Origin: Flavobacterium sp. TAB 87
Lineage (GTDB): Bacteria; Bacteroidota; Bacteroidia; Flavobacteriales; Flavobacteriaceae
Assembly: GCF_001529295.1 (NCBI RefSeq)
Contig: NZ_LLWK01000038.1
Location: 682,001-746,000, forward strand
Length of the DNA: 64,000 nucleotides
Direction: 5' to 3'
In this document: piece after piece, positions 1 through 64,000 of the stretch
Position numbering within the stretch: the stretch's first letter is position 1
How the letters are laid out: each line of letters begins with the position of its first letter
Notes under the pieces: model-generated
Database searches by the model: none
What the model saw: only the letters and a program-made list of their open reading frames with translations
What the model was told of the DNA's origin: nothing
Translations under genes and position numbers: made by a program

Positions 1-42
1 AACTTCAAGATAAATTAAATTCTTTCTCAATGCCAATTATGC

Positions 43-543
43 CTAAAATAACCCGTTCCAATTCTCCCACACCACATGAATAAACCATCCTAAAAAAACG
101 ACGCAAAGCATAAAGTTTAAAAAAGTACTGGCAAGAAAACCAACAAATGATCCTGTTGCTGCCTTAAAAGCTCTTTTATGATCCTTAGAATCGTAAATTA
201 ATTCGCCGACAAATGCACCGACAAACGGTCCAATTATAAATCCAACGGGAATTGGAGCAAAAATACCAACAATTAATCCAATATTAGTTCCCCAAACTCC
301 ATAGCTGCTTCCGCCGTATTTTTTGGTTCCTTTTGCTGGAATCACATATTCTAGAATAGTTATGATGATGACCAAAAGCAGCGCAAAACCCATGACCCAA
401 TAGTTCATCGGTACGGTTTCTGTGCAATACAAAAGCAATAAACCAATCCAACTTAAAGTTAATCCGGGCACAACAGGCAAAAAACTTCCAAGTATTCCGC
501 CAATCATAAATAGTAAACCTAAAACAAGTAAAAAAGTATCCAT
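43..543 (-). CDS. DUF456 family membrane protein
   Basis: This 166-residue protein is almost entirely hydrophobic, with likely membrane segments near residues 3-25, 27-45, 48-68, 86-118 and 132-160. The Gly-rich block KYGGSSYGVWG (75-85) followed by IIGPFVGAFVGEL (103-115) is the landmark of the DUF456 family, whose biochemical role is not established. The length fits the family, so the gene looks complete. It is transcribed away from everything to its right and has no visible operon partner inside the window. Family assignment is fairly secure; no function can be inferred. Confidence 0.85.
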   Translation of the reverse strand: MDTFLLVLGLLFMIGGILGSFLPVVPGLTLSWIGLLLLYCTETVPMNYWVMGFALLLVIIITILEYVIPAKGTKKYGGSSYGVWGTNIGLIVGIFAPIPVGFIIGPFVGAFVGELIYDSKDHKRAFKAATGSFVGFLASTFLNFMLCVVFLGWFIHVVWENWNGLF

Positions 544-896
544 ACAGTATTTTTATGAAATTTGAGAGGGACTACTAATTTCTAAACCGATAGTAGTTCA
601 AGGGAAAATTACAATTAAAACGAATTAGAAATGTTACACTATTCCAGTAAAAATTTAGATTCTACTTTTAATTTCGATTTACATTCAAAAACGGAATTTT
701 TAGCTCAAATTATTCATAAATTTAATTGAAAAATCGGCGCTTTTTAGATCTGCAATTATCTTTATTTCTTATTCAAATAATAATTGGATTAAAAAAATTA
801 GAAATTGCTGTCAGAAAACTACGAAGCTTTGGTAGTTTTTAAAGCAACTCAAAAAATTATCGTAATTTTGCATGGTAATTAAGTAATTCCAATCCG
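544..896. other. Non-coding stretch with a small hairpin
   Basis: This 353-base AT-rich gap separates two divergent genes. It holds a perfect 8-bp inverted repeat, AAAACTAC at 815-822 and GTAGTTTT at 832-839 with a 9-base loop. It resembles a terminator, but no gene ends into it. A candidate -7 element lies just to its right (863-870). I see no coding frame with convincing character. Confidence 0.5.
863..870 (+). promoter_or_regulatory. Candidate -7 promoter element (TAATTTTG)
   Basis: The string matches the Bacteroidota -7 consensus TAnnTTTG and lies 26 bases before the TTG start of the lipoprotein gene. No TTG-type -33 element is seen at the usual 17-23 base spacing, so the call is weak. 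Confidence 0.35.
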
Positions 897-1373
897 TTGA
901 AGCATTTTTATCTCTATATAGTTCTTTTTTCACTTGCGTCTTGTCAATATTTTGAGAAGCAAATTCCTGACGAAAAAGAGTTGTTGCAAAAAGAACTAAA
1001 ATCCATCAATTGGCGTGAGGTAGACGAATATCCATCGGTAACCAACTGTGACCAAATCGCCGATAAAAAGCTGCGCCAACAATGTTTTTTCGAAACGATG
1101 GCACAACTTGTTCAAGAAAAATTAGACATTGACACTCTTTCTATTTTGTACCCGGATTTGGATACAATCGAAGTAAAAGTTACTGTTTTTCCAAATGCAA
1201 CCATGACTTTCGAACCGCAGTTTCCTAAAGATTCGGTCGCGTACGACACCATTAAAATTGACAGTATTTTACACGCGCGTTTAGTCGATTTTCCAAAAGT
1301 AAATCCAGCCATTAAACGCGGAATTCCAGTAAAAACTCAATTTATATTACCGGTAATTATTAAGTCAGAGTAA
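897..1373 (+). CDS. Predicted lipoprotein with a TonB C-terminal-like end
   Basis: The 158-residue product starts with a short signal sequence ending in the lipobox LASC (13-16), so it should be lipid-anchored at Cys16. The residues after the cysteine (QYFEKQ) are not an acidic surface-export signal, which suggests it faces the periplasm. The final 30 residues, including RGIPVKTQFILPV, resemble the last strands of TonB C-terminal domains, but the rest matches nothing I recognise. The start is TTG; no ATG in frame precedes the signal sequence, and the signal peptide begins exactly there. Two Cys residues (near 51 and 63) flank a DKKLRQQ segment and could form a disulfide. Function unknown. Confidence 0.7.
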   Translation: MKHFYLYIVLFSLASCQYFEKQIPDEKELLQKELKSINWREVDEYPSVTNCDQIADKKLRQQCFFETMAQLVQEKLDIDTLSILYPDLDTIEVKVTVFPNATMTFEPQFPKDSVAYDTIKIDSILHARLVDFPKVNPAIKRGIPVKTQFILPVIIKSE

Positions 1374-1377
1374 GTTT

Positions 1378-1461
1378 TAGTAGCTCTTTCCTGCTATCCG
1401 CTATATCTTTTGCATCTGCCGCGGCAGACACAAAAGGATGCCGCTTTTATCAGGGCTAACA
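1378..1461 (+). repeat. Dispersed intergenic repeat, copy 1 (hairpin)
   Basis: The core has CCTGCTATCCGCTATATC on the left and a CCGCTTTTATCAGGGCTAAC right end. Between them is a nested hairpin: a perfect 14-base palindrome TCTGCCGCGGCAGA (1415-1428) inside arms ATCTTTTG (1405-1412) and CAAAAGGAT (1431-1439). Diverged copies occur at 21511-21595 (reverse orientation) and 25941-26090. From memory, Flavobacterium genomes contain many such elements. It lies directly after the lipoprotein gene and may double as its transcript end. Confidence 0.65.
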
Positions 1462-1614
1462 GAATGCGATCCATTTGTGTTTTTAGGAATACGGTTTTTT
1501 AATCTCTTGAAGGGTTTTAAAATCATGAACGAATGAATTACGGCTTCTTTTTTAATCTCATATAATACCTACAAAGGTCAATAAAAAGACCTGTCAGCAA
1601 ACAATGGTTTTAGT

Positions 1615-2724
1615 TTAATATTTAAATCGCCTGCCTTTCCACTCGTATGTTCCAAACAAACTGTACAACGCCACAGCTACACTAAAAAAGGGATACCATA
1701 AACTACTCAACAACCAATTTGACATTCTTACGTTTCCTAAAAACCGATTGGTTGTGTAAAGCAATATAAAATCGATAGCAAATTTTAGAACCACAAACAA
1801 TTCGAAAGTCAAAAAAGACCAAATCCCACAAAGCAAAAATACAAAGCCAAGTATAAAACTAAGATTGACTGCAAACACAAGCAAGCCCAAAGATTTACCA
1901 AATAGACTTTGATAAGAACCTGTTTTTGCCGCCCAACGAACCCGTTGAAAAAATAATTCGTGCCAGAAACTAGTCGGTTGTGTCAGTACAATGGCCAATT
2001 TTGATTTTAAATAAGCCACTTTTTGTGGAGATTCTTCTATGGCCTTTTGCAACAAAAACACATCATCACCACTAGCAATTTTGGTGTTTCCAGCAAAACC
2101 CTTTAAACTTTCAAAAAAAGATTTCGTGTACGCAAAATTAGCGCCGTTGCACATAAAACCTTTACCAATTCCAAAACTTCCAATTGTGGCGCCTTGCAAA
2201 CTCATTAGATCTAATTGCTGAAAATGTGCCAAAAAAGAGCTGGTATTTTGATAGTTTACTGGAGCCGCAATCATTTCAACGTTGTGTTCTCTAATAAAAC
2301 TATCAAAAGTTGCTAACCAATGTTTAGGAACCAAACAATCTGCGTCGGTGGTAAGAATCCAATCGGTCTTTACGTGAGAAATAGCAGTTGAAATGGCGTC
2401 TTTCTTGGGGGAATTTGAGGTTCGAGTCGTATTTATGATTCGAATATGGAATGTTGAATTGAAGTATTGAAATTTTTCATCCGAATCATCGTCCACTAAA
2501 ATCACTTCAAATAATTCCGTCGGATAATTCAATCGAGAAATGCTTTCTAGTAATAATGGTAAGTTTTGTGTTTCATTCCGAAAAGGTACAACTATAGTAA
2601 AAGTCGTTTTTGGTGTTTCAGCAAAATCAAATTTGTAAACTGGGACTTTTTTAAATCCGTGAGCCAACCACAGGATTACAAAGGAATAAAGAATCAAAAT
2701 ACCATATAAAAACACCAAAATCAC
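1615..2724 (-). CDS. Family 2 glycosyltransferase, membrane-anchored
   Basis: A GT-A fold glycosyltransferase with an N-terminal membrane segment (about 1-22), the nucleotide-sugar site IVVPFRNE (44-51), VDDDSD (77-82), the metal-binding DAD (127-129), GDD (219-221) and the QRVRW motif (260-264). Further membrane segments follow in the last 90 residues. This is the layout of processive or lipid-glycosylating GT2 enzymes. I chose the GTG at 2724-2722, giving 369 residues, because it overlaps the stop of the upstream gene by four bases (GTGA). A longer frame reading to an ATG at 2826 would run 100 bases into that gene and adds residues unlike the family. The pairing with a flippase-like protein suggests glycosylation of a lipid or envelope glycan; the sugar and acceptor are unknown. 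Confidence 0.85.
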   Translation of the reverse strand: MILVFLYGILILYSFVILWLAHGFKKVPVYKFDFAETPKTTFTIVVPFRNETQNLPLLLESISRLNYPTELFEVILVDDDSDEKFQYFNSTFHIRIINTTRTSNSPKKDAISTAISHVKTDWILTTDADCLVPKHWLATFDSFIREHNVEMIAAPVNYQNTSSFLAHFQQLDLMSLQGATIGSFGIGKGFMCNGANFAYTKSFFESLKGFAGNTKIASGDDVFLLQKAIEESPQKVAYLKSKLAIVLTQPTSFWHELFFQRVRWAAKTGSYQSLFGKSLGLLVFAVNLSFILGFVFLLCGIWSFLTFELFVVLKFAIDFILLYTTNRFLGNVRMSNWLLSSLWYPFFSVAVALYSLFGTYEWKGRRFKY

Positions 2725-3662
2725 AATGTTTTGGGTTTGAAACGCAGGACAAAATAAGTGCCAATTACAACGGGTAAAACCACATTTAAAAACCACATTA
2801 GTGTACTTATAAAAACTACAATCCATTCGTTAACACCTAGCAATCCGAAGAAAAACAAAGAAACGCCGCCTTTTACAGCAAAATCTAAAAATTGAAAAGT
2901 AGGTAAGGAGGATGCTAAAAAGTAAACTGCAGCAATGGTTGCAATCATGGTGAAATACGACAAATCCACATCAAAAGCCAAGAATAAAAAGTAATACTGA
3001 TGCGAAAAAACCAAATACCGACTACAACCTAAAAGGATATTTTGGCGATGAATTTTTTTCGGAATCGAATTGATTTTATGAATCAGTTTTTCTATCGAAT
3101 AGCCTTTGATAGCAATTTTTTTAATCGAAAATAAAACTAAAATTAAAACAACCAAACCAACAAAAACGATTGCTAAAGTCTGAGCAGTCACTACTGGGTA
3201 TAAAGTGTTGAAATACAGCAATCCGAAAATTCCAAAAATAACGGTAAGCACCATTTGAATTCCGTTGCAAATCAAATTCAGAAACACGATTTGCTTGGTC
3301 TGCTCTTTTTTATAAAACAACGCTTTTCCAGCATATTCTCCCACACCGTTGGGCGTAAAAAGACCAGCAGTTAACGCGGCAAGCACTTGTTTGGTCGCTT
3401 CGCCTACAGTAATCTTTCGAACAATTTGAGCTAAGTTCTGCCATTTTAAAATTTCAAAGTAGCGATTTAAAACACTCAACAATAAAATAAAAGTAATACC
3501 TAGAAATGATTGGTTTTTTTCAAACAAAGCGCTAAATTTCTTCCAATCGAGCTGGTCATTTTGTACGAGTTGATCGTAAATAAAGTAAAATGCGCCACCA
3601 ACAATTAAAAGTTTGACAACAAGAACTAGGAATTGTTTAGCTTTGTGAGGAATTGAAATCAT
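2721..3662 (-). CDS. Flippase-like / LPG synthase transmembrane-domain protein
   Basis: This 313-residue polytopic membrane protein belongs to the lysylphosphatidylglycerol synthase TM (MprF N-terminal/AglD) family. The family block LTAGLFTPNGVGEYAGKA is present at about residues 97-114, where small and Gly/Pro residues form a membrane re-entrant region. It lacks the soluble lysyl-transferase domain of full MprF. Such stand-alone proteins often sit beside glycosyltransferases and are thought to move or bind polyprenyl or lipid intermediates. Its stop overlaps the start of the GT2 gene by four bases, so the two are probably translationally coupled. Family is secure; substrate is not. Confidence 0.85.
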   Translation of the reverse strand: MISIPHKAKQFLVLVVKLLIVGGAFYFIYDQLVQNDQLDWKKFSALFEKNQSFLGITFILLLSVLNRYFEILKWQNLAQIVRKITVGEATKQVLAALTAGLFTPNGVGEYAGKALFYKKEQTKQIVFLNLICNGIQMVLTVIFGIFGLLYFNTLYPVVTAQTLAIVFVGLVVLILVLFSIKKIAIKGYSIEKLIHKINSIPKKIHRQNILLGCSRYLVFSHQYYFLFLAFDVDLSYFTMIATIAAVYFLASSLPTFQFLDFAVKGGVSLFFFGLLGVNEWIVVFISTLMWFLNVVLPVVIGTYFVLRFKPKTL

Positions 3663-3809
3663 GCTGCAAAGAAAAGGAAACTATTGTAAAAAACACTACT
3701 TCGCAAGCACTCGCAATTAAAATAACAAAGCATTGCAGAAATTTACATTTTAAGTATTTGTAAACTGTTCATCTTCATTTAAAAAACGCAGTCTAATCCC
3801 TCAAAAAAA

Positions 3810-4364
3810 TTGACAAAAGAACGCATTATATTAGGCATCGATCCTGGAACCACGATTATGGGTTTTGGATTGATAAAAGTCGTTAACAAAAAAATGGAAT
3901 TCTTGCAACTTAACGAATTGCTGCTATCTAAATACGACAATCATTACCAAAAACTGAAAATTATTTTTGAACGCACCATCGAATTAATCGACACGCACCA
4001 TCCCGACGAAATAGCGATTGAAGCACCTTTCTTTGGTAAAAATGTGCAGTCGATGCTCAAATTGGGTCGTGCTCAAGGCGTTGCCATGGCAGCGGGATTA
4101 TCCAGAGATATTCCGATCACCGAATACGAACCCAAGAAAATAAAAATGGCGGTAACCGGAAACGGAAATGCCAGCAAAGAACAAGTGGCCAAAATGTTGC
4201 AACAACTTCTGGGACTAAAAGAATTGCCTAAAAACCTGGATTCAACTGATGGTTTGGCCGCCGCAGTTTGTCATTTTTTCAACTCAGGAAAAGTCGTCGG
4301 CGAAAAAAGTTACACCGGCTGGGATGCTTTTGTAAAGAACAATGAGGATCGAGTTAAGAAGTAA
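3810..4364 (+). CDS. ruvC: Holliday junction resolvase RuvC
   Basis: RuvC is the endonuclease of the RuvABC complex that cuts Holliday junctions during recombination and repair. The 184-residue product shows the RNase H-like fold landmarks: GIDPGT with catalytic D11, E71 in IEAPFF, and D144/D147 in the [11 protein letters not shown] block, spaced as in E. coli RuvC. The start is TTG; it places the first catalytic Asp at residue 11, the usual position. The gene is followed after about 100 bases by hemW on the same strand; co-transcription is possible but unproven. Confidence 0.95.
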
Positions 4365-4465
4365 CTATTCAGCAGATTTTTAAATATTTTAGTACTATTA
4401 ATTCGGAATGAAAAAGCATGAAAATATTTTGGTCCCTTAATATGTATTACTAAAAATTAACCTAT

Positions 4466-5599
4466 ATGTCCGGCATCTATATACACATACCATTTTGCAA
4501 GCAGGCTTGCCATTACTGCGATTTTCATTTTTCGACTTCGATGAAAAAGAAAGACGAGATGGTCTGGGCTATTACCAAAGAAATTAAGCTGCGAAAAATT
4601 GAGTTTGTCAATGAGATTGTAGAAACCATTTATTTTGGAGGTGGTACGCCAAGTGTATTGTCTTCAAAGGAGATTAATTTTTTGATTCAAGAAGTCTATG
4701 ATAATTACGAAGTTGCCGAAAACCCTGAAATCACTTTAGAAGCAAATCCTGATGATTTGTCGCAGGAGCGAATAATTGAATTAGCTAAAAGTAAAATCAA
4801 TCGGTTGAGTATCGGAATTCAATCTTTTTTTGAAGACGATTTGCAAATGATGAATCGTGCTCACAGTTCGGCTGAAGCTCAAAAAAGTTTAGAACTTGCG
4901 ACACAGTATTTCGACAATATTTCGATTGATTTAATATATGGAATTCCAGGAATGAGCAATGAAAAATGGAAACAAAATATTGAGAAAGCAATGAGTTTTG
5001 GCATTCCACACATTTCGAGTTATGCATTGACAGTAGAGACAAAAACGGCTTTGTATAAGCTCATTCAAGCTGGAAAAATAGGTGCGCCGAAAGACGAAGT
5101 GGCTTCAGAACATTTTTCTATTTTGGTAGAAACACTTCAAGAGAAAGGATTCATTCATTATGAGTTATCCAATTTCGCTAAAGAAAATTATTTTTCTAAA
5201 AATAATTCTGCATATTGGTTGGGCAAAAAATATCTCGGAATTGGTCCTTCTGCACACAGCTATGACGGTCTTTCTAGGAGCTGGAATATTGCCAATAATA
5301 GTTTGTACCTCAAATCAATTGAGGATAATGTTTTACCCAACGAAGTCGAAATTTTATCCAAATCAGATCGGTACAACGAATATGTGATGACTGGTTTGCG
5401 AACGATTTGGGGCGTTTCTTTGGATAGAATCGAAGCCGAATTTGGCATGGATTATTTGGATTATTTGAAGAAACAATCGCAGAAATTTTTAAATGATGAT
5501 TTAGTCGTCATTACTGACACTATATTAAGGCCAACCGCAAAAGGCAAATTTCTGACTGACGGAATTGCATCCGATTTATTTTTTTTAGATGTAAAATAA
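4466..5599 (+). CDS. hemW: Radical SAM heme chaperone HemW
   Basis: HemW binds heme and a [4Fe-4S] cluster and is thought to deliver heme to membrane respiratory proteins. The radical SAM site is C11-x3-C15-x2-C18 followed by DF (HYCDF), the HemW form. GGGTPS (about 56-61), SIGIQS and the C-terminal HemN_C-like region (YVMTGLRT) are present. At 377 residues it is shorter than the true coproporphyrinogen dehydrogenase HemN (about 450 residues), which favours HemW. The reading frame is intact. Confidence 0.93.
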   Translation: MSGIYIHIPFCKQACHYCDFHFSTSMKKKDEMVWAITKEIKLRKIEFVNEIVETIYFGGGTPSVLSSKEINFLIQEVYDNYEVAENPEITLEANPDDLSQERIIELAKSKINRLSIGIQSFFEDDLQMMNRAHSSAEAQKSLELATQYFDNISIDLIYGIPGMSNEKWKQNIEKAMSFGIPHISSYALTVETKTALYKLIQAGKIGAPKDEVASEHFSILVETLQEKGFIHYELSNFAKENYFSKNNSAYWLGKKYLGIGPSAHSYDGLSRSWNIANNSLYLKSIEDNVLPNEVEILSKSDRYNEYVMTGLRTIWGVSLDRIEAEFGMDYLDYLKKQSQKFLNDDLVVITDTILRPTAKGKFLTDGIASDLFFLDVK

Positions 5600-5734
5600 A
5601 AAGTAAGATAGTCAAATGCTTATAAGCATAGAAAATCAGTTTTTCAGAAATTTGTTTAAATAATAACTAAAGCTTTACGAACTTAGCTTTACAAATTAAA
5701 TTCTCTTTACATTTCTTTCGTTTAAAACTGAATT

Positions 5735-6511
5735 ATGCTAGCAACAATCAACAACTTTCAAATAGACTTATCGAAACCAATTGATATTTCGATTCCGCTA
5801 ACCAATACCGATGAAAACCCGATCGCGTGGTATATTGAAAAGCCCATTATTGAACCTGTTGTTATTGGCGATTGGATTGGGAAAGTTTCAGACGGAAAAT
5901 CTTCTACGAATTTTAATAACATCTTCTTTAACCCGCACGGACATGGTACACATACCGAATGTCTAGGTCATATTACAAACGATTTTTACAGCGTCAATCA
6001 ATCACTGCAACAGTTTTTCTTTTGCGCACAATTAATTTCAATTGCGCCAGAGCAAAAAGATACTGATTTGGTTATCAGCAAAGAGCAAGTTAAAAATAGT
6101 TTGTCTCTTGTGAATGCGAATTTTGATAAGATCGAAGCGTTAATCATTCGAACGTATCCGAACGAAAGAGCGAAAAAATCTCGTAAGTATTCCAATACCA
6201 ATCCGCCTTATTTATCTGAAGAAGCGGCGATTTACATTCGCGAAAGCGGAATTAAGCACTTACTTATTGATTTGCCAAGTGTTGACAAAGAGCACGACGA
6301 AGGAAAATTATTGGCACATAAAGCTTTTTGGAATTTAAAAAACGTTGAGAAAGTAAATGAAGATGCCAGATTTGATTGTACGATTACCGAAATGATTTTT
6401 GTTTCTGATACAATCGCTGACGGGGATTATGTATTAAATATTCAAATAGCCTCTTTTGAGAACGATGCGAGTCCGAGTAAGCCGGTTTTATACGCTGTAC
6501 AAACACTTTGA
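5735..6511 (+). CDS. Cyclase family metal-dependent hydrolase
   Basis: This 258-residue protein belongs to the cyclase/kynurenine formamidase-like family. It opens with the family's PIDISIPL strand and carries the metal motif HGHGTHTE (about 69-76), a variant of the usual HxGTHxD with Glu in place of Asp. A second conserved stretch, LLIDLPSVDKEHDEGKLLAH (about 172-191), matches the family's second metal/active-site region, and an NLKNVEKV segment follows. Family members hydrolyse amides such as N-formylkynurenine, but no kynurenine genes are nearby, so the substrate is unknown. It has its own leader of about 135 bases. Confidence 0.85.
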   Translation: MLATINNFQIDLSKPIDISIPLTNTDENPIAWYIEKPIIEPVVIGDWIGKVSDGKSSTNFNNIFFNPHGHGTHTECLGHITNDFYSVNQSLQQFFFCAQLISIAPEQKDTDLVISKEQVKNSLSLVNANFDKIEALIIRTYPNERAKKSRKYSNTNPPYLSEEAAIYIRESGIKHLLIDLPSVDKEHDEGKLLAHKAFWNLKNVEKVNEDARFDCTITEMIFVSDTIADGDYVLNIQIASFENDASPSKPVLYAVQTL

Positions 6512-6652
6512 ATTTTGTAAATTAATCGATAATTCGTAGTTTTAACTGAGACCGTTAAAATTTAGTAGTTGTAAAGCAAGAAAGAACGAATAAAGTATTC
6601 GCAGAGTTAATATATAAAGAAGACTTAAATAGTGGGTGTAAACAAAATGGAC

Positions 6653-7240
6653 ATGATGAAAATAAAATTGGGATTATGCAGTATAATTACTGTATTGCTA
6701 GTTTCTTGTGGAGATAAAAAACAAGAAGTACAAACAGAAAACACGGTAGTAAAAGATACAATTTCTAGCGAAAAAACAACAAATGAATTAGCAGATTCTA
6801 AGGAAGAAAAGTTAAAAAACTTTTTGATTACTGATTTCTTAAAAGACGATTTGAAATTTTTAAAAGAGGACGATCGTAAGTTTCAATACGAAGATATTGA
6901 CTTGAACGGTGATGGTGTTCCAGAAACATTTGTTCGTTTTTCGTCATCGTATTTTTGTGGTTCTGGAGGTTGTACGTTTTTACTTTTAGACAATAATCAA
7001 AAAGTGATTACCAAATTCACGGTAATGGACGCTCCAATTTATATAGATGAAACAGTAAAAAATGGATGGAAAGTCTTGGTTATTAAAGATTACGGTAAAG
7101 TGAAAGAATTAGTTTTTGACGGAAAAAAATATCCTTCGAACCCTTCTATGATACAGAAAGCAGCTTACGAATCGCCAAGTAGTGAGGCAGTCATACTTTT
7201 TAATAAACCTTTTGCAGAAAGTAAAATAAGTATATTTTAA
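6653..7240 (+). CDS. Predicted lipoprotein with a CGSGGC motif
   Basis: The product of about 195 residues has a hydrophobic N-terminus ending in LLVSCG, a lipobox, followed by a low-complexity Lys/Glu/Thr linker and a folded domain. The domain contains DIDLNGDGVPETFVRF, a calcium-loop-like DxNxDG element, and the paired-cysteine block CGSGGCTFLLLD seen in many uncharacterised Gram-negative lipoproteins. Upstream in-frame GTG (6632) and ATG (6647) starts are possible, but ATG at 6653 or 6656 gives the most typical signal sequence. It is followed after 16 bases by the acetyltransferase gene. No function can be assigned. Confidence 0.75.
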   Translation: MMKIKLGLCSIITVLLVSCGDKKQEVQTENTVVKDTISSEKTTNELADSKEEKLKNFLITDFLKDDLKFLKEDDRKFQYEDIDLNGDGVPETFVRFSSSYFCGSGGCTFLLLDNNQKVITKFTVMDAPIYIDETVKNGWKVLVIKDYGKVKELVFDGKKYPSNPSMIQKAAYESPSSEAVILFNKPFAESKISIF

Positions 7241-7256
7241 AAGGAAACGTAATCCT

Positions 7257-7676
7257 ATGTTTATGAATAGTAACCTTACCGTTTCCACCGATAAAAGTAA
7301 GTTAGATGTAACTTTTATTCAAAATTTTCTAAAAGATATTTATTGGGCTGCAGGGCGAACAACACAAGAAATTCAAACTACAATTGATGCCTCGGTTTGT
7401 TTCGGACTTTATGTGAATGACAAGCAAGTTGGATTTGCGCGAGTGATTACTGATTTTGCTGTCTTTGCTTATGTGATGGATGTTTTTATTGATGAAAGTC
7501 ACAGAGGTAAAGGATATTCATCGGTGTTGGTTGCTGCTATGATGAAAGAAGTGCAATTAAAAAATGTGAAAATTTGGCGTTTGGCAACGCGTGATGCACA
7601 TTCATTATATGAAAAGTTTGGCTTTAAAGCTTTAGCACATCCCGAACGAATGATGGAAAAAATTTTGACAAAATGA
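7257..7676 (+). CDS. GNAT family N-acetyltransferase
   Basis: A 139-residue single-domain GNAT enzyme that would transfer an acetyl group from acetyl-CoA to an amine. The acetyl-CoA pyrophosphate loop is visible in DESHRGKGYSSVLV (about 76-89), preceded by the strand YVMDVFI and followed by the C-terminal YEKFGFKAL signature. The opening segment with YWAAGRT resembles a subgroup in many bacteria annotated only as GNAT. Its stop overlaps the start of the next gene by four bases (ATGA), indicating translational coupling. The acceptor is unknown. Confidence 0.9.
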   Translation: MFMNSNLTVSTDKSKLDVTFIQNFLKDIYWAAGRTTQEIQTTIDASVCFGLYVNDKQVGFARVITDFAVFAYVMDVFIDESHRGKGYSSVLVAAMMKEVQLKNVKIWRLATRDAHSLYEKFGFKALAHPERMMEKILTK

Positions 7677-8044
7677 ATTTAGAAATCTTTTACGAATATT
7701 GTCTTGGCAAAAAAAGTGCTACCGAACATTTTCCGTTTGATGATACTACATTGGCATTTAAAGTTGGCGGAAAAATTTTTGCATTGTCCTCTCTTTCTCA
7801 ATGGGAAAAAGGGGAGCCAGGAGTCAATTTAAAATGTGATACAGAACGAGCAGTAGAACTTAGAGTTGAATTTGAAGGCATTAAATCAGGCTATCACATG
7901 AACAAAAAGCATTGGAATACTGTTAGCATAAACAGTGATGTGCCGGCAAAGCTTGTGAAGGAATTAATCGATCATTCATACGATCTGGTATTCAAAAGTT
8001 TGTCAAAGAAAATCCAGAATGAAATTATAGAAATAGAAAATTAG
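7673..8044 (+). CDS. MmcQ/YjbR family protein
   Basis: A 123-residue protein of the MmcQ/YjbR family, which has a double-wing DNA-binding-like fold but no firmly established role. Recognisable features are the N-terminal FYEYCLGKKSATEHFPFDD, the central KVGGKIFAL strand, the NLKCDTERAVELR segment and the HMNKKHWNTV block near residue 75-85. Length matches the family. The ATG lies inside the stop region of the GNAT gene, so both are probably made from one message. Confidence 0.88.
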   Translation: MNLEIFYEYCLGKKSATEHFPFDDTTLAFKVGGKIFALSSLSQWEKGEPGVNLKCDTERAVELRVEFEGIKSGYHMNKKHWNTVSINSDVPAKLVKELIDHSYDLVFKSLSKKIQNEIIEIEN

Positions 8045-8115
8045 GCATTACATTTGCTTACAAAAACCAAAAAATTAGCACCTCTGTTACTTTGTAACTT
8101 AGCAACTTATACCCT

Positions 8116-8838
8116 ATGAAAGATCAAATTAAAAAATTCTTAAACGAAGAACAAGATCCAAAAGCGATCGAGAAAATCACTTCGAAACTGAATGATTTAT
8201 TAATGCGCAATGAAGAAGTTGGATACATTGCTGTTCAAAAGAAACCAGCGCTTACCGTTTTTCCAGATAGCATTGTCCTGACGAATAAAAGAATTATTAT
8301 TTGCAAGCCTAAAAACTTAGGACTTTCAATGGATTTTACTGATTATACTTGGGATGATATAGAAGCCACTTTCGTAAAAGAGAATATTTTAGGTTCAGAA
8401 TTTTCGTTTTCAACCAAGACAGATTTAACCATTTCTATTGATTATATTCCAAAAATTCAAGCTAGAAAAATATTTACTTACGCTAAAGAGCAATTGGATT
8501 TAGTTAAAAATCCTATTATGGAAATCTTCCATGAAACGACTACAAGTTCTGAAGAAAATTATGTAGAATTTGAAGATGTGGTGGATGAAGTGGAGCAGGT
8601 AGAAGAGATCGAAACCGAAGAAGTAACTAGTTTTGCTGAAATAATGCCAGTAGTTCCGGTATACACCGAGCCAGCAGTCGCGCCAAGTGCTCCAGTAGTT
8701 GCCGACAGAAAACTAAGTGAATTGTCGCAAGATGAATTGTTTGAAAAGCTTCAAAATTATAAAAGATTACTAGATAACGGACTGATTATGCAGGGCGAAT
8801 ATGATGTCTTTAAAAAAGAAATTTTGAGTTATATGTAA
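8116..8838 (+). CDS. PH-domain protein with SHOCT-like tail
   Basis: The 240-residue product has no signal peptide or membrane segment. Residues about 30-130 look like a bacterial pleckstrin-homology domain, with the strand pair SIVLTNKRIIICKP and the DYTWDDIEA turn. An acidic linker rich in Glu, Val and Pro (about 150-198) leads to a C-terminal helical hairpin, LSQDELFEKLQNYKRLLDNG followed by GEYDVFKKEIL, which is the SHOCT pattern that often marks oligomerising cytoplasmic proteins. Specific function unknown. A strong terminator follows. Confidence 0.75.
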   Translation: MKDQIKKFLNEEQDPKAIEKITSKLNDLLMRNEEVGYIAVQKKPALTVFPDSIVLTNKRIIICKPKNLGLSMDFTDYTWDDIEATFVKENILGSEFSFSTKTDLTISIDYIPKIQARKIFTYAKEQLDLVKNPIMEIFHETTTSSEENYVEFEDVVDEVEQVEEIETEEVTSFAEIMPVVPVYTEPAVAPSAPVVADRKLSELSQDELFEKLQNYKRLLDNGLIMQGEYDVFKKEILSYM

Positions 8839-8870
8839 GACTTATTTTGTACATAAAAAAGTATTCAAGC

Positions 8871-8912
8871 AAAAAGTCGGAAGTTGTATGCACAGCTTCC
8901 GACTTTTTTATT
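8871..8912. terminator. Bidirectional terminator between convergent genes
   Basis: Arms AAGTCGGAAG and CTTCCGACTT, extended by a G-T wobble and TGT/ACA around an ATGC loop, are flanked by T-runs on both strands. It lies between the convergent PH-protein and DUF4407 genes. Confidence 0.85.
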
Positions 8913-8949
8913 TAAATTTTATTAAACGACTTTCACTTATCGCGTTCAA

Positions 8950-10050
8950 CTATAAGGTTCGTTTTTGTTTTTCTAAAAATCCGTTGGATTGTAATTCTAA
9001 TAATTCCTCAGCATTCTTTCTTTGTAAATCGTACAGTTTTTTGTCTTGGGCGATGTCTGCATAGACTATGTCGTGCATTGTCGCACTAGTTTTGACTAAT
9101 AATTCGCGCTGGTATTTGTTTTGTGTTAAAGTCGCTTTTAATGCCGTTTCTAATTCTTCTTGTTTCAAGTCATATTCGCCTTTAGGAGAAAGTAATTTTG
9201 CGATAATTGGCGAAGTTTCAATGGCTAAAAACAAAAGCATAATAAAAAAGGAAGGCAACCATGGCAATTTATCCAACGCATTAATTCGCGCCATTAAACC
9301 ATCAAACCCTTCGATAATGGGTTGCGTTTCATTAACTTTTTTATCCATATCAGACTGAAAAGTAGCTGCCTGTTTTTCTAAGTCGGCAATCTTCGTTTCG
9401 TTGGCTGTCTTTAAAAGTGCCAAATCTTGTAAGGCCGCGTCGTGTTTTTGTCTTTTTTCCGAGTAGACAGGTCCTTTTCCTAACTTTTTGGTTCCAGCAG
9501 TTCCTTCTGCTTCGGTTATGTAAGTAGAGTATAAATCGTTAACTTCTTTTTCTTTAGATAAAATATCTGTTTTTAGAATTGCAATTTGCGCTTTGTTTTT
9601 ATCTAAATCAGTTTTAAAGTAGGTACTAATTTCTTTCTTGTTTGCCAGTTCCATTGCGTTTTTTTCTTTCAATAAGACGGTATTAATTTCTTTTTCGAAA
9701 ATTTTAATTTCCAAAGGTTTCGAAATTACGATGGCAATAATTACCGCAAGTATAATTCGGGGAGTCGCTTGCAGAAATTCATCCCAAAATCGGTCGCGTT
9801 TTTTTATAGTCGAAACAATAAAACGGTCTAGATTAAAAATAAGCAGACTCCAAACTAAGCCGAAAAGCAAAGCAGGATAAATAGAGTCGAATACGGTGAA
9901 AAGTGCATAAGCACTGGCGATGAAAGCCATAACGGCAGTAAAGAAAACGGTGGCTCCAATACCCACGTATTTGGTTTTTTCGCCTTGCGAACAATCTTCG
10001 AGGAGATCTCGGTCTGCGCCAGAGCACAGCATGAAAAAGTTTTGTAACAT
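8950..10050 (-). CDS. DUF4407 domain membrane protein
   Basis: A 366-residue protein matching DUF4407 in layout. Four hydrophobic segments fall in or near the first 110 residues and residues about 260-285 (LPSFFIMLLFLAIETSPII). Between them is a long charged coiled-coil region (about 115-250) rich in Lys, Glu and Asp. The N-terminal FFMLCSGADRDLLEDCSQGE is a family landmark. The C-terminal tail is again coiled-coil. The role of the family is unknown. A TAAATTTG element on the minus strand at 10118-10125 could be its -7 promoter element. Confidence 0.82.
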   Translation of the reverse strand: MLQNFFMLCSGADRDLLEDCSQGEKTKYVGIGATVFFTAVMAFIASAYALFTVFDSIYPALLFGLVWSLLIFNLDRFIVSTIKKRDRFWDEFLQATPRIILAVIIAIVISKPLEIKIFEKEINTVLLKEKNAMELANKKEISTYFKTDLDKNKAQIAILKTDILSKEKEVNDLYSTYITEAEGTAGTKKLGKGPVYSEKRQKHDAALQDLALLKTANETKIADLEKQAATFQSDMDKKVNETQPIIEGFDGLMARINALDKLPWLPSFFIMLLFLAIETSPIIAKLLSPKGEYDLKQEELETALKATLTQNKYQRELLVKTSATMHDIVYADIAQDKKLYDLQRKNAEELLELQSNGFLEKQKRTL

Positions 10051-10371
10051 GATTGATGATTTTTGATTTGTTGATTTACTATTTCTAGTAAATTTTATTT
10101 GATGATTTTGATTGAAGCAAATTTAAGTCCAAAATTTTAATTTGAATCTAATTAGTTGATTTGTTTTAAATTACTACTTTGTAAAATTTGTTTTTAAAAC
10201 AGTTTTTAGGTTTATTTCGCATAATTGAAACAATTTCAAATGTTAGTTTAAGGTAAAATAGTTTGATATAAAGTAGTGGTTTAGTAACGATATGGTGATC
10301 TATAGAGCTGCTTATTTTAACGCAACGCTTCTAGCTTTGCAAATCAAATTAATTAATCTATAAACCTAAAA
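10051..10371. other. Divergent intergenic region before the phosphate operon
   Basis: This 321-base AT-rich gap separates DUF4407 (minus) and the TonB receptor (plus). It holds candidate -7 elements for both directions (10118-10125 minus, 10332-10339 plus). I see no small coding frame or strong inverted repeat. I looked for a PhoB-type direct repeat and could not identify one with confidence. Confidence 0.45.
10332..10339 (+). promoter_or_regulatory. Candidate -7 element (TAGCTTTG) of the receptor/phytase operon
   Basis: The string matches TAnnTTTG and lies 32 bases before the receptor start codon. No clear TTG -33 partner is seen at the usual spacing, so this is tentative. Confidence 0.4.
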
Positions 10372-13182
10372 ATGAAAAAGATTTATTTAGTAACAGTACT
10401 TTTTTTACTAACGGTAGCAGGATATTCTCAAAAGGGAATAGTGTCGGGAAAAATTTTAGATGGTGAAGACCATTTGCCTTTGCCTGGTGCAATGGTGCAA
10501 ATTTCTGGACAAAACAAATACACAATTTCTGATTACAATGGAAGTTTCGAATTTTTGAATGCGCAAGAAGGTTCTTTTGAAATTCAGGTAAAATATATGG
10601 GATATACGTCTGTTTCTCAGAACATCTTAATCATTAAAGGAACAAATACCGTAGTCAATTTTAATTTAAAAGCGTCCGGAACTGAATTGAACGAGGTGGT
10701 TATTGGCGACGCATTAAAAGGTCAAGCAAAAGCACTAAACCAGCAAAAGAATAATAATAACATCAGTAATGTCATTTCTTCAGATCAAGTGGGTCGTTTT
10801 CCAGATGCGAATGTTGGTGATGCTTTAAAACGTGTACCTGGAATTACAATGCAAAATGACCAAGGAGAAGCCAGAAATATTATTATTAGAGGATTGGCTC
10901 CATCCTTAAATTCGGTAACCTTAAACGGCGATCGAATTCCGTCTGCTGAAGGAGACAACCGAAATGTACAAATGGATTTGATTCCGTCGGATATGATTTC
11001 GACTATTGAAGTAAACAAAACCTTAACGCCAGATATGGATGCCGATGCGATTGGTGGTTCTGTAAATTTAATTACAAGAGCTACTCCAAACGGACAACGT
11101 ATTTCGGCAACTGTTGCGGGTGGTTACATGCCCATTCGTGAAAAGGGAATGTATACGGCAGGACTGGTTTATGGAAATCGATTTATGGATAATAAATTAG
11201 GAATGGTTGTGAGTGGTTCTTATAATAATAACGATTATGGCTCAGATAATATTGAAAATGTGTGGTCAAAAGATAAATTTGGTAATGAGTTTTTGTCGAA
11301 ATCAGAAATTAGACGCTACGATGTACAACGCATTCGCCGTAGTGCAGCCGTTTCTTTTGATTACAAATTTGATGATAATAATACCATTTTTGCAAACGCG
11401 ATTTACAATTGGAGAGACGATAGAGAAAATCGTTTTAGGACAACTTACGATGATATAAAACCAATTTATCAAGGAGAAACAATCACTGGTTTTCAAGGTA
11501 GAGTAAAACGTCAAACCAAAGGTGGAGTAGATAATAGTAGAAATAAAAATGGAAGATTAGAAGACCAACGCGTTCAAAATTATGCCTTGCGTGGCGAGCA
11601 TTTAGTAAGTTCTAATCTAGATATGGATTGGGCTTTAAATTATTCAGCTGCGAGCGAATACAGACCGAACGAGCGTTATATTGAATTTCGTCAGAAAGGA
11701 CTGGGAGTAACGCAAGATGTATCAGATTCTAATTTTCCTTTAGTAACAACTACAGGAGAATCGGTAGATAAATTTAAGTTTGATTCGGTTACCGAAAACA
11801 CCAACGATACGAGTGAAGAAGAAGTGGGAGCAAAGTTAAATTTCAGAATTCCGTTTTCCATTATTCCTTCCGAAAAAGGTCGACTTCGAACAGGTTTGCG
11901 TATGCGATTGAAAGACAAATCAAGAGATAATATTTTTTATGCCTACGATCCAATTGATGCTGATTTCGCTACTTTGGGAGTTGTTCCGACTATCTACTTT
12001 GATGGTAACAGATTTAATCCAGGTACAAAATATGTGGGCGGAACGTATGCTGCAGCCTCATTTTTGGGCGGACTTGATTTAAATAATGCCAGTTTGTTTA
12101 GTAAAGAAACAGATCCTTCGGAATATTTGACGGTTAACTACACTGCAAAAGAACAAATTTATGCTGCTTACATTAGATGGGATCAAGATTTTAGTGATAA
12201 ATTATCTATGATTGTTGGCGTTCGAGTAGAAGATACGCATATCAATTATACCGGAAATCGTGTAGCAGATGAGGTGACTGTGGAAGATGAAATTACCCAC
12301 AAAAATAGTTACACTAATGCAATGCCAAGTTTATCATTCAAATACAATGCGACTACTAGTTTGGTTTTGAGAGCGGCGGTAACTACTGCTTTGGCTAGAC
12401 CTAATTATTATGATTTGGCTCCGTACGTGAATAATATCGCTTCTGACATGGAAATTTCGGCAGGTAATCCAAACTTAAAAGCGACCTATTCTTTTAATTA
12501 CGATTTTATGGCCGAGAATTATTTTAAGTCTGTCGGTTTGGTTTCAGCAGGAGCATTTTACAAAAACTTAAATGATTTTATTTACAAATACAGCAGTAAA
12601 ACCTACAGTAATGGTAGTTTTTCAACTGATTTCCCCAATCAAATAAATCCAATTCCGGTAGGAGAAGAATGGAGTTTCGTACAATCTAGAAATGGCGATA
12701 AGGTTGCTGTTTATGGGTTAGAAGTCGCTTTTCAACGACAGTTTGATTTTTTCGAAAGTAAATTTTTAAGAGGATTTGGAGTTTATGTGAATTACACGTT
12801 TACACAGTCTAAAGCCAAAGGAATTGCAGATGAAGACGGTAATGAGAGAACGGATGTAAGTCTTCCAGGGACAACTCCGCACATGTTTAACGGTTCTTTG
12901 TTCTGGGAAAACAAACGCTTCTCGGCTCGTATTTCGACCAATTTCACGTCTGATTATTTAGATGTTTTAGGCGCCGACAGGCATCAAGATTCATATTATG
13001 ACAAACAGTTTTTTGTAGATGCAAATGCGTCGTATAAAATTACAACGAACTTGCGTCTTTTTGCAGAAGCAAATAATTTAACCAATCAGCCGTTGCGTTA
13101 TTATCAAGGATCAAAAGCACATACGCAGCAAGTAGAATACTATCAAGGGCGTTATAATTTTGGTTTGAAATTGGATTTTTAA
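10372..13182 (+). CDS. TonB-dependent outer membrane receptor
   Basis: A 936-residue TonB-dependent transporter. It has a signal peptide (about 1-20, ending GYSQ), a carboxypeptidase-regulatory-like beta-sandwich (about 22-105), a plug domain with RVPGITMQND and RGLAPSLNSVTLNGDRIPSA, and a 22-strand-type barrel ending in NFGLKLDF, with a terminal Phe. The plug segment DMISTIEVNKTLTPDMDADA followed by IGGSVNLITR is typical of the TonB-Xanth-Caul receptor group, not of SusC. There is no adjacent SusD. A phosphatase and a phytase follow directly, so uptake of an inositol phosphate, another phosphoester or its product is inferred. A hairpin separates it from the next gene. Confidence 0.93.
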   Translation: MKKIYLVTVLFLLTVAGYSQKGIVSGKILDGEDHLPLPGAMVQISGQNKYTISDYNGSFEFLNAQEGSFEIQVKYMGYTSVSQNILIIKGTNTVVNFNLKASGTELNEVVIGDALKGQAKALNQQKNNNNISNVISSDQVGRFPDANVGDALKRVPGITMQNDQGEARNIIIRGLAPSLNSVTLNGDRIPSAEGDNRNVQMDLIPSDMISTIEVNKTLTPDMDADAIGGSVNLITRATPNGQRISATVAGGYMPIREKGMYTAGLVYGNRFMDNKLGMVVSGSYNNNDYGSDNIENVWSKDKFGNEFLSKSEIRRYDVQRIRRSAAVSFDYKFDDNNTIFANAIYNWRDDRENRFRTTYDDIKPIYQGETITGFQGRVKRQTKGGVDNSRNKNGRLEDQRVQNYALRGEHLVSSNLDMDWALNYSAASEYRPNERYIEFRQKGLGVTQDVSDSNFPLVTTTGESVDKFKFDSVTENTNDTSEEEVGAKLNFRIPFSIIPSEKGRLRTGLRMRLKDKSRDNIFYAYDPIDADFATLGVVPTIYFDGNRFNPGTKYVGGTYAAASFLGGLDLNNASLFSKETDPSEYLTVNYTAKEQIYAAYIRWDQDFSDKLSMIVGVRVEDTHINYTGNRVADEVTVEDEITHKNSYTNAMPSLSFKYNATTSLVLRAAVTTALARPNYYDLAPYVNNIASDMEISAGNPNLKATYSFNYDFMAENYFKSVGLVSAGAFYKNLNDFIYKYSSKTYSNGSFSTDFPNQINPIPVGEEWSFVQSRNGDKVAVYGLEVAFQRQFDFFESKFLRGFGVYVNYTFTQSKAKGIADEDGNERTDVSLPGTTPHMFNGSLFWENKRFSARISTNFTSDYLDVLGADRHQDSYYDKQFFVDANASYKITTNLRLFAEANNLTNQPLRYYQGSKAHTQQVEYYQGRYNFGLKLDF

Positions 13183-13206
13183 TTATACTTTTTAATAAAA
13201 TAAATA

Positions 13207-13240
13207 AACAGAATGGGATATAAAATCCAGTTCTGTTTTT
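13207..13240 (+). terminator. Hairpin after the receptor gene
   Basis: Arms ACAGAA and TTCTGT with an inner GGAT/ATCC pairing are followed by TTTTT, 14 bases before the phosphatase start. Its position inside a likely operon suggests partial termination that lowers expression of the enzymes relative to the receptor. Confidence 0.6.
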
Positions 13241-13253
13241 ATAAATCATAGAA

Positions 13254-14243
13254 ATGAAAAAAATAGTTTACATTTTTTTATCAGTATTGCTTTTTCAAGG
13301 AGCAGCCGCACAACAAACAAAAAATAGAGAATTATCGGGTTATACGGAAGGCTATAATCCCGAATTGCAAAAGATAGACAGGAGTCTTAATTTTTTATTA
13401 ATGGGAGATTTTGGTCGTTACGGTCAATTTTATCAAAAAGAAGTAGCGACTCAGATGGGAAAAGCAGCCGCTACAATTGAATCTGAATTTGTGATTAGCG
13501 TGGGCGATAATTTTTATCCAAATGGCGTACAAAGTACTACCGATTATTCGTGGAAGGCTTCTTTTGAAAATGTTTACACCGATTATAGTTTGCAAACCGA
13601 TTGGTTCGTGACTTTAGGAAACCACGATCACCGAGGAAAAGTGCAAGCGCAAATCGACTACTCAGATGTTAGTCGTCGCTGGCACATGCCTTCCACTTAT
13701 TTTAAAAAGGAATTTGATTTAGAAGATGGCAATAAAGTTTTGGTTTTATTTATGGATACCTCTCCCTTTATAGACAAATATTACGAGGTAGATTCTGGTA
13801 TGAGTGAATCGATGAGAGCGCAAGATACAACTGCTCAAAAAAAGTGGTTGCTCAAGGAATTGGCTACGACGGATAAAAAAGTGACGTGGAAAATTGTAGT
13901 CGGTCACCATCCATTGTACAGTGGCGGAAAGCGTAAAAACAGCAAAGAGACTAAGAGTTTTGAAAACAAGTTTGCTGCTATTTTTGATACTAACAAAGTA
14001 GATGCTTATTTCTGCGGACACGAACACGATTTGCAAATTATAAAACCAAAAGGAAGGTATACGACGCAGTTTTTGTCTGGTTCAGCCTGCACCGTGCGTC
14101 CGAGTGGGGCGAGAGAGGGGACGTTGTTTTTTGCAGAAAAAGCTGGTTTTATGACATTTGCCGTATCCAACTCTAAACTACTGGCACAAGTAGTGGATGA
14201 CGACGGGAAGATATTATTTAGAACTCAAATCGATAAGAAATAA
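13254..14243 (+). CDS. Purple acid phosphatase-like metallophosphoesterase
   Basis: A 329-residue exported phosphatase with a signal peptide ending about QGAAAQQ. Metal-ligand motifs of the calcineurin-like fold appear in order: GDFGRYGQ (about 51-58), SVGDNFYPNG (about 82-91), LGNHDHRG (about 121-128), VVGHHPLYSGG (about 221-231) and FCGHEHDLQ (about 262-270). The Tyr after GDN and the GNHD, GHHPLYS and GHEH set match the small purple (tartrate-resistant) acid phosphatase type, which cleaves phosphomonoesters using an Fe-containing binuclear centre. Its TAA stop shares one base with the phytase ATG, so the two are tightly coupled. It may remove phosphate from the partly dephosphorylated inositols released by the phytase. 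Confidence 0.88.
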   Translation: MKKIVYIFLSVLLFQGAAAQQTKNRELSGYTEGYNPELQKIDRSLNFLLMGDFGRYGQFYQKEVATQMGKAAATIESEFVISVGDNFYPNGVQSTTDYSWKASFENVYTDYSLQTDWFVTLGNHDHRGKVQAQIDYSDVSRRWHMPSTYFKKEFDLEDGNKVLVLFMDTSPFIDKYYEVDSGMSESMRAQDTTAQKKWLLKELATTDKKVTWKIVVGHHPLYSGGKRKNSKETKSFENKFAAIFDTNKVDAYFCGHEHDLQIIKPKGRYTTQFLSGSACTVRPSGAREGTLFFAEKAGFMTFAVSNSKLLAQVVDDDGKILFRTQIDKK

Positions 14244-15304
14244 TGATGAAAATTTCAAGTAAAATAGCCCTTGCATTTGGACTAATTTCTCTCGTTTCCT
14301 GCAGCGATAAACTCGTGCCCGTTCAGGAAGATGCGTTGAAGCCAATAGTTATAACCGAAAAGTTACCGCACGATACTGATGATCCTGCAATTTGGATTCA
14401 TCCGACGGATCCTTCAAAAAGTATTGTTATTGGTACAGATAAAGATACCAATGGTGGTTTGTATGCTTTTGATTTAGGCGGAATAATTGTGGGCAAATCA
14501 AAAGTTTTAAAACGTCCGAATAATGTAGATATTGCTTATGGATTGGTTTTAAATGGAAAAAAAGTAGACATTGCTGTAACGACAGAACGTGAAACGAGTA
14601 AAATTAGAGTTTTTAGTTTGCCTGATTTGAAACCGCTTGATGATGGTGGAATTTCAGTTTTTGATGGCGAAGAATTGTGCGCTCCGATGGGAATTGCTTT
14701 ATACACCAGACCGGAAGATCAATCTATTTTTGCAATTGTAGGAAGAAAAGACGGGCCGTCGGAAACGTATCTGTGGCAATATGAATTGTCCGATAATGGA
14801 AGAGGAATTGTAGGTGGAAAAGTAGTACGAAAATTTGGAAAGTATAGCGGTAAAAAAGAAATTGAAGCTATTGCAGTAGATAACGAATTGGGATACGTTT
14901 ATTATTGTGATGAGCAATTCGGAATCAGAAAATACTATGCGAATCCGGCATTAAATGACAATCAAGAACTGGCTCTTTTTGGACAAGGTGATTTTAAGTC
15001 GGATAATGAAGGAATTGCTATTTACAAAAAATCAGTAACAGAAGGCTATATTTTGGTTTCCAATCAACAGGCTAATACATTTATGGTATATCCAAGGGAA
15101 GGAGTAAGTGGAAATACAAACTCCTATCCATTAGTGGCCGAAATTCCTACTTCAACAATTGAATGTGATGGTGTAGAGGTTACCAATGTAAATTTAGGAG
15201 GAAGTTTCGCCAACGGCTTGTTTGTGGCCATGAGTAACGGAATGACTTTTCAGTATTACAGTTGGGATTCAATACAAGAGTTAATCGATGTGCAGAAAAA
15301 ATAG
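14243..15304 (+). CDS. Beta-propeller phytase, lipoprotein
   Basis: A 353-residue phytase of the six-bladed beta-propeller class, which hydrolyses inositol hexakisphosphate in a calcium-dependent manner. The family signature DTDDPAIWIHP (about 45-55) is present, with GTDKDTNGGLYAFDL, KRPNNVDIAYG, YYCDEQFGIRKY and DNEGIAIY as further blade motifs. The N-terminus has a lipobox (LVSC, Cys at about 20). ATG overlaps the upstream stop by one base; a second ATG follows at once. Together with the receptor and acid phosphatase it makes a plausible phytate-phosphorus scavenging set. A strong terminator follows. Confidence 0.92.
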   Translation: MMKISSKIALAFGLISLVSCSDKLVPVQEDALKPIVITEKLPHDTDDPAIWIHPTDPSKSIVIGTDKDTNGGLYAFDLGGIIVGKSKVLKRPNNVDIAYGLVLNGKKVDIAVTTERETSKIRVFSLPDLKPLDDGGISVFDGEELCAPMGIALYTRPEDQSIFAIVGRKDGPSETYLWQYELSDNGRGIVGGKVVRKFGKYSGKKEIEAIAVDNELGYVYYCDEQFGIRKYYANPALNDNQELALFGQGDFKSDNEGIAIYKKSVTEGYILVSNQQANTFMVYPREGVSGNTNSYPLVAEIPTSTIECDGVEVTNVNLGGSFANGLFVAMSNGMTFQYYSWDSIQELIDVQKK

Positions 15305-15324
15305 CTTAATGAAAACAATAAACA

Positions 15325-15359
15325 TAAAAAAAAGCTGTTCTTGAGAACAGCTTTTTTTT
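15325..15359. terminator. Bidirectional terminator between phytase and pckA
   Basis: Perfect arms GCTGTTC and GAACAGC around TTGA, with A and T runs on both sides, lie between the two convergent genes. Confidence 0.9.
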
Positions 15360-15379
15360 GTTGAATTAGTAAGCAACGT

Positions 15380-16981
15380 TTATAGTAAAGGTGCGCCAGC
15401 CATTATTTCAGGATTGGCAAATTCTTCAAATTTGGCAAAATTAGCTTTGAATTTCTGAGCTAATTCTACCGCTTTACTGTCGTATAAGTCTTTATCTTCC
15501 CAGGTATTTCTAGGATTTAATATCTCACTTGGAACATCTGGACATGTCATTGGTTTTGCAATTCCAAATACAGCGCAGTTTTCAAAATTAACTTTTTCTA
15601 ATTCTCCATTCAACGCCGCAGTAATCATGGCGCGGGTATATTTTAACTTCATACGGCTTCCGGTACCGTAAGGTCCACCAGTCCAACCGGTATTAATAAG
15701 CCATACTTTAACATTAGTGTCTTTTATTTTTTGACTCAACATTTCTGCGTAGCGAGTGGGATGTAGTGGCATAAATGGTGCTCCAAAACAAGCAGAAAAG
15801 TTTGGTTGTGGCTCCGTAACTCCTGCCTCTGTTCCTGCTACTTTTGCAGTATAGCCTGAAATAAAATGGTAAGCCGCTTGACCCGGAGTTAATTTTGATA
15901 TCGGAGGTAAAATTCCGAATGAATCGGCTGTTAAGAAAAATATATTTTTTGGATTAGTTCCAATAGAACCGGGCTGTATGTTGTCAATATGATAAATTGG
16001 GTAGCTTACGCGAGTGTTTTGTGTAATCGAAACATCTTCATAATCTACGTCATTTGTTCCTTCTTTAAAAACTACATTTTCTAAAATAGATCCTTTTTTA
16101 ATGGCTTTAAAAATCTCTGGTTCGTTCTCTTCACAAAGGTTAATTACTTTGGCGTAACACCCACCTTCAAAATTAAAAACGGTATTTTCCTTAGTCCACC
16201 CGTGTTCATCATCTCCAATTAATTTACGGTTTGGATCTGCCGATAAAGTGGTTTTTCCAGTCCCTGATAATCCGAAGAAAATCGCAGTATCTTCTGCTTC
16301 TCCAACGTTAGCACTACAGTGCATTGGAAGCGCATTTTTAAAGACAGGTAAAATAAAGTTCAAAGCAGAGAAAATTCCTTTTTTAATTTCTCCTGTATAT
16401 CCTGTTCCGCCAATTAAAGCGATTTTTTTAGTAAAATCTAAAATTGCAAAATTACTTTGGCGCGTACCATCTACAGTCGGATCAGCCATAAAAGAAGGAA
16501 CGCAAACTACAGTCCATTCTGGAACAAAGTTTTCTAACTCACTTGTCTCTGGGCGCAAGAACATATTGTAGCAAAATAAATTTGACCACGCAGTTTCGGT
16601 TACTACACGCACATTTAATCGGTAATTAGGATCAGCACAAACATAAGAATCTCTTACAAAAACTTCTTTGTTAGATAAGTAGTCACAAACCTTACTGTAT
16701 AATTTTTCAAAAGCCTCTGGTGAAAAAGGAATATTTACATTTCCCCACCAAACTTCTTTTTCTGTAATGGCATCTTTTACGATAAAACGATCTAAAGGAG
16801 AACGACCTGTAAATTCACCAGTATTAATTGCCAAAGCACCCGAAGAGCTTTCGATGCCTTGTCCTGAATCGAGCGTAATTTGATGCAATTCCTCTGGAGT
16901 TAGCTGATAGTGAACGGTTGCATTCTTAATTCCTAAGTCATTTAACGAAATCGATTTCGCTGAAAGTGTATGATTGTCCAT
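15380..16981 (-). CDS. pckA: Phosphoenolpyruvate carboxykinase (ATP)
   Basis: PckA converts oxaloacetate and ATP to phosphoenolpyruvate, CO2 and ADP, the entry step of gluconeogenesis. The 533-residue protein carries the P-loop GLSGTGKTT (237-245), the metal site IGDDEHGW (255-262), the substrate-binding TGRSPLDRF (58-66) and the adenine-site region NTGWTGGPYGTG. Length and motifs are those of the ATP-dependent, not the GTP-dependent, enzyme. A TATCTTTG element on the minus strand at 17017-17024 could be its -7 promoter element. The gene is monocistronic, closed by the shared terminator. Confidence 0.97.
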   Translation of the reverse strand: MDNHTLSAKSISLNDLGIKNATVHYQLTPEELHQITLDSGQGIESSSGALAINTGEFTGRSPLDRFIVKDAITEKEVWWGNVNIPFSPEAFEKLYSKVCDYLSNKEVFVRDSYVCADPNYRLNVRVVTETAWSNLFCYNMFLRPETSELENFVPEWTVVCVPSFMADPTVDGTRQSNFAILDFTKKIALIGGTGYTGEIKKGIFSALNFILPVFKNALPMHCSANVGEAEDTAIFFGLSGTGKTTLSADPNRKLIGDDEHGWTKENTVFNFEGGCYAKVINLCEENEPEIFKAIKKGSILENVVFKEGTNDVDYEDVSITQNTRVSYPIYHIDNIQPGSIGTNPKNIFFLTADSFGILPPISKLTPGQAAYHFISGYTAKVAGTEAGVTEPQPNFSACFGAPFMPLHPTRYAEMLSQKIKDTNVKVWLINTGWTGGPYGTGSRMKLKYTRAMITAALNGELEKVNFENCAVFGIAKPMTCPDVPSEILNPRNTWEDKDLYDSKAVELAQKFKANFAKFEEFANPEIMAGAPLL

Positions 16982-17016
16982 AAAAATTTAAGTTGTGTGT
17001 TTAATTCTAATCACAG

Positions 17017-17024
17017 CAAAGATA
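17017..17024 (-). promoter_or_regulatory. Candidate -7 element (TATCTTTG) of pckA
   Basis: On the minus strand this is TATCTTTG, a match to TAnnTTTG, 36 bases before the pckA start. No TTG -33 partner is evident. Confidence 0.4.
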
Positions 17025-17046
17025 AATATTTATTTGTAAGGCCGTT

Positions 17047-17448
17047 TTAAAAACTTGAATTTTGTGATTTTTTGTTAAATAAATCAATAAATAAGAAAAA
17101 CCACGACAAAATTAACAATAAACCACCAACAGGTGTGATGAATCCGATTATTTTAAAGTCAAATGAAGTTAGAGAATTAGTCGCTAAAAGATAAATGGAT
17201 CCCGAAAATAATGCAATTCCTATTACTGCTAATGTAAAAATAGTCTTTCTCTTTTTTTCTGATAGCGGTTTGTAGGTTGCAACAAAAAGTAAAAATAAGG
17301 CGTGATACATTTGGTAACGGACTCCAGTTTCAAAAGTGGTTAATTGTTCTGAGGTTAACACTGATTTTAAGGCATGAGCACCGAAAGCACCTAAAATAAT
17401 CGAAACCATTCCTAAAAATACAGCCGTAAGTAAGATCTTTTTTTCCAT
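17047..17448 (-). CDS. DUF423 family membrane protein
   Basis: A 133-residue protein with four hydrophobic segments and the DUF423 opening block GAFGAHALK plus FETGVRYQMYHALFLL, which identify the family. Its function is unknown. I placed the start at the ATG at 17448, giving MEKKILL, because it starts just before the first membrane segment. An in-frame ATG eight codons upstream (17472) adds only polar residues. Confidence 0.88.
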   Translation of the reverse strand: MEKKILLTAVFLGMVSIILGAFGAHALKSVLTSEQLTTFETGVRYQMYHALFLLFVATYKPLSEKKRKTIFTLAVIGIALFSGSIYLLATNSLTSFDFKIIGFITPVGGLLLILSWFFLFIDLFNKKSQNSSF

Positions 17449-17602
17449 TTTAATACGTAGATTGTGTCCCACAAAAGTAAGCCGAATTGGCTGAAGAAGA
17501 AAGGTTTTTCGCCTTTTGTTTGTTTTGTTTTTATAGAAAATAGAGTGGTAAATTGTTATAAATAAAACATTTTACTATGTTTGTGTTGTAAATAAAGTTA
17601 AA

Positions 17603-18973
17603 ATGAGGTCAATTTTAATCATCGGAGCCGGTCGTTCAGCATCATCGTTAATTCGGTATTTGCTGTCAAAAGCTATAGAGGAGAAATTACATCTTATTAT
17701 CGCTGATATTTCTTTGGAACAAGCTCAGAAAAAAGCTAAAAATCATTCTAATGCGACCCCAATTGCATTAGATATTTTTGATGAAGTGCAAAGGCACCAA
17801 GCAATCAAAAAAGCCAGCATTGTTGTTTCGATGCTTCCCGCACATTTACACATTCAAGTCGCTCGAGACTGTTTAACGTATGGCAAAAATTTAGTAACTG
17901 CTTCGTATGTCAATGATGCAATGTTACTATTGAATGAAGAAGTAAAAGCCAAAGGTTTAATCTTCATGAACGAAATTGGGTTAGATCCTGGTATTGATCA
18001 CATGAGCGCCATGAAAGTAATCGATGAGATTAGAGAATCTGGTGGAAAAATGCTGCTTTTTGAATCTTTTTGCGGAGGTCTTGTTGCACCCGAATCGGAT
18101 TCCAATTTATGGAATTATAAATTTACTTGGTCGCCACGTAATGTTGTTTTGGCTGGTCAAGGCGGCGCTGCCAAATTTATACAGGAAGGAACGTACAAAT
18201 ACATTCCGTATAATAATCTGTTTAAGAGGACAGAGTTTTTACAAGTCGAAGACTACGGACGTTTTGAAGCTTATCCGAACAGGGATTCTCTAAAATACCG
18301 CTCGGTTTATGGTTTAGATCACGCATTGACTTTGTACCGAGGAACGATTAGAAGAGTTGGTTTTTCAAAAGCGTGGAATATGTTTGTTCAGCTGGGTATG
18401 ACCGATGACAGCTACATCATGGAGAATTCGCAGACAATGAGTTATCGGGAGTTTATCAATTCATTTTTGCCTTATCATCCAACGGATTCTGTCGAAATAA
18501 AAATGAGATTGATTCTCAAAATTGATCCCGACGATATTATGTGGGATAAATTGGTAGAACTTGATTTGTTTAATGCGACAAAGATTATTGGACTAGAAAA
18601 TGCTACTCCAGCACAAATTTTAGAAAAAATACTTTCAGATAGCTGGACGTTGCAACCCGAAGACAAAGACATGATCGTCATGTACCATAAGTTTGGATAT
18701 GAAAAAGAAGGGGTTAGAACTCAAATTGATTCAAAAATGGTTTGTATTGGGGAAGATCAAACTTTTACTGCAATGGCAAAAACGGTGGGACTTCCTGTAG
18801 CTATCGCGACCTTGCTAATTCTTAATAAAAAAATAACAACTACTGGCGTTCAATTGCCTATTACTAAAGAAGTTTATTTACCAATTCTTAAAGAATTGGA
18901 AGAGTACGGCGTCTTTTTTAGCGAGCAAAAAGCACCATATTATGGCTATAACCCAGATGTAGTTTTTAAATAA
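17603..18973 (+). CDS. Saccharopine dehydrogenase family oxidoreductase
   Basis: A 456-residue protein with an N-terminal Rossmann fold (GAGRSASSLIRYLL, about 7-20), the conserved NEIGLDPGIDHMSAM block (about 119-133) and a C-terminal catalytic domain typical of the glutamate-forming saccharopine dehydrogenase/reductase (LYS9-like). The predicted reaction interconverts saccharopine with alpha-aminoadipate semialdehyde and glutamate, in lysine metabolism. No other gene of that pathway is adjacent, so a degradative or different role is open. It ends at a strong terminator. Confidence 0.88.
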   Translation: MRSILIIGAGRSASSLIRYLLSKAIEEKLHLIIADISLEQAQKKAKNHSNATPIALDIFDEVQRHQAIKKASIVVSMLPAHLHIQVARDCLTYGKNLVTASYVNDAMLLLNEEVKAKGLIFMNEIGLDPGIDHMSAMKVIDEIRESGGKMLLFESFCGGLVAPESDSNLWNYKFTWSPRNVVLAGQGGAAKFIQEGTYKYIPYNNLFKRTEFLQVEDYGRFEAYPNRDSLKYRSVYGLDHALTLYRGTIRRVGFSKAWNMFVQLGMTDDSYIMENSQTMSYREFINSFLPYHPTDSVEIKMRLILKIDPDDIMWDKLVELDLFNATKIIGLENATPAQILEKILSDSWTLQPEDKDMIVMYHKFGYEKEGVRTQIDSKMVCIGEDQTFTAMAKTVGLPVAIATLLILNKKITTTGVQLPITKEVYLPILKELEEYGVFFSEQKAPYYGYNPDVVFK

Positions 18974-19003
18974 TAGTTTTTTATAGTTTTTTAGTTTTTA
19001 GTT

Positions 19004-19041
19004 AATCCGCTTCCTGTTGGTTGGGAAGCGGATTTTTTTTA
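19004..19041 (+). terminator. Terminator after the saccharopine dehydrogenase gene
   Basis: Perfect 10-bp arms ATCCGCTTCC and GGAAGCGGAT around a 9-base loop are followed by eight Ts. Confidence 0.9.
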
Positions 19042-19141
19042 CTGCTAATCTTTTTGATTTGAAAAAACCTGCTTTTCTCTACATTTGTTTTCAAAAATAA
19101 GGCAACTTTCTACTTTCAAAAACACTTAAATTTTTATTATC

Positions 19142-20611
19142 TTATTGATAAGAGTCAAGCGTTATTGGTAAGCTATATAGTACTCGTACCGGATCACTGT
19201 TTACTTTGCCTGGTGTCCATTTTGGACATAGTTTCATGACTCTTATGGCTTCTTCTCCAGTTCCGTAACCTATGTCTCTTATGCTTTTGATTTCTGTTAT
19301 GCTCCCATCCTTTTCTATAATAAAGGTTATGTAAACTCTTCCTTTTCCCTTAGCATCACTCATTTCTTGGGAGACGTAAAAATTATTTGCTACAAACTTA
19401 TAAAATTCATTTATACCTCCAGGAAAACTGGGGTTTTCAGAAATTTCATTTGTATTATAGATTTCGCCATCTGCTTTTTTTACTTTTTGATTTTCAGGAC
19501 TGTAAACATCTATTTCAATAATCGCTGCACCTCCTTTTTTTAATTCAGCGCTTAGTTCTTCGTTTGTCGGCAATTCTTTCTTTTTTGATAGAATAGAAGG
19601 AATTGCTTTTTCTTCAAGAGGAGTTAAATCAGGATATTTTTTTTCTGTGACAATTTTTCCGTTTTTATCTTTTATTTTAAAAGTAGTCTTCTCGTAGTAT
19701 TTATTAAATATACCTTCTGATTTCTTGTTAATTGTAGTTGGTGCTTTTTTATCTTGTGCTACAACTTTAGTGCATAAAGAAAATACTAATGCAGTTAATA
19801 CGGGAATCACAACTCCCTTTTTTAATAAAGCTCTTGTTACTGATGTGGTTTTCGTCATCATAATTAATCGTTTTTTAGTTACTGAATAATTTAAATTACT
19901 GGCCAAGTAATAGGTTGGGTTCGCGTTTGCTTTTGCCAGTAGCAAATTTTGATAAAACGGAACATTGTTATAAGATTTTACCACTTTTTCATCTGCGAGG
20001 AATTCGTGGTTGAGTTGTATGGCTTTTTTATAAAAAAATAAAACAGGGTTGAACCAAAATAAAACTTTCAAAGTTTCTATAAAAAGAATGTCATAAGTGT
20101 GTTTTTGGGTAACATGAATTAGTTCGTGCGTAAATAATTCGGGTTCAATTTTTCTACTATTATATTCAGTTTCATTGATGAAAATACTATTTAAGAAAGT
20201 GTACGGAAGCGTTTGTTCTTTTACTAAGACCAATTTTGAGTGCTGGTAAGAGATACTTTCAGTCGATTTTGCTTTCTTGTGTAATTTTAGAATGTTTCTA
20301 ACGAAGCGAATTAGCATAATTGAAGTGATAATACCATACAGAATGTAGATGGAATAAACCCAATAATTTACGGGATCATCTATAATTGCTACGGTTTCTC
20401 CTTCTATTTTGATGTTGTTTTGAGTTCTAATAGGAATGGTGATTTCGTGAATTACTTCGATAGTTATAAAAGGCACTATGAATGAAAAAACTATTCCAAA
20501 TAATAAGTAAAACCTATTAAACTGATGCATCTTTTCTTTCTCAAGAAGTAAATAATACACTGCTAACAAAACAGCTAGTGCAATTGTGGATTTGATTAAA
20601 AAGTCTATCAT
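19142..20611 (-). CDS. M56 (BlaR1-like) metallopeptidase with TonB C-terminal domain
   Basis: The 489-residue product has N-terminal membrane segments (about 1-22, 34-56, 82-106), then the zinc-protease motif HELIH (162-166) followed by NHEFLADE, which supplies the third ligand. Another membrane segment (about 265-285) leads to a periplasmic part ending in a TonB C-terminal fold (GRVYITFIIEKDGSITEIKS and the CPKWTPGK turn). BlaR1-type proteins sense an envelope signal and inactivate a BlaI repressor by proteolysis. The TonB-like end replaces the penicillin-binding sensor domain, so the signal is not a beta-lactam. Its start overlaps the blaI-like stop by four bases (ATGA). Confidence 0.9.
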   Translation of the reverse strand: MIDFLIKSTIALAVLLAVYYLLLEKEKMHQFNRFYLLFGIVFSFIVPFITIEVIHEITIPIRTQNNIKIEGETVAIIDDPVNYWVYSIYILYGIITSIMLIRFVRNILKLHKKAKSTESISYQHSKLVLVKEQTLPYTFLNSIFINETEYNSRKIEPELFTHELIHVTQKHTYDILFIETLKVLFWFNPVLFFYKKAIQLNHEFLADEKVVKSYNNVPFYQNLLLAKANANPTYYLASNLNYSVTKKRLIMMTKTTSVTRALLKKGVVIPVLTALVFSLCTKVVAQDKKAPTTINKKSEGIFNKYYEKTTFKIKDKNGKIVTEKKYPDLTPLEEKAIPSILSKKKELPTNEELSAELKKGGAAIIEIDVYSPENQKVKKADGEIYNTNEISENPSFPGGINEFYKFVANNFYVSQEMSDAKGKGRVYITFIIEKDGSITEIKSIRDIGYGTGEEAIRVMKLCPKWTPGKVNSDPVRVLYSLPITLDSYQ

Positions 20612-20982
20612 TTTTTCTTGTTTTCAATGGCGCTGTCTACGATCTTTTTGAGCTCCTGTAATTCTGAAGCGGTCAAGTTGGTTTCGTTTGTAAAGAAGGA
20701 AGCAAACTGTGATGTCGAATTATTAAAAAAGTTTTTAATTAATCCGTTTACGTGTTTAGAGAAATAGTCGCTTTTTTTAACCAAAGGATAATATTCTCTT
20801 GAATTACCGAATGCTGTGTACGCGACGAAATTTTTATCAATCATCCGTTTGAGTAAGGTAGCAACGGTAGTTGTTTTGGGCTTGGGCTCTGGTAAAACCT
20901 CAAGCAAATCTTTCATGAAAGCCTTTTCGAGTTGCCAAAGATGTTCCATCAATTGTTCTTCGGCGTTGGTTAGTTGTTGCAT
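20608..20982 (-). CDS. BlaI/MecI family transcriptional repressor
   Basis: A 124-residue winged-helix repressor. The opening LTNAEEQLMEHLWQLEKAF and the recognition region KTTTVATLLKRMIDKNFV match the BlaI/MecI/CopY family, and a C-terminal helical dimerisation segment follows. Repressors of this family are cleaved after activation of a partner M56 membrane protease, which is encoded immediately downstream with a four-base overlap. A lipoprotein gene lies six bases upstream, so all three are probably one autoregulated operon. Confidence 0.92.
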   Translation of the reverse strand: MQQLTNAEEQLMEHLWQLEKAFMKDLLEVLPEPKPKTTTVATLLKRMIDKNFVAYTAFGNSREYYPLVKKSDYFSKHVNGLIKNFFNNSTSQFASFFTNETNLTASELQELKKIVDSAIENKKK

Positions 20983-20988
20983 GATTGT

Positions 20989-21414
20989 TTAATTTATGTT
21001 TTCTTCGGAAAGTAATTCTCCGTTTTTATAGTTTTTAGTCTTAATTAATTTTCCTTCGTCTGAATAAAATTTCCAGCGTCCCGTATAAAACCAGTGCGAT
21101 TCTTTTGTGGTTACTTCTAATCTTGTAATGCCTTTAGATTGTCTTTTGCCATTGCTGTGTAAGTATTTTACTTTGCAGACATCAGACTTGTATGTTTCTC
21201 TTTTATAAAGTTTATCGTTTATAAATTCCTTCCAAGTTTTTACTGGGATGTTATTTTTATAACGTTCTACAAATTTATATTTTGTACGGTCAATTGTTGA
21301 TTCGGTAATCCATAATCCTTCTTTCTTTTTGTTTATAGTTTGATTGGTCGGTTTGCTTTTGCAGCCAATAAGGAACAAAATTAATACTAAAAGAAGTGCT
21401 TTTTTATAACTCAT
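20989..21414 (-). CDS. Predicted lipoprotein with MORN-like repeats
   Basis: A 141-residue protein with the lipobox LIGC (Cys18) and a folded part with YwqK/MORN-2-like strands, such as KKEGLWITE, WKEFINDKLYKRETYK, and the closing GRWKFYSDEGKLIKTKNY plus KNGELL. Such repeats are common in Bacteroidota lipoproteins of unknown role. It is the first gene of the operon with the BlaI and M56 genes, which suggests that it is linked to the signal sensed, or is the regulated output. Confidence 0.7.
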   Translation of the reverse strand: MSYKKALLLVLILFLIGCKSKPTNQTINKKKEGLWITESTIDRTKYKFVERYKNNIPVKTWKEFINDKLYKRETYKSDVCKVKYLHSNGKRQSKGITRLEVTTKESHWFYTGRWKFYSDEGKLIKTKNYKNGELLSEENIN

Positions 21415-21510
21415 ATTCTACATACTAAAACATTGCTCTACAAATGCAGAATAAAAATTTAACTATGCAAATAAATTTGTATAATTATTGAAAATGAAGC
21501 TGTTATGGTT

Positions 21511-21595
21511 TGCGTTAGGGATAGAAGCGGTTCCTTTTACTTTTTTCTTTAAAAAGTAAAAGATATAGTGGACAGCCCGCCCGCAGGGAACGCCC
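21511..21595 (-). repeat. Dispersed intergenic repeat, copy 3 (reverse orientation)
   Basis: Read on the minus strand it has GTCCACTATATCTTTTAC, a T-rich/A-rich stem, then GTAAAAGGAACCGCTTC and TATCCCTAACG. These align with the left and right ends of the copy at 1378-1461. The central hairpin here is made of ACTTTTTT/AAAAAGT-type arms instead of the GC palindrome. Confidence 0.55.
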
Positions 21596-21627
21596 AAAAA
21601 AAAATCCGCTCATAACTGAACGGATTT
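21596..21627 (-). terminator. Terminator after the M20 dipeptidase gene
   Basis: On the minus strand arms AAATCCG and CGGATTT enclose a 12-base loop and are followed by a run of Ts, 29 bases after the dipeptidase stop. Confidence 0.75.
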
Positions 21628-21655
21628 AGGATTTTATAAAATTTTGAAAATTATT

Positions 21656-23044
21656 TTACTTTGATAATTCTACAAAATATTTGTAGAATAAAGGAATAGT
21701 TTCGATTCCTTTTAGGTAATTGAAAACTCCAAAATGCTCGTTTGGCGAGTGTATCGCGTCACTGTCTAAGCCGAATCCCATCAGGATTGTTTTGCTTTTT
21801 AATTCTTGTTCAAACAAAGCAACGATTGGAATACTACCACCCGAACGTACTGGAATTGCTGGAACGCCAAAGGTTTCGGTGTAGGCTTTATTGGCGGCTT
21901 GATAGCCGATGCTGTCAATTGGCGTAACATAACCTTGACCGCCGTGGTGTGGTTTTACTTTTACCGTAACGCCTGCGGGCGCGATGCTCATGAAGTGTTT
22001 GGTGAACAATTCGGTGATTTCTTCCCAATCTTGATTGGGTACCAAACGCATAGATATTTTGGCAAATGCTTTGCTTGCAATGACCGTTTTGGCTCCTTCG
22101 CCAATGTAACCTCCCCAGATTCCGTTTACGTCTAAGGTTGGACGTATGGAGTTTCTTTCATTGGTTACGTATCCTTTTTCACCAGAAACATCGTTCAAGT
22201 CTAAGGCTTTTTTATATTTTTCTAAGCTAAAAGGTGCTTTTGCCATTTCGGCTCTTTCTTCTACTGATAATTCTTGGACTTTATCGTAGAATCCAGGAAT
22301 GGTAATGTGATTGTTTTCGTCGTGTAATTGCGCAATCATTTTTGCTAAAATGTTGATTGGATTCGCCACAGCGCCACCATATAATCCAGAATGTAAATCT
22401 CGGTTGGGTCCAGTAACTTCTACTTCTACATAACTCAATCCGCGAAGACCAGTTGTAATTGAAGGTTGTTGGTTGGAGATCATTCCGGTGTCTGAAATTA
22501 AAATCACGTCGTTTTTTAACTTCTCGTGGTTGTTTTCGACAAATGTTTTTAGGTTTACGCTACCCACTTCTTCTTCGCCTTCGATCATAAACTTAACGTT
22601 GCAAGGCAAAGTGTTGGTTTGCATCATTAGCTCAAAAGCTTTTACGTGCATGTACATTTGACCTTTGTCATCGCAAGCGCCACGAGCAAAGATGGCTCCT
22701 TCGGGATGAATTTCTGTTTTTTTAATTACAGGTTCAAAAGGAGGTGAGGTCCATAATTCGATTGGATCTGGTGGTTGAACGTCGTAATGTCCGTATACCA
22801 AAATAGTTGGTAGGTTGGGGTCGATCATTTTTTCGCCGTAAACAATTGGATAACCGTCTGTTTCACAAATTTCGACTGTATCGCAACCTGCTTTTTCTAG
22901 ACTTACTTTTACCGCTTCAGAAGTATCAATAACATCTTGCGAATAGGCGGCATCGGCACTAACCGAAGGGATTTTTAATAACTCTATCAATTCGTTAAGG
23001 AAACGTTCCTTGTTTTTTTGAATGTACGACTTTATAACTTCCAT
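21656..23044 (-). CDS. M20 family dipeptidase
   Basis: A 462-residue zinc peptidase of the M20 clan. Metal and catalytic motifs appear in order: YGHYDVQPPDP (about 84-94, first His and catalytic Asp), FARGACDDKGQMYMH (about 119-133, bridging Asp), MIEGEEEVGS (about 154-163, catalytic Glu pair) and the C-terminal DAIHSPNEHFG His region. The dimerisation lid with the DLHSGLYGG stretch identifies the dipeptidase/CNDP-like subgroup. It is probably cytoplasmic, as no signal peptide is seen. A TACTTTTG element on the minus strand at 23067-23074 may be its -7 promoter element. Confidence 0.92.
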   Translation of the reverse strand: MEVIKSYIQKNKERFLNELIELLKIPSVSADAAYSQDVIDTSEAVKVSLEKAGCDTVEICETDGYPIVYGEKMIDPNLPTILVYGHYDVQPPDPIELWTSPPFEPVIKKTEIHPEGAIFARGACDDKGQMYMHVKAFELMMQTNTLPCNVKFMIEGEEEVGSVNLKTFVENNHEKLKNDVILISDTGMISNQQPSITTGLRGLSYVEVEVTGPNRDLHSGLYGGAVANPINILAKMIAQLHDENNHITIPGFYDKVQELSVEERAEMAKAPFSLEKYKKALDLNDVSGEKGYVTNERNSIRPTLDVNGIWGGYIGEGAKTVIASKAFAKISMRLVPNQDWEEITELFTKHFMSIAPAGVTVKVKPHHGGQGYVTPIDSIGYQAANKAYTETFGVPAIPVRSGGSIPIVALFEQELKSKTILMGFGLDSDAIHSPNEHFGVFNYLKGIETIPLFYKYFVELSK

Positions 23045-23109
23045 TTAGTGTGTTTTTTTAGACTTTCAAAAGTACGAAAAACAGATTTATATATTTTTTT
23101 AATATTTCC

Positions 23110-23139
23110 TTTGAAATTTCGTAGATATGATTATCTTTG
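23110..23139 (+). promoter_or_regulatory. Promoter of tRNA-Leu
   Basis: TTTG (23110-23113) and TATCTTTG (23132-23139) are separated by 18 bases, a full match to the Bacteroidota TTTG / TAnnTTTG promoter pattern. The mature tRNA begins 14 bases after it. Confidence 0.8.
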
Positions 23140-23152
23140 CACCCACAATTAC

Positions 23153-23234
23153 GCGGATATGGTGAAATTGGTAGACATGCCAGACTTAGGATCTGGTGCC
23201 GCAAGGCGTGTAGGTTCGAGTCCTATTATCCGCA
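23153..23234 (+). tRNA. tRNA-Leu (anticodon UAG)
   Basis: The acceptor stem GCGGATA pairs with TATCCGC. The anticodon stem CCAGA/TCTGG holds the loop CTTAGGA with anticodon TAG. A 13-base variable arm with a GCC/GGC stem is the class II form expected for leucine. The T arm carries GTTCGAG. The 3' CCA is not encoded. A promoter and terminator flank it closely, so it is a single-gene unit. Confidence 0.96.
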
Positions 23235-23237
23235 CTG

Positions 23238-23275
23238 AAACCCTTAACAAGCTATTTGTTAAGGGTTTTTTCTTT
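23238..23275 (+). terminator. Terminator after tRNA-Leu
   Basis: Perfect 13-bp arms, AAACCCTTAACAA (23238-23250) and TTGTTAAGGGTTT (23256-23268), enclose GCTAT and run into a T-rich tract. Confidence 0.92.
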
Positions 23276-23501
23276 TTAAGTTAGCCGATAATTAGATAAT
23301 TAACGTTTTTGAATTTCTATTTTACTTTTCAGAGCGCTATTTTTCATAGATTAAAAAGTAAATAAACGGTTAATTTTGCTCTCTTTTAAATTTATGTAGT
23401 GCTTGACTTTATCAAGGATAGACAAAATAGTATACTGATATGCGCTTTTACATTTTATATGTAGTATTTTTATTTTCGTAAAATCACGATGGAATAAAAG
23501 A

Positions 23502-24032
23502 ATGAAAAAAGAACTACAGTACTATTACGTTCATGGCTTGCACTCTTCAAAAAAGGCTAAAAAATTTAAAGACATTCAAATAAAATATCCCAACGCCATC
23601 TGCTTGGATTGGTTGGTTGGTGACAATTTAGCCGAAAAAATTAAGGATTGGGTGGAAGTAATTAAAGAGTCAAAATTAGAAGCTGTACTGATCGGCTCGT
23701 CTACAGGTTGTAACTTAATAGTTCAAATGAATCAATTGCTAGCTACGTCTACTATTCATCCGAAAACAATATTTCTTAACCCATTATTAAGCCTTGAGCA
23801 AGTACTTATTAAAGAATTAATGCCAGAAGAAGTCGAAAAGTACATTAGCGAAATTAATTATTTTAAGGATTACCTTTTAATAGTGTCAGATAGTGACGAA
23901 GTTTTAGATCATAAGAAAATCAGTCTGCAAATAAAAGAGTCCAATCAAATGCTAATTTCGGAAAACGATAATCATAAGTTACTTAAATTTAAAGATCACT
24001 TTGAAACGATTGACGCTTATATCCATTTCTAA
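23502..24032 (+). CDS. YqiA/YcfP-like alpha/beta hydrolase
   Basis: A 176-residue minimal alpha/beta-hydrolase without signal peptide. It has the oxyanion-region YVHGLHSS (9-16), the nucleophile elbow GSSTG (65-69, Ser67), an acidic candidate in IVSDSDEVLDH and a final His in NDNHKLLKF. The size and order match the YqiA/YcfP esterase family, whose substrates are poorly known. It sits alone between the tRNA and the DUF937 gene, each with its own leader. Confidence 0.82.
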   Translation: MKKELQYYYVHGLHSSKKAKKFKDIQIKYPNAICLDWLVGDNLAEKIKDWVEVIKESKLEAVLIGSSTGCNLIVQMNQLLATSTIHPKTIFLNPLLSLEQVLIKELMPEEVEKYISEINYFKDYLLIVSDSDEVLDHKKISLQIKESNQMLISENDNHKLLKFKDHFETIDAYIHF

Positions 24033-24169
24033 TTGAAATTATGTATTTTTTACGATACACTTATATAATTGTAATTAATTTCCTGTTATTTTAGAATTGT
24101 TAAACAGTTCTTAAATGTTTTTTTAACATTTTATTTGCTTAAGCGACTATTTTCCATATATTTATCACA

Positions 24170-24200
24170 TAATCGATAAAATACCACACTTTATCGATTA
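24170..24200. promoter_or_regulatory. Perfect 11-bp inverted repeat upstream of the DUF937 gene
   Basis: TAATCGATAAA (24170-24180) and TTTATCGATTA (24190-24200) are exact reverse complements around a 9-base spacer, ending 43 bases before the start codon. No T-run follows, so an operator is more likely than a terminator. The binding protein is unknown. Confidence 0.5.
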
Positions 24201-24243
24201 TTTAGAAAAATAGTAAATAGTTTCACTTCATAAATCAGTACGT

Positions 24244-24846
24244 ATGAACCCCAACTTACAAATTGAGCTTAAACGTTTTATTTCCTCCAATGTTGTTTCC
24301 AAGTTAAATAAATTTTATTTCGAGAATGATTCTTTACTAAATAAAGCCATCGACGCTGCAATTGGAACCTTGTTTTTAGGAATTTTAAATAAAAGTGAAG
24401 CCGAAGATTTGTACAAGGATACTCTTGAATATGTTGCTGAAACCGAATTTTATAATGAAATTGAGTTCGAATCATCTCGTTTGCTTTCTGTAGATGATTG
24501 TTACAAGGCTTATGGAGATTCTATATTGTCACAACTCTTTGAAAATAAAAAGGAACGAATTACCGAAATGATTTCTAATGAAATTGGTATTAAAAGTGAA
24601 ACAGCTTGTGAAATTTTTAATTTTGCAGCTTTACTAAGTTTTTCCTACCTCTGTAATAAAAAGAAAAGTTTAAGCGAATTAAAAGCACTAATTGAAGAGC
24701 AAAAAAGAGGAATTTTAAATACGATTCCTAGTGGAATAAAGATAATAATGGGTTATACTAATTACGAATATGTCGAAGAAAAGTCTGGCAGACGATTTTC
24801 TACTTCCTCGATCTTTAGCACTTTGTTTTCTTCAAAAGTTTCCTAA
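24244..24846 (+). CDS. DUF937 domain protein
   Basis: A 200-residue, mostly helical, probably cytoplasmic protein resembling DUF937. Typical elements are the repeated helix pairs with DAAIGTLFLGILNKSE near the N-terminus, the QLFENKKERITEMISNEIGI segment (about 98-117) and a following hydrophobic helix (EIFNFAALLSFSYL). Family function is unknown. A perfect inverted repeat lies directly upstream and a bidirectional terminator directly downstream, so it is its own transcription unit. Confidence 0.68.
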   Translation: MNPNLQIELKRFISSNVVSKLNKFYFENDSLLNKAIDAAIGTLFLGILNKSEAEDLYKDTLEYVAETEFYNEIEFESSRLLSVDDCYKAYGDSILSQLFENKKERITEMISNEIGIKSETACEIFNFAALLSFSYLCNKKKSLSELKALIEEQKRGILNTIPSGIKIIMGYTNYEYVEEKSGRRFSTSSIFSTLFSSKVS

Positions 24847-24847
24847 A

Positions 24848-24884
24848 AAAAATCCTGTCTTACAAAGTAAAACAGGATTTTTTA
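24848..24884. terminator. Bidirectional terminator
   Basis: Arms AATCCTGT and ACAGGATT, extended by TTAC/GTAA with one mismatch, are flanked by A and T runs. It serves the DUF937 gene and the convergent pseudouridine synthase gene. Confidence 0.85.
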
Positions 24885-24901
24885 TATTTATCTAAAAAGT
24901 T

Positions 24902-25810
24902 CTAAACGTTCTTTAAATTGATCACTTCTTGATCAGTCAAAAAGCGCCAGTTACCACGAGGTAAATTCTTTTTGGTTAAACCAGCAAACGCAACGCGGTC
25001 AATACGCAGTACATCGTAACCAGCTTGCTCAAAAATCGCACGTACTACTTTAACGTTAGAGGAACGCAATTTTAAACCAATTTCACTTTTAGCTTCGTTT
25101 TCAATATAGCTTACATCTTCAACAAAAACGCGGTGACCATCAATAACAACTCCTTTATTAATTCGCTCTAAATCTTCAAACTTTAAGTTTTTATCTAAAG
25201 AGACTTGATAAATTTTAGACGATTTCTGATTCGGTAAAGTAAATTTACGAATCATGTCGGTATCGTTAGTAAACAACAACAATCCAGTCGTGTTTTTGTC
25301 CATTCTACCTACAGAACCAATTTTAGAATTTGTTGCACCACGAACTAATTCTAAAACATTACGATGCTCTTGACCTTCGTCTAGTGCCGTTGTAAAGTTT
25401 TTTGGTTTGTTCAACAAAATATATTCTTTTTTCTCTGGTGTCAAAGTGGCACCATCAAAATTCACTACATCTGTAGTTTTTACCAAGTAACCCATCTCGG
25501 TTACTGGAACGCCATTCACTTTTACGTTACCCGATTGAATATAAATATCAGCATCACGACGAGAGCAAACCCCCGAATTCGAAATGTATTTATTCAGACG
25601 CATCTCATCAGCAGCCTTCTGTCTTTTCGGAGCTTGATTCGGTTTTTTAGCCGCTTTTTTAGCTTCCTCTTCTACCTCTTTGGCAGTTGGTTTCACTTTT
25701 TTAGGACCTTGTGCGCGCTTCGCCATAGGTGGTTTTGGCTTGTTAGAGCTCGGTCTTGAGCTACTCGGTCTCGATCCGCCTCTTTTATTATTGCCTTCCT
25801 TGTTATTCAT
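24902..25810 (-). CDS. rRNA pseudouridine synthase (RsuA/RluB type)
   Basis: A 302-residue enzyme that isomerises specific uridines in rRNA. Residues about 1-65 form a basic low-complexity tail rich in Lys, Pro, Ser and Arg. An S4 RNA-binding domain follows (RLNKYISNSGVCSRRDAD, about 72-89). The catalytic domain holds GRMDKNTTGLLLFTND (about 169-184), whose Asp is the catalytic residue, and closes with LPRGNWRFLTDQE. The extended tail is common in Bacteroidota RluB-like proteins. Which rRNA position is modified cannot be read from the sequence. Confidence 0.92.
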   Translation of the reverse strand: MNNKEGNNKRGGSRPSSSRPSSNKPKPPMAKRAQGPKKVKPTAKEVEEEAKKAAKKPNQAPKRQKAADEMRLNKYISNSGVCSRRDADIYIQSGNVKVNGVPVTEMGYLVKTTDVVNFDGATLTPEKKEYILLNKPKNFTTALDEGQEHRNVLELVRGATNSKIGSVGRMDKNTTGLLLFTNDTDMIRKFTLPNQKSSKIYQVSLDKNLKFEDLERINKGVVIDGHRVFVEDVSYIENEAKSEIGLKLRSSNVKVVRAIFEQAGYDVLRIDRVAFAGLTKKNLPRGNWRFLTDQEVINLKNV

Positions 25811-25940
25811 AAATTTCTAATTACTTCATCATTTAGGGCTTATCGCCTCAGTTTGCAAAGATACCATTTATTCATAAGCAAAAATAAAATTGCTTATTAT
25901 AAAATAAGACGTAGTTTATTAACAAAATCATGCTAATTTC

Positions 25941-26090
25941 TAGAAGCTGTTCCTGCTATTCGTTTCAAGCGTTTTGGCACAAATTTTTTTTTCAAAGTTG
26001 CTACAGGAGCTTCCTTTGGTCGCTCTGTTGCAACAAGAAAAAATAGATTTTTGCCTGCAAAGGCTTTTCTCTAGTATCAGGGCTAACGGT
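25941..26090 (+). repeat. Dispersed intergenic repeat, copy 2 (expanded centre)
   Basis: This lies in a 425-base gap without a gene (25811-26235). The left end GAAGCTGTTCCTGCTATTCG and right end AGTATCAGGGCTAACGGT align with the ends of the copy at 1378-1461. The centre is longer and lacks the GC palindrome. The rest of the gap shows no convincing coding frame. Confidence 0.5.
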
Positions 26091-26235
26091 ACATTGCTAA
26101 GAAACCATACTGATGCATCAAAACTGTTTTAAACTCTCAGTAAATAAAAGTGAAATAAATTGAGTCAACGGAGTGGTAAAAAAGAGTCGTGCGATTTTAC
26201 CAATCGATTTTCAGGAAAATTCAAGTTGGTGGCCG

Positions 26236-27195
26236 CTAAAGCATACTAATTAGCAGTCTTTTTCCGTGCCATAAGACACTAGGATCAATTAAGACAATGC
26301 AAAAAACGCCAGCGACAATTAAAAACTTCAAAACGTTATGAAGTAATAAGTAGCGTGCTTTTTTACGTGCATCCCATAAAACCATTAAAAAGAAGAGCAA
26401 TATAATAAAAGAGATATAAAAATAAATATCCATGTAACCCACATCGTAAATTTCGATTAAAATGTAAACCGGAAATACGGTTAAAAAGGTGAGAACAGTA
26501 ATGGTTATTTTAGAGGTCGTGATGCCGTAAATAATCGGTATAGTTTGGTAATTGTTGGCTAAATCTCCAGCTAGATTCTCCAAATCTTTAATCATTTCAC
26601 GAATTAACAGCAGCAGAAATAAAAAGTTAGCATGAGCAAAAATAACGGCAAAATGTGCCTTTTGATTTTCTAGCTCTTCAAAAGGAACTTTATAATAGTA
26701 AAATAGGAGTAAAGCAGAAAAGGGTAAAATAGCCAAAACAGCAGCCATTAAATTTCCGACTAAAGGATATTTTTTTATTTTATGAGAGTAAAACCATACC
26801 AAAAATATATAAACAGAAAAGAAGAAAAAAGCGCGCCACGACACTACTAATCCCATTAAAACAGCAATGAAATTAAGTGTGAAATAAACTCTTAATTTGG
26901 TGCTTTGACTGACTAAACGATCCAGCATGGTTTTATTAGGACGGTTGATTAAATCTTTTTTGGCGTCGTAGAAATTATTGATAATATAACCAGACGCAAT
27001 GGTAATCGCCGACGCAAAAACGGTAAGAAATAAGTTAAAGTCAAGTACGATGTCTAATGCACGTTGCTCCGGAGCTAAAATAAAAATTGCCGATAAATAT
27101 TGTGCAAGTATAATTACCGGAATGTTGTATCCGCGAACCACAGAGAACAAACTGATAATTTTCATTACTAGAAGTTTGTTTTTTCTGCTTAACAT
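26236..27195 (-). CDS. UbiA superfamily prenyltransferase
   Basis: A 319-residue polytopic enzyme with eight to nine membrane helices. Both Asp-rich motifs that bind prenyl diphosphate through Mg are present: NNFYDAKKD (73-81) and KDLENLAGD (203-211). Such enzymes attach a prenyl chain to a quinone ring, heme or glycerol phosphate. In Bacteroidota this homologue is often named geranylgeranylglycerol-phosphate geranylgeranyltransferase, but the substrate is not evident from sequence. It lies 45 bases downstream of the mevalonate kinase gene on the same strand, consistent with use of isoprenoid diphosphates. Confidence 0.85.
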   Translation of the reverse strand: MLSRKNKLLVMKIISLFSVVRGYNIPVIILAQYLSAIFILAPEQRALDIVLDFNLFLTVFASAITIASGYIINNFYDAKKDLINRPNKTMLDRLVSQSTKLRVYFTLNFIAVLMGLVVSWRAFFFFSVYIFLVWFYSHKIKKYPLVGNLMAAVLAILPFSALLLFYYYKVPFEELENQKAHFAVIFAHANFLFLLLLIREMIKDLENLAGDLANNYQTIPIIYGITTSKITITVLTFLTVFPVYILIEIYDVGYMDIYFYISFIILLFFLMVLWDARKKARYLLLHNVLKFLIVAGVFCIVLIDPSVLWHGKRLLISML

Positions 27196-27240
27196 TTATA
27201 AACTATTATTTAAAGATGAAATGATAAAAAGAAAAAACAG

Positions 27241-28179
27241 TTAGAACTGGTAAACCACTTCTAATTTATAGTCTTTAAGCGATTGCTTGGCGCGTTCTAA
27301 ATCTTGGGTAAATCCTAAAATATAGCCACCACCACCAGAACCACACAATTTTAAATAGTAATCATTAGTGTCAATTCCGTTCTGCCAAATTCCATGAAAT
27401 TGCTCCGGGATCATTGGCTTAAAGTGGTTTAAAACAACTTTTGATAATTTTTTAGTATTAGTAAACAACGATTTCATGTCTCCATGTAAAAAGTTTTCTA
27501 CGCAAGCATCGGTATGTTTTACAAATTGATTTTTCAACATCGCACGGAAACCTTTGTCTTTTAAGTTTTCCATGAAAATGCTAACCATTGGAGCAGTTTC
27601 ACCAATTATTCCAGAATCTAATAAAAAGACTGCACCTTTTCCGTCAAAACTTTGAGTCGGAATGCCAGTAGCTTCAATATTATCTTGGGAATTGATTAAA
27701 ATAGGGATACTCAAATAACTATTCAAAGGATCTAAACCAGAACTTTTACCATGAAAAAAGCTTTCCATTTGACCAAAAATTCCTTTTAGTTGTAATAATT
27801 TTTCGCGTGTTAAATTTTCTAAAACCGTAATTTTATTGTGCGCATATTTATCGTAAAGTGCTGCAACTAAAGCACCGCTGCTTCCGACACCGTATCCTTG
27901 CGGAATGCTAGAGTCAAAATACATTCCTTCAGCCACATCGTTTTTTAACGTTTCAATATCAAAAGTAACCAATTCAGGTTGCTCGTTTTGTAAATTCTCC
28001 AAATAAACGGCAAATCGATTCAAACTTGCATTAGATGCAATTGCTTCAGTCGATGGATCTTCGTTTTTCTTTAAAGCACCATTGTAAAAATTATAAGGAA
28101 TAGATAGCCCTTTAGAGTCACGGATGATTCCGTATTCTCCAAAAAGTAATATTTTTGAGTAAAATAAAGGTCCTTTCAT
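27241..28179 (-). CDS. Mevalonate kinase-like GHMP kinase
   Basis: A 312-residue GHMP-superfamily kinase. The N-terminal SKILLFGEYGII, the phosphate loop PQGYGVGSSGAL (about 113-124), the FHGKSSGLDPL catalytic block (about 162-172) and the glycine motif KLCGSGGGGYILGF (about 278-291) are all present. Neighbouring diphosphomevalonate decarboxylase and UbiA genes support phosphorylation of mevalonate with ATP in the mevalonate route to isopentenyl diphosphate. Another GHMP step, such as phosphomevalonate kinase, cannot be excluded from sequence alone. Confidence 0.85.
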   Translation of the reverse strand: MKGPLFYSKILLFGEYGIIRDSKGLSIPYNFYNGALKKNEDPSTEAIASNASLNRFAVYLENLQNEQPELVTFDIETLKNDVAEGMYFDSSIPQGYGVGSSGALVAALYDKYAHNKITVLENLTREKLLQLKGIFGQMESFFHGKSSGLDPLNSYLSIPILINSQDNIEATGIPTQSFDGKGAVFLLDSGIIGETAPMVSIFMENLKDKGFRAMLKNQFVKHTDACVENFLHGDMKSLFTNTKKLSKVVLNHFKPMIPEQFHGIWQNGIDTNDYYLKLCGSGGGGYILGFTQDLERAKQSLKDYKLEVVYQF

Positions 28180-28398
28180 TCGGTGGAATTTATTTTTATG
28201 TTTTAATGTATTCTTTCATATCGCTTCATTTGCTTTTTAAAGCATTTGAGTCTGATGAGTGTATACTTTTAATTTAAATTATTTTTGAATCATGACTTGT
28301 GTGAAAAGCGCTTTCATTGATGTTTTTTGAGTAATTTGTCATATAAGACAAACTAGCCTCTTTTGCATTTTTCTAAACTTGCACTAAAGATACGAAAA

Positions 28399-29481
28399 TT
28401 ATTGTGCAATTGCACCGTCTCCAATTTCATCGCAAATGTACTGCCCATTTTGGCAAAAGTCAACTAATTCAGTCGTAATAAATTGCATTACTTTTTTAGT
28501 TGAATTTTCGGGGTATAAAACGTGAACATTTGCTCCAGCATCCAACGTAAAACAAATTGGTATTTTTGTTTCATTTCTAAATTTCCAAATAGCATTTATA
28601 ATCTCAAGCGTATTGGGTTTCATCAATATAAAATACGGCATCGAAGTCATCATCATAGCGTGTAATGTCAAAGCTTCACTTTCGACCACTTTTACAAATT
28701 CTTCTAGATTTCCTGTCTCAAAAATATTTTTCAACAAATCTAAATTTTCGTGTGCCTGTGCGAAACGTTTTTCGGCATACGGATGATTGTGCATTAAATC
28801 GTGCCCAACAGTACTCGAAACTTGCTTTTCGCCTTTGTCAACTAATAAAATGGTGTCTTGGTAATTTTTGAAATTATCATGAATCGCATATGGAAATTCT
28901 ACTCCAAACCAATCAGAACTACCTTTAATATTAGCTTGATTTCCCCAAACTACTACTTTGCCTTTTACACTACGGCAAGCACTACCAGAACCTAAACGTG
29001 CTAAAAAAGAGGCTTTCTGAAAGAAATAATCGTCAGTCATTTTTGGGTGCAACGCCTTCTCTAAACTCATTAAATTCATTGCCAAAGCGGCCATTCCCGA
29101 GGCAGAAGAAGCGATTCCTGAACTGTGCGGAAACGTATTTTGGGTATCAATTGTAAAATGGAACTCTTTTAAGAAAGGCAGATACACTTCGATTCTTTCA
29201 AAGAATTTTTGAATTTTAGGTTTAAAATCTTCTTTAGGTTTACCTTCAAAAAGCAAATTAAATGAAAATGCATTCGGCACCTCTTTTTTTGAAAAAGTCA
29301 ATTTTGTATTCGTCTTGCAATTCTTTAACGTAAAACTTACCGACGGATTTGCGGGAATTTGATGCTCCTTTTTGCCCCAATATTTCACTAAGGCAATATT
29401 GCTTGGCGCACTCCATTGGAAACTGCCATTTTCAATTGTAGACGTATATTTTTCAGGAATAAAATCAGCTGCTGTAAACAT
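28399..29481 (-). CDS. mvaD: Diphosphomevalonate decarboxylase
   Basis: MvaD converts diphosphomevalonate to isopentenyl diphosphate with ATP and release of CO2. The 360-residue protein has the diagnostic N-terminal APSNIALVKYWGKKE (about 25-39), the PANPSVSFTL segment, the ATP loop HSSGIASSASGMAALA (about 113-128) and the LDAGANVHVLYP C-terminal block. A TATCTTTG element on the minus strand at 29499-29506 is a candidate -7 promoter. A 219-base gap separates it from the mevalonate kinase gene; I see no gene or strong hairpin there. Confidence 0.94.
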   Translation of the reverse strand: MFTAADFIPEKYTSTIENGSFQWSAPSNIALVKYWGKKEHQIPANPSVSFTLKNCKTNTKLTFSKKEVPNAFSFNLLFEGKPKEDFKPKIQKFFERIEVYLPFLKEFHFTIDTQNTFPHSSGIASSASGMAALAMNLMSLEKALHPKMTDDYFFQKASFLARLGSGSACRSVKGKVVVWGNQANIKGSSDWFGVEFPYAIHDNFKNYQDTILLVDKGEKQVSSTVGHDLMHNHPYAEKRFAQAHENLDLLKNIFETGNLEEFVKVVESEALTLHAMMMTSMPYFILMKPNTLEIINAIWKFRNETKIPICFTLDAGANVHVLYPENSTKKVMQFITTELVDFCQNGQYICDEIGDGAIAQ

Positions 29482-29587
29482 AAAAGATAAAATTTGAGCA
29501 AAGATACTTTTTTTGCCTCATACCTTTCTGAAATTATCAAATAGCTGTAAATTTTGTTTATTTTTGGGCTTTATAGAAAGAGATCTC

Positions 29588-30064
29588 ATGAACAAATTAA
29601 CTAAAATATCAGTATTGGTTGCAACCTGTCTTTGCGTAGGTTATTTTTCAGGCATAGTGACCAAAGAAAGCATTGCGACTTGGTACATTCATCTTGAAAA
29701 ACCATTTTTTAATCCGCCCAATTGGATTTTTGCACCAGTATGGAGCTCGCTTTATATTATGATGGCCGTCGCGGCAGGTTTGGTTTGGGATCGTTTGGAC
29801 AGCAATAAAGAGGTAGTAAAAAAAGCATTGATCGTATTTGCAGTTCAATTGGCATTGAATGCACTTTGGTCGTTTTTGTTCTTTGGTTTAAAGAATCCGC
29901 TATTGGCTTTAATCGAAATAGTAGTTTTATGGCTGATGATTTACGAAACCTACAATCAATTTACAAAAATCAACAAAATAGCAGGCTACTTATTTCTTCC
30001 GTATTTGGCTTGGGTAAGTTTTGCAATGATTTTAAATGCCAGTATTTGGTGGCTGAATAAATAG
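29588..30064 (+). CDS. tspO: TspO/MBR family protein
   Basis: A 158-residue five-helix membrane protein. Family markers are the Trp-rich loop EKPFFNPPNWIFAPVWSSLY (about 35-54), QLALNALWSFLFFGL (about 88-102) and NASIWWLN at the end. TspO binds porphyrins and related ligands and has been linked to tetrapyrrole and stress responses. I chose the ATG at 29588 (MNKLTKISV). A longer in-frame start at 29513 adds residues unlike the family and would place the start very close to the divergent mvaD gene. Confidence 0.92.
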   Translation: MNKLTKISVLVATCLCVGYFSGIVTKESIATWYIHLEKPFFNPPNWIFAPVWSSLYIMMAVAAGLVWDRLDSNKEVVKKALIVFAVQLALNALWSFLFFGLKNPLLALIEIVVLWLMIYETYNQFTKINKIAGYLFLPYLAWVSFAMILNASIWWLNK

Positions 30065-30210
30065 TTTTCAGTTTTCATCTGCCTTTTTCATCTGTTTAAA
30101 TTCTTCATTTTTAGAATAGATAAAGTACGCGTATCTTGTAATAATTTTTTAGATCTGAGATCCTCCTGCTAAAACTGAAAATATAATGGCTTTTCGTCTG
30201 GATTCAAAAG

Positions 30211-30243
30211 AGATCTAACAGGTTGTAAAAACCTGTTAGATCT
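30211..30243. repeat. Perfect 14-bp inverted repeat
   Basis: AGATCTAACAGGTT (30211-30224) and AACCTGTTAGATCT (30230-30243) are exact reverse complements with a GTAAA loop. It lies 12 bases beyond the stop of the minus-strand flavoprotein gene and after tspO, so it may act in mRNA ending, although neither side has a long T-run. It also resembles hairpin repeats that I recall from Flavobacterium intergenic regions. Confidence 0.65.
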
Positions 30244-30255
30244 AAGTCCTATTTA

Positions 30256-31482
30256 TTAAAGAATATTATTTGCCACAATAAAGCCGCTTGTCCAAGCATT
30301 CTGAAAATTAAATCCACCAGTGATTGCATCAATATTTACAATTTCTCCAGCAAAATAGAGATTCTCGTGCATCTTACTCTGCATGGTTTTAAAGTTGATC
30401 TCTTTTAAATCAATTCCGCCAGCGGTCACAAATTCTTCCTTAAACGTACTTTTTCCGTTGACTTGAAAAGTTGCTTTGGTTAATTGTAAAGCTAGATTTT
30501 GCAATTGTATTTTAGTTAAATCGGCCCATTTTGTAGTGCCGAGCGTAGTCGAGGTATCAATTTCTGAAGCCAATACTAAACTTTCCCATAAGCGATTCGG
30601 AAAATCAAAAGGAGATTTTTTTGAAACGGCTTTTTTAGCATGCTCTTGCTTCAGCTCTTTCAACTTTTGCTCTGCGTCTTTAGTTTCTATATCGTTCAGC
30701 CAATTGACAAAAATGGTAAAGTGATAACTTTTATCATGTAAAATTCGGGCTCCCCAAGCCGATAATTTTAGAATTGCAGGACCGCTCATTCCCCAATGCG
30801 TAATCAACAACGGACCAGTCGATTCAAGTTTAGTGTCTTTTACATTTACGGTAACTTTTGCTGCAACTCCAGGTAATTCTTTAATTCGCTTGTCTTTTAT
30901 GTTGAAAGTAAATAAAGAAGGCACTGGCGAAACAATCGCATGACCGTATTGCTGCAATAACTCCCATATTTTAGGATTACTTCCGGTGGCCATGACTAAT
31001 TTTTCGCAAACGTATTGCTCGTTTTGCGTGTCAATTTTCCAGATATCATCTTTTTTAAAAATGGCTTGCACACTTTGTCCCGTTAGTATTTTTATTCCGA
31101 GTTTTTCGGTCGCCTTCAAGAAACAATCAATAATAGTTTGAGAAGAATTGGAAGTCGGAAACATGCGTCCATCATCTTCAATCTTGAGTTCTACGCCGTG
31201 TTTTTCAAACCATTCGATCGTGTCTCCCGATCCAAATTGATGAAAAGGACCACGTAATTCTTTTTCTCCGCGAGGATAAAACTTCACTAATTCGTTGGGC
31301 TCAAAACAAGCGTGGGTGACATTGCAACGTCCTCCTCCAGAAACACGTACTTTAGACAATACTTCTTTTCCCCGCTCTAAAATGGCAACTTTCGCTTTGG
31401 GGTTTTTCTCCACAATATTAATCGCTGTAAAAAATCCGGCAGCACCACCACCTACAATAATTATATCAAAATTTTGGCTCAT
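30256..31482 (-). CDS. HI0933/BaiN-like FAD flavoprotein
   Basis: A 408-residue flavin-dependent oxidoreductase of the HI0933/BaiN family. The dinucleotide fold is clear in DIIIVGGGAAGFFTAINI (about 6-23), followed by KVRVSGGGRCNVTHA (about 44-58). The C-terminal FAD contact block AGEIVNIDAITGGFNFQNAW (about 379-398) is also clear. The substrate is unknown for most of the family. The chosen ATG (31482) overlaps the stop of the upstream phosphodiesterase gene by four bases. An earlier in-frame start would run 84 bases into that gene and precede the FAD fold with irrelevant residues. Confidence 0.9.
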   Translation of the reverse strand: MSQNFDIIIVGGGAAGFFTAINIVEKNPKAKVAILERGKEVLSKVRVSGGGRCNVTHACFEPNELVKFYPRGEKELRGPFHQFGSGDTIEWFEKHGVELKIEDDGRMFPTSNSSQTIIDCFLKATEKLGIKILTGQSVQAIFKKDDIWKIDTQNEQYVCEKLVMATGSNPKIWELLQQYGHAIVSPVPSLFTFNIKDKRIKELPGVAAKVTVNVKDTKLESTGPLLITHWGMSGPAILKLSAWGARILHDKSYHFTIFVNWLNDIETKDAEQKLKELKQEHAKKAVSKKSPFDFPNRLWESLVLASEIDTSTTLGTTKWADLTKIQLQNLALQLTKATFQVNGKSTFKEEFVTAGGIDLKEINFKTMQSKMHENLYFAGEIVNIDAITGGFNFQNAWTSGFIVANNIL

Positions 31483-32156
31483 ATTCGGTCTGTAAAATCG
31501 GTAATAATTCCGTTTACGTTGTATGTTTTTAATCGATCTAAGTCTTCCTGTTCGTTTACCGTCCACGGAAAAACTAGTAGGTTATGATCTTGAATTTTCT
31601 TCGTATTTGCTGGATTCAGTAAAGTGAAATGGGGATGAATTGCTTTTGCAGAGATGTTATTGGCAAAGGATATCGCTAAATCTAAATTGGTTTCTGTTAA
31701 AATCCCGATCGGAATTTTTGGATTCGAATTGTGAATTTGCTGCAAAGCATTCCAATCAAAGCTAGAAATGATAAATGAATCATATTTCCAGTTTTTGGTA
31801 GTTACAAACTCTTCGATTAAACTAATTAGCAGTGCAGTCGCTGCTGAATTTTTAATTTCGATATTCAACAAACATTTTTGATTCACTAATTCGAGAACTT
31901 CTTTTAAAGTCGGAATTGGATGCTCGTTTGCAATGCGATATGTTTTTAATTCTTGTAAAGAAAAACTGCTTACTAAACCTGTTCCGTTTGTTAATCGATC
32001 TAAAGTTTCATCATGAAAAACGACAAGTACTTCATCGGTACTTAGCTGAATGTCTAATTCTATACCGTCAGCCTTCATTTCTAATGCTGTAGTAAAAGCA
32101 GCCAAAGTGTTTTCGGGCTTGTACCCTTTGGCACCGCGATGTGCTATTTTGAGCAT
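31479..32156 (-). CDS. Glycerophosphodiester phosphodiesterase
   Basis: A 225-residue GDPD-family enzyme that hydrolyses glycerophosphodiesters to glycerol 3-phosphate and an alcohol. The barrel motifs are intact: IAHRGAKGYKPENTLAAF (about 4-21), GIELDIQLSTD (about 36-46), VVFHDETLDRLTNGTG (about 50-65) and a LNIEIKN strand (about 96-102). No signal peptide is seen, so it is likely cytoplasmic. It overlaps the flavoprotein gene by four bases; the functional link is unclear. Confidence 0.92.
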   Translation of the reverse strand: MLKIAHRGAKGYKPENTLAAFTTALEMKADGIELDIQLSTDEVLVVFHDETLDRLTNGTGLVSSFSLQELKTYRIANEHPIPTLKEVLELVNQKCLLNIEIKNSAATALLISLIEEFVTTKNWKYDSFIISSFDWNALQQIHNSNPKIPIGILTETNLDLAISFANNISAKAIHPHFTLLNPANTKKIQDHNLLVFPWTVNEQEDLDRLKTYNVNGIITDFTDRI

Positions 32157-32424
32157 AGATTTTGTTTTTGTCGCAAAGTTCGTAAAGTTTTAGGCACGTT
32201 TGCAACGTTTTGGTTTTTAATTTTCGGCAATTTATCGGTACAAGGTGAATGTGATTTTAGGAACATCAATTAGTTAAGCACTTAAAAAATAGCAGCTAAC
32301 TAATATAATTACAGAGAAAGCGATTTATTTTTATAATTATTGATTTAAAGAGTTAAAACAAAGCAACATAAATTTTTTATTAACATTTTATTTTAATAAT
32401 TTAGAATCTTATTATTTTAATATT

Positions 32425-33744
32425 ATGAAATATATAAACAAAACCAATCTTTTGCTGTTGTCGCTTTTTATTTTGCAAATCACTGTAGCACAAGAGTTAC
32501 CAGAGCGCAAAATGACGATTCAGCAACTGGCCGATAGTTTGGTGGCTCAAAATATTCAAATCAAATTAGCTGATGTTTCGGTGAAGCTCGCAGATGCTAG
32601 AATTGGAGATGTAAAAATGAACCGGCTGCCGGACATTGGTGCTGATATGAATACTATGTATTTGAGTGATGTTACTATATATGATAAACATTGGTCTCAA
32701 TTTCAAAAAGTAGATCTCCCGAATTTCGGGCATCAATTTACACTTTCCGCAAAGCAACTTATTTATGCCGGCGGCAGAATTACCAAAGGTATTGAACTTG
32801 CCGAATTGAGTAAAAACTTAGCCGAAAATCAGTTTACTGACTTAGGTTTGGGCGTAAAGTTAAATGCGGCCGAGTTGTATTTAAACCTTTATAACTTACA
32901 AAATCAAAAAGAAATCTTATTGAACAATGAAATCTTGGCTAATGAACGATTGAAAAATGTTAAATTGTTCTTCGATCAAAATATGGTTACAAAAAATGAA
33001 GTGCTTCGAGCCGAGGTTTTAAGAAGACAGCTGGAACAGAATATTTTACAGATTCAAAATTCAATTGAAATCACAAATAAAAACTTGTTGCTGTATGCCG
33101 GCTTAAGAGAAGAGGTGCTCATTGTTCCAGACGTTAGTAATATTAATCATCAAATACGGGAGCAAGACGAAGCGTATTTTTTGGAGCTGGCGTATAAAAA
33201 CAATCCGCAATTAAGTATAAGTGACATTCAGATTGCAATGAGCAAGAAGAATTTAGAACTTACAAAAGCTGAAAATATGCCTACTCTAGCTGCCTTTTCT
33301 GGATATAATGCCTCTCGACCAATGACGAGCTCGGTGCCTGCTTTAGATTTTTATTCTACTACTTATCAAGTTGGACTTAATTTGTCTTACAATTTTGAAA
33401 CACTCTACAAAAATGGTAAAAAAGTACTTGTAGACAAAGTTTTAATTGAACAAGCAGAATTGGCAAAAATTGCCGTCATGCAACAAATTGAAACGCAGGT
33501 AAATGCGGCTTATAAAAATTACCGCCAAGCGGTTATGCAAACAGAAGTTAGTGCAATTAACGAAAAAGCAGCTGACGAAAATTATCGAATTACAGAGTTA
33601 AAATATAAAAATCAATTGGTCACCATTACAGAAATTATCGACGCATCGAATACGAAGCTTCAGGCAGAATTGCAAACTTTAGACGATCGCACGGCAATAA
33701 TCTTAAATTATATCAAACTTTTACGCGTTACAGGACAGTTATAA
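32425..33744 (+). CDS. TolC family outer membrane efflux protein
   Basis: A 439-residue outer membrane channel with a signal peptide (about 1-22, ending TVAQE) and two repeats of long amphipathic helices typical of TolC/OprM proteins. Recognisable elements are LSAKQLIYAGGRITKGIEL (about 107-125), NAAELYLNLYNLQNQKEIL and a second-half YNFETLYKNGKK, then a long coiled helix ending ILNYIKLLRVTGQL. It is the first gene of a three-gene efflux operon, 27 bases before the membrane-fusion gene. Confidence 0.93.
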   Translation: MKYINKTNLLLLSLFILQITVAQELPERKMTIQQLADSLVAQNIQIKLADVSVKLADARIGDVKMNRLPDIGADMNTMYLSDVTIYDKHWSQFQKVDLPNFGHQFTLSAKQLIYAGGRITKGIELAELSKNLAENQFTDLGLGVKLNAAELYLNLYNLQNQKEILLNNEILANERLKNVKLFFDQNMVTKNEVLRAEVLRRQLEQNILQIQNSIEITNKNLLLYAGLREEVLIVPDVSNINHQIREQDEAYFLELAYKNNPQLSISDIQIAMSKKNLELTKAENMPTLAAFSGYNASRPMTSSVPALDFYSTTYQVGLNLSYNFETLYKNGKKVLVDKVLIEQAELAKIAVMQQIETQVNAAYKNYRQAVMQTEVSAINEKAADENYRITELKYKNQLVTITEIIDASNTKLQAELQTLDDRTAIILNYIKLLRVTGQL

Positions 33745-33771
33745 ATCATTCCCATTTTAAAAAAATAAACT

Positions 33772-34833
33772 ATGGCAACTACAGATAAAAAAATCAAGTC
33801 TAAAAATAAACTGTACCTAACGCTTTTAAATTCGTTTGTGTTTATTGTGACGCTATTGGCTATCTGGTTTATCTTCAAAAATTATTTTCATTTTAATGAC
33901 GACACGTATGTAAACGACGCACAAGTAAAAGCATACATCAGTCCTATAAATTCTCGTGTGCCAGGTTATATCAAGCAAATTCGTTTTCAAGAACATCAAG
34001 AAGTTAAAAAAGGTGACACACTCGTCATTTTGGATGATACCGATTTTAGAAATGTAATTGCACAAGCGCAGGCTGGTTTAAATCAAGCGGTAGCCAATAA
34101 GGCATCTGCTAAGTCTTCGGTTGCCCGAGTGAGTACTGGCGAGAATACTGTAGTTGCAAATATTTATGGTGCAAAAGCACAATTGGATAATGCTCGAGCA
34201 GATTTAGCTCGTTATAAAAATTTATTAGATAATGATGCCGTAACGCTACAACAATACCAGCAAATAGAAACTACCGTAAAAACGTTGCAATCGCAATACA
34301 ATGCCATTAAAACCCAAAAAAACACAGCTGTTTTATCTACAAATGAAACCCAGTCGAAAATTGCAATTAGCGACGCACAAATTGATGCTGCTAAAGCAAC
34401 GTTGAGTCGAGCAGAGTTGAATTTAAAGTATGCTGTAATCACTGCTCCAGAAGACGGTATTGTGGGAAGAAGAACCATTACAACGGATCAGTTTATTCAG
34501 CCAGGACAACAAATTGCAACTTTGGTTCAGAAAAATTCAAAATGGATTGAAGCCAATCTTTTAGAAACTCAGATGCCTCTAGTGAAAGAAGGTGATATTA
34601 TTATGTTTACGATTGACGCGATCGGGAAAACAAAATTTGAGGGGAAAGTAACTTCAATTTCAGCAGCTACTGGATCACAATATTCGGCCATTCCTACAGA
34701 TAATTCAGCCGGCAATTTTGTAAAAGTACAACAGCGTATTCCAATAAAAATTGAATTCACCTCAAATAATGATCAAAAATTAATTGATAATGTAAAAGCA
34801 GGAATGAATGTGGTGATGACTCTAAAAAAGTAA
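33772..34833 (+). CDS. HlyD/EmrA family membrane fusion protein
   Basis: A 353-residue periplasmic adaptor with one N-terminal membrane anchor (about 16-38). The biotinyl-lipoyl half-motif INSRVPGYIKQIRFQEHQEV (about 60-79), a long coiled-coil hairpin (about 95-215) and the second half-motif NLKYAVITAPEDGIVG (about 217-232) follow in order. The EmrA-like NDDTYVNDAQVKAYISP segment is present. It links the MFS pump in the inner membrane to the TolC-like channel; both are encoded on either side, the MFS gene only three bases away. Confidence 0.94.
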   Translation: MATTDKKIKSKNKLYLTLLNSFVFIVTLLAIWFIFKNYFHFNDDTYVNDAQVKAYISPINSRVPGYIKQIRFQEHQEVKKGDTLVILDDTDFRNVIAQAQAGLNQAVANKASAKSSVARVSTGENTVVANIYGAKAQLDNARADLARYKNLLDNDAVTLQQYQQIETTVKTLQSQYNAIKTQKNTAVLSTNETQSKIAISDAQIDAAKATLSRAELNLKYAVITAPEDGIVGRRTITTDQFIQPGQQIATLVQKNSKWIEANLLETQMPLVKEGDIIMFTIDAIGKTKFEGKVTSISAATGSQYSAIPTDNSAGNFVKVQQRIPIKIEFTSNNDQKLIDNVKAGMNVVMTLKK

Positions 34834-34836
34834 AGC

Positions 34837-36474
34837 ATGTACAACAAAGGTCTATTTGCAAATTGGGTTCCCAAACCAGTACAATTGCTATTGATTGTCT
34901 TTTTTTTATTGCCAATTTTAGTTATTAGTGGAGTGTATACTGGGAATTTAAGTTATATGTCTGGCGATTTAGGAACGAACAATGAGTGGTTGGTTTTTGC
35001 TAATTACGCGGGAATCGTTGGTATGGGAGTGAGTATGCCTGTAATTTTCCGCTTTAAAATGGCTTTTCATACCAAGTATTTAATGCTGCGTACGTTCTTA
35101 ATTCTAGCGTTATTGTCCTTTGCTATCGGAACTACCGATAGTAATTTTGTAATTGTAGCGTGCTCCTTTTTCATCGGGTTTTTTAAAATGTTTGCCATGA
35201 TGGAGGTTGTTTTGCCGACGATGTTTATAATTAGTCCAACTGGCAATCGACCAAAATTTTATTCCATTTTTTATCCGCTAGCGATCATTATTCCGCAGGT
35301 GGCTGGATATCTTTTAACAAAAGTAGGGTTTTTTACTTTTTGGCAAAATGCTAGTTTTATAATGGCTATGATCATGTTAGTTTGTGCATTATTGGCAACC
35401 ATTTTTATGCACAACCAACGCTACGATCGAAAAGTACCATTATATTACATCGATTGGATGGGAATGTTCGTTTACGCGACGGTATTTCTGGCAATGGCTT
35501 ATTTTATAGCGTTTGCCAAACAGCAAAATTATTTTAGATCCGATGCAATTGTGACGGCTACTTTTATCGTAATTATTGGAATTATCATTTTTCAAATGCG
35601 CCAAAAACTTATTAAAAGACCTTTTGTAGATTTTAGAGCCTTGAATAAATATAACGTTATTCATGGCGTTATGATGCTTTTTATGTTGGGTTTTTTGTTA
35701 GCAGGAAGTTCGCTGCAAAGCAGAATAACTAGGGGAGTTTTAGGATTTAGCACCATTACAGACAACTCCTATAACCTCTGGATGATTCCCGGTATTCTAG
35801 TTGCGAGTGCTTTTAGTTTAAAATGGTTAACCAAGGAAAAGTCTATAAAAACATACATTATTATCGGATTTACGGCCTTTATGTTCTATTATGTATTTAT
35901 GTATTTTTTGATCTCACCGAATGTGAGCTACAATCAATTAATTTTTCCAAATGTCATTCGTGGTTTTGCTATGACCATTTTATTTATAGGCATTTGGTTG
36001 TATGCACTGAGTAATTTATCAGTAGATGCGATGTTGGGAGTGGCTGCGATTTTAATTATAACTAGAACAATGCTCGGACCAGGTGTGTGGAGTGTTCTTT
36101 TAAATTATATCGATGGATTTTACCAAGTAGAGTCACTAAATAACATTGCAGGAAAGATGGATGCTTCGGCTTATTCAAAAAGTACGGCCATGCAATTGTA
36201 TCGAAATGTCAAAATAAATACCTTGATTAATGCAACCCAAAGACTGTATGGTTTTATGATTTTAATGGCGAGCGTTATTTTAGTTTACATTACTTTTTTA
36301 AATTTTGAAGGTTTGGGAAAACGAAAACTAATTTCATTTCGAAAGCGATTCAGACGAAAAAATAAACAAAGTGGTGAAGAGGATGACTTTCAATTAGAGG
36401 AAGAAGTAGGAGTTAATGCTGAAATAGAAGTACAGAAAACCGAGACGGAAAGTATCAGTGGAGCAGCGATTTAA
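34837..36474 (+). CDS. MFS efflux transporter (EmrB-like)
   Basis: A 545-residue inner membrane protein with about 12-14 predicted helices. It lies directly after an EmrA-type adaptor and so is the likely pump of a tripartite drug or toxic-compound exporter. Classic MFS cytoplasmic motifs are weak here, and the sequence resembles the divergent Bacteroidota MFS group found beside HlyD genes. The last 60 residues form a charged cytoplasmic tail, basic (KRKLISFRKRFRRKNK) then strongly acidic (EEDDFQLEEEVG). Substrates cannot be inferred. Confidence 0.85.
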   Translation: MYNKGLFANWVPKPVQLLLIVFFLLPILVISGVYTGNLSYMSGDLGTNNEWLVFANYAGIVGMGVSMPVIFRFKMAFHTKYLMLRTFLILALLSFAIGTTDSNFVIVACSFFIGFFKMFAMMEVVLPTMFIISPTGNRPKFYSIFYPLAIIIPQVAGYLLTKVGFFTFWQNASFIMAMIMLVCALLATIFMHNQRYDRKVPLYYIDWMGMFVYATVFLAMAYFIAFAKQQNYFRSDAIVTATFIVIIGIIIFQMRQKLIKRPFVDFRALNKYNVIHGVMMLFMLGFLLAGSSLQSRITRGVLGFSTITDNSYNLWMIPGILVASAFSLKWLTKEKSIKTYIIIGFTAFMFYYVFMYFLISPNVSYNQLIFPNVIRGFAMTILFIGIWLYALSNLSVDAMLGVAAILIITRTMLGPGVWSVLLNYIDGFYQVESLNNIAGKMDASAYSKSTAMQLYRNVKINTLINATQRLYGFMILMASVILVYITFLNFEGLGKRKLISFRKRFRRKNKQSGEEDDFQLEEEVGVNAEIEVQKTETESISGAAI

Positions 36475-36610
36475 ATTTGTTAGGAATATATAAGAAGATT
36501 TGGACTTGTAGAGAATGTATTCACAACGTTTTTCGGAAGATGTACATTTAAAACTATTTTACATCAGATAACAAATGTCATAATTTTTTTCGAAAATAGT
36601 AATGGACTAA

Positions 36611-36643
36611 TTTGTCCGCTACTATAATTATTACTTACCTTTG
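36611..36643 (+). promoter_or_regulatory. Candidate promoter of the Rrf2/oxidase locus
   Basis: TTTG (36611-36614) and TACCTTTG (36636-36643) are 21 bases apart, within the 17-23 base range reported for flavobacterial promoters. The start codon of the Rrf2 gene is 20 bases further on. Confidence 0.55.
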
Positions 36644-36662
36644 AGAGAAAGAAAAATTAAAT

Positions 36663-37097
36663 ATGTTTTCAAAAGCCTGCGAATACGGAATTAGAGCCTC
36701 TATTTACATTGCAGAACAAACGTTGTTAAGTCGCAAAGTAAGTTTAAAAGAAGTTGCGGCTGCCATAGAATCTCCAGTAGCTTACACTTCAAAAATACTG
36801 CAGTTACTGGTGCGAAACAATACTATTAATTCAGATAAAGGTCCCAAAGGTGGATTTTATATGGATCAGGAGGAGCTGCCTAAACTAAAGTTGAGCGACA
36901 TAGTTTCGACTATTGATGGCAATACTATCTACGTGGGATGTGGCTTGGGTTTAAGTAGATGTAATGAAAATAAACCGTGCTCTTTGCACAGTCAATTTAA
37001 AGTGATAAGAGACGAACTAAGACACATGCTTGAAAAAACTACTATAAAATCATTAGCCGAAGATCTAGATAAAGGATTGGCTTTTTTAAAACATTAA
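36663..37097 (+). CDS. Rrf2 family regulator with three-Cys cluster motif
   Basis: A 144-residue winged-helix regulator of the Rrf2 family (IscR, NsrR, RsrR). The N-terminal FSKACEYGIRASIYIAE and the GPKGGFYM wing are typical. Three cysteines, C93-x6-C100-x5-C106, match the region that holds an Fe-S cluster in IscR and NsrR, though the spacing is not exactly either. Such proteins sense iron-sulfur status, NO or redox state. It lies 49 bases upstream of the oxidase genes on the same strand and probably controls them and itself. Confidence 0.9.
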   Translation: MFSKACEYGIRASIYIAEQTLLSRKVSLKEVAAAIESPVAYTSKILQLLVRNNTINSDKGPKGGFYMDQEELPKLKLSDIVSTIDGNTIYVGCGLGLSRCNENKPCSLHSQFKVIRDELRHMLEKTTIKSLAEDLDKGLAFLKH

Positions 37098-37146
37098 CAA
37101 TAATTTTCTTAAATTGTAGATTGTAATATCCAACATAAATAAAAAG

Positions 37147-38910
37147 ATGGAAACCAAAAACATATTTAGCGAGTCCGGAATCATTATTACCATAATTCTT
37201 ATTTCAATTCCCTTAATAATTGCTTCAATTATTTTAATCATAAAAGCTTATGCCATACTTGATAAATATCTTAAAAAGAAAAAATTAGAAAAATTTAATG
37301 AATACCTCAAAGGGTTAGATCCTGAAGAAGTAAAAAAATTAGAGATTCGAAAGCGAGAATTGGAATTTGCACTTACCAACGCTGAATTAGGTGGAGTTTC
37401 GCCTGCAGTTGACAATAAGGGATTAATCAACAATGTTAATGAAGTTGAAGGTTTTCGTTTCATCGAACAAAAAAGAAAAAGTCAGCCACGCCCCTACATC
37501 GGTACAGAATTGACAAACTTAATTTTATGGTATTTAGGATGTGCTACTTTTTGGTTACTATTTGGAACAACAATCGGGGAATATTTGGGCATAAAATTCG
37601 TAGCTCCCGATGTTGATCATTACAGCTGGCTTAGTTTTGGTCGCCTAAGACCCGTTCACACCAATGCCGTTTTTTGGGGTTGGGCATCTTTAGCAATGAT
37701 TGGATTAGGGTATTATGTGGTGCCGAGAGTTAGCAATACGCCAATCAATAGCGTGAAAACAGGATATTATTCGCTTATTCTTATCAACGCTTCCGTTATT
37801 ATTGGGACTATTTGTTTGATGGCCGGTATCAATAATGGTGGTGGTGAATACAGAGAATATATTTGGCCGGTAATGGCATTGTTTGGTGTTGGAGTTTTCA
37901 TAACATTACTCAATTATGTAAAAACAGTTGCTAAAAAAACGACTAAAGAAATTTATGTTTCCAACTGGTATATTGTTGCCGCAATGATGTATGTATTGGT
38001 TATTGCAATTGTGGCGTATTGGCCAAGTTGGCAAAATGGACTCGGTGAAACTATCGTACAAGGATATTACATGCATCAAGGTGTAGGAATGTGGTTTATG
38101 CTTTTTACACTGGGTTTAATGTATTATTTTTTACCACAACAATTAAACAAACCCATTTATTCTTACAGCTTAGGTATTTTGGCTTTTTGGACTCAAATTT
38201 TATTTTATACATTAATTGGTACACACCACTTTATCTTTAGTGCGATACCATGGTGGTTGCAAACCGTTGCCATTGTTGGTAGTGTTGGTATGGTTATACC
38301 TGTAGTTGCGGGTACCACCAACTTTTTAATGACTTTTAAGGGTTCTTGGCATAAATTGGCAAGTAGTTATACACTCCCTTTTTATTTAATCGGAATCATA
38401 TTTTACTTTACAGGTTCATTGCAAGGAACAGCAGAAGCTTTTCGATTTACGAATTTAGTTTGGCACTTCACTGATTTTACAGTGGCACACTCGCACTTAA
38501 CGATGTACGGGATTATTTGTTTTATGCTTTGGGGTTTCATCTATACACTTGTACCAAGATTAACAGGAAAAGAGCCTTCGCAAGTACTTGTTGGTGCACA
38601 CTTTTGGTTGGCGTTAATCGGCTTGTTGTTTTATACATTTCCATTAATGTACGGTTCAACACTTCGTGGATTAATGTGGATCGAAGGAAAACCGTTTATT
38701 GACAGTGTCGAATTAATGGCGCCGTATTGGCTGTGGCGAGCAATTGGTGGATCGTTAATGTGGTTGTCTCACATTTTATTTGCTTATAATTTTTATGTGA
38801 TGATTAAAGGGAATACTGATGCTCCAATACCCACATCGGCAATCGACATATTGAGAGCTAAACAAGAATTGGATAAGCAAGAACTGGATAATCAAGGTCT
38901 AACTAATTAA
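37147..38910 (+). CDS. ccoN: Atypical cbb3-type (C-family) heme-copper oxidase catalytic subunit
   Basis: A 587-residue CcoN-like subunit. Residues 1-115 are an unusual extension: one membrane helix (about 12-36), then a charged segment. The oxidase core follows with about 12 helices. Heme ligands are H171 (RPVHTNAVFWGW), H448 and H450 (TVAHSHLTMYG); copper ligands are H310 (YYMHQGVG), H360 and H361 (GTHHFIF). Y354 lies 44 residues after H310 and six before H360, the spacing I recall for the cross-linked catalytic tyrosine of V. cholerae CcoN (H211, Y255, H261), so this is an oxygen-reductase-type centre and not a NO reductase. Typical Bacteroidota cbb3 enzymes have CcoN fused to CcoO; here they are separate genes 10 bases apart. 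Confidence 0.85.
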   Translation: METKNIFSESGIIITIILISIPLIIASIILIIKAYAILDKYLKKKKLEKFNEYLKGLDPEEVKKLEIRKRELEFALTNAELGGVSPAVDNKGLINNVNEVEGFRFIEQKRKSQPRPYIGTELTNLILWYLGCATFWLLFGTTIGEYLGIKFVAPDVDHYSWLSFGRLRPVHTNAVFWGWASLAMIGLGYYVVPRVSNTPINSVKTGYYSLILINASVIIGTICLMAGINNGGGEYREYIWPVMALFGVGVFITLLNYVKTVAKKTTKEIYVSNWYIVAAMMYVLVIAIVAYWPSWQNGLGETIVQGYYMHQGVGMWFMLFTLGLMYYFLPQQLNKPIYSYSLGILAFWTQILFYTLIGTHHFIFSAIPWWLQTVAIVGSVGMVIPVVAGTTNFLMTFKGSWHKLASSYTLPFYLIGIIFYFTGSLQGTAEAFRFTNLVWHFTDFTVAHSHLTMYGIICFMLWGFIYTLVPRLTGKEPSQVLVGAHFWLALIGLLFYTFPLMYGSTLRGLMWIEGKPFIDSVELMAPYWLWRAIGGSLMWLSHILFAYNFYVMIKGNTDAPIPTSAIDILRAKQELDKQELDNQGLTN

Positions 38911-38920
38911 CATATACGAA

Positions 38921-39913
38921 ATGGATTTTTTCGACAATCATAAAAAACTATTCTTAACCGCCTTGGGGTTATTTGTCATTTTAACTCTTGCAGTGGCTAT
39001 TTTTCCTGCGATAAGCAACCAAATAAATAATGCGACTTTACCCAATTACGAACCTTTAAGTGTAGACGCACAGCAAGGAAAACTAATTTACATTAGTAAC
39101 GGATGTGTGGCATGCCATACCCAACAAGTTCGAAATGTAGATATGGATAAAGTTTGGGGGAAAAGACCAGGAATTGCTGCTGATTATGCAGCAAATACCA
39201 GAACCGATTTTTGGAGAAATACTGCTACTCTGATGGGGACGGAACGAACAGGGCCCGATTTAACAAATATTGGTACGCGCCAACCGAGCATGGCTTGGAA
39301 TTTATTGCATTTATACCAACCAAGAGCTGTGGTAGAAAAATCGATTATGCCAGCATATCCTTGGCTTTTTGAAGTTAAAAATGAAGTTGGAAAAGATGAG
39401 ATTGAGGTTATTGTTCCTGATGAATTTAGAGTAGGAATTACAGGTAAAATTGTTGCATCTAAAGAAGCGGTTCAGTTAGTAAACTATTTGCAAAGTTTAA
39501 AGCAAACAGAATTGCCAGACGGTAAAGTGCCTATGGAGTTTTTATATAAGAAGAAAGAAGTTCCGGTGGCAGCAGCGGGAGCAGCAGCAAATCTACCAGA
39601 CGGCGGAGCGCTTTATACACAAAATTGTGTTGCCTGTCATCAAGCGAATGGAGAAGGATTGAAAGGTGCATTCCCGCCACTAAAAGGAAGTCCTGTAGTT
39701 TTAGGTGAAGATCTCGAACTGTACGTAAATATTATTATGCAAGGCTACGATGCTCGACCAGAGTATGCAGCAATGAATGCGGTCGGAAAAGACAATAATC
39801 TGACACCCGAAGAAGTAACTGCGATTATAAATCACGAAAAAACCAGTTGGGGTAATGCTGCAAAACCAGTTACTGCGGAAGAAGTTAAAAAATTAATGGA
39901 TTTAATTAAATAA
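38921..39913 (+). CDS. CcoO-like cytochrome c fused to a second cytochrome c domain
   Basis: A 330-residue membrane-anchored cytochrome. One N-terminal helix (about 10-30) is followed by a CcoO-type domain with the heme site GCVACHTQQVR (61-71) and the axial Met in SIMPAYPW (M143). A linker rich in Ala and Lys leads to a class I cytochrome c domain with a second CVACH site (236-240) and a likely axial Met at 275. This merges a CcoO-like and a single-heme CcoP-like domain, so the complex would carry two c-type hemes in one subunit, not the usual three over two subunits. It should pass electrons to the catalytic subunit encoded just before it. Confidence 0.88.
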   Translation: MDFFDNHKKLFLTALGLFVILTLAVAIFPAISNQINNATLPNYEPLSVDAQQGKLIYISNGCVACHTQQVRNVDMDKVWGKRPGIAADYAANTRTDFWRNTATLMGTERTGPDLTNIGTRQPSMAWNLLHLYQPRAVVEKSIMPAYPWLFEVKNEVGKDEIEVIVPDEFRVGITGKIVASKEAVQLVNYLQSLKQTELPDGKVPMEFLYKKKEVPVAAAGAAANLPDGGALYTQNCVACHQANGEGLKGAFPPLKGSPVVLGEDLELYVNIIMQGYDARPEYAAMNAVGKDNNLTPEEVTAIINHEKTSWGNAAKPVTAEEVKKLMDLIK

Positions 39914-39927
39914 TAGCGAAATATATT

Positions 39928-40173
39928 ATGATGGCAAATACAGAAATATGGTTAGAAAGTTTAATAACTAAGACACCACAAGAAGGAAGAGCTTTGGCTA
40001 TATTAATGGCACGAAAAACAATTGGCGCCATTCAATCAGATCCAGAGAAACGCAAACAGCTTCGACCTGAGTACGCTGAAGATACCGTTCAATTAATTAG
40101 TTCTGCGCAAGTTGTAGCAATTGAATTTCAAACTATTGCAAAAGCAAATAAGTACTGGAGAGATGAAAAATGA
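39928..40173 (+). CDS. Small hypothetical protein in the oxidase operon
   Basis: An 81-residue soluble, helical, charged protein with no signal peptide, membrane segment or cysteine. I do not recognise a family. It starts 14 bases after the cytochrome gene, and its end overlaps the next small gene by 11 bases, so it is clearly part of the operon. A role in assembly or as a cytoplasmic accessory factor is possible but is only inferred from position. Confidence 0.7.
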   Translation: MMANTEIWLESLITKTPQEGRALAILMARKTIGAIQSDPEKRKQLRPEYAEDTVQLISSAQVVAIEFQTIAKANKYWRDEK

Positions 40174-40432
40174 TATTAAATATCTCTTGACCCTAGCAGC
40201 ATTTTTTTGTATAAATGCCGTTGTGTGGGCTTGTCCTACCTGCGAAAAACAACAACCTAAAATTACACAAGGAATAACCCACGGCGGTGGTCCTGCAAGC
40301 AATTGGGATTGGGTGATTATTGCAGTAATTACATTAATCACAATCTTGACCTTAATTTTTTCATTGAAATTTTTAATAAAACCAGGTGAAAAAAATACCG
40401 ATCATATTAAACAATCCATTTTAAACAATTAA
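40163..40432 (+). CDS. Small exported membrane protein with CPTC motif
   Basis: An 89-residue protein. A signal peptide (about 1-23, ending VVWA) is followed at once by CPTC, then a His/Gly-rich patch (THGGGP) and one membrane helix (about 49-72) with a Lys-rich tail. The CPTC pair next to the membrane suggests metal binding or thiol chemistry, for example in copper delivery, but no family is recognised. I chose the ATG at 40163, overlapping the previous gene by 11 bases. An earlier in-frame start (40121) adds 14 residues that spoil the signal peptide. It is four bases from the next gene. Confidence 0.7.
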   Translation: MKNDIKYLLTLAAFFCINAVVWACPTCEKQQPKITQGITHGGGPASNWDWVIIAVITLITILTLIFSLKFLIKPGEKNTDHIKQSILNN

Positions 40433-40436
40433 AACA

Positions 40437-40841
40437 ATGCACGAAGATAAAAGTAAAGTATCGCTATTTATCGATGATGATTTGCAGCCTATCGCTGAAT
40501 TGTTAGCGCCTGTTCAATTTGAATTGGATACTCGAAAACTGACCGATGGCGAGCATACCTTAAAATTGGTTAGTAAATCATCAACGGGAAGAGAAGGTAT
40601 TCGTAAAATAAAATTTATAGTCCGTAACGGACCTGCAATTGCTATCGAAGGAATATCAGAAAACGAGGTCGTTGATGGCTCAGTGCCGCTCATGATCAAT
40701 GCATACGATAAAGGAAATCAAGAGAAGTTTATCATTGAAGGAAGTGAAACTCCACAAACGGTTCCGACTTGGCTTTGGATTCTTTTGATCGCTTTTGTGG
40801 GTTGGGCAGCCTTTTATCTGGTTACTAATATTAGTTTGTAA
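40437..40841 (+). CDS. C-terminally anchored Ig-like protein in the oxidase operon
   Basis: A 134-residue protein with a soluble N-terminal part and a single C-terminal helix (about 110-130, WLWILLIAFVGWAAFYLV). The soluble part shows two Ig-like strand patterns, LDTRKLTDGEHTLKLVSK (30-47) and GSVPLMINAYDKG (81-93). No signal peptide precedes it, so it would be tail-anchored, or inserted with the N-terminus outside. No heme, copper or catalytic motif is visible. As the last gene of the operon, four bases after the CPTC protein gene, it may be a structural or assembly subunit of the oxidase. Confidence 0.7.
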   Translation: MHEDKSKVSLFIDDDLQPIAELLAPVQFELDTRKLTDGEHTLKLVSKSSTGREGIRKIKFIVRNGPAIAIEGISENEVVDGSVPLMINAYDKGNQEKFIIEGSETPQTVPTWLWILLIAFVGWAAFYLVTNISL

Positions 40842-40987
40842 AATACAGTAAGCCAATTTGATAAGGGTTTAAAAACGGGTCTGATTTCAAATATATGTAC
40901 ACTAACTTTGGTAAAGATTTTGGGACTATGTGCTCAATAAACAGAGAGATTAGGAACGTGAAATCAGCAAATAATTCTAAATCTGTT

Positions 40988-42442
40988 TTACAAAAAAGGA
41001 GACAACAGACGAACGACCTTTTCCCACAAGTGAATGTATTTAGGTCTATTCAACCAAGACTCTTTGTCTATTTGAATGGTGTATTTTAAATCATCTTCAA
41101 AAGCTGCCGTAAGTTGCGATGCAATGTTTTTACTGTATACCATTGCATTCACTTCAAAGTTGAGGTCGAAACTGCGATAATCCATATTTGCAGAACCTAT
41201 TATCGCCAGATCATCGTCGATTACCATCGTTTTAGCATGTACAAAGCCTTTATTATATTGGTAAATTTTCGCTCCATATTCGAGCAATTCGGTGTAATAC
41301 GCACTAGCTGCAGCATTTACCATTTTTGAATCAGAAATTCCCGGAATCAATACTTTTACATCCAGTCCACTCTGTATGGCAATAATCAAAGCATCCATTA
41401 AACTTTCACCTGGAATGAAATAGGGGCTTGTAATGTAAATGCTTTTTTTTGCAGAACTAATTGCTTCCAAAAGAGAATAAAATATAAGTGGTTGCGAGCT
41501 ATCAGGACCAGAAGCTGCTATTTGAACCACCTCCTCCTCAATAGTGTCGGCATGCAAAAAGTCTGGAAAATAATTTTTATTGTACGGTAATAGTGTACTG
41601 CTGCAAAAATTCCAATCGCACACAAATAGATACTGCAAGTAAGACGCCGCTTGTCCTTGTATCATTAGATGAGTATCTCGCCAGTACAGATGATTTTTAG
41701 CATTCAAATCATTTCTATACTTATCACTCATATTAATTCCACCTACAAAACCGATAGTTCCGTCAATAATAACTATTTTTCGATGATTTCTGTAGTTAAT
41801 TCTATTGGCCAAAGCATACCATTTTATTTTATAGAAAGGAGCGGTTTGTACGCCAGCTTTTTGCAGTTTTTCAACGAATAATTTCCCCAAACCGTGACTG
41901 CCAAAATCATCATACATAAAGCGTACTTCTAGACCTTCTTTTGCTTTTTTAATCAGTATTTCGGCGATTTCATTTCCAGTCTGATCATTTTCATAAATGT
42001 AATATTCAAGATGGATGTGCGATTTTGCGTTTTCTAAAGCTGTCAGTAATTCCACAAATTTTTCTTCGCCATTAATGAGAAGTTTTACTTTATTATTGGC
42101 CGTTAAAGGACTACTACCAGCACGACGTATAAACGCCGCCAATGTTTGATGCTTCTCTGGGACTAAACCAGAATTGCTTATGGCTTCGGCCTGCATGTTC
42201 ATTTTGTTACGAATTTTTAATCGCAGCGGTTCATCAATTTGTAGTTTTTTAGTGTACAGCTTTCTTTTTCGGTAATTTATACCAAATGAAAAATAAAAGA
42301 TCATACCTGCCACAGGAACAAAAATGATGAAAAGAATGTATGCCAAAGCTTTGGTGCTACTTCGAGTATCAAAAATCACTCGTAGAATCACAAAAAACAT
42401 TAAAAGTAAATAAGCCGCTTGTGCAATTAAGATCCAATCCAT
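40988..42442 (-). CDS. cls: Cardiolipin synthase (phospholipase D family)
   Basis: A 484-residue membrane enzyme that joins two phosphatidylglycerols into cardiolipin. Two N-terminal membrane helices (about 5-22 and 33-55) precede two HKD catalytic motifs: HRKIVIIDG (220-228) with GGINMSD after it, and HAKTMVIDD (402-410) with GSANMDYRS after it. Length and layout fit bacterial Cls. A 146-base gap separates it from the convergent oxidase operon; I see nothing notable in that gap. Confidence 0.93.
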   Translation of the reverse strand: MDWILIAQAAYLLLMFFVILRVIFDTRSSTKALAYILFIIFVPVAGMIFYFSFGINYRKRKLYTKKLQIDEPLRLKIRNKMNMQAEAISNSGLVPEKHQTLAAFIRRAGSSPLTANNKVKLLINGEEKFVELLTALENAKSHIHLEYYIYENDQTGNEIAEILIKKAKEGLEVRFMYDDFGSHGLGKLFVEKLQKAGVQTAPFYKIKWYALANRINYRNHRKIVIIDGTIGFVGGINMSDKYRNDLNAKNHLYWRDTHLMIQGQAASYLQYLFVCDWNFCSSTLLPYNKNYFPDFLHADTIEEEVVQIAASGPDSSQPLIFYSLLEAISSAKKSIYITSPYFIPGESLMDALIIAIQSGLDVKVLIPGISDSKMVNAAASAYYTELLEYGAKIYQYNKGFVHAKTMVIDDDLAIIGSANMDYRSFDLNFEVNAMVYSKNIASQLTAAFEDDLKYTIQIDKESWLNRPKYIHLWEKVVRLLSPFL

Positions 42443-42496
42443 ATTTTTTTTTAAATCAGAGTTTTTATCTGATGTTTATTTATATTTTTTTAAAAC

Positions 42497-44200
42497 CTAT
42501 TTTTTGAATATTGTTTTTCCTTCTTTAATAGTTTCTAAAACCTGAATATTTTTAATTTCCATAGGATCTACCTTTAGGGGGTTTTTGTCTAAGAGCACAA
42601 AGTCAGCCAATTTGCCAGTGGTTAAAGTGCCTTTTAAATTTTCATCGAAAAATTCATAAGCGGCAAAAGAGGTTATGGCTTGCAAGGCGAAATAAGGTGT
42701 TGTTCTTTCGGCTAAACCAATTACAGCGCCTGAACGTGATACGCGATTCACTGCAGTCCAAACGGTGAAAATAGGATTAATTGGTGTAACCGTAGCATCA
42801 GAATGATTGGTTGGTTTTAAACCCAAACTCTTAGCAGTAACCATCGGACTAAGAAAATCGGCACGCTCTTTACCTAAGTTTTGTACGTGCACGTCACCCC
42901 AAAAATAAGCGTGATTCGTGAAAAATGAAGGTTGCAAATTGTATTTTACAAATAACTGCAACTGATCTGGTCGCGCAAATTGAGAATGAATAATAATCGT
43001 TCTTCGGTCTTTATCTAAAGGTTGTTTTAATTTTTCACAGGCATTTTTATGTGCCAATAGTGCCATGTCAATTGTGGCATCACCATTACAATGAATAAAT
43101 AACTGATTGTCTTTATTATAGGCCGTTTCAAACAATTTATTTAATGCGTCTTGGGTCAAACTTGGTAAACCACGGCAATCGTGATGGCAGCCAGGAACTT
43201 CGGTTAGGAATGGCTTACTAAAAAAAGCCGTTTTGCCTTGTGGAGAACCATCGGCCACGATTTTGGTTCCTTGCACTTTAAAACCGTTTTTATAGGTTTT
43301 AAATCTAAGTGAAGTGTCTGCCAAATTACTGTCTAATTCAGAATAGCCCGCAAGCGAAATTAAATCAATTTTGAATTTTCCAGAATCGGCTTGCGACTGA
43401 AAAAATCGAATTGTATTTCTATCCGTCATCCCATCTTGTGCAGTTGTTATTCCGTTCGAAGCGTAATAGTTTTGAGTAGTGTCAAAATATTCGGCTTGTT
43501 TAGAGCCTAAAATTTCTAACATACCTCTTACAAAAGGATACATTGCGGTCTCTTGAACGAGTCCCGTTGGTTCTTGAGAGTTAGGAAAACGATCAATATT
43601 ACCACCATCTGGATTTTTAGATCGTGCTGAAATTTTTAATTTCTCAAGACCCATTGTATTGGCAACGCCCATGTGACCACTAGTATGCTGCAAATAAACA
43701 GGATTATTAGGTAAAACTTTATCAATGTCCTTTTTGTTTGGATGTCTTTTTTCCGCCAATTGCCCATCATCGTAGCCCCAACCAAAAATCCACTCACCAT
43801 CGGCGATATTATTTTTTTCTTTATATTTTTTAAGATTATCCAAAATGTCATCGATATTTTTAACGGTTCCCACTGGTTCTGGATTCAAGTCTACTTGACC
43901 CATAGTGTTGGAAACCATCCCAAAGTGACTGTGCGGATCAATAAAGCCCGGTAATAAAGTATGACCTTTCAAGTCAATTTCTTCTGAATTTTTGTACTTA
44001 GATTGAACTTCTGTTTTACTTCCCACCCATACAATTTTTCCATTTTCAACAACTACTGCTTCGGCATATGTTGGTTCATCTCCTTCCATCGTTAGAATAT
44101 CACCATTGTAAAATAACTTTGAATTTTGGCTTACAATAGCTTTGTCTTCTTTACAGCTGAATAAAGAAAAAAGTACAATTACATAAATGATTTTTTTCAT
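42497..44200 (-). CDS. Amidohydrolase (YtcJ-like), lipoprotein
   Basis: A 567-residue metal-dependent hydrolase of the amidohydrolase 3 family. The lipobox FSLFSC (Cys16) indicates a lipid-anchored, probably periplasmic enzyme. The metal site GFIDPHSHFG (about 87-96), the HCNGDATIDMALLAH segment, the IIHSQFARPDQL strand and a final NHSDATVTPINPIF stretch follow in family order. Substrates of YtcJ-like proteins are poorly known; cleavage of an amide or carbamate bond is inferred. A beta-sandwich half is formed by N- and C-terminal strands, as usual. Confidence 0.88.
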   Translation of the reverse strand: MKKIIYVIVLFSLFSCKEDKAIVSQNSKLFYNGDILTMEGDEPTYAEAVVVENGKIVWVGSKTEVQSKYKNSEEIDLKGHTLLPGFIDPHSHFGMVSNTMGQVDLNPEPVGTVKNIDDILDNLKKYKEKNNIADGEWIFGWGYDDGQLAEKRHPNKKDIDKVLPNNPVYLQHTSGHMGVANTMGLEKLKISARSKNPDGGNIDRFPNSQEPTGLVQETAMYPFVRGMLEILGSKQAEYFDTTQNYYASNGITTAQDGMTDRNTIRFFQSQADSGKFKIDLISLAGYSELDSNLADTSLRFKTYKNGFKVQGTKIVADGSPQGKTAFFSKPFLTEVPGCHHDCRGLPSLTQDALNKLFETAYNKDNQLFIHCNGDATIDMALLAHKNACEKLKQPLDKDRRTIIIHSQFARPDQLQLFVKYNLQPSFFTNHAYFWGDVHVQNLGKERADFLSPMVTAKSLGLKPTNHSDATVTPINPIFTVWTAVNRVSRSGAVIGLAERTTPYFALQAITSFAAYEFFDENLKGTLTTGKLADFVLLDKNPLKVDPMEIKNIQVLETIKEGKTIFKK

Positions 44201-44622
44201 CTTTTTAGGATTTTAGAATTGAATACTAAATACATAGCATTTTAAAAGCTTATCTACCGCAGTTTAAATTTCAATTAAATTAAACATTTTTTATCCAAAA
44301 AAGAAAATTGCAAAAGATTTAATTGCTGAAAATATATTTTAAATCGTTGAGTCCATTTTTTTTAACCTAGCAAAACAGTCGTAGCGAATGTGAAATATAT
44401 TATGAAAGTCTTATTTTTCTCTCGCAGATCGTGATTACCTATTATAAATAAAAACCTTTTTTAGATTTTAAAAGTAGGTTACTTTACCGTATATATTATT
44501 TTTTATATGCATTCAATACGTAGTTTAATTCAAAATAATCTACTTCTTAAAAAGCAAAGGTCGCAATGATTAAAATTTATCACTGCGACTTTTTTATATT
44601 TCGTCCAAAATGTATTCTTGAA
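44201..44622. other. Gap between amidohydrolase and susA-like gene
   Basis: This 422-base AT-rich gap holds one strong hairpin at 44559-44596 and no convincing coding frame. The part next to the amidohydrolase start must contain its promoter, but I find no TAnnTTTG match there. Confidence 0.5.
44559..44596. terminator. Terminator-like hairpin after the SusA-like gene
   Basis: GTCGCAATGAT (44560-44570) pairs with ATCACTGCGAC (44579-44589) with one mismatch, and a T-run follows on the plus strand. On the minus strand it lies 27 bases after the SusA-like stop and is followed by a shorter T-rich tract, so it probably ends that transcript. Confidence 0.65.
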
Positions 44623-46503
44623 TTAGTTCCCCAATTCTAATACTAAACTTGATTTTGCTTCTATTGTAATTTCAGATCTTAAATTAATAGTTTTATCTGA
44701 AATGACATCTTTGCCCGTTGTGAAAGTTCCGATATTTTGTTTAAAACGATCTGTTTTTATGGTTTGCACCGTTTTGTTATTATTGATGATAACCATAACT
44801 GTTTTCTCGTTGTTGTAACGGTAATAGACATATATATTATTTTCCGGAATGTAATGTGTCATTTTTCCAGTATGAACCGCAGCATTGGTTTTACGCCATT
44901 GAAATAATTTCGATGTATAATTGAAATACTCTCTTTGAACGCTTGTTCTGCCTGCGTCAGTAAAAGCATTGTTAGCATCTCCTTCCCATCCACCAGGAAA
45001 ATCTTGACGAATATCGGCATCTCCTTTGCTTTTGTCTCCGCCCATACCGATTTCTGAACCGTAATACAATTGTGGAATACCACGAACGGTCGCCAATAAA
45101 CTCATAACTAATTTATACTTCGCCAAATCGTATTTGTATAAATCATTAATTCTGTTTGTGTCGTGATTTTCTGCAAAAACCAATAAATTATTTGGATTAG
45201 GATACAAATAATCCAAAGCAAAATTATTATAAATTTTAATCATACCATTATCCCAAGTCGCCTCATCGTCATTAAATACCGAACCAATTTGATCTTGAAA
45301 AGTAAAATCCATTACACTTGGCAAATTCGAGTTGTAGTTCTCAATCGCTCCAATTTTACTGTCTTTTTGCCAATACGACAATTGCGCCTGATTGTGCATC
45401 CAGATTTCACCCACAATATTAAAGTTTGGATATTCGTCGGTCACTGCTTTTGCCCAATTTGCCATTGCTGTAGGATCAGAATAGTTGTAAGTATCTACTC
45501 TAAATCCATCCAAATTGACATATTCAATCCACCAAATGGCATTTTGAGTTAAGTATTTTGCCACTAGCGGACTTCTCAAGTTTAAATCTGGCATCGAAGG
45601 AACAAACCAGCCATCAATACACACTTCTAAATCTCCTTTTGAAGCATGAATATCGGTAATAACTTCGCGTCGGTGGTGCGTTTGGGTATACTGTTCAAAT
45701 TGATTGATCCAGTTTTTAGTGGGTAGATCCTTCATCATCCAATGGGTAATTCCCCAATGATTGGTCACATAATCCATTACCAGTTTCATGTCTTTTTTGT
45801 GCATTTCGTTCGCTAGGCGCACATAATCTTCATTCGTTCCGTAACGTGGATCTATTTTATAAACATCAGATTGTGCGTAGGTATGATAAGAGAAAGTTGC
45901 GTCACTGTCCTCGTTCATTGGCGTACTCCATATAGCAGTTGCACCCAATTCTTTGATGTAATCTAAGTTTTTTATAATTCCTTCAATGTCCCCGCCGTGT
46001 CTTCCGCCAGGTAAGGCACGATTTACTTTTTCGGCTAGCGATGAGTTGCTGTCATTCTTTGGATTACCATTGGAAAAACGATCCGGCATGATTAGATACA
46101 TTACATCCGAAGCATCGTAACTTTCTCGATTAGAAGAATCAGCTCTTCGTTCTTTCAGACTGTATTTTTGAGTAAAAGTTACTTTGTTTTTTTTATTTTT
46201 AAATGAAAACACGTACTCCGTTGCTTTGCTGTTTTTGGTATCGATTGTAACGAATACGTAATTGGGGTTTTCTGTTCTTTCGATCTTTGTAATCGCTATA
46301 GAAGGAGAAATCGAAGGCTCGTAGCTTGCAATGTTGTTTCCGTAAAACATGATTTGCAATTCTGAATTGTGCATCCCTGCATACCAAAACGGCGGTTCTA
46401 CTTTCTGAATTTGCGCTTTCGCGGAAGTAACAAACAACAGCAGTACTATTATTATTTTAGTAATAAAATAGGTGGTTTGATAATTTGCTTTTTGAGTAAT
46501 CAT
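44623..46503 (-). CDS. SusA-like GH13 neopullulanase/alpha-amylase
   Basis: A 626-residue exported glycoside hydrolase that should cleave maltodextrins or pullulan in the periplasm. A signal sequence (about 12-30, ending SAKA) precedes an N-terminal beta-sandwich typical of cyclomaltodextrinases (about 33-115). The barrel follows: DYVTNH (244-249), nucleophile D337 in GFRVDTY, acid/base E366 in VGEIW and D448 in ENHDTNR. A C-terminal beta domain ends the protein. It is the last gene of the minus arm, separated from the GH97 gene by a hairpin, so it may be expressed at a different level. Confidence 0.92.
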   Translation of the reverse strand: MITQKANYQTTYFITKIIIVLLLFVTSAKAQIQKVEPPFWYAGMHNSELQIMFYGNNIASYEPSISPSIAITKIERTENPNYVFVTIDTKNSKATEYVFSFKNKKNKVTFTQKYSLKERRADSSNRESYDASDVMYLIMPDRFSNGNPKNDSNSSLAEKVNRALPGGRHGGDIEGIIKNLDYIKELGATAIWSTPMNEDSDATFSYHTYAQSDVYKIDPRYGTNEDYVRLANEMHKKDMKLVMDYVTNHWGITHWMMKDLPTKNWINQFEQYTQTHHRREVITDIHASKGDLEVCIDGWFVPSMPDLNLRSPLVAKYLTQNAIWWIEYVNLDGFRVDTYNYSDPTAMANWAKAVTDEYPNFNIVGEIWMHNQAQLSYWQKDSKIGAIENYNSNLPSVMDFTFQDQIGSVFNDDEATWDNGMIKIYNNFALDYLYPNPNNLLVFAENHDTNRINDLYKYDLAKYKLVMSLLATVRGIPQLYYGSEIGMGGDKSKGDADIRQDFPGGWEGDANNAFTDAGRTSVQREYFNYTSKLFQWRKTNAAVHTGKMTHYIPENNIYVYYRYNNEKTVMVIINNNKTVQTIKTDRFKQNIGTFTTGKDVISDKTINLRSEITIEAKSSLVLELGN

Positions 46504-46635
46504 AGCTTTTATTTTTTAACGCGATTGAAATCGGAACCTTTAATTCTAAAGTTTACAAAACCTTCGAATTATAGTTATATTATCTTTAAAGCCTACAAGA
46601 TCATAATTAAGACCTTGCAGGGTACTATCAGATTT

Positions 46636-46677
46636 AAAAAAAGGCAAGTAGTTTTTTGGGAGAAACTACTTGCCTTT
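46636..46677 (-). terminator. Strong hairpin between the GH97 and SusA-like genes
   Basis: Perfect 15-bp arms, AAAGGCAAGTAGTTT (46640-46654) and its complement at 46663-46677, form a stem followed on the minus strand by seven Ts. It lies five bases after the GH97 stop and should end or attenuate transcription from that gene. A partial inverted repeat, CCTACAAG with CTTGCAGG, lies just to its left at about 46591-46620. Confidence 0.85.
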
Positions 46678-46682
46678 AGAAA

Positions 46683-48848
<2,166 letters not shown>

Positions 48849-48918
48849 TTAAAATAAAAGGAACTAACACAACTAACTTTATAATGAAAAACGTACTAGA
48901 AGTTCTTCAAAATATTTT

Positions 48919-51219
48919 TTACGCCATTACCGAGTGACCAGCAATGACTTTTTCTCCGTTTACAATTATCGTTAAATCTTGATCGCCATCCACTGTAAAT
49001 TGATTGCCGCTGTGACTTACATTCACTTTCAGAATTTGATTTCTGAAATTAATTTTAAATGAATATGCCTTCCATTCTTTTGGAATTTTTGGCGCAAAAT
49101 GCAGTTCGTCATTTTTAACACGCATGCCACCAAAACCTTCTACAATACTCATCCAAGTTCCCGCCATTGAAGTAATGTGACAACCTTCTTCGACTTCTTT
49201 ATTGTAATCATCTAAATCAAGACGAGAAGTTCTTAAATAAAATTGATACGCCATATCCATTTTGTCTAAAGCCGCAGCTTGAATGGAGTGGACACAAGGC
49301 GACAGTGAGCTTTCATGAACCGTAAATGCTTCGTAAAATTCGAAATTGCGTTGTAATTCTTCTTTCGAAAAGTGATCTTCAAAGAAATAAAAACATTGCA
49401 ACACATCGGCTTGCTTGATATACGGTGAACGAAGTACACGATCCCAAGACCATTTTTGATTGATCGGTCGCTGTGCTTTATCTAACTCTTTTACAGGAAC
49501 TAACTCTTTATCTAGAAATCCGTCTTGTTGCAAATAAACGCCTAATTTCTCTGATTTTGGAAAGTACATAGTATCAGCCACTTTTTTCCATTTCGAAATT
49601 TCAAGTTCTGATAAATTTGTTTTTTCAATGATGCGACAGAAGTCCGAATTGTATTCGTTCTTCACTTTTTCGATTTGCTTTGCTGCATAATCAATGCACC
49701 ATTTGGCAATATAATTGGTGTAAAAATTATTATTGATGTTGTTCTCGTACTCGTTGGGACCCGTAACTCCTAATATTACATATTGCTTTTTAGGTTCAGA
49801 AAAAGTCGCTCTTTGGTGCCAGAAACGGGCAATTGCAATCAGTACTTCTAATCCTTTTTCAGGAATATACGAGTAATCTCCTGTGTAGCGGTTGTAATTG
49901 AAAATCGCAAAAGCAATCGCTCCATTTCGGTGAATTTCTTCGTGTGTGATTTCCCATTCGTTGTGGCATTCTTCACCATTCATAGTAACCATTGGGTACA
50001 GCGCCGCTCCGTCTTTAAAACCTAAATTATTTTGAGCGTTTTCAATCGCCTTATCCAATTGATTGTAACGGTACGTCAATAAATTACGCGCCACTTGCTG
50101 GTCTTTGGTCGCCATGTAAAACGGAATGCAATAGGCCTCGGTATCCCAATAGGTTGAACCGCCATATTTTTCGCCCGTGAAACCTTTTGGTCCGATGTTC
50201 AAGCGGCTGTCTTTACCCAAATAGGTTTGATTGAGCTGAAAAATGTTAAAGCGAATTCCTTGTTGTGCTTTGACATCACCATCAATTGTAATGTCTGACA
50301 TTTCCCAAATTTTTCCCCAAGCTTCAATTTGTTCCGCCAACAATTGATCATACCCTTTATTTAAGGCTTCTTTAATCACTTTTTCAGCAGCAATTTGTGT
50401 GTTACTGTGGTTTAGAGAAACCGTGTAGCCACCAATTTTCTGGATGGTTGCGGTTTTACCTTTTCCAGCAATAGTTCCATACGTATACTGTGCTTTTTCG
50501 GCAGTTGTATCTGTCGAAGAAGCCGAGATGTGACTTATTTCGCCATTACTAAAAATGCTGTTGTGCATAAAAGTAGTGACTTTAAAATGAGTTTTAAAGG
50601 TTTGAGCCGTTACAAAAGCTTCATTTCCAGATTTTTTTACTTCTAGAGGTTCCCAGAATTTTTCATCCCAATTGGCATCTTCGTTGGTAACACCAGCATC
50701 GATATAAGGTTTAAAAATAATTTTAGCATCTTTATTTAAAGGAGTAATAGCATACTTAATCACGCCAACCTCATCTAGATTTAACGAAAGAAAACGACGC
50801 ACATTGACGGCAATTTCGGTTCCGTTTTGCAAAGTAGCTTCAAAAGAACGATTGTACCAACCTTCCTTCATATTTAATTCACGGCGAAAATGATTTACTT
50901 TCACGCAAGTGTTTAAATCCAATTTCTCTTCGTTGATTTCAACATCAATTCCGATCCAGTTGGGTGCGTTCAATACTTTTGCGAAATATTTTGGATAGCC
51001 ATTCTTCCACCAGCCCACTTTGGTCTTGTCAGGATAATAGATACCCGCAATATAACTTCCTTGAAAGGTCTCTCCCGTATATTTTTCTTCAAAATTGGCA
51101 CGCTGTCCCATAGCACCGTTGCCGATACTAAAAAGACTCTCAGACGATTTTACTCTCTCGGCATCAAATCCTTCTTCAATTATGGACCAATTGTCTGGCT
51201 GTATATAATCTTGATTCAT
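48919..51219 (-). CDS. GH65 maltose phosphorylase-like enzyme
   Basis: A 766-residue cytoplasmic enzyme without signal peptide. Family 65 landmarks are ESLFSIGNGAMGQRANFEE (about 27-45) in the N-terminal domain, KGFTGEKYGGSTYWDTEAY (about 345-363) and GEECHNEWEITHEEIHRNG (415-433), the block carrying the general-acid Glu. It should split maltose with phosphate into glucose and beta-glucose 1-phosphate. The adjacent beta-phosphoglucomutase gene uses exactly that product, which favours maltose over other GH65 disaccharides. Trehalose or kojibiose specificity cannot be fully ruled out. Confidence 0.92.
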   Translation of the reverse strand: MNQDYIQPDNWSIIEEGFDAERVKSSESLFSIGNGAMGQRANFEEKYTGETFQGSYIAGIYYPDKTKVGWWKNGYPKYFAKVLNAPNWIGIDVEINEEKLDLNTCVKVNHFRRELNMKEGWYNRSFEATLQNGTEIAVNVRRFLSLNLDEVGVIKYAITPLNKDAKIIFKPYIDAGVTNEDANWDEKFWEPLEVKKSGNEAFVTAQTFKTHFKVTTFMHNSIFSNGEISHISASSTDTTAEKAQYTYGTIAGKGKTATIQKIGGYTVSLNHSNTQIAAEKVIKEALNKGYDQLLAEQIEAWGKIWEMSDITIDGDVKAQQGIRFNIFQLNQTYLGKDSRLNIGPKGFTGEKYGGSTYWDTEAYCIPFYMATKDQQVARNLLTYRYNQLDKAIENAQNNLGFKDGAALYPMVTMNGEECHNEWEITHEEIHRNGAIAFAIFNYNRYTGDYSYIPEKGLEVLIAIARFWHQRATFSEPKKQYVILGVTGPNEYENNINNNFYTNYIAKWCIDYAAKQIEKVKNEYNSDFCRIIEKTNLSELEISKWKKVADTMYFPKSEKLGVYLQQDGFLDKELVPVKELDKAQRPINQKWSWDRVLRSPYIKQADVLQCFYFFEDHFSKEELQRNFEFYEAFTVHESSLSPCVHSIQAAALDKMDMAYQFYLRTSRLDLDDYNKEVEEGCHITSMAGTWMSIVEGFGGMRVKNDELHFAPKIPKEWKAYSFKINFRNQILKVNVSHSGNQFTVDGDQDLTIIVNGEKVIAGHSVMA

Positions 51220-51331
51220 TTTTTTTATGATTTAAAGATTTAAGAATTTATGATTTTAAAGAATTTATACTTCAAATGTTCAGTCCTTAAATCATTAATT
51301 TTTTTAATATTTCAATAATTAAATATTTCAA

Positions 51332-51994
51332 TTATTTAATTAGTTTCTCAATAAATGCTAACCCCATTTCATTAAAGTCTGTAAAAACGTAATGCGCTTC
51401 ATTTAATATCTCAGCTTTGCCGATACCAACACTAATCATTTGGGCGGCATTGGCTGCTTGAATTCCGGCAACTGCATCTTCAAAAACAATTGCATTTTCT
51501 GGTATAATATTTACCTTTTGAGCGCCTATTAAAAAAACTTCAGGATCTGGCTTGGCGTTGGTCACATCATTACCATCGACCACGGCATCAAACAAATCTA
51601 TAATTCCTGTTTTTTCTAAAATCGGACGTGCATTTTTACTCGCAGAACCCAAAACGATTGCTTGATTTTTTTCTTTTAAAAATTGTAAAGTCTCCAAAAC
51701 GCCTGGCAACAATTCGCTAGAATCCATGTCGACTAAATACGACAAGTAATCGGCGTTTTTTTGAGCCAACCATTGGTTCTTTTGTTCTACCGTGGCCGTT
51801 ATATTTCCTAGTTCAAGGATAATATCCAGCGAGCGAATGCGACTTACTCCTTTTAAAAGTTCGTTGTGTTCGTGGGTAAAATTAATTTGTAAAGCATCCG
51901 CAATTTTTTTCCAAGCTAAATAGTGGTATTTGGCTGTATCCACAATAACACCATCTAAATCAAAGATGAATGCTTTTTTAGGTACTGAATTCAT
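51332..51994 (-). CDS. pgmB: Beta-phosphoglucomutase
   Basis: A 220-residue HAD-superfamily enzyme that converts beta-glucose 1-phosphate to glucose 6-phosphate. HAD motifs are FDLDGVIVDTAKYHYLAWK (about 11-29, nucleophile and general acid Asp), GSASKNA (about 116-122), and FEDAVAGIQAANAA (about 171-184). The cap contains LKGVSRIRSLDIIL, typical of PgmB. It lies 20 bases downstream of the MFS gene and upstream of the GH65 gene, so uptake, phosphorolysis and isomerisation are encoded together. Confidence 0.94.
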   Translation of the reverse strand: MNSVPKKAFIFDLDGVIVDTAKYHYLAWKKIADALQINFTHEHNELLKGVSRIRSLDIILELGNITATVEQKNQWLAQKNADYLSYLVDMDSSELLPGVLETLQFLKEKNQAIVLGSASKNARPILEKTGIIDLFDAVVDGNDVTNAKPDPEVFLIGAQKVNIIPENAIVFEDAVAGIQAANAAQMISVGIGKAEILNEAHYVFTDFNEMGLAFIEKLIK

Positions 51995-52014
51995 TGTTTT
52001 TTTATTGAGGTTTT

Positions 52015-53364
52015 TTATTGTTGAACGTCGTCAACATCTTTTACTTTGTACACTAAAGCAGCTGCAATTAAAAAACTGACTCCGCTAGTAATTAGGGCAT
52101 AAATAGCATCACCATTGTACAGGTACTTTACAATTGGTCCGCCGATAAGTGCATTTATAATTTGAGGTATTACGATAAAGAAATTGAAAATTCCCATGTA
52201 AACGCCCATTTTTTTAGGCGCGATTGAACCCGCGAGAATGGCATAGGGCATCGCTAAAATGCTTGCCCAAGCTACCCCTATAAGAACCATTGGTAGAATT
52301 ACCCAATTTTCATCCGGCATAAAATAAATTCCGATTAATCCAATCCCACCAATAACTAATGAGGTGGCGTGCGTCGCTTTACGGCCTATTTTTTTGGCGA
52401 TGTACGGTAAGAAAAACAAAGCAATAATTGCGGAAACTAAATTGTAGACACCAAATAAAATTCCGACCCAGTCGGCTGCATCTTGGTATTGCTGACTCGA
52501 AGTGTCGTCTAGTGGCAGACCGTAAATGTGATGCGCAATAGCAGGAGTGGTAAAAACCCACATTCCGAAAAGACCGAACCAAGAAAAGAATTGCACCCAA
52601 CTAAGCTGACGCATTGTGGTAGGCATTTTCGCAAAATCGGTAAAAATATCACTCAGTTTTGATTTCTCGGTTTCAGAAACTTCGATTTTGTTTTGCGGAT
52701 TGTTAAAAGCATCCAATTCTTCGGGAGAATATTCTTTGGTGGTAACCATGGTGACCAAGATCGAACCAATTAAAATTACCGCGCCAATAATGAAAGACAG
52801 TGTTAAGTTATAGGGAACACTTCCAGTGGCTGAAATATTTGAGATTCCGAACCATTTGGTCAACACATAGGGTAAAGCAGAACCAATTACGGCTCCAAAA
52901 CCAATTAATGCAGTTTGAATACTAAATCCTGCGGTACGCTGATCGGTTCTCAAATTATCGCCTACTAGCGCACGGAAAGGCTCCATGGCAATGTTAAACG
53001 AAGCATCCATAATCATTAACATTCCGGCTCCAACCCACAATGCTGGCAGAATAGAAATAAAAATATCGGCTTGCGGCATCAAGATTAATCCTACCGAGGC
53101 GAGAACAGCTCCAATTAAAAAGAACGGTTTTCTACGGCCGAAACGTCCCCAAGTTTTGTCGCTATAATGTCCAATGATCGGTTGAACAATCAAGCCCATT
53201 AAAGGAGCGATTATCCAAAACCAAGATAATTCATGTACGTCGGCACCAAATATTTGAAGTATTCTACTAGCGTTTGCGTTCTGAAGGGCAAACCCCATTT
53301 GTATTCCTAGAAATCCGAAACTCATGTTCCAAATTTCCCAGAAACTTAATCTACGCTTTTCCAT
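52015..53364 (-). CDS. MFS sugar transporter (SLC45/GPH-like)
   Basis: A 449-residue inner membrane carrier with about 12 helices. The loop 2-3 motif DKTWGRFGRRKPFF (about 69-82) and the opening FWEIWNMSFGFLGIQMGFAL identify the sugar-transporting MFS group related to SLC45 and GPH carriers. Its place at the head of an operon with beta-phosphoglucomutase and maltose phosphorylase makes maltose or a short maltodextrin the likely cargo. An inverted repeat lies directly before its start. Confidence 0.9.
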   Translation of the reverse strand: MEKRRLSFWEIWNMSFGFLGIQMGFALQNANASRILQIFGADVHELSWFWIIAPLMGLIVQPIIGHYSDKTWGRFGRRKPFFLIGAVLASVGLILMPQADIFISILPALWVGAGMLMIMDASFNIAMEPFRALVGDNLRTDQRTAGFSIQTALIGFGAVIGSALPYVLTKWFGISNISATGSVPYNLTLSFIIGAVILIGSILVTMVTTKEYSPEELDAFNNPQNKIEVSETEKSKLSDIFTDFAKMPTTMRQLSWVQFFSWFGLFGMWVFTTPAIAHHIYGLPLDDTSSQQYQDAADWVGILFGVYNLVSAIIALFFLPYIAKKIGRKATHATSLVIGGIGLIGIYFMPDENWVILPMVLIGVAWASILAMPYAILAGSIAPKKMGVYMGIFNFFIVIPQIINALIGGPIVKYLYNGDAIYALITSGVSFLIAAALVYKVKDVDDVQQ

Positions 53365-53386
53365 TATCGTAATTTGAATTGGATAC

Positions 53387-53405
53387 GATAAGCGCTTTGC
53401 TTATC
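53387..53405. promoter_or_regulatory. Inverted repeat upstream of the MFS operon
   Basis: GATAAGC (53387-53393) and GCTTATC (53399-53405) are exact reverse complements around GCTTT, 23 bases before the MFS start codon. It may be an operator for the neighbouring LacI-type regulator, but I found no clear copy upstream of susC. Confidence 0.4.
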
Positions 53406-53486
53406 AAAACTGAACTTATTTTTCGAAGTAAAAGTAAAAGTTTTGACTGGGTGTAAATTTATAAATAATTTCTTTACATACGCAAA

Positions 53487-53517
53487 CAAAAAAGCCATTA
53501 AAATAATTAATGGCTTT
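53487..53517 (-). terminator. Terminator after the LacI-type regulator gene
   Basis: Perfect 11-bp arms AAAGCCATTAA and TTAATGGCTTT enclose a short loop and run into six Ts on the minus strand, 24 bases after the regulator stop. Confidence 0.8.
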
Positions 53518-53540
53518 ATTCTTTTATAATGAGAGTGAAA

Positions 53541-54563
53541 CTAATCGGTTGATTCTCTTTCAATAAGGTGAGTTTCTATGACTTCAGTGACGTAGTTTTC
53601 ATCTTCATTTTCGTCTTCATTTTCTAATCGATCAATAAGAATTTGTGCCGCTTTATTGCCCATTTTAGCACCACTTTGACTCACTGTTGTAATAGTTGGG
53701 GTAGAATATTTAGAAATTATGCCGTCAGTAAACGCAATAACCGCTAAATCTTCGGGAACTTTTAATCCTCTTTTATTGGCTGTTTTAATGATGGTTACCG
53801 CAAATAATTCGTTCACTGCAAAGACTGCATCAATTAATTTGTCTTCCAGCAATTGAGAGATAGTAATTTCGCAAGTTTCTACATCTTCAATTTTAATAAT
53901 TAGTTCTTCGTCAAACGGAATTCCATTATCCAATAATGCTTTTACATAGCCATCGGTTCTCAATTTACCAACACTCACATAATCTACAGTAGTTACCAAG
54001 GCAATTCGTCGTCTTCCTTTATCAATTAAACTTTGTACGGCCTCATAAGCGGCAGATTTATCATCGATAATTACTTTATCGCATAAAATTTCGTTGGTAA
54101 CGCGATCAAACATCACCACGGGCATTCCTTGATTGATTACTTCGGTAATGTGATGAAAATCAGCTTTAAATTGTGTTTCTTTTGATAAGGACATAATGAA
54201 ACCATCTATACTTCCATTGGCCAACATTTCCATATTTAAGACTTCTTTATCAAAAGAATCATCAGACAAGCAGATAATTACACTGTATCCGTTTTCATTG
54301 GCCACATGTTCTATTCCGTTAATAACTGTCGAAAAAAAGTGATGTACAATCTCGGGAATGATAATTCCAATGGTTTTTGTCTTGCGGTTCTTGAGACTTA
54401 AGGCGATATTATTGGGCTTATAATTGTAAAATTTGGCAAAAGCTTGCACTTTTTCGCGCGTTTCGACACCAATTTCGGGACTGTTTCGTAAAGATTTGGA
54501 GACCGTAGAAATAGAAACATCTAATTCTTTGGCTATTTGTTTAAGGGTGACTTTTCGTTTCAT
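53541..54563 (-). CDS. LacI family transcriptional regulator
   Basis: A 340-residue regulator. The N-terminal helix-turn-helix TLKQIAKELDVSISTVSKSL (about 5-24) and hinge region KPNNIALSL are followed by a periplasmic-binding-protein-like effector domain with the usual KTIGIIIPEIVHHFF opening. It lies between the divergent SusC and MFS arms and probably controls both in response to maltose or a related sugar. Classical Bacteroides sus loci use the membrane regulator SusR instead. The gene has its own terminator, so it is separate from the MFS operon behind it. Confidence 0.94.
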   Translation of the reverse strand: MKRKVTLKQIAKELDVSISTVSKSLRNSPEIGVETREKVQAFAKFYNYKPNNIALSLKNRKTKTIGIIIPEIVHHFFSTVINGIEHVANENGYSVIICLSDDSFDKEVLNMEMLANGSIDGFIMSLSKETQFKADFHHITEVINQGMPVVMFDRVTNEILCDKVIIDDKSAAYEAVQSLIDKGRRRIALVTTVDYVSVGKLRTDGYVKALLDNGIPFDEELIIKIEDVETCEITISQLLEDKLIDAVFAVNELFAVTIIKTANKRGLKVPEDLAVIAFTDGIISKYSTPTITTVSQSGAKMGNKAAQILIDRLENEDENEDENYVTEVIETHLIERESTD

Positions 54564-54701
54564 ACTATAATTATTATATAAATTATATTCGCATTAAAGG
54601 TACTTTAATATTTAAAAATCAATAATTTAATCGTCAAAAACTCCTGTAAATAATAAAGTTTTCAACACTATCACGTTTTCGTAATGGTTTTAAAATTGCG
54701 T

Positions 54702-54734
54702 TTTGTCGAGCGTGTTAATAAATCTATAAATTTG
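54702..54734 (+). promoter_or_regulatory. Candidate promoter of the susC operon
   Basis: TTTG (54702-54705) and TAAATTTG (54727-54734) are 21 bases apart, within the flavobacterial range of 17-23. The SusC start codon follows after about 68 bases. Confidence 0.55.
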
Positions 54735-54802
54735 GAATTCGAAGTAAAATTAAAAGTTAAAAATTATTAACCAAACGCAAACTAATATTTAAACAAAAAA
54801 GG

Positions 54803-57778
54803 ATGAAAGCAATTTACAAAAAGTTGTTATTTTTATTTTTACTACTGCCTTTCAGTATTCTGGCTCAGAATACTATAAGTGGGGTTGTGCTAGATCAAGC
54901 ATCTGGACAACCTATACCAGGAGCAAACATAAACGTACAAGGAACTCCTACGGGAGCATCGACAGATTTTGATGGTAGATTTACATTAAACGATGTAAAG
55001 CAAGGAGACAAAGTCATGTTTTCTTTTATCGGTTACACGACACAAACAGTTATTTTTGCTGGTCAAAAGTCGATATCGATTTCGTTAAGCGAAGATGCCA
55101 ATCAATTGAAAGAAGTTGTAGTGCAAGTGGGTTACGGAACTGTTAAGAAAAAAGACGCAACAGGCTCTGTATCACAAATCTCTACTAAAGATTTTAACAA
55201 AGGACAAAACGTTACGCCAGAAACTTTAATTAGCGGACGTATTTCGGGTGTAAACGTAACCGGAAGTGGAGCACCAGGTGCCAAAGCGGACATTCGTATT
55301 CGTGGAGGATCTTCGTTAAGTGCTTCCAACGAGCCTTTAATTATATTGGATGGATTGCCATTGAGCAATTCGGTTCCCGATGGATCAAAAGGTATTTTAT
55401 CTACCATAGATCCTAACGATATTGAGTCATTTACAGTTCTTAAAGATGCTTCAGCTGCTGCAATTTACGGTTCTCGTGCTGCAAATGGAGTTATTGTTAT
55501 TACAACCAAAAAAGGTTCAAAAGGCGGTATCAAGGTTAACTTTTCTTCACAAGTGGGTGTGAATACGGTTGCCAATACGGTAAATGTTTTGAGCGCAGAT
55601 CAATTTCGCACTTTTGTAAATGAAAACGGAACGGATAAGCAAAAAGCAATTATGGGAACTGCTAGTACAAACTGGCAAGACGAAATTTTTCATACCGTAT
55701 TAACGGCCGATAACAATATTTCGGTAAGCGGTTCTTTATTTGACAAAGTGCCAGCGCGTTTATCTGTTGGAAACACAAATAATCCTGGAATTTTAAAGAA
55801 CACTAGTTTCGAAAGAACTACGACTTCGTTGTCTTTAAATCCTGTTTTATTCGACAATCATTTAAAAATTGACCTTAGCGGAAACTTATCTTTCGGAAAA
55901 AACAGATTTCAAGATGAAGGTAGAGTAATTGGAAGTGCTATTGGATTTGATCCAACACAATCTGTTTACGATTCAAATTCTCGTTACGGCGGTTACTACG
56001 AATGGCTAGAATCTAGTGGAAACGTAAATTTATTAGCGGCTAAAAATCCAGTTGCTTTGTTAAATCAAACGAACAACCGATCTGAAACAACTAGAAAATG
56101 GGGTAACATTCGTTTGGATTATAAATTACATTTCTTTGAAGACTTAAGAGCAGTTGTAGAAATGGGAATTGACCGATACGACAGTAGTGGATTTACAGAA
56201 GTAAGCAACGAAAGTATTTCGGGTTACCAACCAACCAACTTTAGTGATGGAGCTTGGACAAACTTAGGTGGCTATTCTCGCTTTACAGATGAAAGACAGA
56301 ATAAGAACTTAAATGCTTATTTTAATTATACAAAAGACATTAATTTATTTAAAATTGATGCTACAGCAGGGTACAACTACCAATTGTTTCAAAGAGAAGG
56401 TTACACTTCTGGACAAACCAGACAGCCTAATCCTGTTGAAGATGTTGCAACTGATCCAGATATTAACTTGCAATCGTACTTTGGTCGTTTAAACCTTGGT
56501 TTTGATAGCCGCTATTTATTGACTTTGAATGCAAGAAGAGATGGTTCTTCTCGTTTTTCTGAAGCGAATCGTTGGGCTAATTTCTTTGGTGGTGCATTTG
56601 CTTGGAACATTTCAAATGAAGCATTCTTAAAAGATAATGAAACGTTGTCTACTTTAAAAGTAAGAGTTGGTTACGGTCAAACAGGTCAGCAAGACATCGA
56701 TGCTTCTTACGATTATTTAAGACGTGTTTCTTTAGGAACAATTAACTCGCAATACATTTTTGGAAACACAATTTATCCTGTGGCAAGAACAGAAGGCTAC
56801 AACGAAAGTATAAAATGGGAAGAGGTAAACGAGTTTAACGTTGGTATCGATTACGGATACATTAACGATAGAATTACAGGTTCGATTAACTATTTTGATA
56901 AAAAATCAAACGACTTATTAGCATACATCGCTTATCCTGATGGAGCAAATTTAAGAAATGCTGGTTTTGCAAATATTGGTGATTTACGTACGCAAGGTGT
57001 AGAGTTCAGTATTGAATCGGATGTGGTTAAAAATGATAATTTGACTTGGAACTTAGCGTTCAATACGACTTTCATTAAACAAGAAATCACCAATTTAGGA
57101 ATCACAGTTCCAGGTTTTCAAGGATACACAACGGGTGATAATATTGCGGGAGGAACAAATAACAAAGTTCAAATTAATACGATTGGTTTTGCGCCAAACT
57201 CATTCTATGTATACGAGCAATTGTATGATGCAGACAAAAGACCTATTCAAGGTGCTTATGTAGATAGAAACCAAGATGGTGTTATTGATACACAAGATCG
57301 TTACCGCAATCACAAACCAGCGCCAGATTATACTTTTGGATTGTTTAGTACTTTAAGCTACAAGCAATTTGATTTTACAATGAACTGGAGAGCAAGTATG
57401 GGGAACTATATTTTTGATAACATTAGTTCTGATAAAGGATATTCTGACGCAGGATTGCGTAGAGATAGCGACTTATCAAACATAGCTGTTGATTACTACA
57501 ACACCGGATTTAATTTTGAAGACAACGGAACGCAGCGCTATTTCTCTGATTATTTTATTAAAGACGCCTCTTTTGTCAAGTTAGACAATGTTACTGTTGG
57601 ATATACTCTTGATAAATCTATTTTGCAAGTGGCTTCCCTTCGTTTTTCTGCAGGAGTGCAAAATGTGTTCACCTTAACAAAATACAACGGTTTAGATCCA
57701 GAGAAATTCAATGGTATAGATGGTAACATTTATCCAAGAGCTCGAACTTATTTGTTTGGTGTAAACGCATCATTCTAA
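54803..57778 (+). CDS. susC: SusC/RagA TonB-linked outer membrane transporter
   Basis: A 991-residue SusC-type transporter that imports oligosaccharides with its SusD lid. A signal peptide (about 1-21, ending LAQ) precedes a carboxypeptidase-regulatory-like domain (about 23-105), the SusC TonB-box-like region VVQVGYGTVKKKDATGSVS (about 106-124) and a plug with RIRGGSSLSASNEPLIILDG (about 167-186) and DASAAAIYGSRAANGVIVIT (about 215-234). A large barrel ends LFGVNASF with a terminal Phe. It is followed after 38 bases by susD. The neighbouring enzymes make starch or maltodextrin the likely substrate. Confidence 0.96.
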   Translation: MKAIYKKLLFLFLLLPFSILAQNTISGVVLDQASGQPIPGANINVQGTPTGASTDFDGRFTLNDVKQGDKVMFSFIGYTTQTVIFAGQKSISISLSEDANQLKEVVVQVGYGTVKKKDATGSVSQISTKDFNKGQNVTPETLISGRISGVNVTGSGAPGAKADIRIRGGSSLSASNEPLIILDGLPLSNSVPDGSKGILSTIDPNDIESFTVLKDASAAAIYGSRAANGVIVITTKKGSKGGIKVNFSSQVGVNTVANTVNVLSADQFRTFVNENGTDKQKAIMGTASTNWQDEIFHTVLTADNNISVSGSLFDKVPARLSVGNTNNPGILKNTSFERTTTSLSLNPVLFDNHLKIDLSGNLSFGKNRFQDEGRVIGSAIGFDPTQSVYDSNSRYGGYYEWLESSGNVNLLAAKNPVALLNQTNNRSETTRKWGNIRLDYKLHFFEDLRAVVEMGIDRYDSSGFTEVSNESISGYQPTNFSDGAWTNLGGYSRFTDERQNKNLNAYFNYTKDINLFKIDATAGYNYQLFQREGYTSGQTRQPNPVEDVATDPDINLQSYFGRLNLGFDSRYLLTLNARRDGSSRFSEANRWANFFGGAFAWNISNEAFLKDNETLSTLKVRVGYGQTGQQDIDASYDYLRRVSLGTINSQYIFGNTIYPVARTEGYNESIKWEEVNEFNVGIDYGYINDRITGSINYFDKKSNDLLAYIAYPDGANLRNAGFANIGDLRTQGVEFSIESDVVKNDNLTWNLAFNTTFIKQEITNLGITVPGFQGYTTGDNIAGGTNNKVQINTIGFAPNSFYVYEQLYDADKRPIQGAYVDRNQDGVIDTQDRYRNHKPAPDYTFGLFSTLSYKQFDFTMNWRASMGNYIFDNISSDKGYSDAGLRRDSDLSNIAVDYYNTGFNFEDNGTQRYFSDYFIKDASFVKLDNVTVGYTLDKSILQVASLRFSAGVQNVFTLTKYNGLDPEKFNGIDGNIYPRARTYLFGVNASF

Positions 57779-57816
57779 TTCGGAACTATTTTGAAATAAT
57801 TAAAAAAATAAATAAA

Positions 57817-59424
57817 ATGAAACTATCATTTAAATATATATCTTATTTTCTCCTACTAGTTTTAGGATTAAATCTGACGCTTACCTCATGCACGAGTGAT
57901 TTGGATGTAACTCCAAAAGACGATGATGAGTTTTTATCTGAAACATTCTTTCAAGATCCAGCTTCGTACAAACAAGTATTAGCCAAATTGTATTCTGGAC
58001 TTTTTGTCGGAGGTAACGATGGAGATGGAAAGCCAGATATTTCTGGAATTGGAGGGGATTTTAGCAGTTACTTGCGTTTGCTTTTTGTAATGCAAGAATT
58101 TACTACTGACGAAGCAATTATTGCTTGGGCAGATGGAACCTTACCGACAATGAACACTCAAAAATGGGCGCCAGCCAATGAGTTTTTATACGGAGTGTAT
58201 TCTAGAGCTTTTTATGAAATCAGTTTGTCTAATGAATTTTTAAGACAAACAACCGATGAGAAGTTAGACGCTCGCGCAGTAGACGCCAACCTGAAAGCAG
58301 AGATTGCAAATTTTAGAGCAGAAGCTCGTTTTTTAAGAGCCTTCTCGTATTACAACTTGATGGATTTATTTGGAAATGTGCCAATTACAACAGAAAATGA
58401 TCCTGTTGGATTTTACTATCCAGAACAAAAAACAAGAGCAGAAGTTTTTGCTTTCATCGAAAGTGAATTGAAAGATCTAGATGCAAGTTTAGTAGCTTCA
58501 AAAGCAAATGAATACGGTCGTATTGATAAAACAGCAGCTAAATTTTTATTGGCACAAATTTATTTAAATGCAAAAGTATATACAGGTACAGAAATGTACG
58601 GTGAAGCTGCAAAACTAGCCACAGATGTAATTAATAACTCGGGCTATACTATTGCAAATGTTCCGTACAAAAATCTTTTTGCTGCAGACAATAATACCAA
58701 TGGGGCACAAAGCGAATTTATTTTTCCTATTGTAGCCGATGGTAATGCGATTAGACCTACAGGTGGTGGAATGAGCTTTATTTTACACGCCTCAATTGGT
58801 GGAAGTATGGACGCTGCCGCTCAAGGTATGGATGGTGGATGGCAAGGAATCAGAACTCGTAAAGAGTTTGTGTCTCTTTTTCCAGATGAAACTGCTACTG
58901 CAGATAAAAGAGGAACTTTTTATACAGATGGACAAAACTTGAGCATCACCAATGTTGGAACATTTACAGATGGTTATGCGGTTACTAAATTTACAAACGT
59001 AAAATCAGACGGTTCAAAAGCACAGCGTAATGATATTCCAGATACCGATTTTCCCATGTTTCGTTTGTCAGACATGTATTTAATGTATGCTGAATGCGCC
59101 GTAAGAGGCGCAGCTGGTGCCGATATGGGTACTGCAGTTGGTTATGTAAATCAATTGAGAACTAGAGCAAATGCTACCGCAATTACTGCAGGAAACATGA
59201 ACCTTAATTTTATTTTAGATGAAAGAGGTCGTGAATTGTTTTGGGAATGCCACAGAAGAACCGATTTAATTCGTTTTGGAAAATTTACAGGCGGAGATAA
59301 AGTTTGGGAATGGAAAGGTGGAGTTCAAAGCGGTTCTGCTACAGCATCGTACCGAAATTTAATGCCAATTCCTGCTACAGCAATTCAGGCAAACCCAACA
59401 TTAAAACAAAATACAGGATACTAA
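57817..59424 (+). CDS. susD: SusD/RagB glycan-binding lipoprotein
   Basis: A 535-residue surface lipoprotein that caps the SusC barrel. The lipobox LTSC (Cys25) is followed by acidic residues (SDLDVTPKDDDEF), in line with surface export. The TPR-type helices typical of SusD are visible in NFRAEARFLRAFSYYNLMDL (about 166-185) and DKTAAKFLLAQIYLNAKV (about 229-246), and the end RGRELFWECHRRTDLIRFGK (about 469-488) is the family C-terminal signature. It follows susC directly and precedes the SusE/F-like gene. Confidence 0.95.
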   Translation: MKLSFKYISYFLLLVLGLNLTLTSCTSDLDVTPKDDDEFLSETFFQDPASYKQVLAKLYSGLFVGGNDGDGKPDISGIGGDFSSYLRLLFVMQEFTTDEAIIAWADGTLPTMNTQKWAPANEFLYGVYSRAFYEISLSNEFLRQTTDEKLDARAVDANLKAEIANFRAEARFLRAFSYYNLMDLFGNVPITTENDPVGFYYPEQKTRAEVFAFIESELKDLDASLVASKANEYGRIDKTAAKFLLAQIYLNAKVYTGTEMYGEAAKLATDVINNSGYTIANVPYKNLFAADNNTNGAQSEFIFPIVADGNAIRPTGGGMSFILHASIGGSMDAAAQGMDGGWQGIRTRKEFVSLFPDETATADKRGTFYTDGQNLSITNVGTFTDGYAVTKFTNVKSDGSKAQRNDIPDTDFPMFRLSDMYLMYAECAVRGAAGADMGTAVGYVNQLRTRANATAITAGNMNLNFILDERGRELFWECHRRTDLIRFGKFTGGDKVWEWKGGVQSGSATASYRNLMPIPATAIQANPTLKQNTGY

Positions 59425-59448
59425 CAACCAAATTTAATACCTAACAAA

Positions 59449-60549
59449 ATGAAAAATATACACAAAATTTTAATCGCATTTGTAAGCATTCTTGCGGTTT
59501 CGTGTTCTGCCGATGATGTCGAGAACAGACCAGTTATTGAAAAAGGAACTACGCCAGAATTTGTTGCGCCAGAAACCGACAAACAGTTTGTTTTAGTTGA
59601 AGAAAATGCGACAAATCCGGCAGAACGTTTTGTATGGTCGGCAGCCACTTACTCAGATAATGTTGTCGTAGATTATACATTATTAATGGATGTTGCCGGT
59701 GGAGATTTTACAGCACCACAAACCTTGGCTACCGCAAGCAATAGTACACAAGCTTCGGTAAGTGTGAAAAACTTAAACCAAGCAGCAATCGAATTAGGAG
59801 CAGTTCCTGGCGAAGCAAAACAATTTGACTTAAAAGTAATGTCTAGCGTTTCTGGCGGAGTACCAATGGTATCTGCAGTTCCATTAACAATAAGTATAAA
59901 TACATACTCAGGACTAATTGCTTACGAATTTACGGACTGGTATTTTGTTGGAGACGCAACTGTTTCGGGTTGGGATAATAACAAAGGAAACCAACCTTTA
60001 TTCAGAAGTGGTACAAATCCAAAAGAATACATGTATACTGGTTTCTTCAAAAAAGGAGAATTCAAAGTAATTTCTAATCCCGGTAGCTGGACACCAATGC
60101 TTGGAAAAGCTGATGGCGTAAAAATGGCACCAAGAAATACAGACGCTGACGCTGATCCTGCAAATTTTGCTATTCCTACAGACGGATACTATACTTTTAA
60201 AATGAATACAGAAACATTAGCATATACTTTGGTAGCTTTTGATGCTGCAGCTGCGCAGTCGTATGCAACAGTTGGACTGATTGGAAGTAGTACTGCAAAA
60301 GGATGGGATGGATCTACCGCAATGACTCAATCTACTTTTAATTCTCATATCTGGACTTTAGGTGTAACTGCCTTAAACGATGGAGAAGCAAAATTTAGAG
60401 CAAATGATGCTTGGGATGTAAGTTGGGGAGGAAAAACTACTTTCTCTGGTGGAGGAACAGGAGACAATATTCCGGTGATAAAATCTAAATATTTAATTTA
60501 TTTTAATGATTTAGACGGAAGCTACTTGATGATTCCTAACCAAGAATAA
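59449..60549 (+). CDS. SusE/SusF-like surface glycan-binding lipoprotein
   Basis: A 366-residue lipoprotein with Cys19 (LAVSC) followed by SADDVE, close to the SDDFE export signal described for Flavobacterium surface lipoproteins. A SusE-type N-terminal beta domain (about 30-135) is followed by two similar carbohydrate-binding modules. The first (about 160-265) has YFVGDATVSGWD and the second (about 275-366) has VGLIGSSTAKGWDG. Their exposed Trp residues are typical of starch-binding SusE/F modules. It should hold starch at the cell surface near SusCD. A terminator follows. Confidence 0.9.
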   Translation: MKNIHKILIAFVSILAVSCSADDVENRPVIEKGTTPEFVAPETDKQFVLVEENATNPAERFVWSAATYSDNVVVDYTLLMDVAGGDFTAPQTLATASNSTQASVSVKNLNQAAIELGAVPGEAKQFDLKVMSSVSGGVPMVSAVPLTISINTYSGLIAYEFTDWYFVGDATVSGWDNNKGNQPLFRSGTNPKEYMYTGFFKKGEFKVISNPGSWTPMLGKADGVKMAPRNTDADADPANFAIPTDGYYTFKMNTETLAYTLVAFDAAAAQSYATVGLIGSSTAKGWDGSTAMTQSTFNSHIWTLGVTALNDGEAKFRANDAWDVSWGGKTTFSGGGTGDNIPVIKSKYLIYFNDLDGSYLMIPNQE

Positions 60550-60564
60550 AGAGTAAACATATTG

Positions 60565-60597
60565 AAAGGCTATCTGAATAAGATAGCCTTTTTTTTA
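60565..60597 (+). terminator. Terminator after the SusE/F-like gene
   Basis: Perfect 10-bp arms AAGGCTATCT and AGATAGCCTT around GAATA are followed by eight Ts. It lies before the amylase gene, so it may limit readthrough from susCDE. Confidence 0.9.
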
Positions 60598-60608
60598 ACT
60601 TATAGATT

Positions 60609-63600
60609 ATGAAAAAAGTTCTACTATTTCTATTCGCGTTGTTTACGGTTTTAACCACAGCCCAAAAACAACAACAAGTTACCTATGCGGTAACGCCTGC
60701 CACTTTTGAGGAAACTCAATCGGTTGTCATAACAATAAACGGCAACAGCATCAACGAATCTTCTTGGGGTATAACAGATAATTCTTTGTATTTATGGGCT
60801 TGGGCTTTTGATACAGATGACACCACTCAAAAAGGAACTCCAAACAATGGAGACTGGACAGCATCAAGCGAAGCAAGTAAATTTACATACAATGCGGCCA
60901 CAGATACGTATACCAAAACAATTACTCCAACGACTTACTACAATATAACAGGAATAGGAAAAATCGGGTTTTTAGTAAAAGCTAAGAATGGTACTGACGA
61001 TAAGAAATCACAAGATATTTTGGTTGAGGTTGGCTCGTTTCAAGTCAATTTAACTTCGCCTGTGCAAAATAGCACTACCGTTCTTACTTCTGGAGCAAGC
61101 TTTACCATTGCTGCAACCAATACCAACGGAAACGCGAGTTATAGTTTAACGTCAAATGGCACGATACTAAATTCCAATTCAAGCACCGCTTCGTACTCGT
61201 ATACCCAATCTGCGGTTACAGCCAACCAAAATTATGAATTAACGGTTACACAGGGTACAACAGTAAGTACTAAAAAATTCTCAGTTGTTGTTCATTTAAA
61301 TACTGTTTCTGAAGTACTGCCTACTGGATTAGTAGACGGAATTAATTATGACAATTTAGACGCCGCAAAAGTGACTTTGGTTCTAGATGCACCGTTAAAA
61401 GATTTTGTTTATGTAGCAGGAAGTTTTAATAATTGGCAACCTTCATCGGCTTATGCTATGAAAAAAGACCCAACGACCGGAAAGTTTTGGTTGACACTAA
61501 CAGGATTAGTTTCGGGAACCAATTATACGTATCAATATTGGGTGGTCGATGCAACTCCTTTAGCAGGATCACCTGCAATGGTAAAAACTGCAGATCCGTA
61601 CTCGACTTTGGTATTGTCACCATTTGACGATGCGGGAATTCCGACTCCAAGTTATCCAAATATGCCTGTTTATCCGGTAGGACAACAATTTGAAGTTACT
61701 GTTTTAAAAACGGGTCAAATGCCATACAAGTGGCAAGTGACTAATTTTGTAAAACCAGCCAAAGATAATCTGGTAGTATACGAAGTTTTAGTTCGGGATT
61801 TTGATGCGAATCGAAATTTTCAAGATCTAATAAATAAAATGGATTATTTTAAAAGTCTTAAAATAAATGCGATTGAGCTATTGCCTGTAATGGAATTTGA
61901 AGGCAACGAAAGTTGGGGATACAACACTTCGTTTCACATGGCTTTGGATAAATTTTATGGTAGTTCGGACAAGTTGAAAGAGTTAATCGATTTGTGCCAT
62001 CAAAACGGAATCGCGGTCATTTTAGATGTGGCTTTAAATCATGCTTTTGGTCGCAATCCGATGGTTCGTATGTGGATGAACGATCCTGATGGTGATGGTT
62101 TTGGTTCGCCAACAACAGAAAATCCATATTTTAATACTGTAGCAAAACACACGTATAATGTAGGCGAAGATTTCAATCACCAATCTCCTAGAACTCAAAA
62201 TTATGTTCAACGTGTAATTAAACAATGGGTTCAAGAATATAAAATTGATGGATTTCGTTGGGATTTAACCAAAGGATTTACGCAAAATTGTACGGCTGCC
62301 GATGAAAGTTGCACCAATTCCTATCAGCAAGATAGAGTAGATGTGCTGAAATTGTATGCTGATTATTCTTGGAGTTTAGATCCAACACATTACGCTATTT
62401 TCGAACATTTAGGAAGTGCTACCGAAGAACAACAATGGGCAAATTATCGAATTGCCGAGACTCCAAGTAAGGGAGTGATGATGTGGGGGAACATGAATAA
62501 TGAGTACGGAAAACTTGCAAAAGGATACGCAGGAAACATTTCAGGAATGACTAATACGAGTCGTGGTTTTACTGCGAATAGACTAATTGGATATCCCGAA
62601 AGTCATGACGAAGAACGCTTGATGTATTATGCTAAAAAAGACGGCAATAGTTCCAATGCTTCCCATAACGTCAAAGATCTCAATATTGGTTTGTCTCGAA
62701 TGTCAGCAATAGGAGCGGTTTCATTATTGATTCCGGGTCCAAAAATGATTTGGCATTTTGGAGATTTAGGTTGGGATACTTCCATCTTTTCTTGCAATAA
62801 CGGCACTGTAAATGATAATTCGGCAGCTTTGCCTGGAGATTGTAAATTAGACACCAAGCCGCAGCCACAATGGACAAATAATTGGTTGGCAGATACCAAT
62901 AGAAGCGCTGTTCATAAAAATTGGTCTAATATGATCGCTTTAAAAACAACAGAGCCTGTGTTTTTAGGTACAGCTACCGTTGCAAATAGCAGTTCTTTAC
63001 TGCCTAATATAAAAATTACCAACAACAACTTAGTAGCGACAGCACTAAAAGATGTCTTGGTACTAGCTAATTTTGATGTAACCAATAAAGAAGTAGTTAC
63101 AGGTTTTCCATATGTAGGAACTTGGTACAATTTAATGGATAATAAGGCGCTGATTGTAACCGATTTAAACATGACCGTTGCCATTCCAGCTGGAGGATTT
63201 AGAGTTTTTGGAAACCAGAAAACAAGCTTGGATTTTAGTACGCCCAATTTTTCTTTACCCAAAAATAATTTTACCATTGAATCAAAAGGAGAATCGTGCC
63301 TCAATAAAAACAACGGTTCGATAAGTGTCTCTGCCTTAGAAGCTCACAAGTATACAGCTACACTAAATGGAGCATCTTATTCTTTTGTAAATAATACATT
63401 TTCAGTAGATGGCTTAGCTCCCAATGTCTATTCGCTATGCATTGGTGTCGAAGGCGAATCCTACGAGCAATGCTACACAATCACTATTCAAAAAGGAGCT
63501 ACGATTACTGGAAAGTCTTCTGTTGTTGCCGACAAAGTAGTGATCGAAATTTTTGAGGGTACTGCTCCATTTCAAATTTCAATAAACGGATCAGAGCAGT

Positions 63601-63950
63601 TTGAAACTAGTAATTCGTCTTTTCTGGTTGCGGTCGAGAAAGGAGATTTAATAGAGGTAAAAACAGCTAAAGCCTGTGAAGGTGTTTTTTCAAAAAGTAT
63701 AGATACATGGTCAAAAGAAGTAAAGTTATTTCCAAATCCTACCTCTGGAAGTTTTGAAGTTTCGGTTACTACTTCAGAACGAGAAGTGGAAATTGGAATT
63801 TATAATACTGCTGGAACACTTCTTTCAAAAAAAATGTATCCTGTGGCTAATAACAAAATACAGATGAATTTAGATAACCAATCCGCAGGAATCTATTTCG
63901 TTAAAATAGAGTTGGACACTCCGTCAATAGTAAAAATCATAAAAAAGTAG
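60609..63950 (+). CDS. T9SS-sorted GH13 alpha-amylase
   Basis: A 1113-residue multi-domain exported amylase. A signal peptide (about 1-18) precedes two N-terminal beta domains (about 25-145 and 147-230), then a CBM48-like module (about 254-335, VYVAGSFNNWQPSS). The GH13 barrel holds DVALNH (473-478), nucleophile D552 (GFRWDLT), acid/base E599 (AIFEHLG) and D667 (PESHDEER). After a C-terminal beta domain, the end (about 1035-1113) is a T9SS type A sorting domain with LFPNPTSGSFEVSV and SAGIYFVKIE. It should be secreted to the cell surface, cutting starch for SusCD uptake. The next gene starts two bases after its stop. Confidence 0.94.
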   Translation: MKKVLLFLFALFTVLTTAQKQQQVTYAVTPATFEETQSVVITINGNSINESSWGITDNSLYLWAWAFDTDDTTQKGTPNNGDWTASSEASKFTYNAATDTYTKTITPTTYYNITGIGKIGFLVKAKNGTDDKKSQDILVEVGSFQVNLTSPVQNSTTVLTSGASFTIAATNTNGNASYSLTSNGTILNSNSSTASYSYTQSAVTANQNYELTVTQGTTVSTKKFSVVVHLNTVSEVLPTGLVDGINYDNLDAAKVTLVLDAPLKDFVYVAGSFNNWQPSSAYAMKKDPTTGKFWLTLTGLVSGTNYTYQYWVVDATPLAGSPAMVKTADPYSTLVLSPFDDAGIPTPSYPNMPVYPVGQQFEVTVLKTGQMPYKWQVTNFVKPAKDNLVVYEVLVRDFDANRNFQDLINKMDYFKSLKINAIELLPVMEFEGNESWGYNTSFHMALDKFYGSSDKLKELIDLCHQNGIAVILDVALNHAFGRNPMVRMWMNDPDGDGFGSPTTENPYFNTVAKHTYNVGEDFNHQSPRTQNYVQRVIKQWVQEYKIDGFRWDLTKGFTQNCTAADESCTNSYQQDRVDVLKLYADYSWSLDPTHYAIFEHLGSATEEQQWANYRIAETPSKGVMMWGNMNNEYGKLAKGYAGNISGMTNTSRGFTANRLIGYPESHDEERLMYYAKKDGNSSNASHNVKDLNIGLSRMSAIGAVSLLIPGPKMIWHFGDLGWDTSIFSCNNGTVNDNSAALPGDCKLDTKPQPQWTNNWLADTNRSAVHKNWSNMIALKTTEPVFLGTATVANSSSLLPNIKITNNNLVATALKDVLVLANFDVTNKEVVTGFPYVGTWYNLMDNKALIVTDLNMTVAIPAGGFRVFGNQKTSLDFSTPNFSLPKNNFTIESKGESCLNKNNGSISVSALEAHKYTATLNGASYSFVNNTFSVDGLAPNVYSLCIGVEGESYEQCYTITIQKGATITGKSSVVADKVVIEIFEGTAPFQISINGSEQFETSNSSFLVAVEKGDLIEVKTAKACEGVFSKSIDTWSKEVKLFPNPTSGSFEVSVTTSEREVEIGIYNTAGTLLSKKMYPVANNKIQMNLDNQSAGIYFVKIELDTPSIVKIIKK

Positions 63951-63952
63951 AA

Positions 63953-64000
63953 ATGAAAAAGTTTTTTTATCTAGCAGGACTTAGTTTGTTTTTAGTGGCT
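63953..64000 (+). CDS. Start of an exported protein (cut by the window edge)
   Basis: An ATG two bases after the amylase stop opens a 16-codon fragment, MKKFFYLAGLSLFLVA, which looks like a signal peptide. It belongs to the same transcript as the amylase, so a further starch-locus protein is likely, but its identity lies outside the window. Confidence 0.65.
   Translation, partial: MKKFFYLAGLSLFLVA

Follow-up and report, generated by a model that had tools for sequence, protein, structure and literature searches.

An N-O-S-X operon for a putative distinct C-family heme-copper oxidase, often found beside NO-defence genes, in Flavobacterium sp. TAB 87 and its relatives

The window analysed here (the whole 64,000-nucleotide stretch from Flavobacterium sp. 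TAB 87, contig NZ_LLWK01000038.1, positions 682,001 to 746,000) carries a regulator gene and five closely spaced downstream genes, preceded by a predicted operator:

36596..36625, no strand assigned: predicted palindromic operator ATAGTAATGGACTAATTTGTCCGCTACTAT, 5' of the Rrf2 gene (palindrome scan)
36663..37097, + strand: Rrf2-family regulator, 144 aa, with a CX6CX5C Cys motif (PF02082, E 2.1e-21)
37147..38910, + strand: N, a C-family heme-copper core subunit, 587 aa (COX1 PF00115, E 1.2e-83)
38921..39913, + strand: O, CcoO-like, 330 aa, extended at the C-terminus by a cytochrome c domain; two CXXCH (FixO, E 1.3e-26; Cytochrom_C, E 1.3e-14)
39928..40173, + strand: HTHP, a Tyr-coordinated heme protein, an optional cassette (PF11534, E 4.9e-32)
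40163..40432, + strand: S, a small protein, 89 aa (family recognised across relatives; no Pfam or NCBIfam match)
40437..40841, + strand: X, a CcoP-like subunit, 134 aa (Big_7, E 6e-4, and FixP_N, E 0.18, both under cut-off)

ORF coordinates and Pfam and NCBIfam profile matches bore out the coordinates, gene order and spacings (10, 14 and 4 bases, and an 11-base overlap) given for 36663-40841 in a preliminary description. O, S and X were present after N in 82 of the 86 relatives' loci that extend 2.3 kb or more beyond it, so that the gene order exceeds chance; among the remaining four, L095, L149 and L153 contained all three genes once a looser rule was applied, and L068 was without X. N-O-S-X is thus a stable operon in which HTHP is optional, its gene being found at just 10 of 95 other loci, seven times between O and S and three times after X. 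A literature search, which covered few subscription papers, found no title or abstract opening naming such an operon.

The top NCBIfam match of N was ccoN, at 245 bits against a cut-off of 583. Residues 1 to ~119 comprise an N-terminal transmembrane segment and a charged helical extension. CcoN proteins were its nearest solved structures in the PDB, by sequence as by fold, and the predicted structure (model mccdcc177d69b, pLDDT 82.9) came closest to 3mk7 (TMt 0.88). In the tree, the N family formed a single clade (support 100/100) outside the canonical CcoN/CcoNO clade, while the C family, N included, was split from six NORs at 100/100. All 96 N proteins have the three CuB His, the heme b and b3 His and the cross-link Tyr, which lies on helix VII ahead of the HH pair, and all O2-reductase signatures that were tested were retained. 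An earlier reading, prompted by the residues that follow the HH pair (HFIF versus HLHY), took this Tyr to be absent; it was dropped because alignments with CcoN place Y251 before the HH pair, where N has it; a simple NOR reading was given up for the same reason.

Relative to canonical CcoN, N carries the changes W203G, G206M and E323Q. G306, M309 and Q426 were found in 96 of 96 N proteins, whereas nine other C-family rows showed W, G/A and E/Q at the three sites, except for P. fungorum 2 (G, I and Q); E323Q is common to N and seven of these nine. According to PMC3578206, Trp203 is a conserved residue that relays electrons to the CuB centre. A passage of PMC5492636 treats the active-centre Glu as mandatory in authentic C-type enzymes, and N, with Gln in 96 of 96 proteins, may consequently lie outside that definition; in this it may resemble the 'unknown group' of heme-copper oxidases named there after Muntyan et al. 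2015. By its ligands and Tyr, its CcoN-like grouping and its c-heme subunits in place of CuA, the N operon belongs with the C-family oxygen reductases, and from the computed fold and ligands we infer a distinct C-family heme-copper terminal oxidase that reduces O2.

The accessory genes differed in how novel they proved. All 92 O proteins of relatives carried two CXXCH motifs, in line with the two c hemes that had been predicted from the added C-terminal domain. HTHP scored 110.5 bits against PF11534 (gathering cut-off 25). S has a signal-peptide-like N-terminus, an ACPxCE...THGxGP motif, one transmembrane segment and a PGExxxxHIKxxIL tail (alignment of 20); of the 91 S proteins from relatives, 84 contain CxxC, and no Pfam or NCBIfam family was matched by the query starting at position 40166. 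X consists of an Ig-like beta-sandwich followed by a CcoP-like transmembrane segment (SETPQTVPTWLW), the Ig-like domain occupying the place of the first CcoP transmembrane segment. No CXXCH heme c motif was found in the window's X; among relatives there was none in 79 of 86 and one in 7 of 86. The X profile aligned with the CcoP profile (hhalign E 4.9e-12; long-X profile, E 3.2e-11), most of the score coming from the cytochrome c of long X forms. Its predicted structure (model m2ddda9128699, pLDDT 80.6) gave weak beta-sandwich matches only in the PDB (best 5icu, CopC, E 0.024), and X had no match in the plasmid collection. Of the 'three new accessory subunits' originally proposed, only S therefore matches no known family, since HTHP belongs to a known heme-protein family and X looks CcoP-derived in the profile alignment.

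A canonical ccoS-ccoNO-ccoQ-ccoP-ccoG-ccoH-senC-like-ccoI cluster, its gene names assigned from position and by eye, was located elsewhere in the genome, on a different contig, and fused CcoNO was also kept in 13 of 16 N carriers. When window ORFs of at least 40 aa were compared by BLAST with the genome's own Cco proteins, only N and O were matched: CcoQ, P, S, G, H and I produced a cytochrome c match to O and nothing else, in agreement with the stated absence of CcoP-, ccoS- and ccoG-type genes nearby. The proposal of a second, distinct C-family enzyme was upheld on both counts, N falling outside CcoN/CcoNO and the canonical cluster being separate. With the cbb3 CcoNOQP enzymes (3mk7, 9g6b, 8smr) the operon shares the C-family core fold, the CuB His3, heme b/b3 His and His-Tyr site, a CcoO-type c-heme subunit and a CcoP-like transmembrane segment. 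It differs from them in its ~30% core identity and separate clade, its three substitutions, the two c hemes of O, an Ig-like and mostly heme-free X, S for CcoQ, the lack of ccoGHIS in the operon and its Rrf2 control. That the locus is merely a divergent canonical cbb3, its small genes being ccoQ, ccoP and ccoS, is therefore very improbable: the alignment of X with CcoP speaks for it, so that for X the refuting outcome envisaged in the preliminary description did materialise in part, but the core lies outside ordinary CcoN and has Gln for Glu323, the Ig-like domain replaces a transmembrane segment in X, just 7 of 86 relatives' X proteins bear a c heme, S matches no Pfam family, and the genome's own Cco proteins have no window counterpart bar the match to O. 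A canonical cbb3 with hidden ccoQ, P and S was rejected on the tree, residues, subunits and BLAST taken together.

Other C-family groups with a separate CcoN (L071-L074 and L077, and L078 on a Paraburkholderia fungorum plasmid) share the unfused core, and their sister grouping with the N clade was weakly supported (82/37). Those at L071, L072, L077 and L078 have Gln at the E323 site as N does, but keep Trp203. In contrast to the N operon, their O and cytochrome c genes are separate; no S, X or Rrf2 match was found at L071-L074 and L077 (among ORFs chosen by length, so that genes may be missed or mis-started), and none was annotated at L078. Trp203 is also changed to Gly in the Nitrospina gracilis cbb3, but PMC3578206 describes that enzyme as a fused CcoNOP that has His202 and Tyr208; in N, position 202 is Gln and position 206 Met.

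Placement of the operon under an Rrf2 regulator was borne out, as an Rrf2 gene heads the locus and was present in 74 of 95 loci. Its CX6CX5C motif, seen directly in the window sequence, corresponds to the three-Cys cluster of NsrR, and a three-Cys motif was found in all 74 relatives' copies scored (73 CX6CX5C, one CX5CX6C); against the NCBIfam NsrR equivalog, however, the window protein scored 26.1 bits, far under the cut-off of 182. Of 95 upstream regions, the window's included, 67 had the family palindrome at more than 12 bits, compared with a shuffle mean of 0.1, the family HMMs and operator matrix having been trained on the same loci and upstream regions as those counted. In relatives it also preceded RIC (two sites), hemerythrin (three sites at two loci) and DUF2249 (one site), while in its own genome the window's site alone matched with 0 mismatches. 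The stimulus could be iron-sulphur status, O2 or peroxide instead of NO.

N proved widespread rather than lineage-specific as first suggested, with relatives encoded by at least 417 stretches and 80 kept loci distributed over many families; its carriers include environmental strains that can be cultured, for instance Pedobacter nyackensis DSM 19625 and Dyadobacter koreensis DSM 19938 (loci L125 and L126). Of 95 N loci, 64 (58 of 86 after 95% dereplication) had a truncated haemoglobin, RIC or hemerythrin gene close by, versus 1 of 13 canonical ccoNO loci (Fisher p = 5e-5) and none of eight arbitrary stretches, which lends support to an early hint of NO exposure. Matched within the same 13 genomes, the figures were 8 of 13 N and 1 of 13 ccoNO loci (p = 0.011). 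An NnrS-like HMM matched 11 of 13 canonical loci too and was excluded from these counts. None of the three neighbours was present at 16 of 61 dereplicated full-flank loci, or at 5 of 13 matched N loci, including that of the window. As none of these three genes turned up anywhere in the window, whose operator is unique in the genome, the link to NO comes from the relatives. Two loci of the same genus (L036 and L037) adjoin genes resembling cydAB by eye.

Truncated haemoglobins are usually NO dioxygenases using O2, so the setting of N loci looks oxic. This bears on whether N might be a respiratory NO reductase that arose inside the C family with its Tyr retained, making N2O for denitrification or NO detoxification, a reading we regard as unlikely. 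The NO-defence neighbours would fit it, and cNOR/qNOR share with N the superfamily and fold (4xyd, TMt 0.83) and that neighbourhood; a Thermus locus read here as nor (annotated as cbb3-type subunit I) likewise has Rrf2 and DUF542 genes on its flanks. PMC8780969 attributes NO reduction to P. stutzeri cbb3, as a side activity of cbb3 enzymes, and states that in vitro both NO and nitrite act as inhibitors of heme-copper oxidases, which of them matters in vivo being debated. Against this, the FeB glutamate of NORs (helix VI) was absent, with Gly at the site, and Tyr was present in 96 of 96 N proteins, the reverse (Glu and non-Tyr) holding in 6 of 6 NOR rows; Table A4 of PMC8756737 likewise gives Y at the Tyr site in oxygen reductases and E, N or Q in the NORs shown (for NOR families, a passage of PMC12569097 cites Murali et al. 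as source). N thus differs from cNOR/qNOR in having the helix VII Tyr, no FeB-ligand Glu and CcoO-type electron input, and is separated from them with 100/100 support in the tree.

Gene content in 16 N-positive genomes and 54 N-negative ones (G040-G098 without G052 and G060, which had 33% matches, and without G059, G063 and G095, of the same genus), sets unmatched by phylogeny, pointed in both directions. A nosZ was commoner with N (10/16 vs 17/54, p = 0.04), and 11 of the 16 had no c/qNOR at E 1e-12 with a qNOR query, weaker for cNOR. Yet c/qNOR was also commoner, not rarer, with N (5/16 vs 5/54, p = 0.04), so that no complementarity was seen, and neither nirK over cut-off (5/16 vs 11/54, p = 0.5) nor nirS (0/16 vs 3/54) favoured an NO reductase. 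One genome with nirK and nosZ and no c/qNOR (G312) was discarded as a case requiring N to be a NOR, since its further heme-copper oxidase has Gln in place of the Tyr and looks eNOR-like by eye; in another (G402) the extra enzyme retains Tyr (by eye), leaving it as the single case still compatible with N as its NOR. It is doubtful that N is a widespread, overlooked C-family branch consuming NO physiologically, as a Tyr-keeping NO reductase or combined O2/NO reductase, in which event many Bacteroidota counted as without a respiratory NO reductase would have one. Rather improbable, too, is an ordinary high-affinity micro-oxic backup oxidase whose NO genes are adjacent merely through Rrf2/Fe-S grouping of stress genes. 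The retained O2-reductase signatures agree with it, as do the cydAB-like genes at two loci and the fused CcoNO of 13 of 16 carriers, which makes a specialised second copy plausible; the neighbour association is strong and nearly absent at canonical ccoNO loci, however, and the W203 and G206 sites were altered in 96 of 96 N proteins.

On balance we lean towards an oxidase under nitrosative-stress control, for respiration when NO is present. Electrons from cytochrome c would pass through the two c hemes of O to the heme b and heme b3-CuB core of N and on to O2, with X probably in the place of CcoP (related by profile, mainly via its long forms) and S perhaps in that of CcoQ, judging by position and topology. 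The local Rrf2 protein, with its Fe-S-type three-Cys motif, may act as a repressor that senses NO or NO damage and then frees the palindromic operator, and the enzyme would be made together with the truncated haemoglobin, RIC and hemerythrin co-located with it in many relatives. The remodelled pocket beside CuB (W203G, G206M, E323Q) may render respiration tolerant of NO or nitrite, or could alternatively allow slow NO turnover during O2 reduction; HTHP, in loci having it, may remove peroxide.

Given its altered CuB pocket, an Fe-S-type regulator of its own and repeated proximity to NO-defence genes, the N operon offers a case in which the adaptation of an oxidase to reactive nitrogen can be tested. 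Its natural variants W203G, G206M and E323Q are useful for studying how protons and electrons move within C-family enzymes, and X is an example of a CcoP-like subunit mostly without heme. Because N, present in many Bacteroidota, is scored as a relative of COX1/ccoN, surveys of respiration, or of where N2O is produced and consumed, could assign it wrongly.

The open reading frames found at 36663–40841 matched the layout given in the preliminary description, and their Pfam families are given below.

Genes of the locus at 36663–40841, in order, with Pfam matches
Rrf2 regulator: Rrf2
N, C-family heme-copper core subunit: COX1
O, CcoO-like subunit with C-terminal cytochrome c: FixO and a further cytochrome c
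HTHP, Tyr-coordinated heme protein: HTHP
S, 89-aa protein with CxxC and one transmembrane (TM) segment: no Pfam family
X, Ig-like domain and CcoP-like TM segment: bacterial Ig and FixP N-terminal matches, both sub-threshold

HTHP is a known heme protein that can reduce peroxide at electrodes (PMC4813847). Four COX1 proteins were encoded in the Flavobacterium sp. TAB 87 genome: N, an A-family protein, a fused CcoNO and a qNOR (A-family and qNOR identities assigned by eye). The canonical cluster, whose presence in the same genome had been raised as a question, was located on another contig in the order ccoS-NO-Q-P-G-H-I, and its Cco proteins had no matches in the window besides N and O. Genes upstream of the operon (32425–36474) resembled, by eye, a TolC-HlyD-MFS export set.

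The core tree (65 rows, long branches flagged by the program) placed the 31 N rows in one clade (100/100), separate from canonical CcoN/CcoNO (19 rows, 100/100), in keeping with the second C-family oxidase proposed earlier; NOR (six rows) split off at 100/100, and the sister relationship of N to other separate-CcoN proteins was weak (82/37). The closest structure to the N model was 3mk7. With sites numbered as in P. stutzeri CcoN, N carried the substitutions W203G, G206M and E323Q (each in 96/96) and W204Y (95/96), and its ligands and Tyr were invariant (96/96). Among 15 reference rows outside N, W203G occurred in a single one, the long-branched P. fungorum 2, and G206M in none; E323Q was common to 7/9 other C-family rows and is not diagnostic. 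Another unfused CcoN group (L071–L074, L077 and L078, the last on a Paraburkholderia fungorum plasmid) had genes for O, a cytochrome c and a P-type ATPase close by, and all four members examined at the E323 site shared its Gln with N. Numbers for His207, His257, His258 and Trp203 follow PMC3578206.

N was matched in 20/395 genomes of a phylum sample, the window's genome counted (E 1e-68), the others lying at 56–70% identity (12 genomes) or 33–36% (seven, excluded from the N family). Relatives of N were encoded in at least 417 stretches (tblastn, genome_contigs); the best 80 of these and 15 loci from other genomes formed, with the window, the analysed set, and locus counts are biased towards the window's nearer kin because the 80 were picked by similarity to it. 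L059 and L121 were identical in sequence, and 86 loci were left at 95% identity. Only 3/24 same-genus relatives had the operon, at 61–64% identity, whereas loci outside the genus reached 83–84% identity to N among the matches listed, and for this reason the operon has probably moved laterally. One N copy (L111), on a contig labelled Verrucomicrobia, was nested deep among Bacteroidota copies, reflecting either transfer or mis-binning of the contig.

When spacing was judged strictly, N was followed by O, S and X in 82/86 loci with enough DNA; a looser rule recovered all three in L095, L149 and L153, and L068 was without X. An Rrf2 gene was present in 74/95 loci, HTHP in 10/95, and two CXXCH motifs in every O protein (92/92). 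X was short and heme-free in 79/86 loci and long with one CXXCH in 7/86; S carried its CxxC in 84/91, the exceptions being exactly the seven loci with heme-bearing X. The six of these seven that were included in the tree made up two groups, the earliest to branch within the N clade, so the combination may stem from one or two events. The X profile aligned to CcoP across the TM segment and cytochrome c, the likeness of short X being confined to the TM segment, and the predicted model of X was a beta-sandwich with a helix at 111–132. Since the c heme of long X comes after the TM segment and has to be on the periplasmic side, we infer that its Ig-like domain must be cytoplasmic; that of short X would, by homology, be so too. 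A conserved 146-aa membrane protein with no Pfam match (L119:11839–12279; cluster in 14 loci) was encoded near N-O-S-X.

A palindrome (consensus ATAAAaGAcAaattTgTCtTTTAT) preceded the operon in 67/95 upstream regions, its matrix being trained on the very regions counted and controlled by simple shuffling. The 111 sites above 13 bits in 96 loci lay before Rrf2 (63), N (27), hemerythrin (3), RIC (2), other genes (8, including a DUF2249 and a diheme peroxidase gene) or no gene (7), the remaining one being the window's. In the window's genome, a site with no mismatches occurred only at the N operon; at up to three mismatches there were 15 matches vs 14 for the reversed pattern.

Truncated haemoglobin was encoded near N in 56/95 loci, RIC in 38/95, hemerythrin in 34/95 and any of them in 64/95 (Pfam confirmation on one representative per family), vs 1/13 canonical ccoNO loci, taken from 13 N-positive genomes, and 0/8 arbitrary stretches; none was found within the 64-kb window. 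Within those 13 genomes, any of the three occurred at 8/13 N loci vs 1/13 canonical loci, the canonical stretches being the longer except in the case of the window. At L059:9431–10155, a small 2Fe-2S protein (Fer2; cluster in 28 loci) followed the truncated haemoglobin gene and might be an electron donor. L066 (11038–12303), L067 and L070 encoded 421-aa membrane proteins clustered with DUF2249/DUF1858-like genes, that of L066 matching part of COX1 only (PF00115, E 3e-14). In L036 and L037 (same genus), a sulfide:quinone reductase-like gene preceded the operon and cydAB-like genes followed (by eye).

Gene counts gave no indication that N stands in for an absent NOR: c/qNOR was found in 5/16 N-positive vs 5/54 N-negative genomes, nosZ in 10/16 vs 17/54, nirK over the cut-off in 5/16 vs 11/54 and nirS in 0/16 vs 3/54; fused CcoNO was present in 13/16 N-positive genomes. 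In one genome (G312), a further heme-copper protein (L262:4522–6249), ~5 kb from nirK and with Gln at the oxygen reductases' Tyr site, appeared eNOR-like by eye.

The analysis established the fold, ligands and subunits of the enzyme, the conservation of its operon, the operator and, in relatives, the neighbouring NO genes; O2 reduction, NO-responsive control and NO tolerance are predictions. The main argument that the N enzyme would reduce O2 is the retained Tyr, an oxygen-reductase residue according to Table A4 of PMC8756737. The NO-defence neighbourhood in relatives is the main argument that the operon would be under NO-responsive control and its enzyme NO-tolerant; against this, nitrite, rather than NO, hits heme-copper oxidases in vivo according to PMC8780969. 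As cbb3 enzymes can reduce NO (same source) and SAR11 strains that lack NOR have been proposed to use a bifunctional cbb3 (PMC12816887), a dual role may be possible for the N enzyme.
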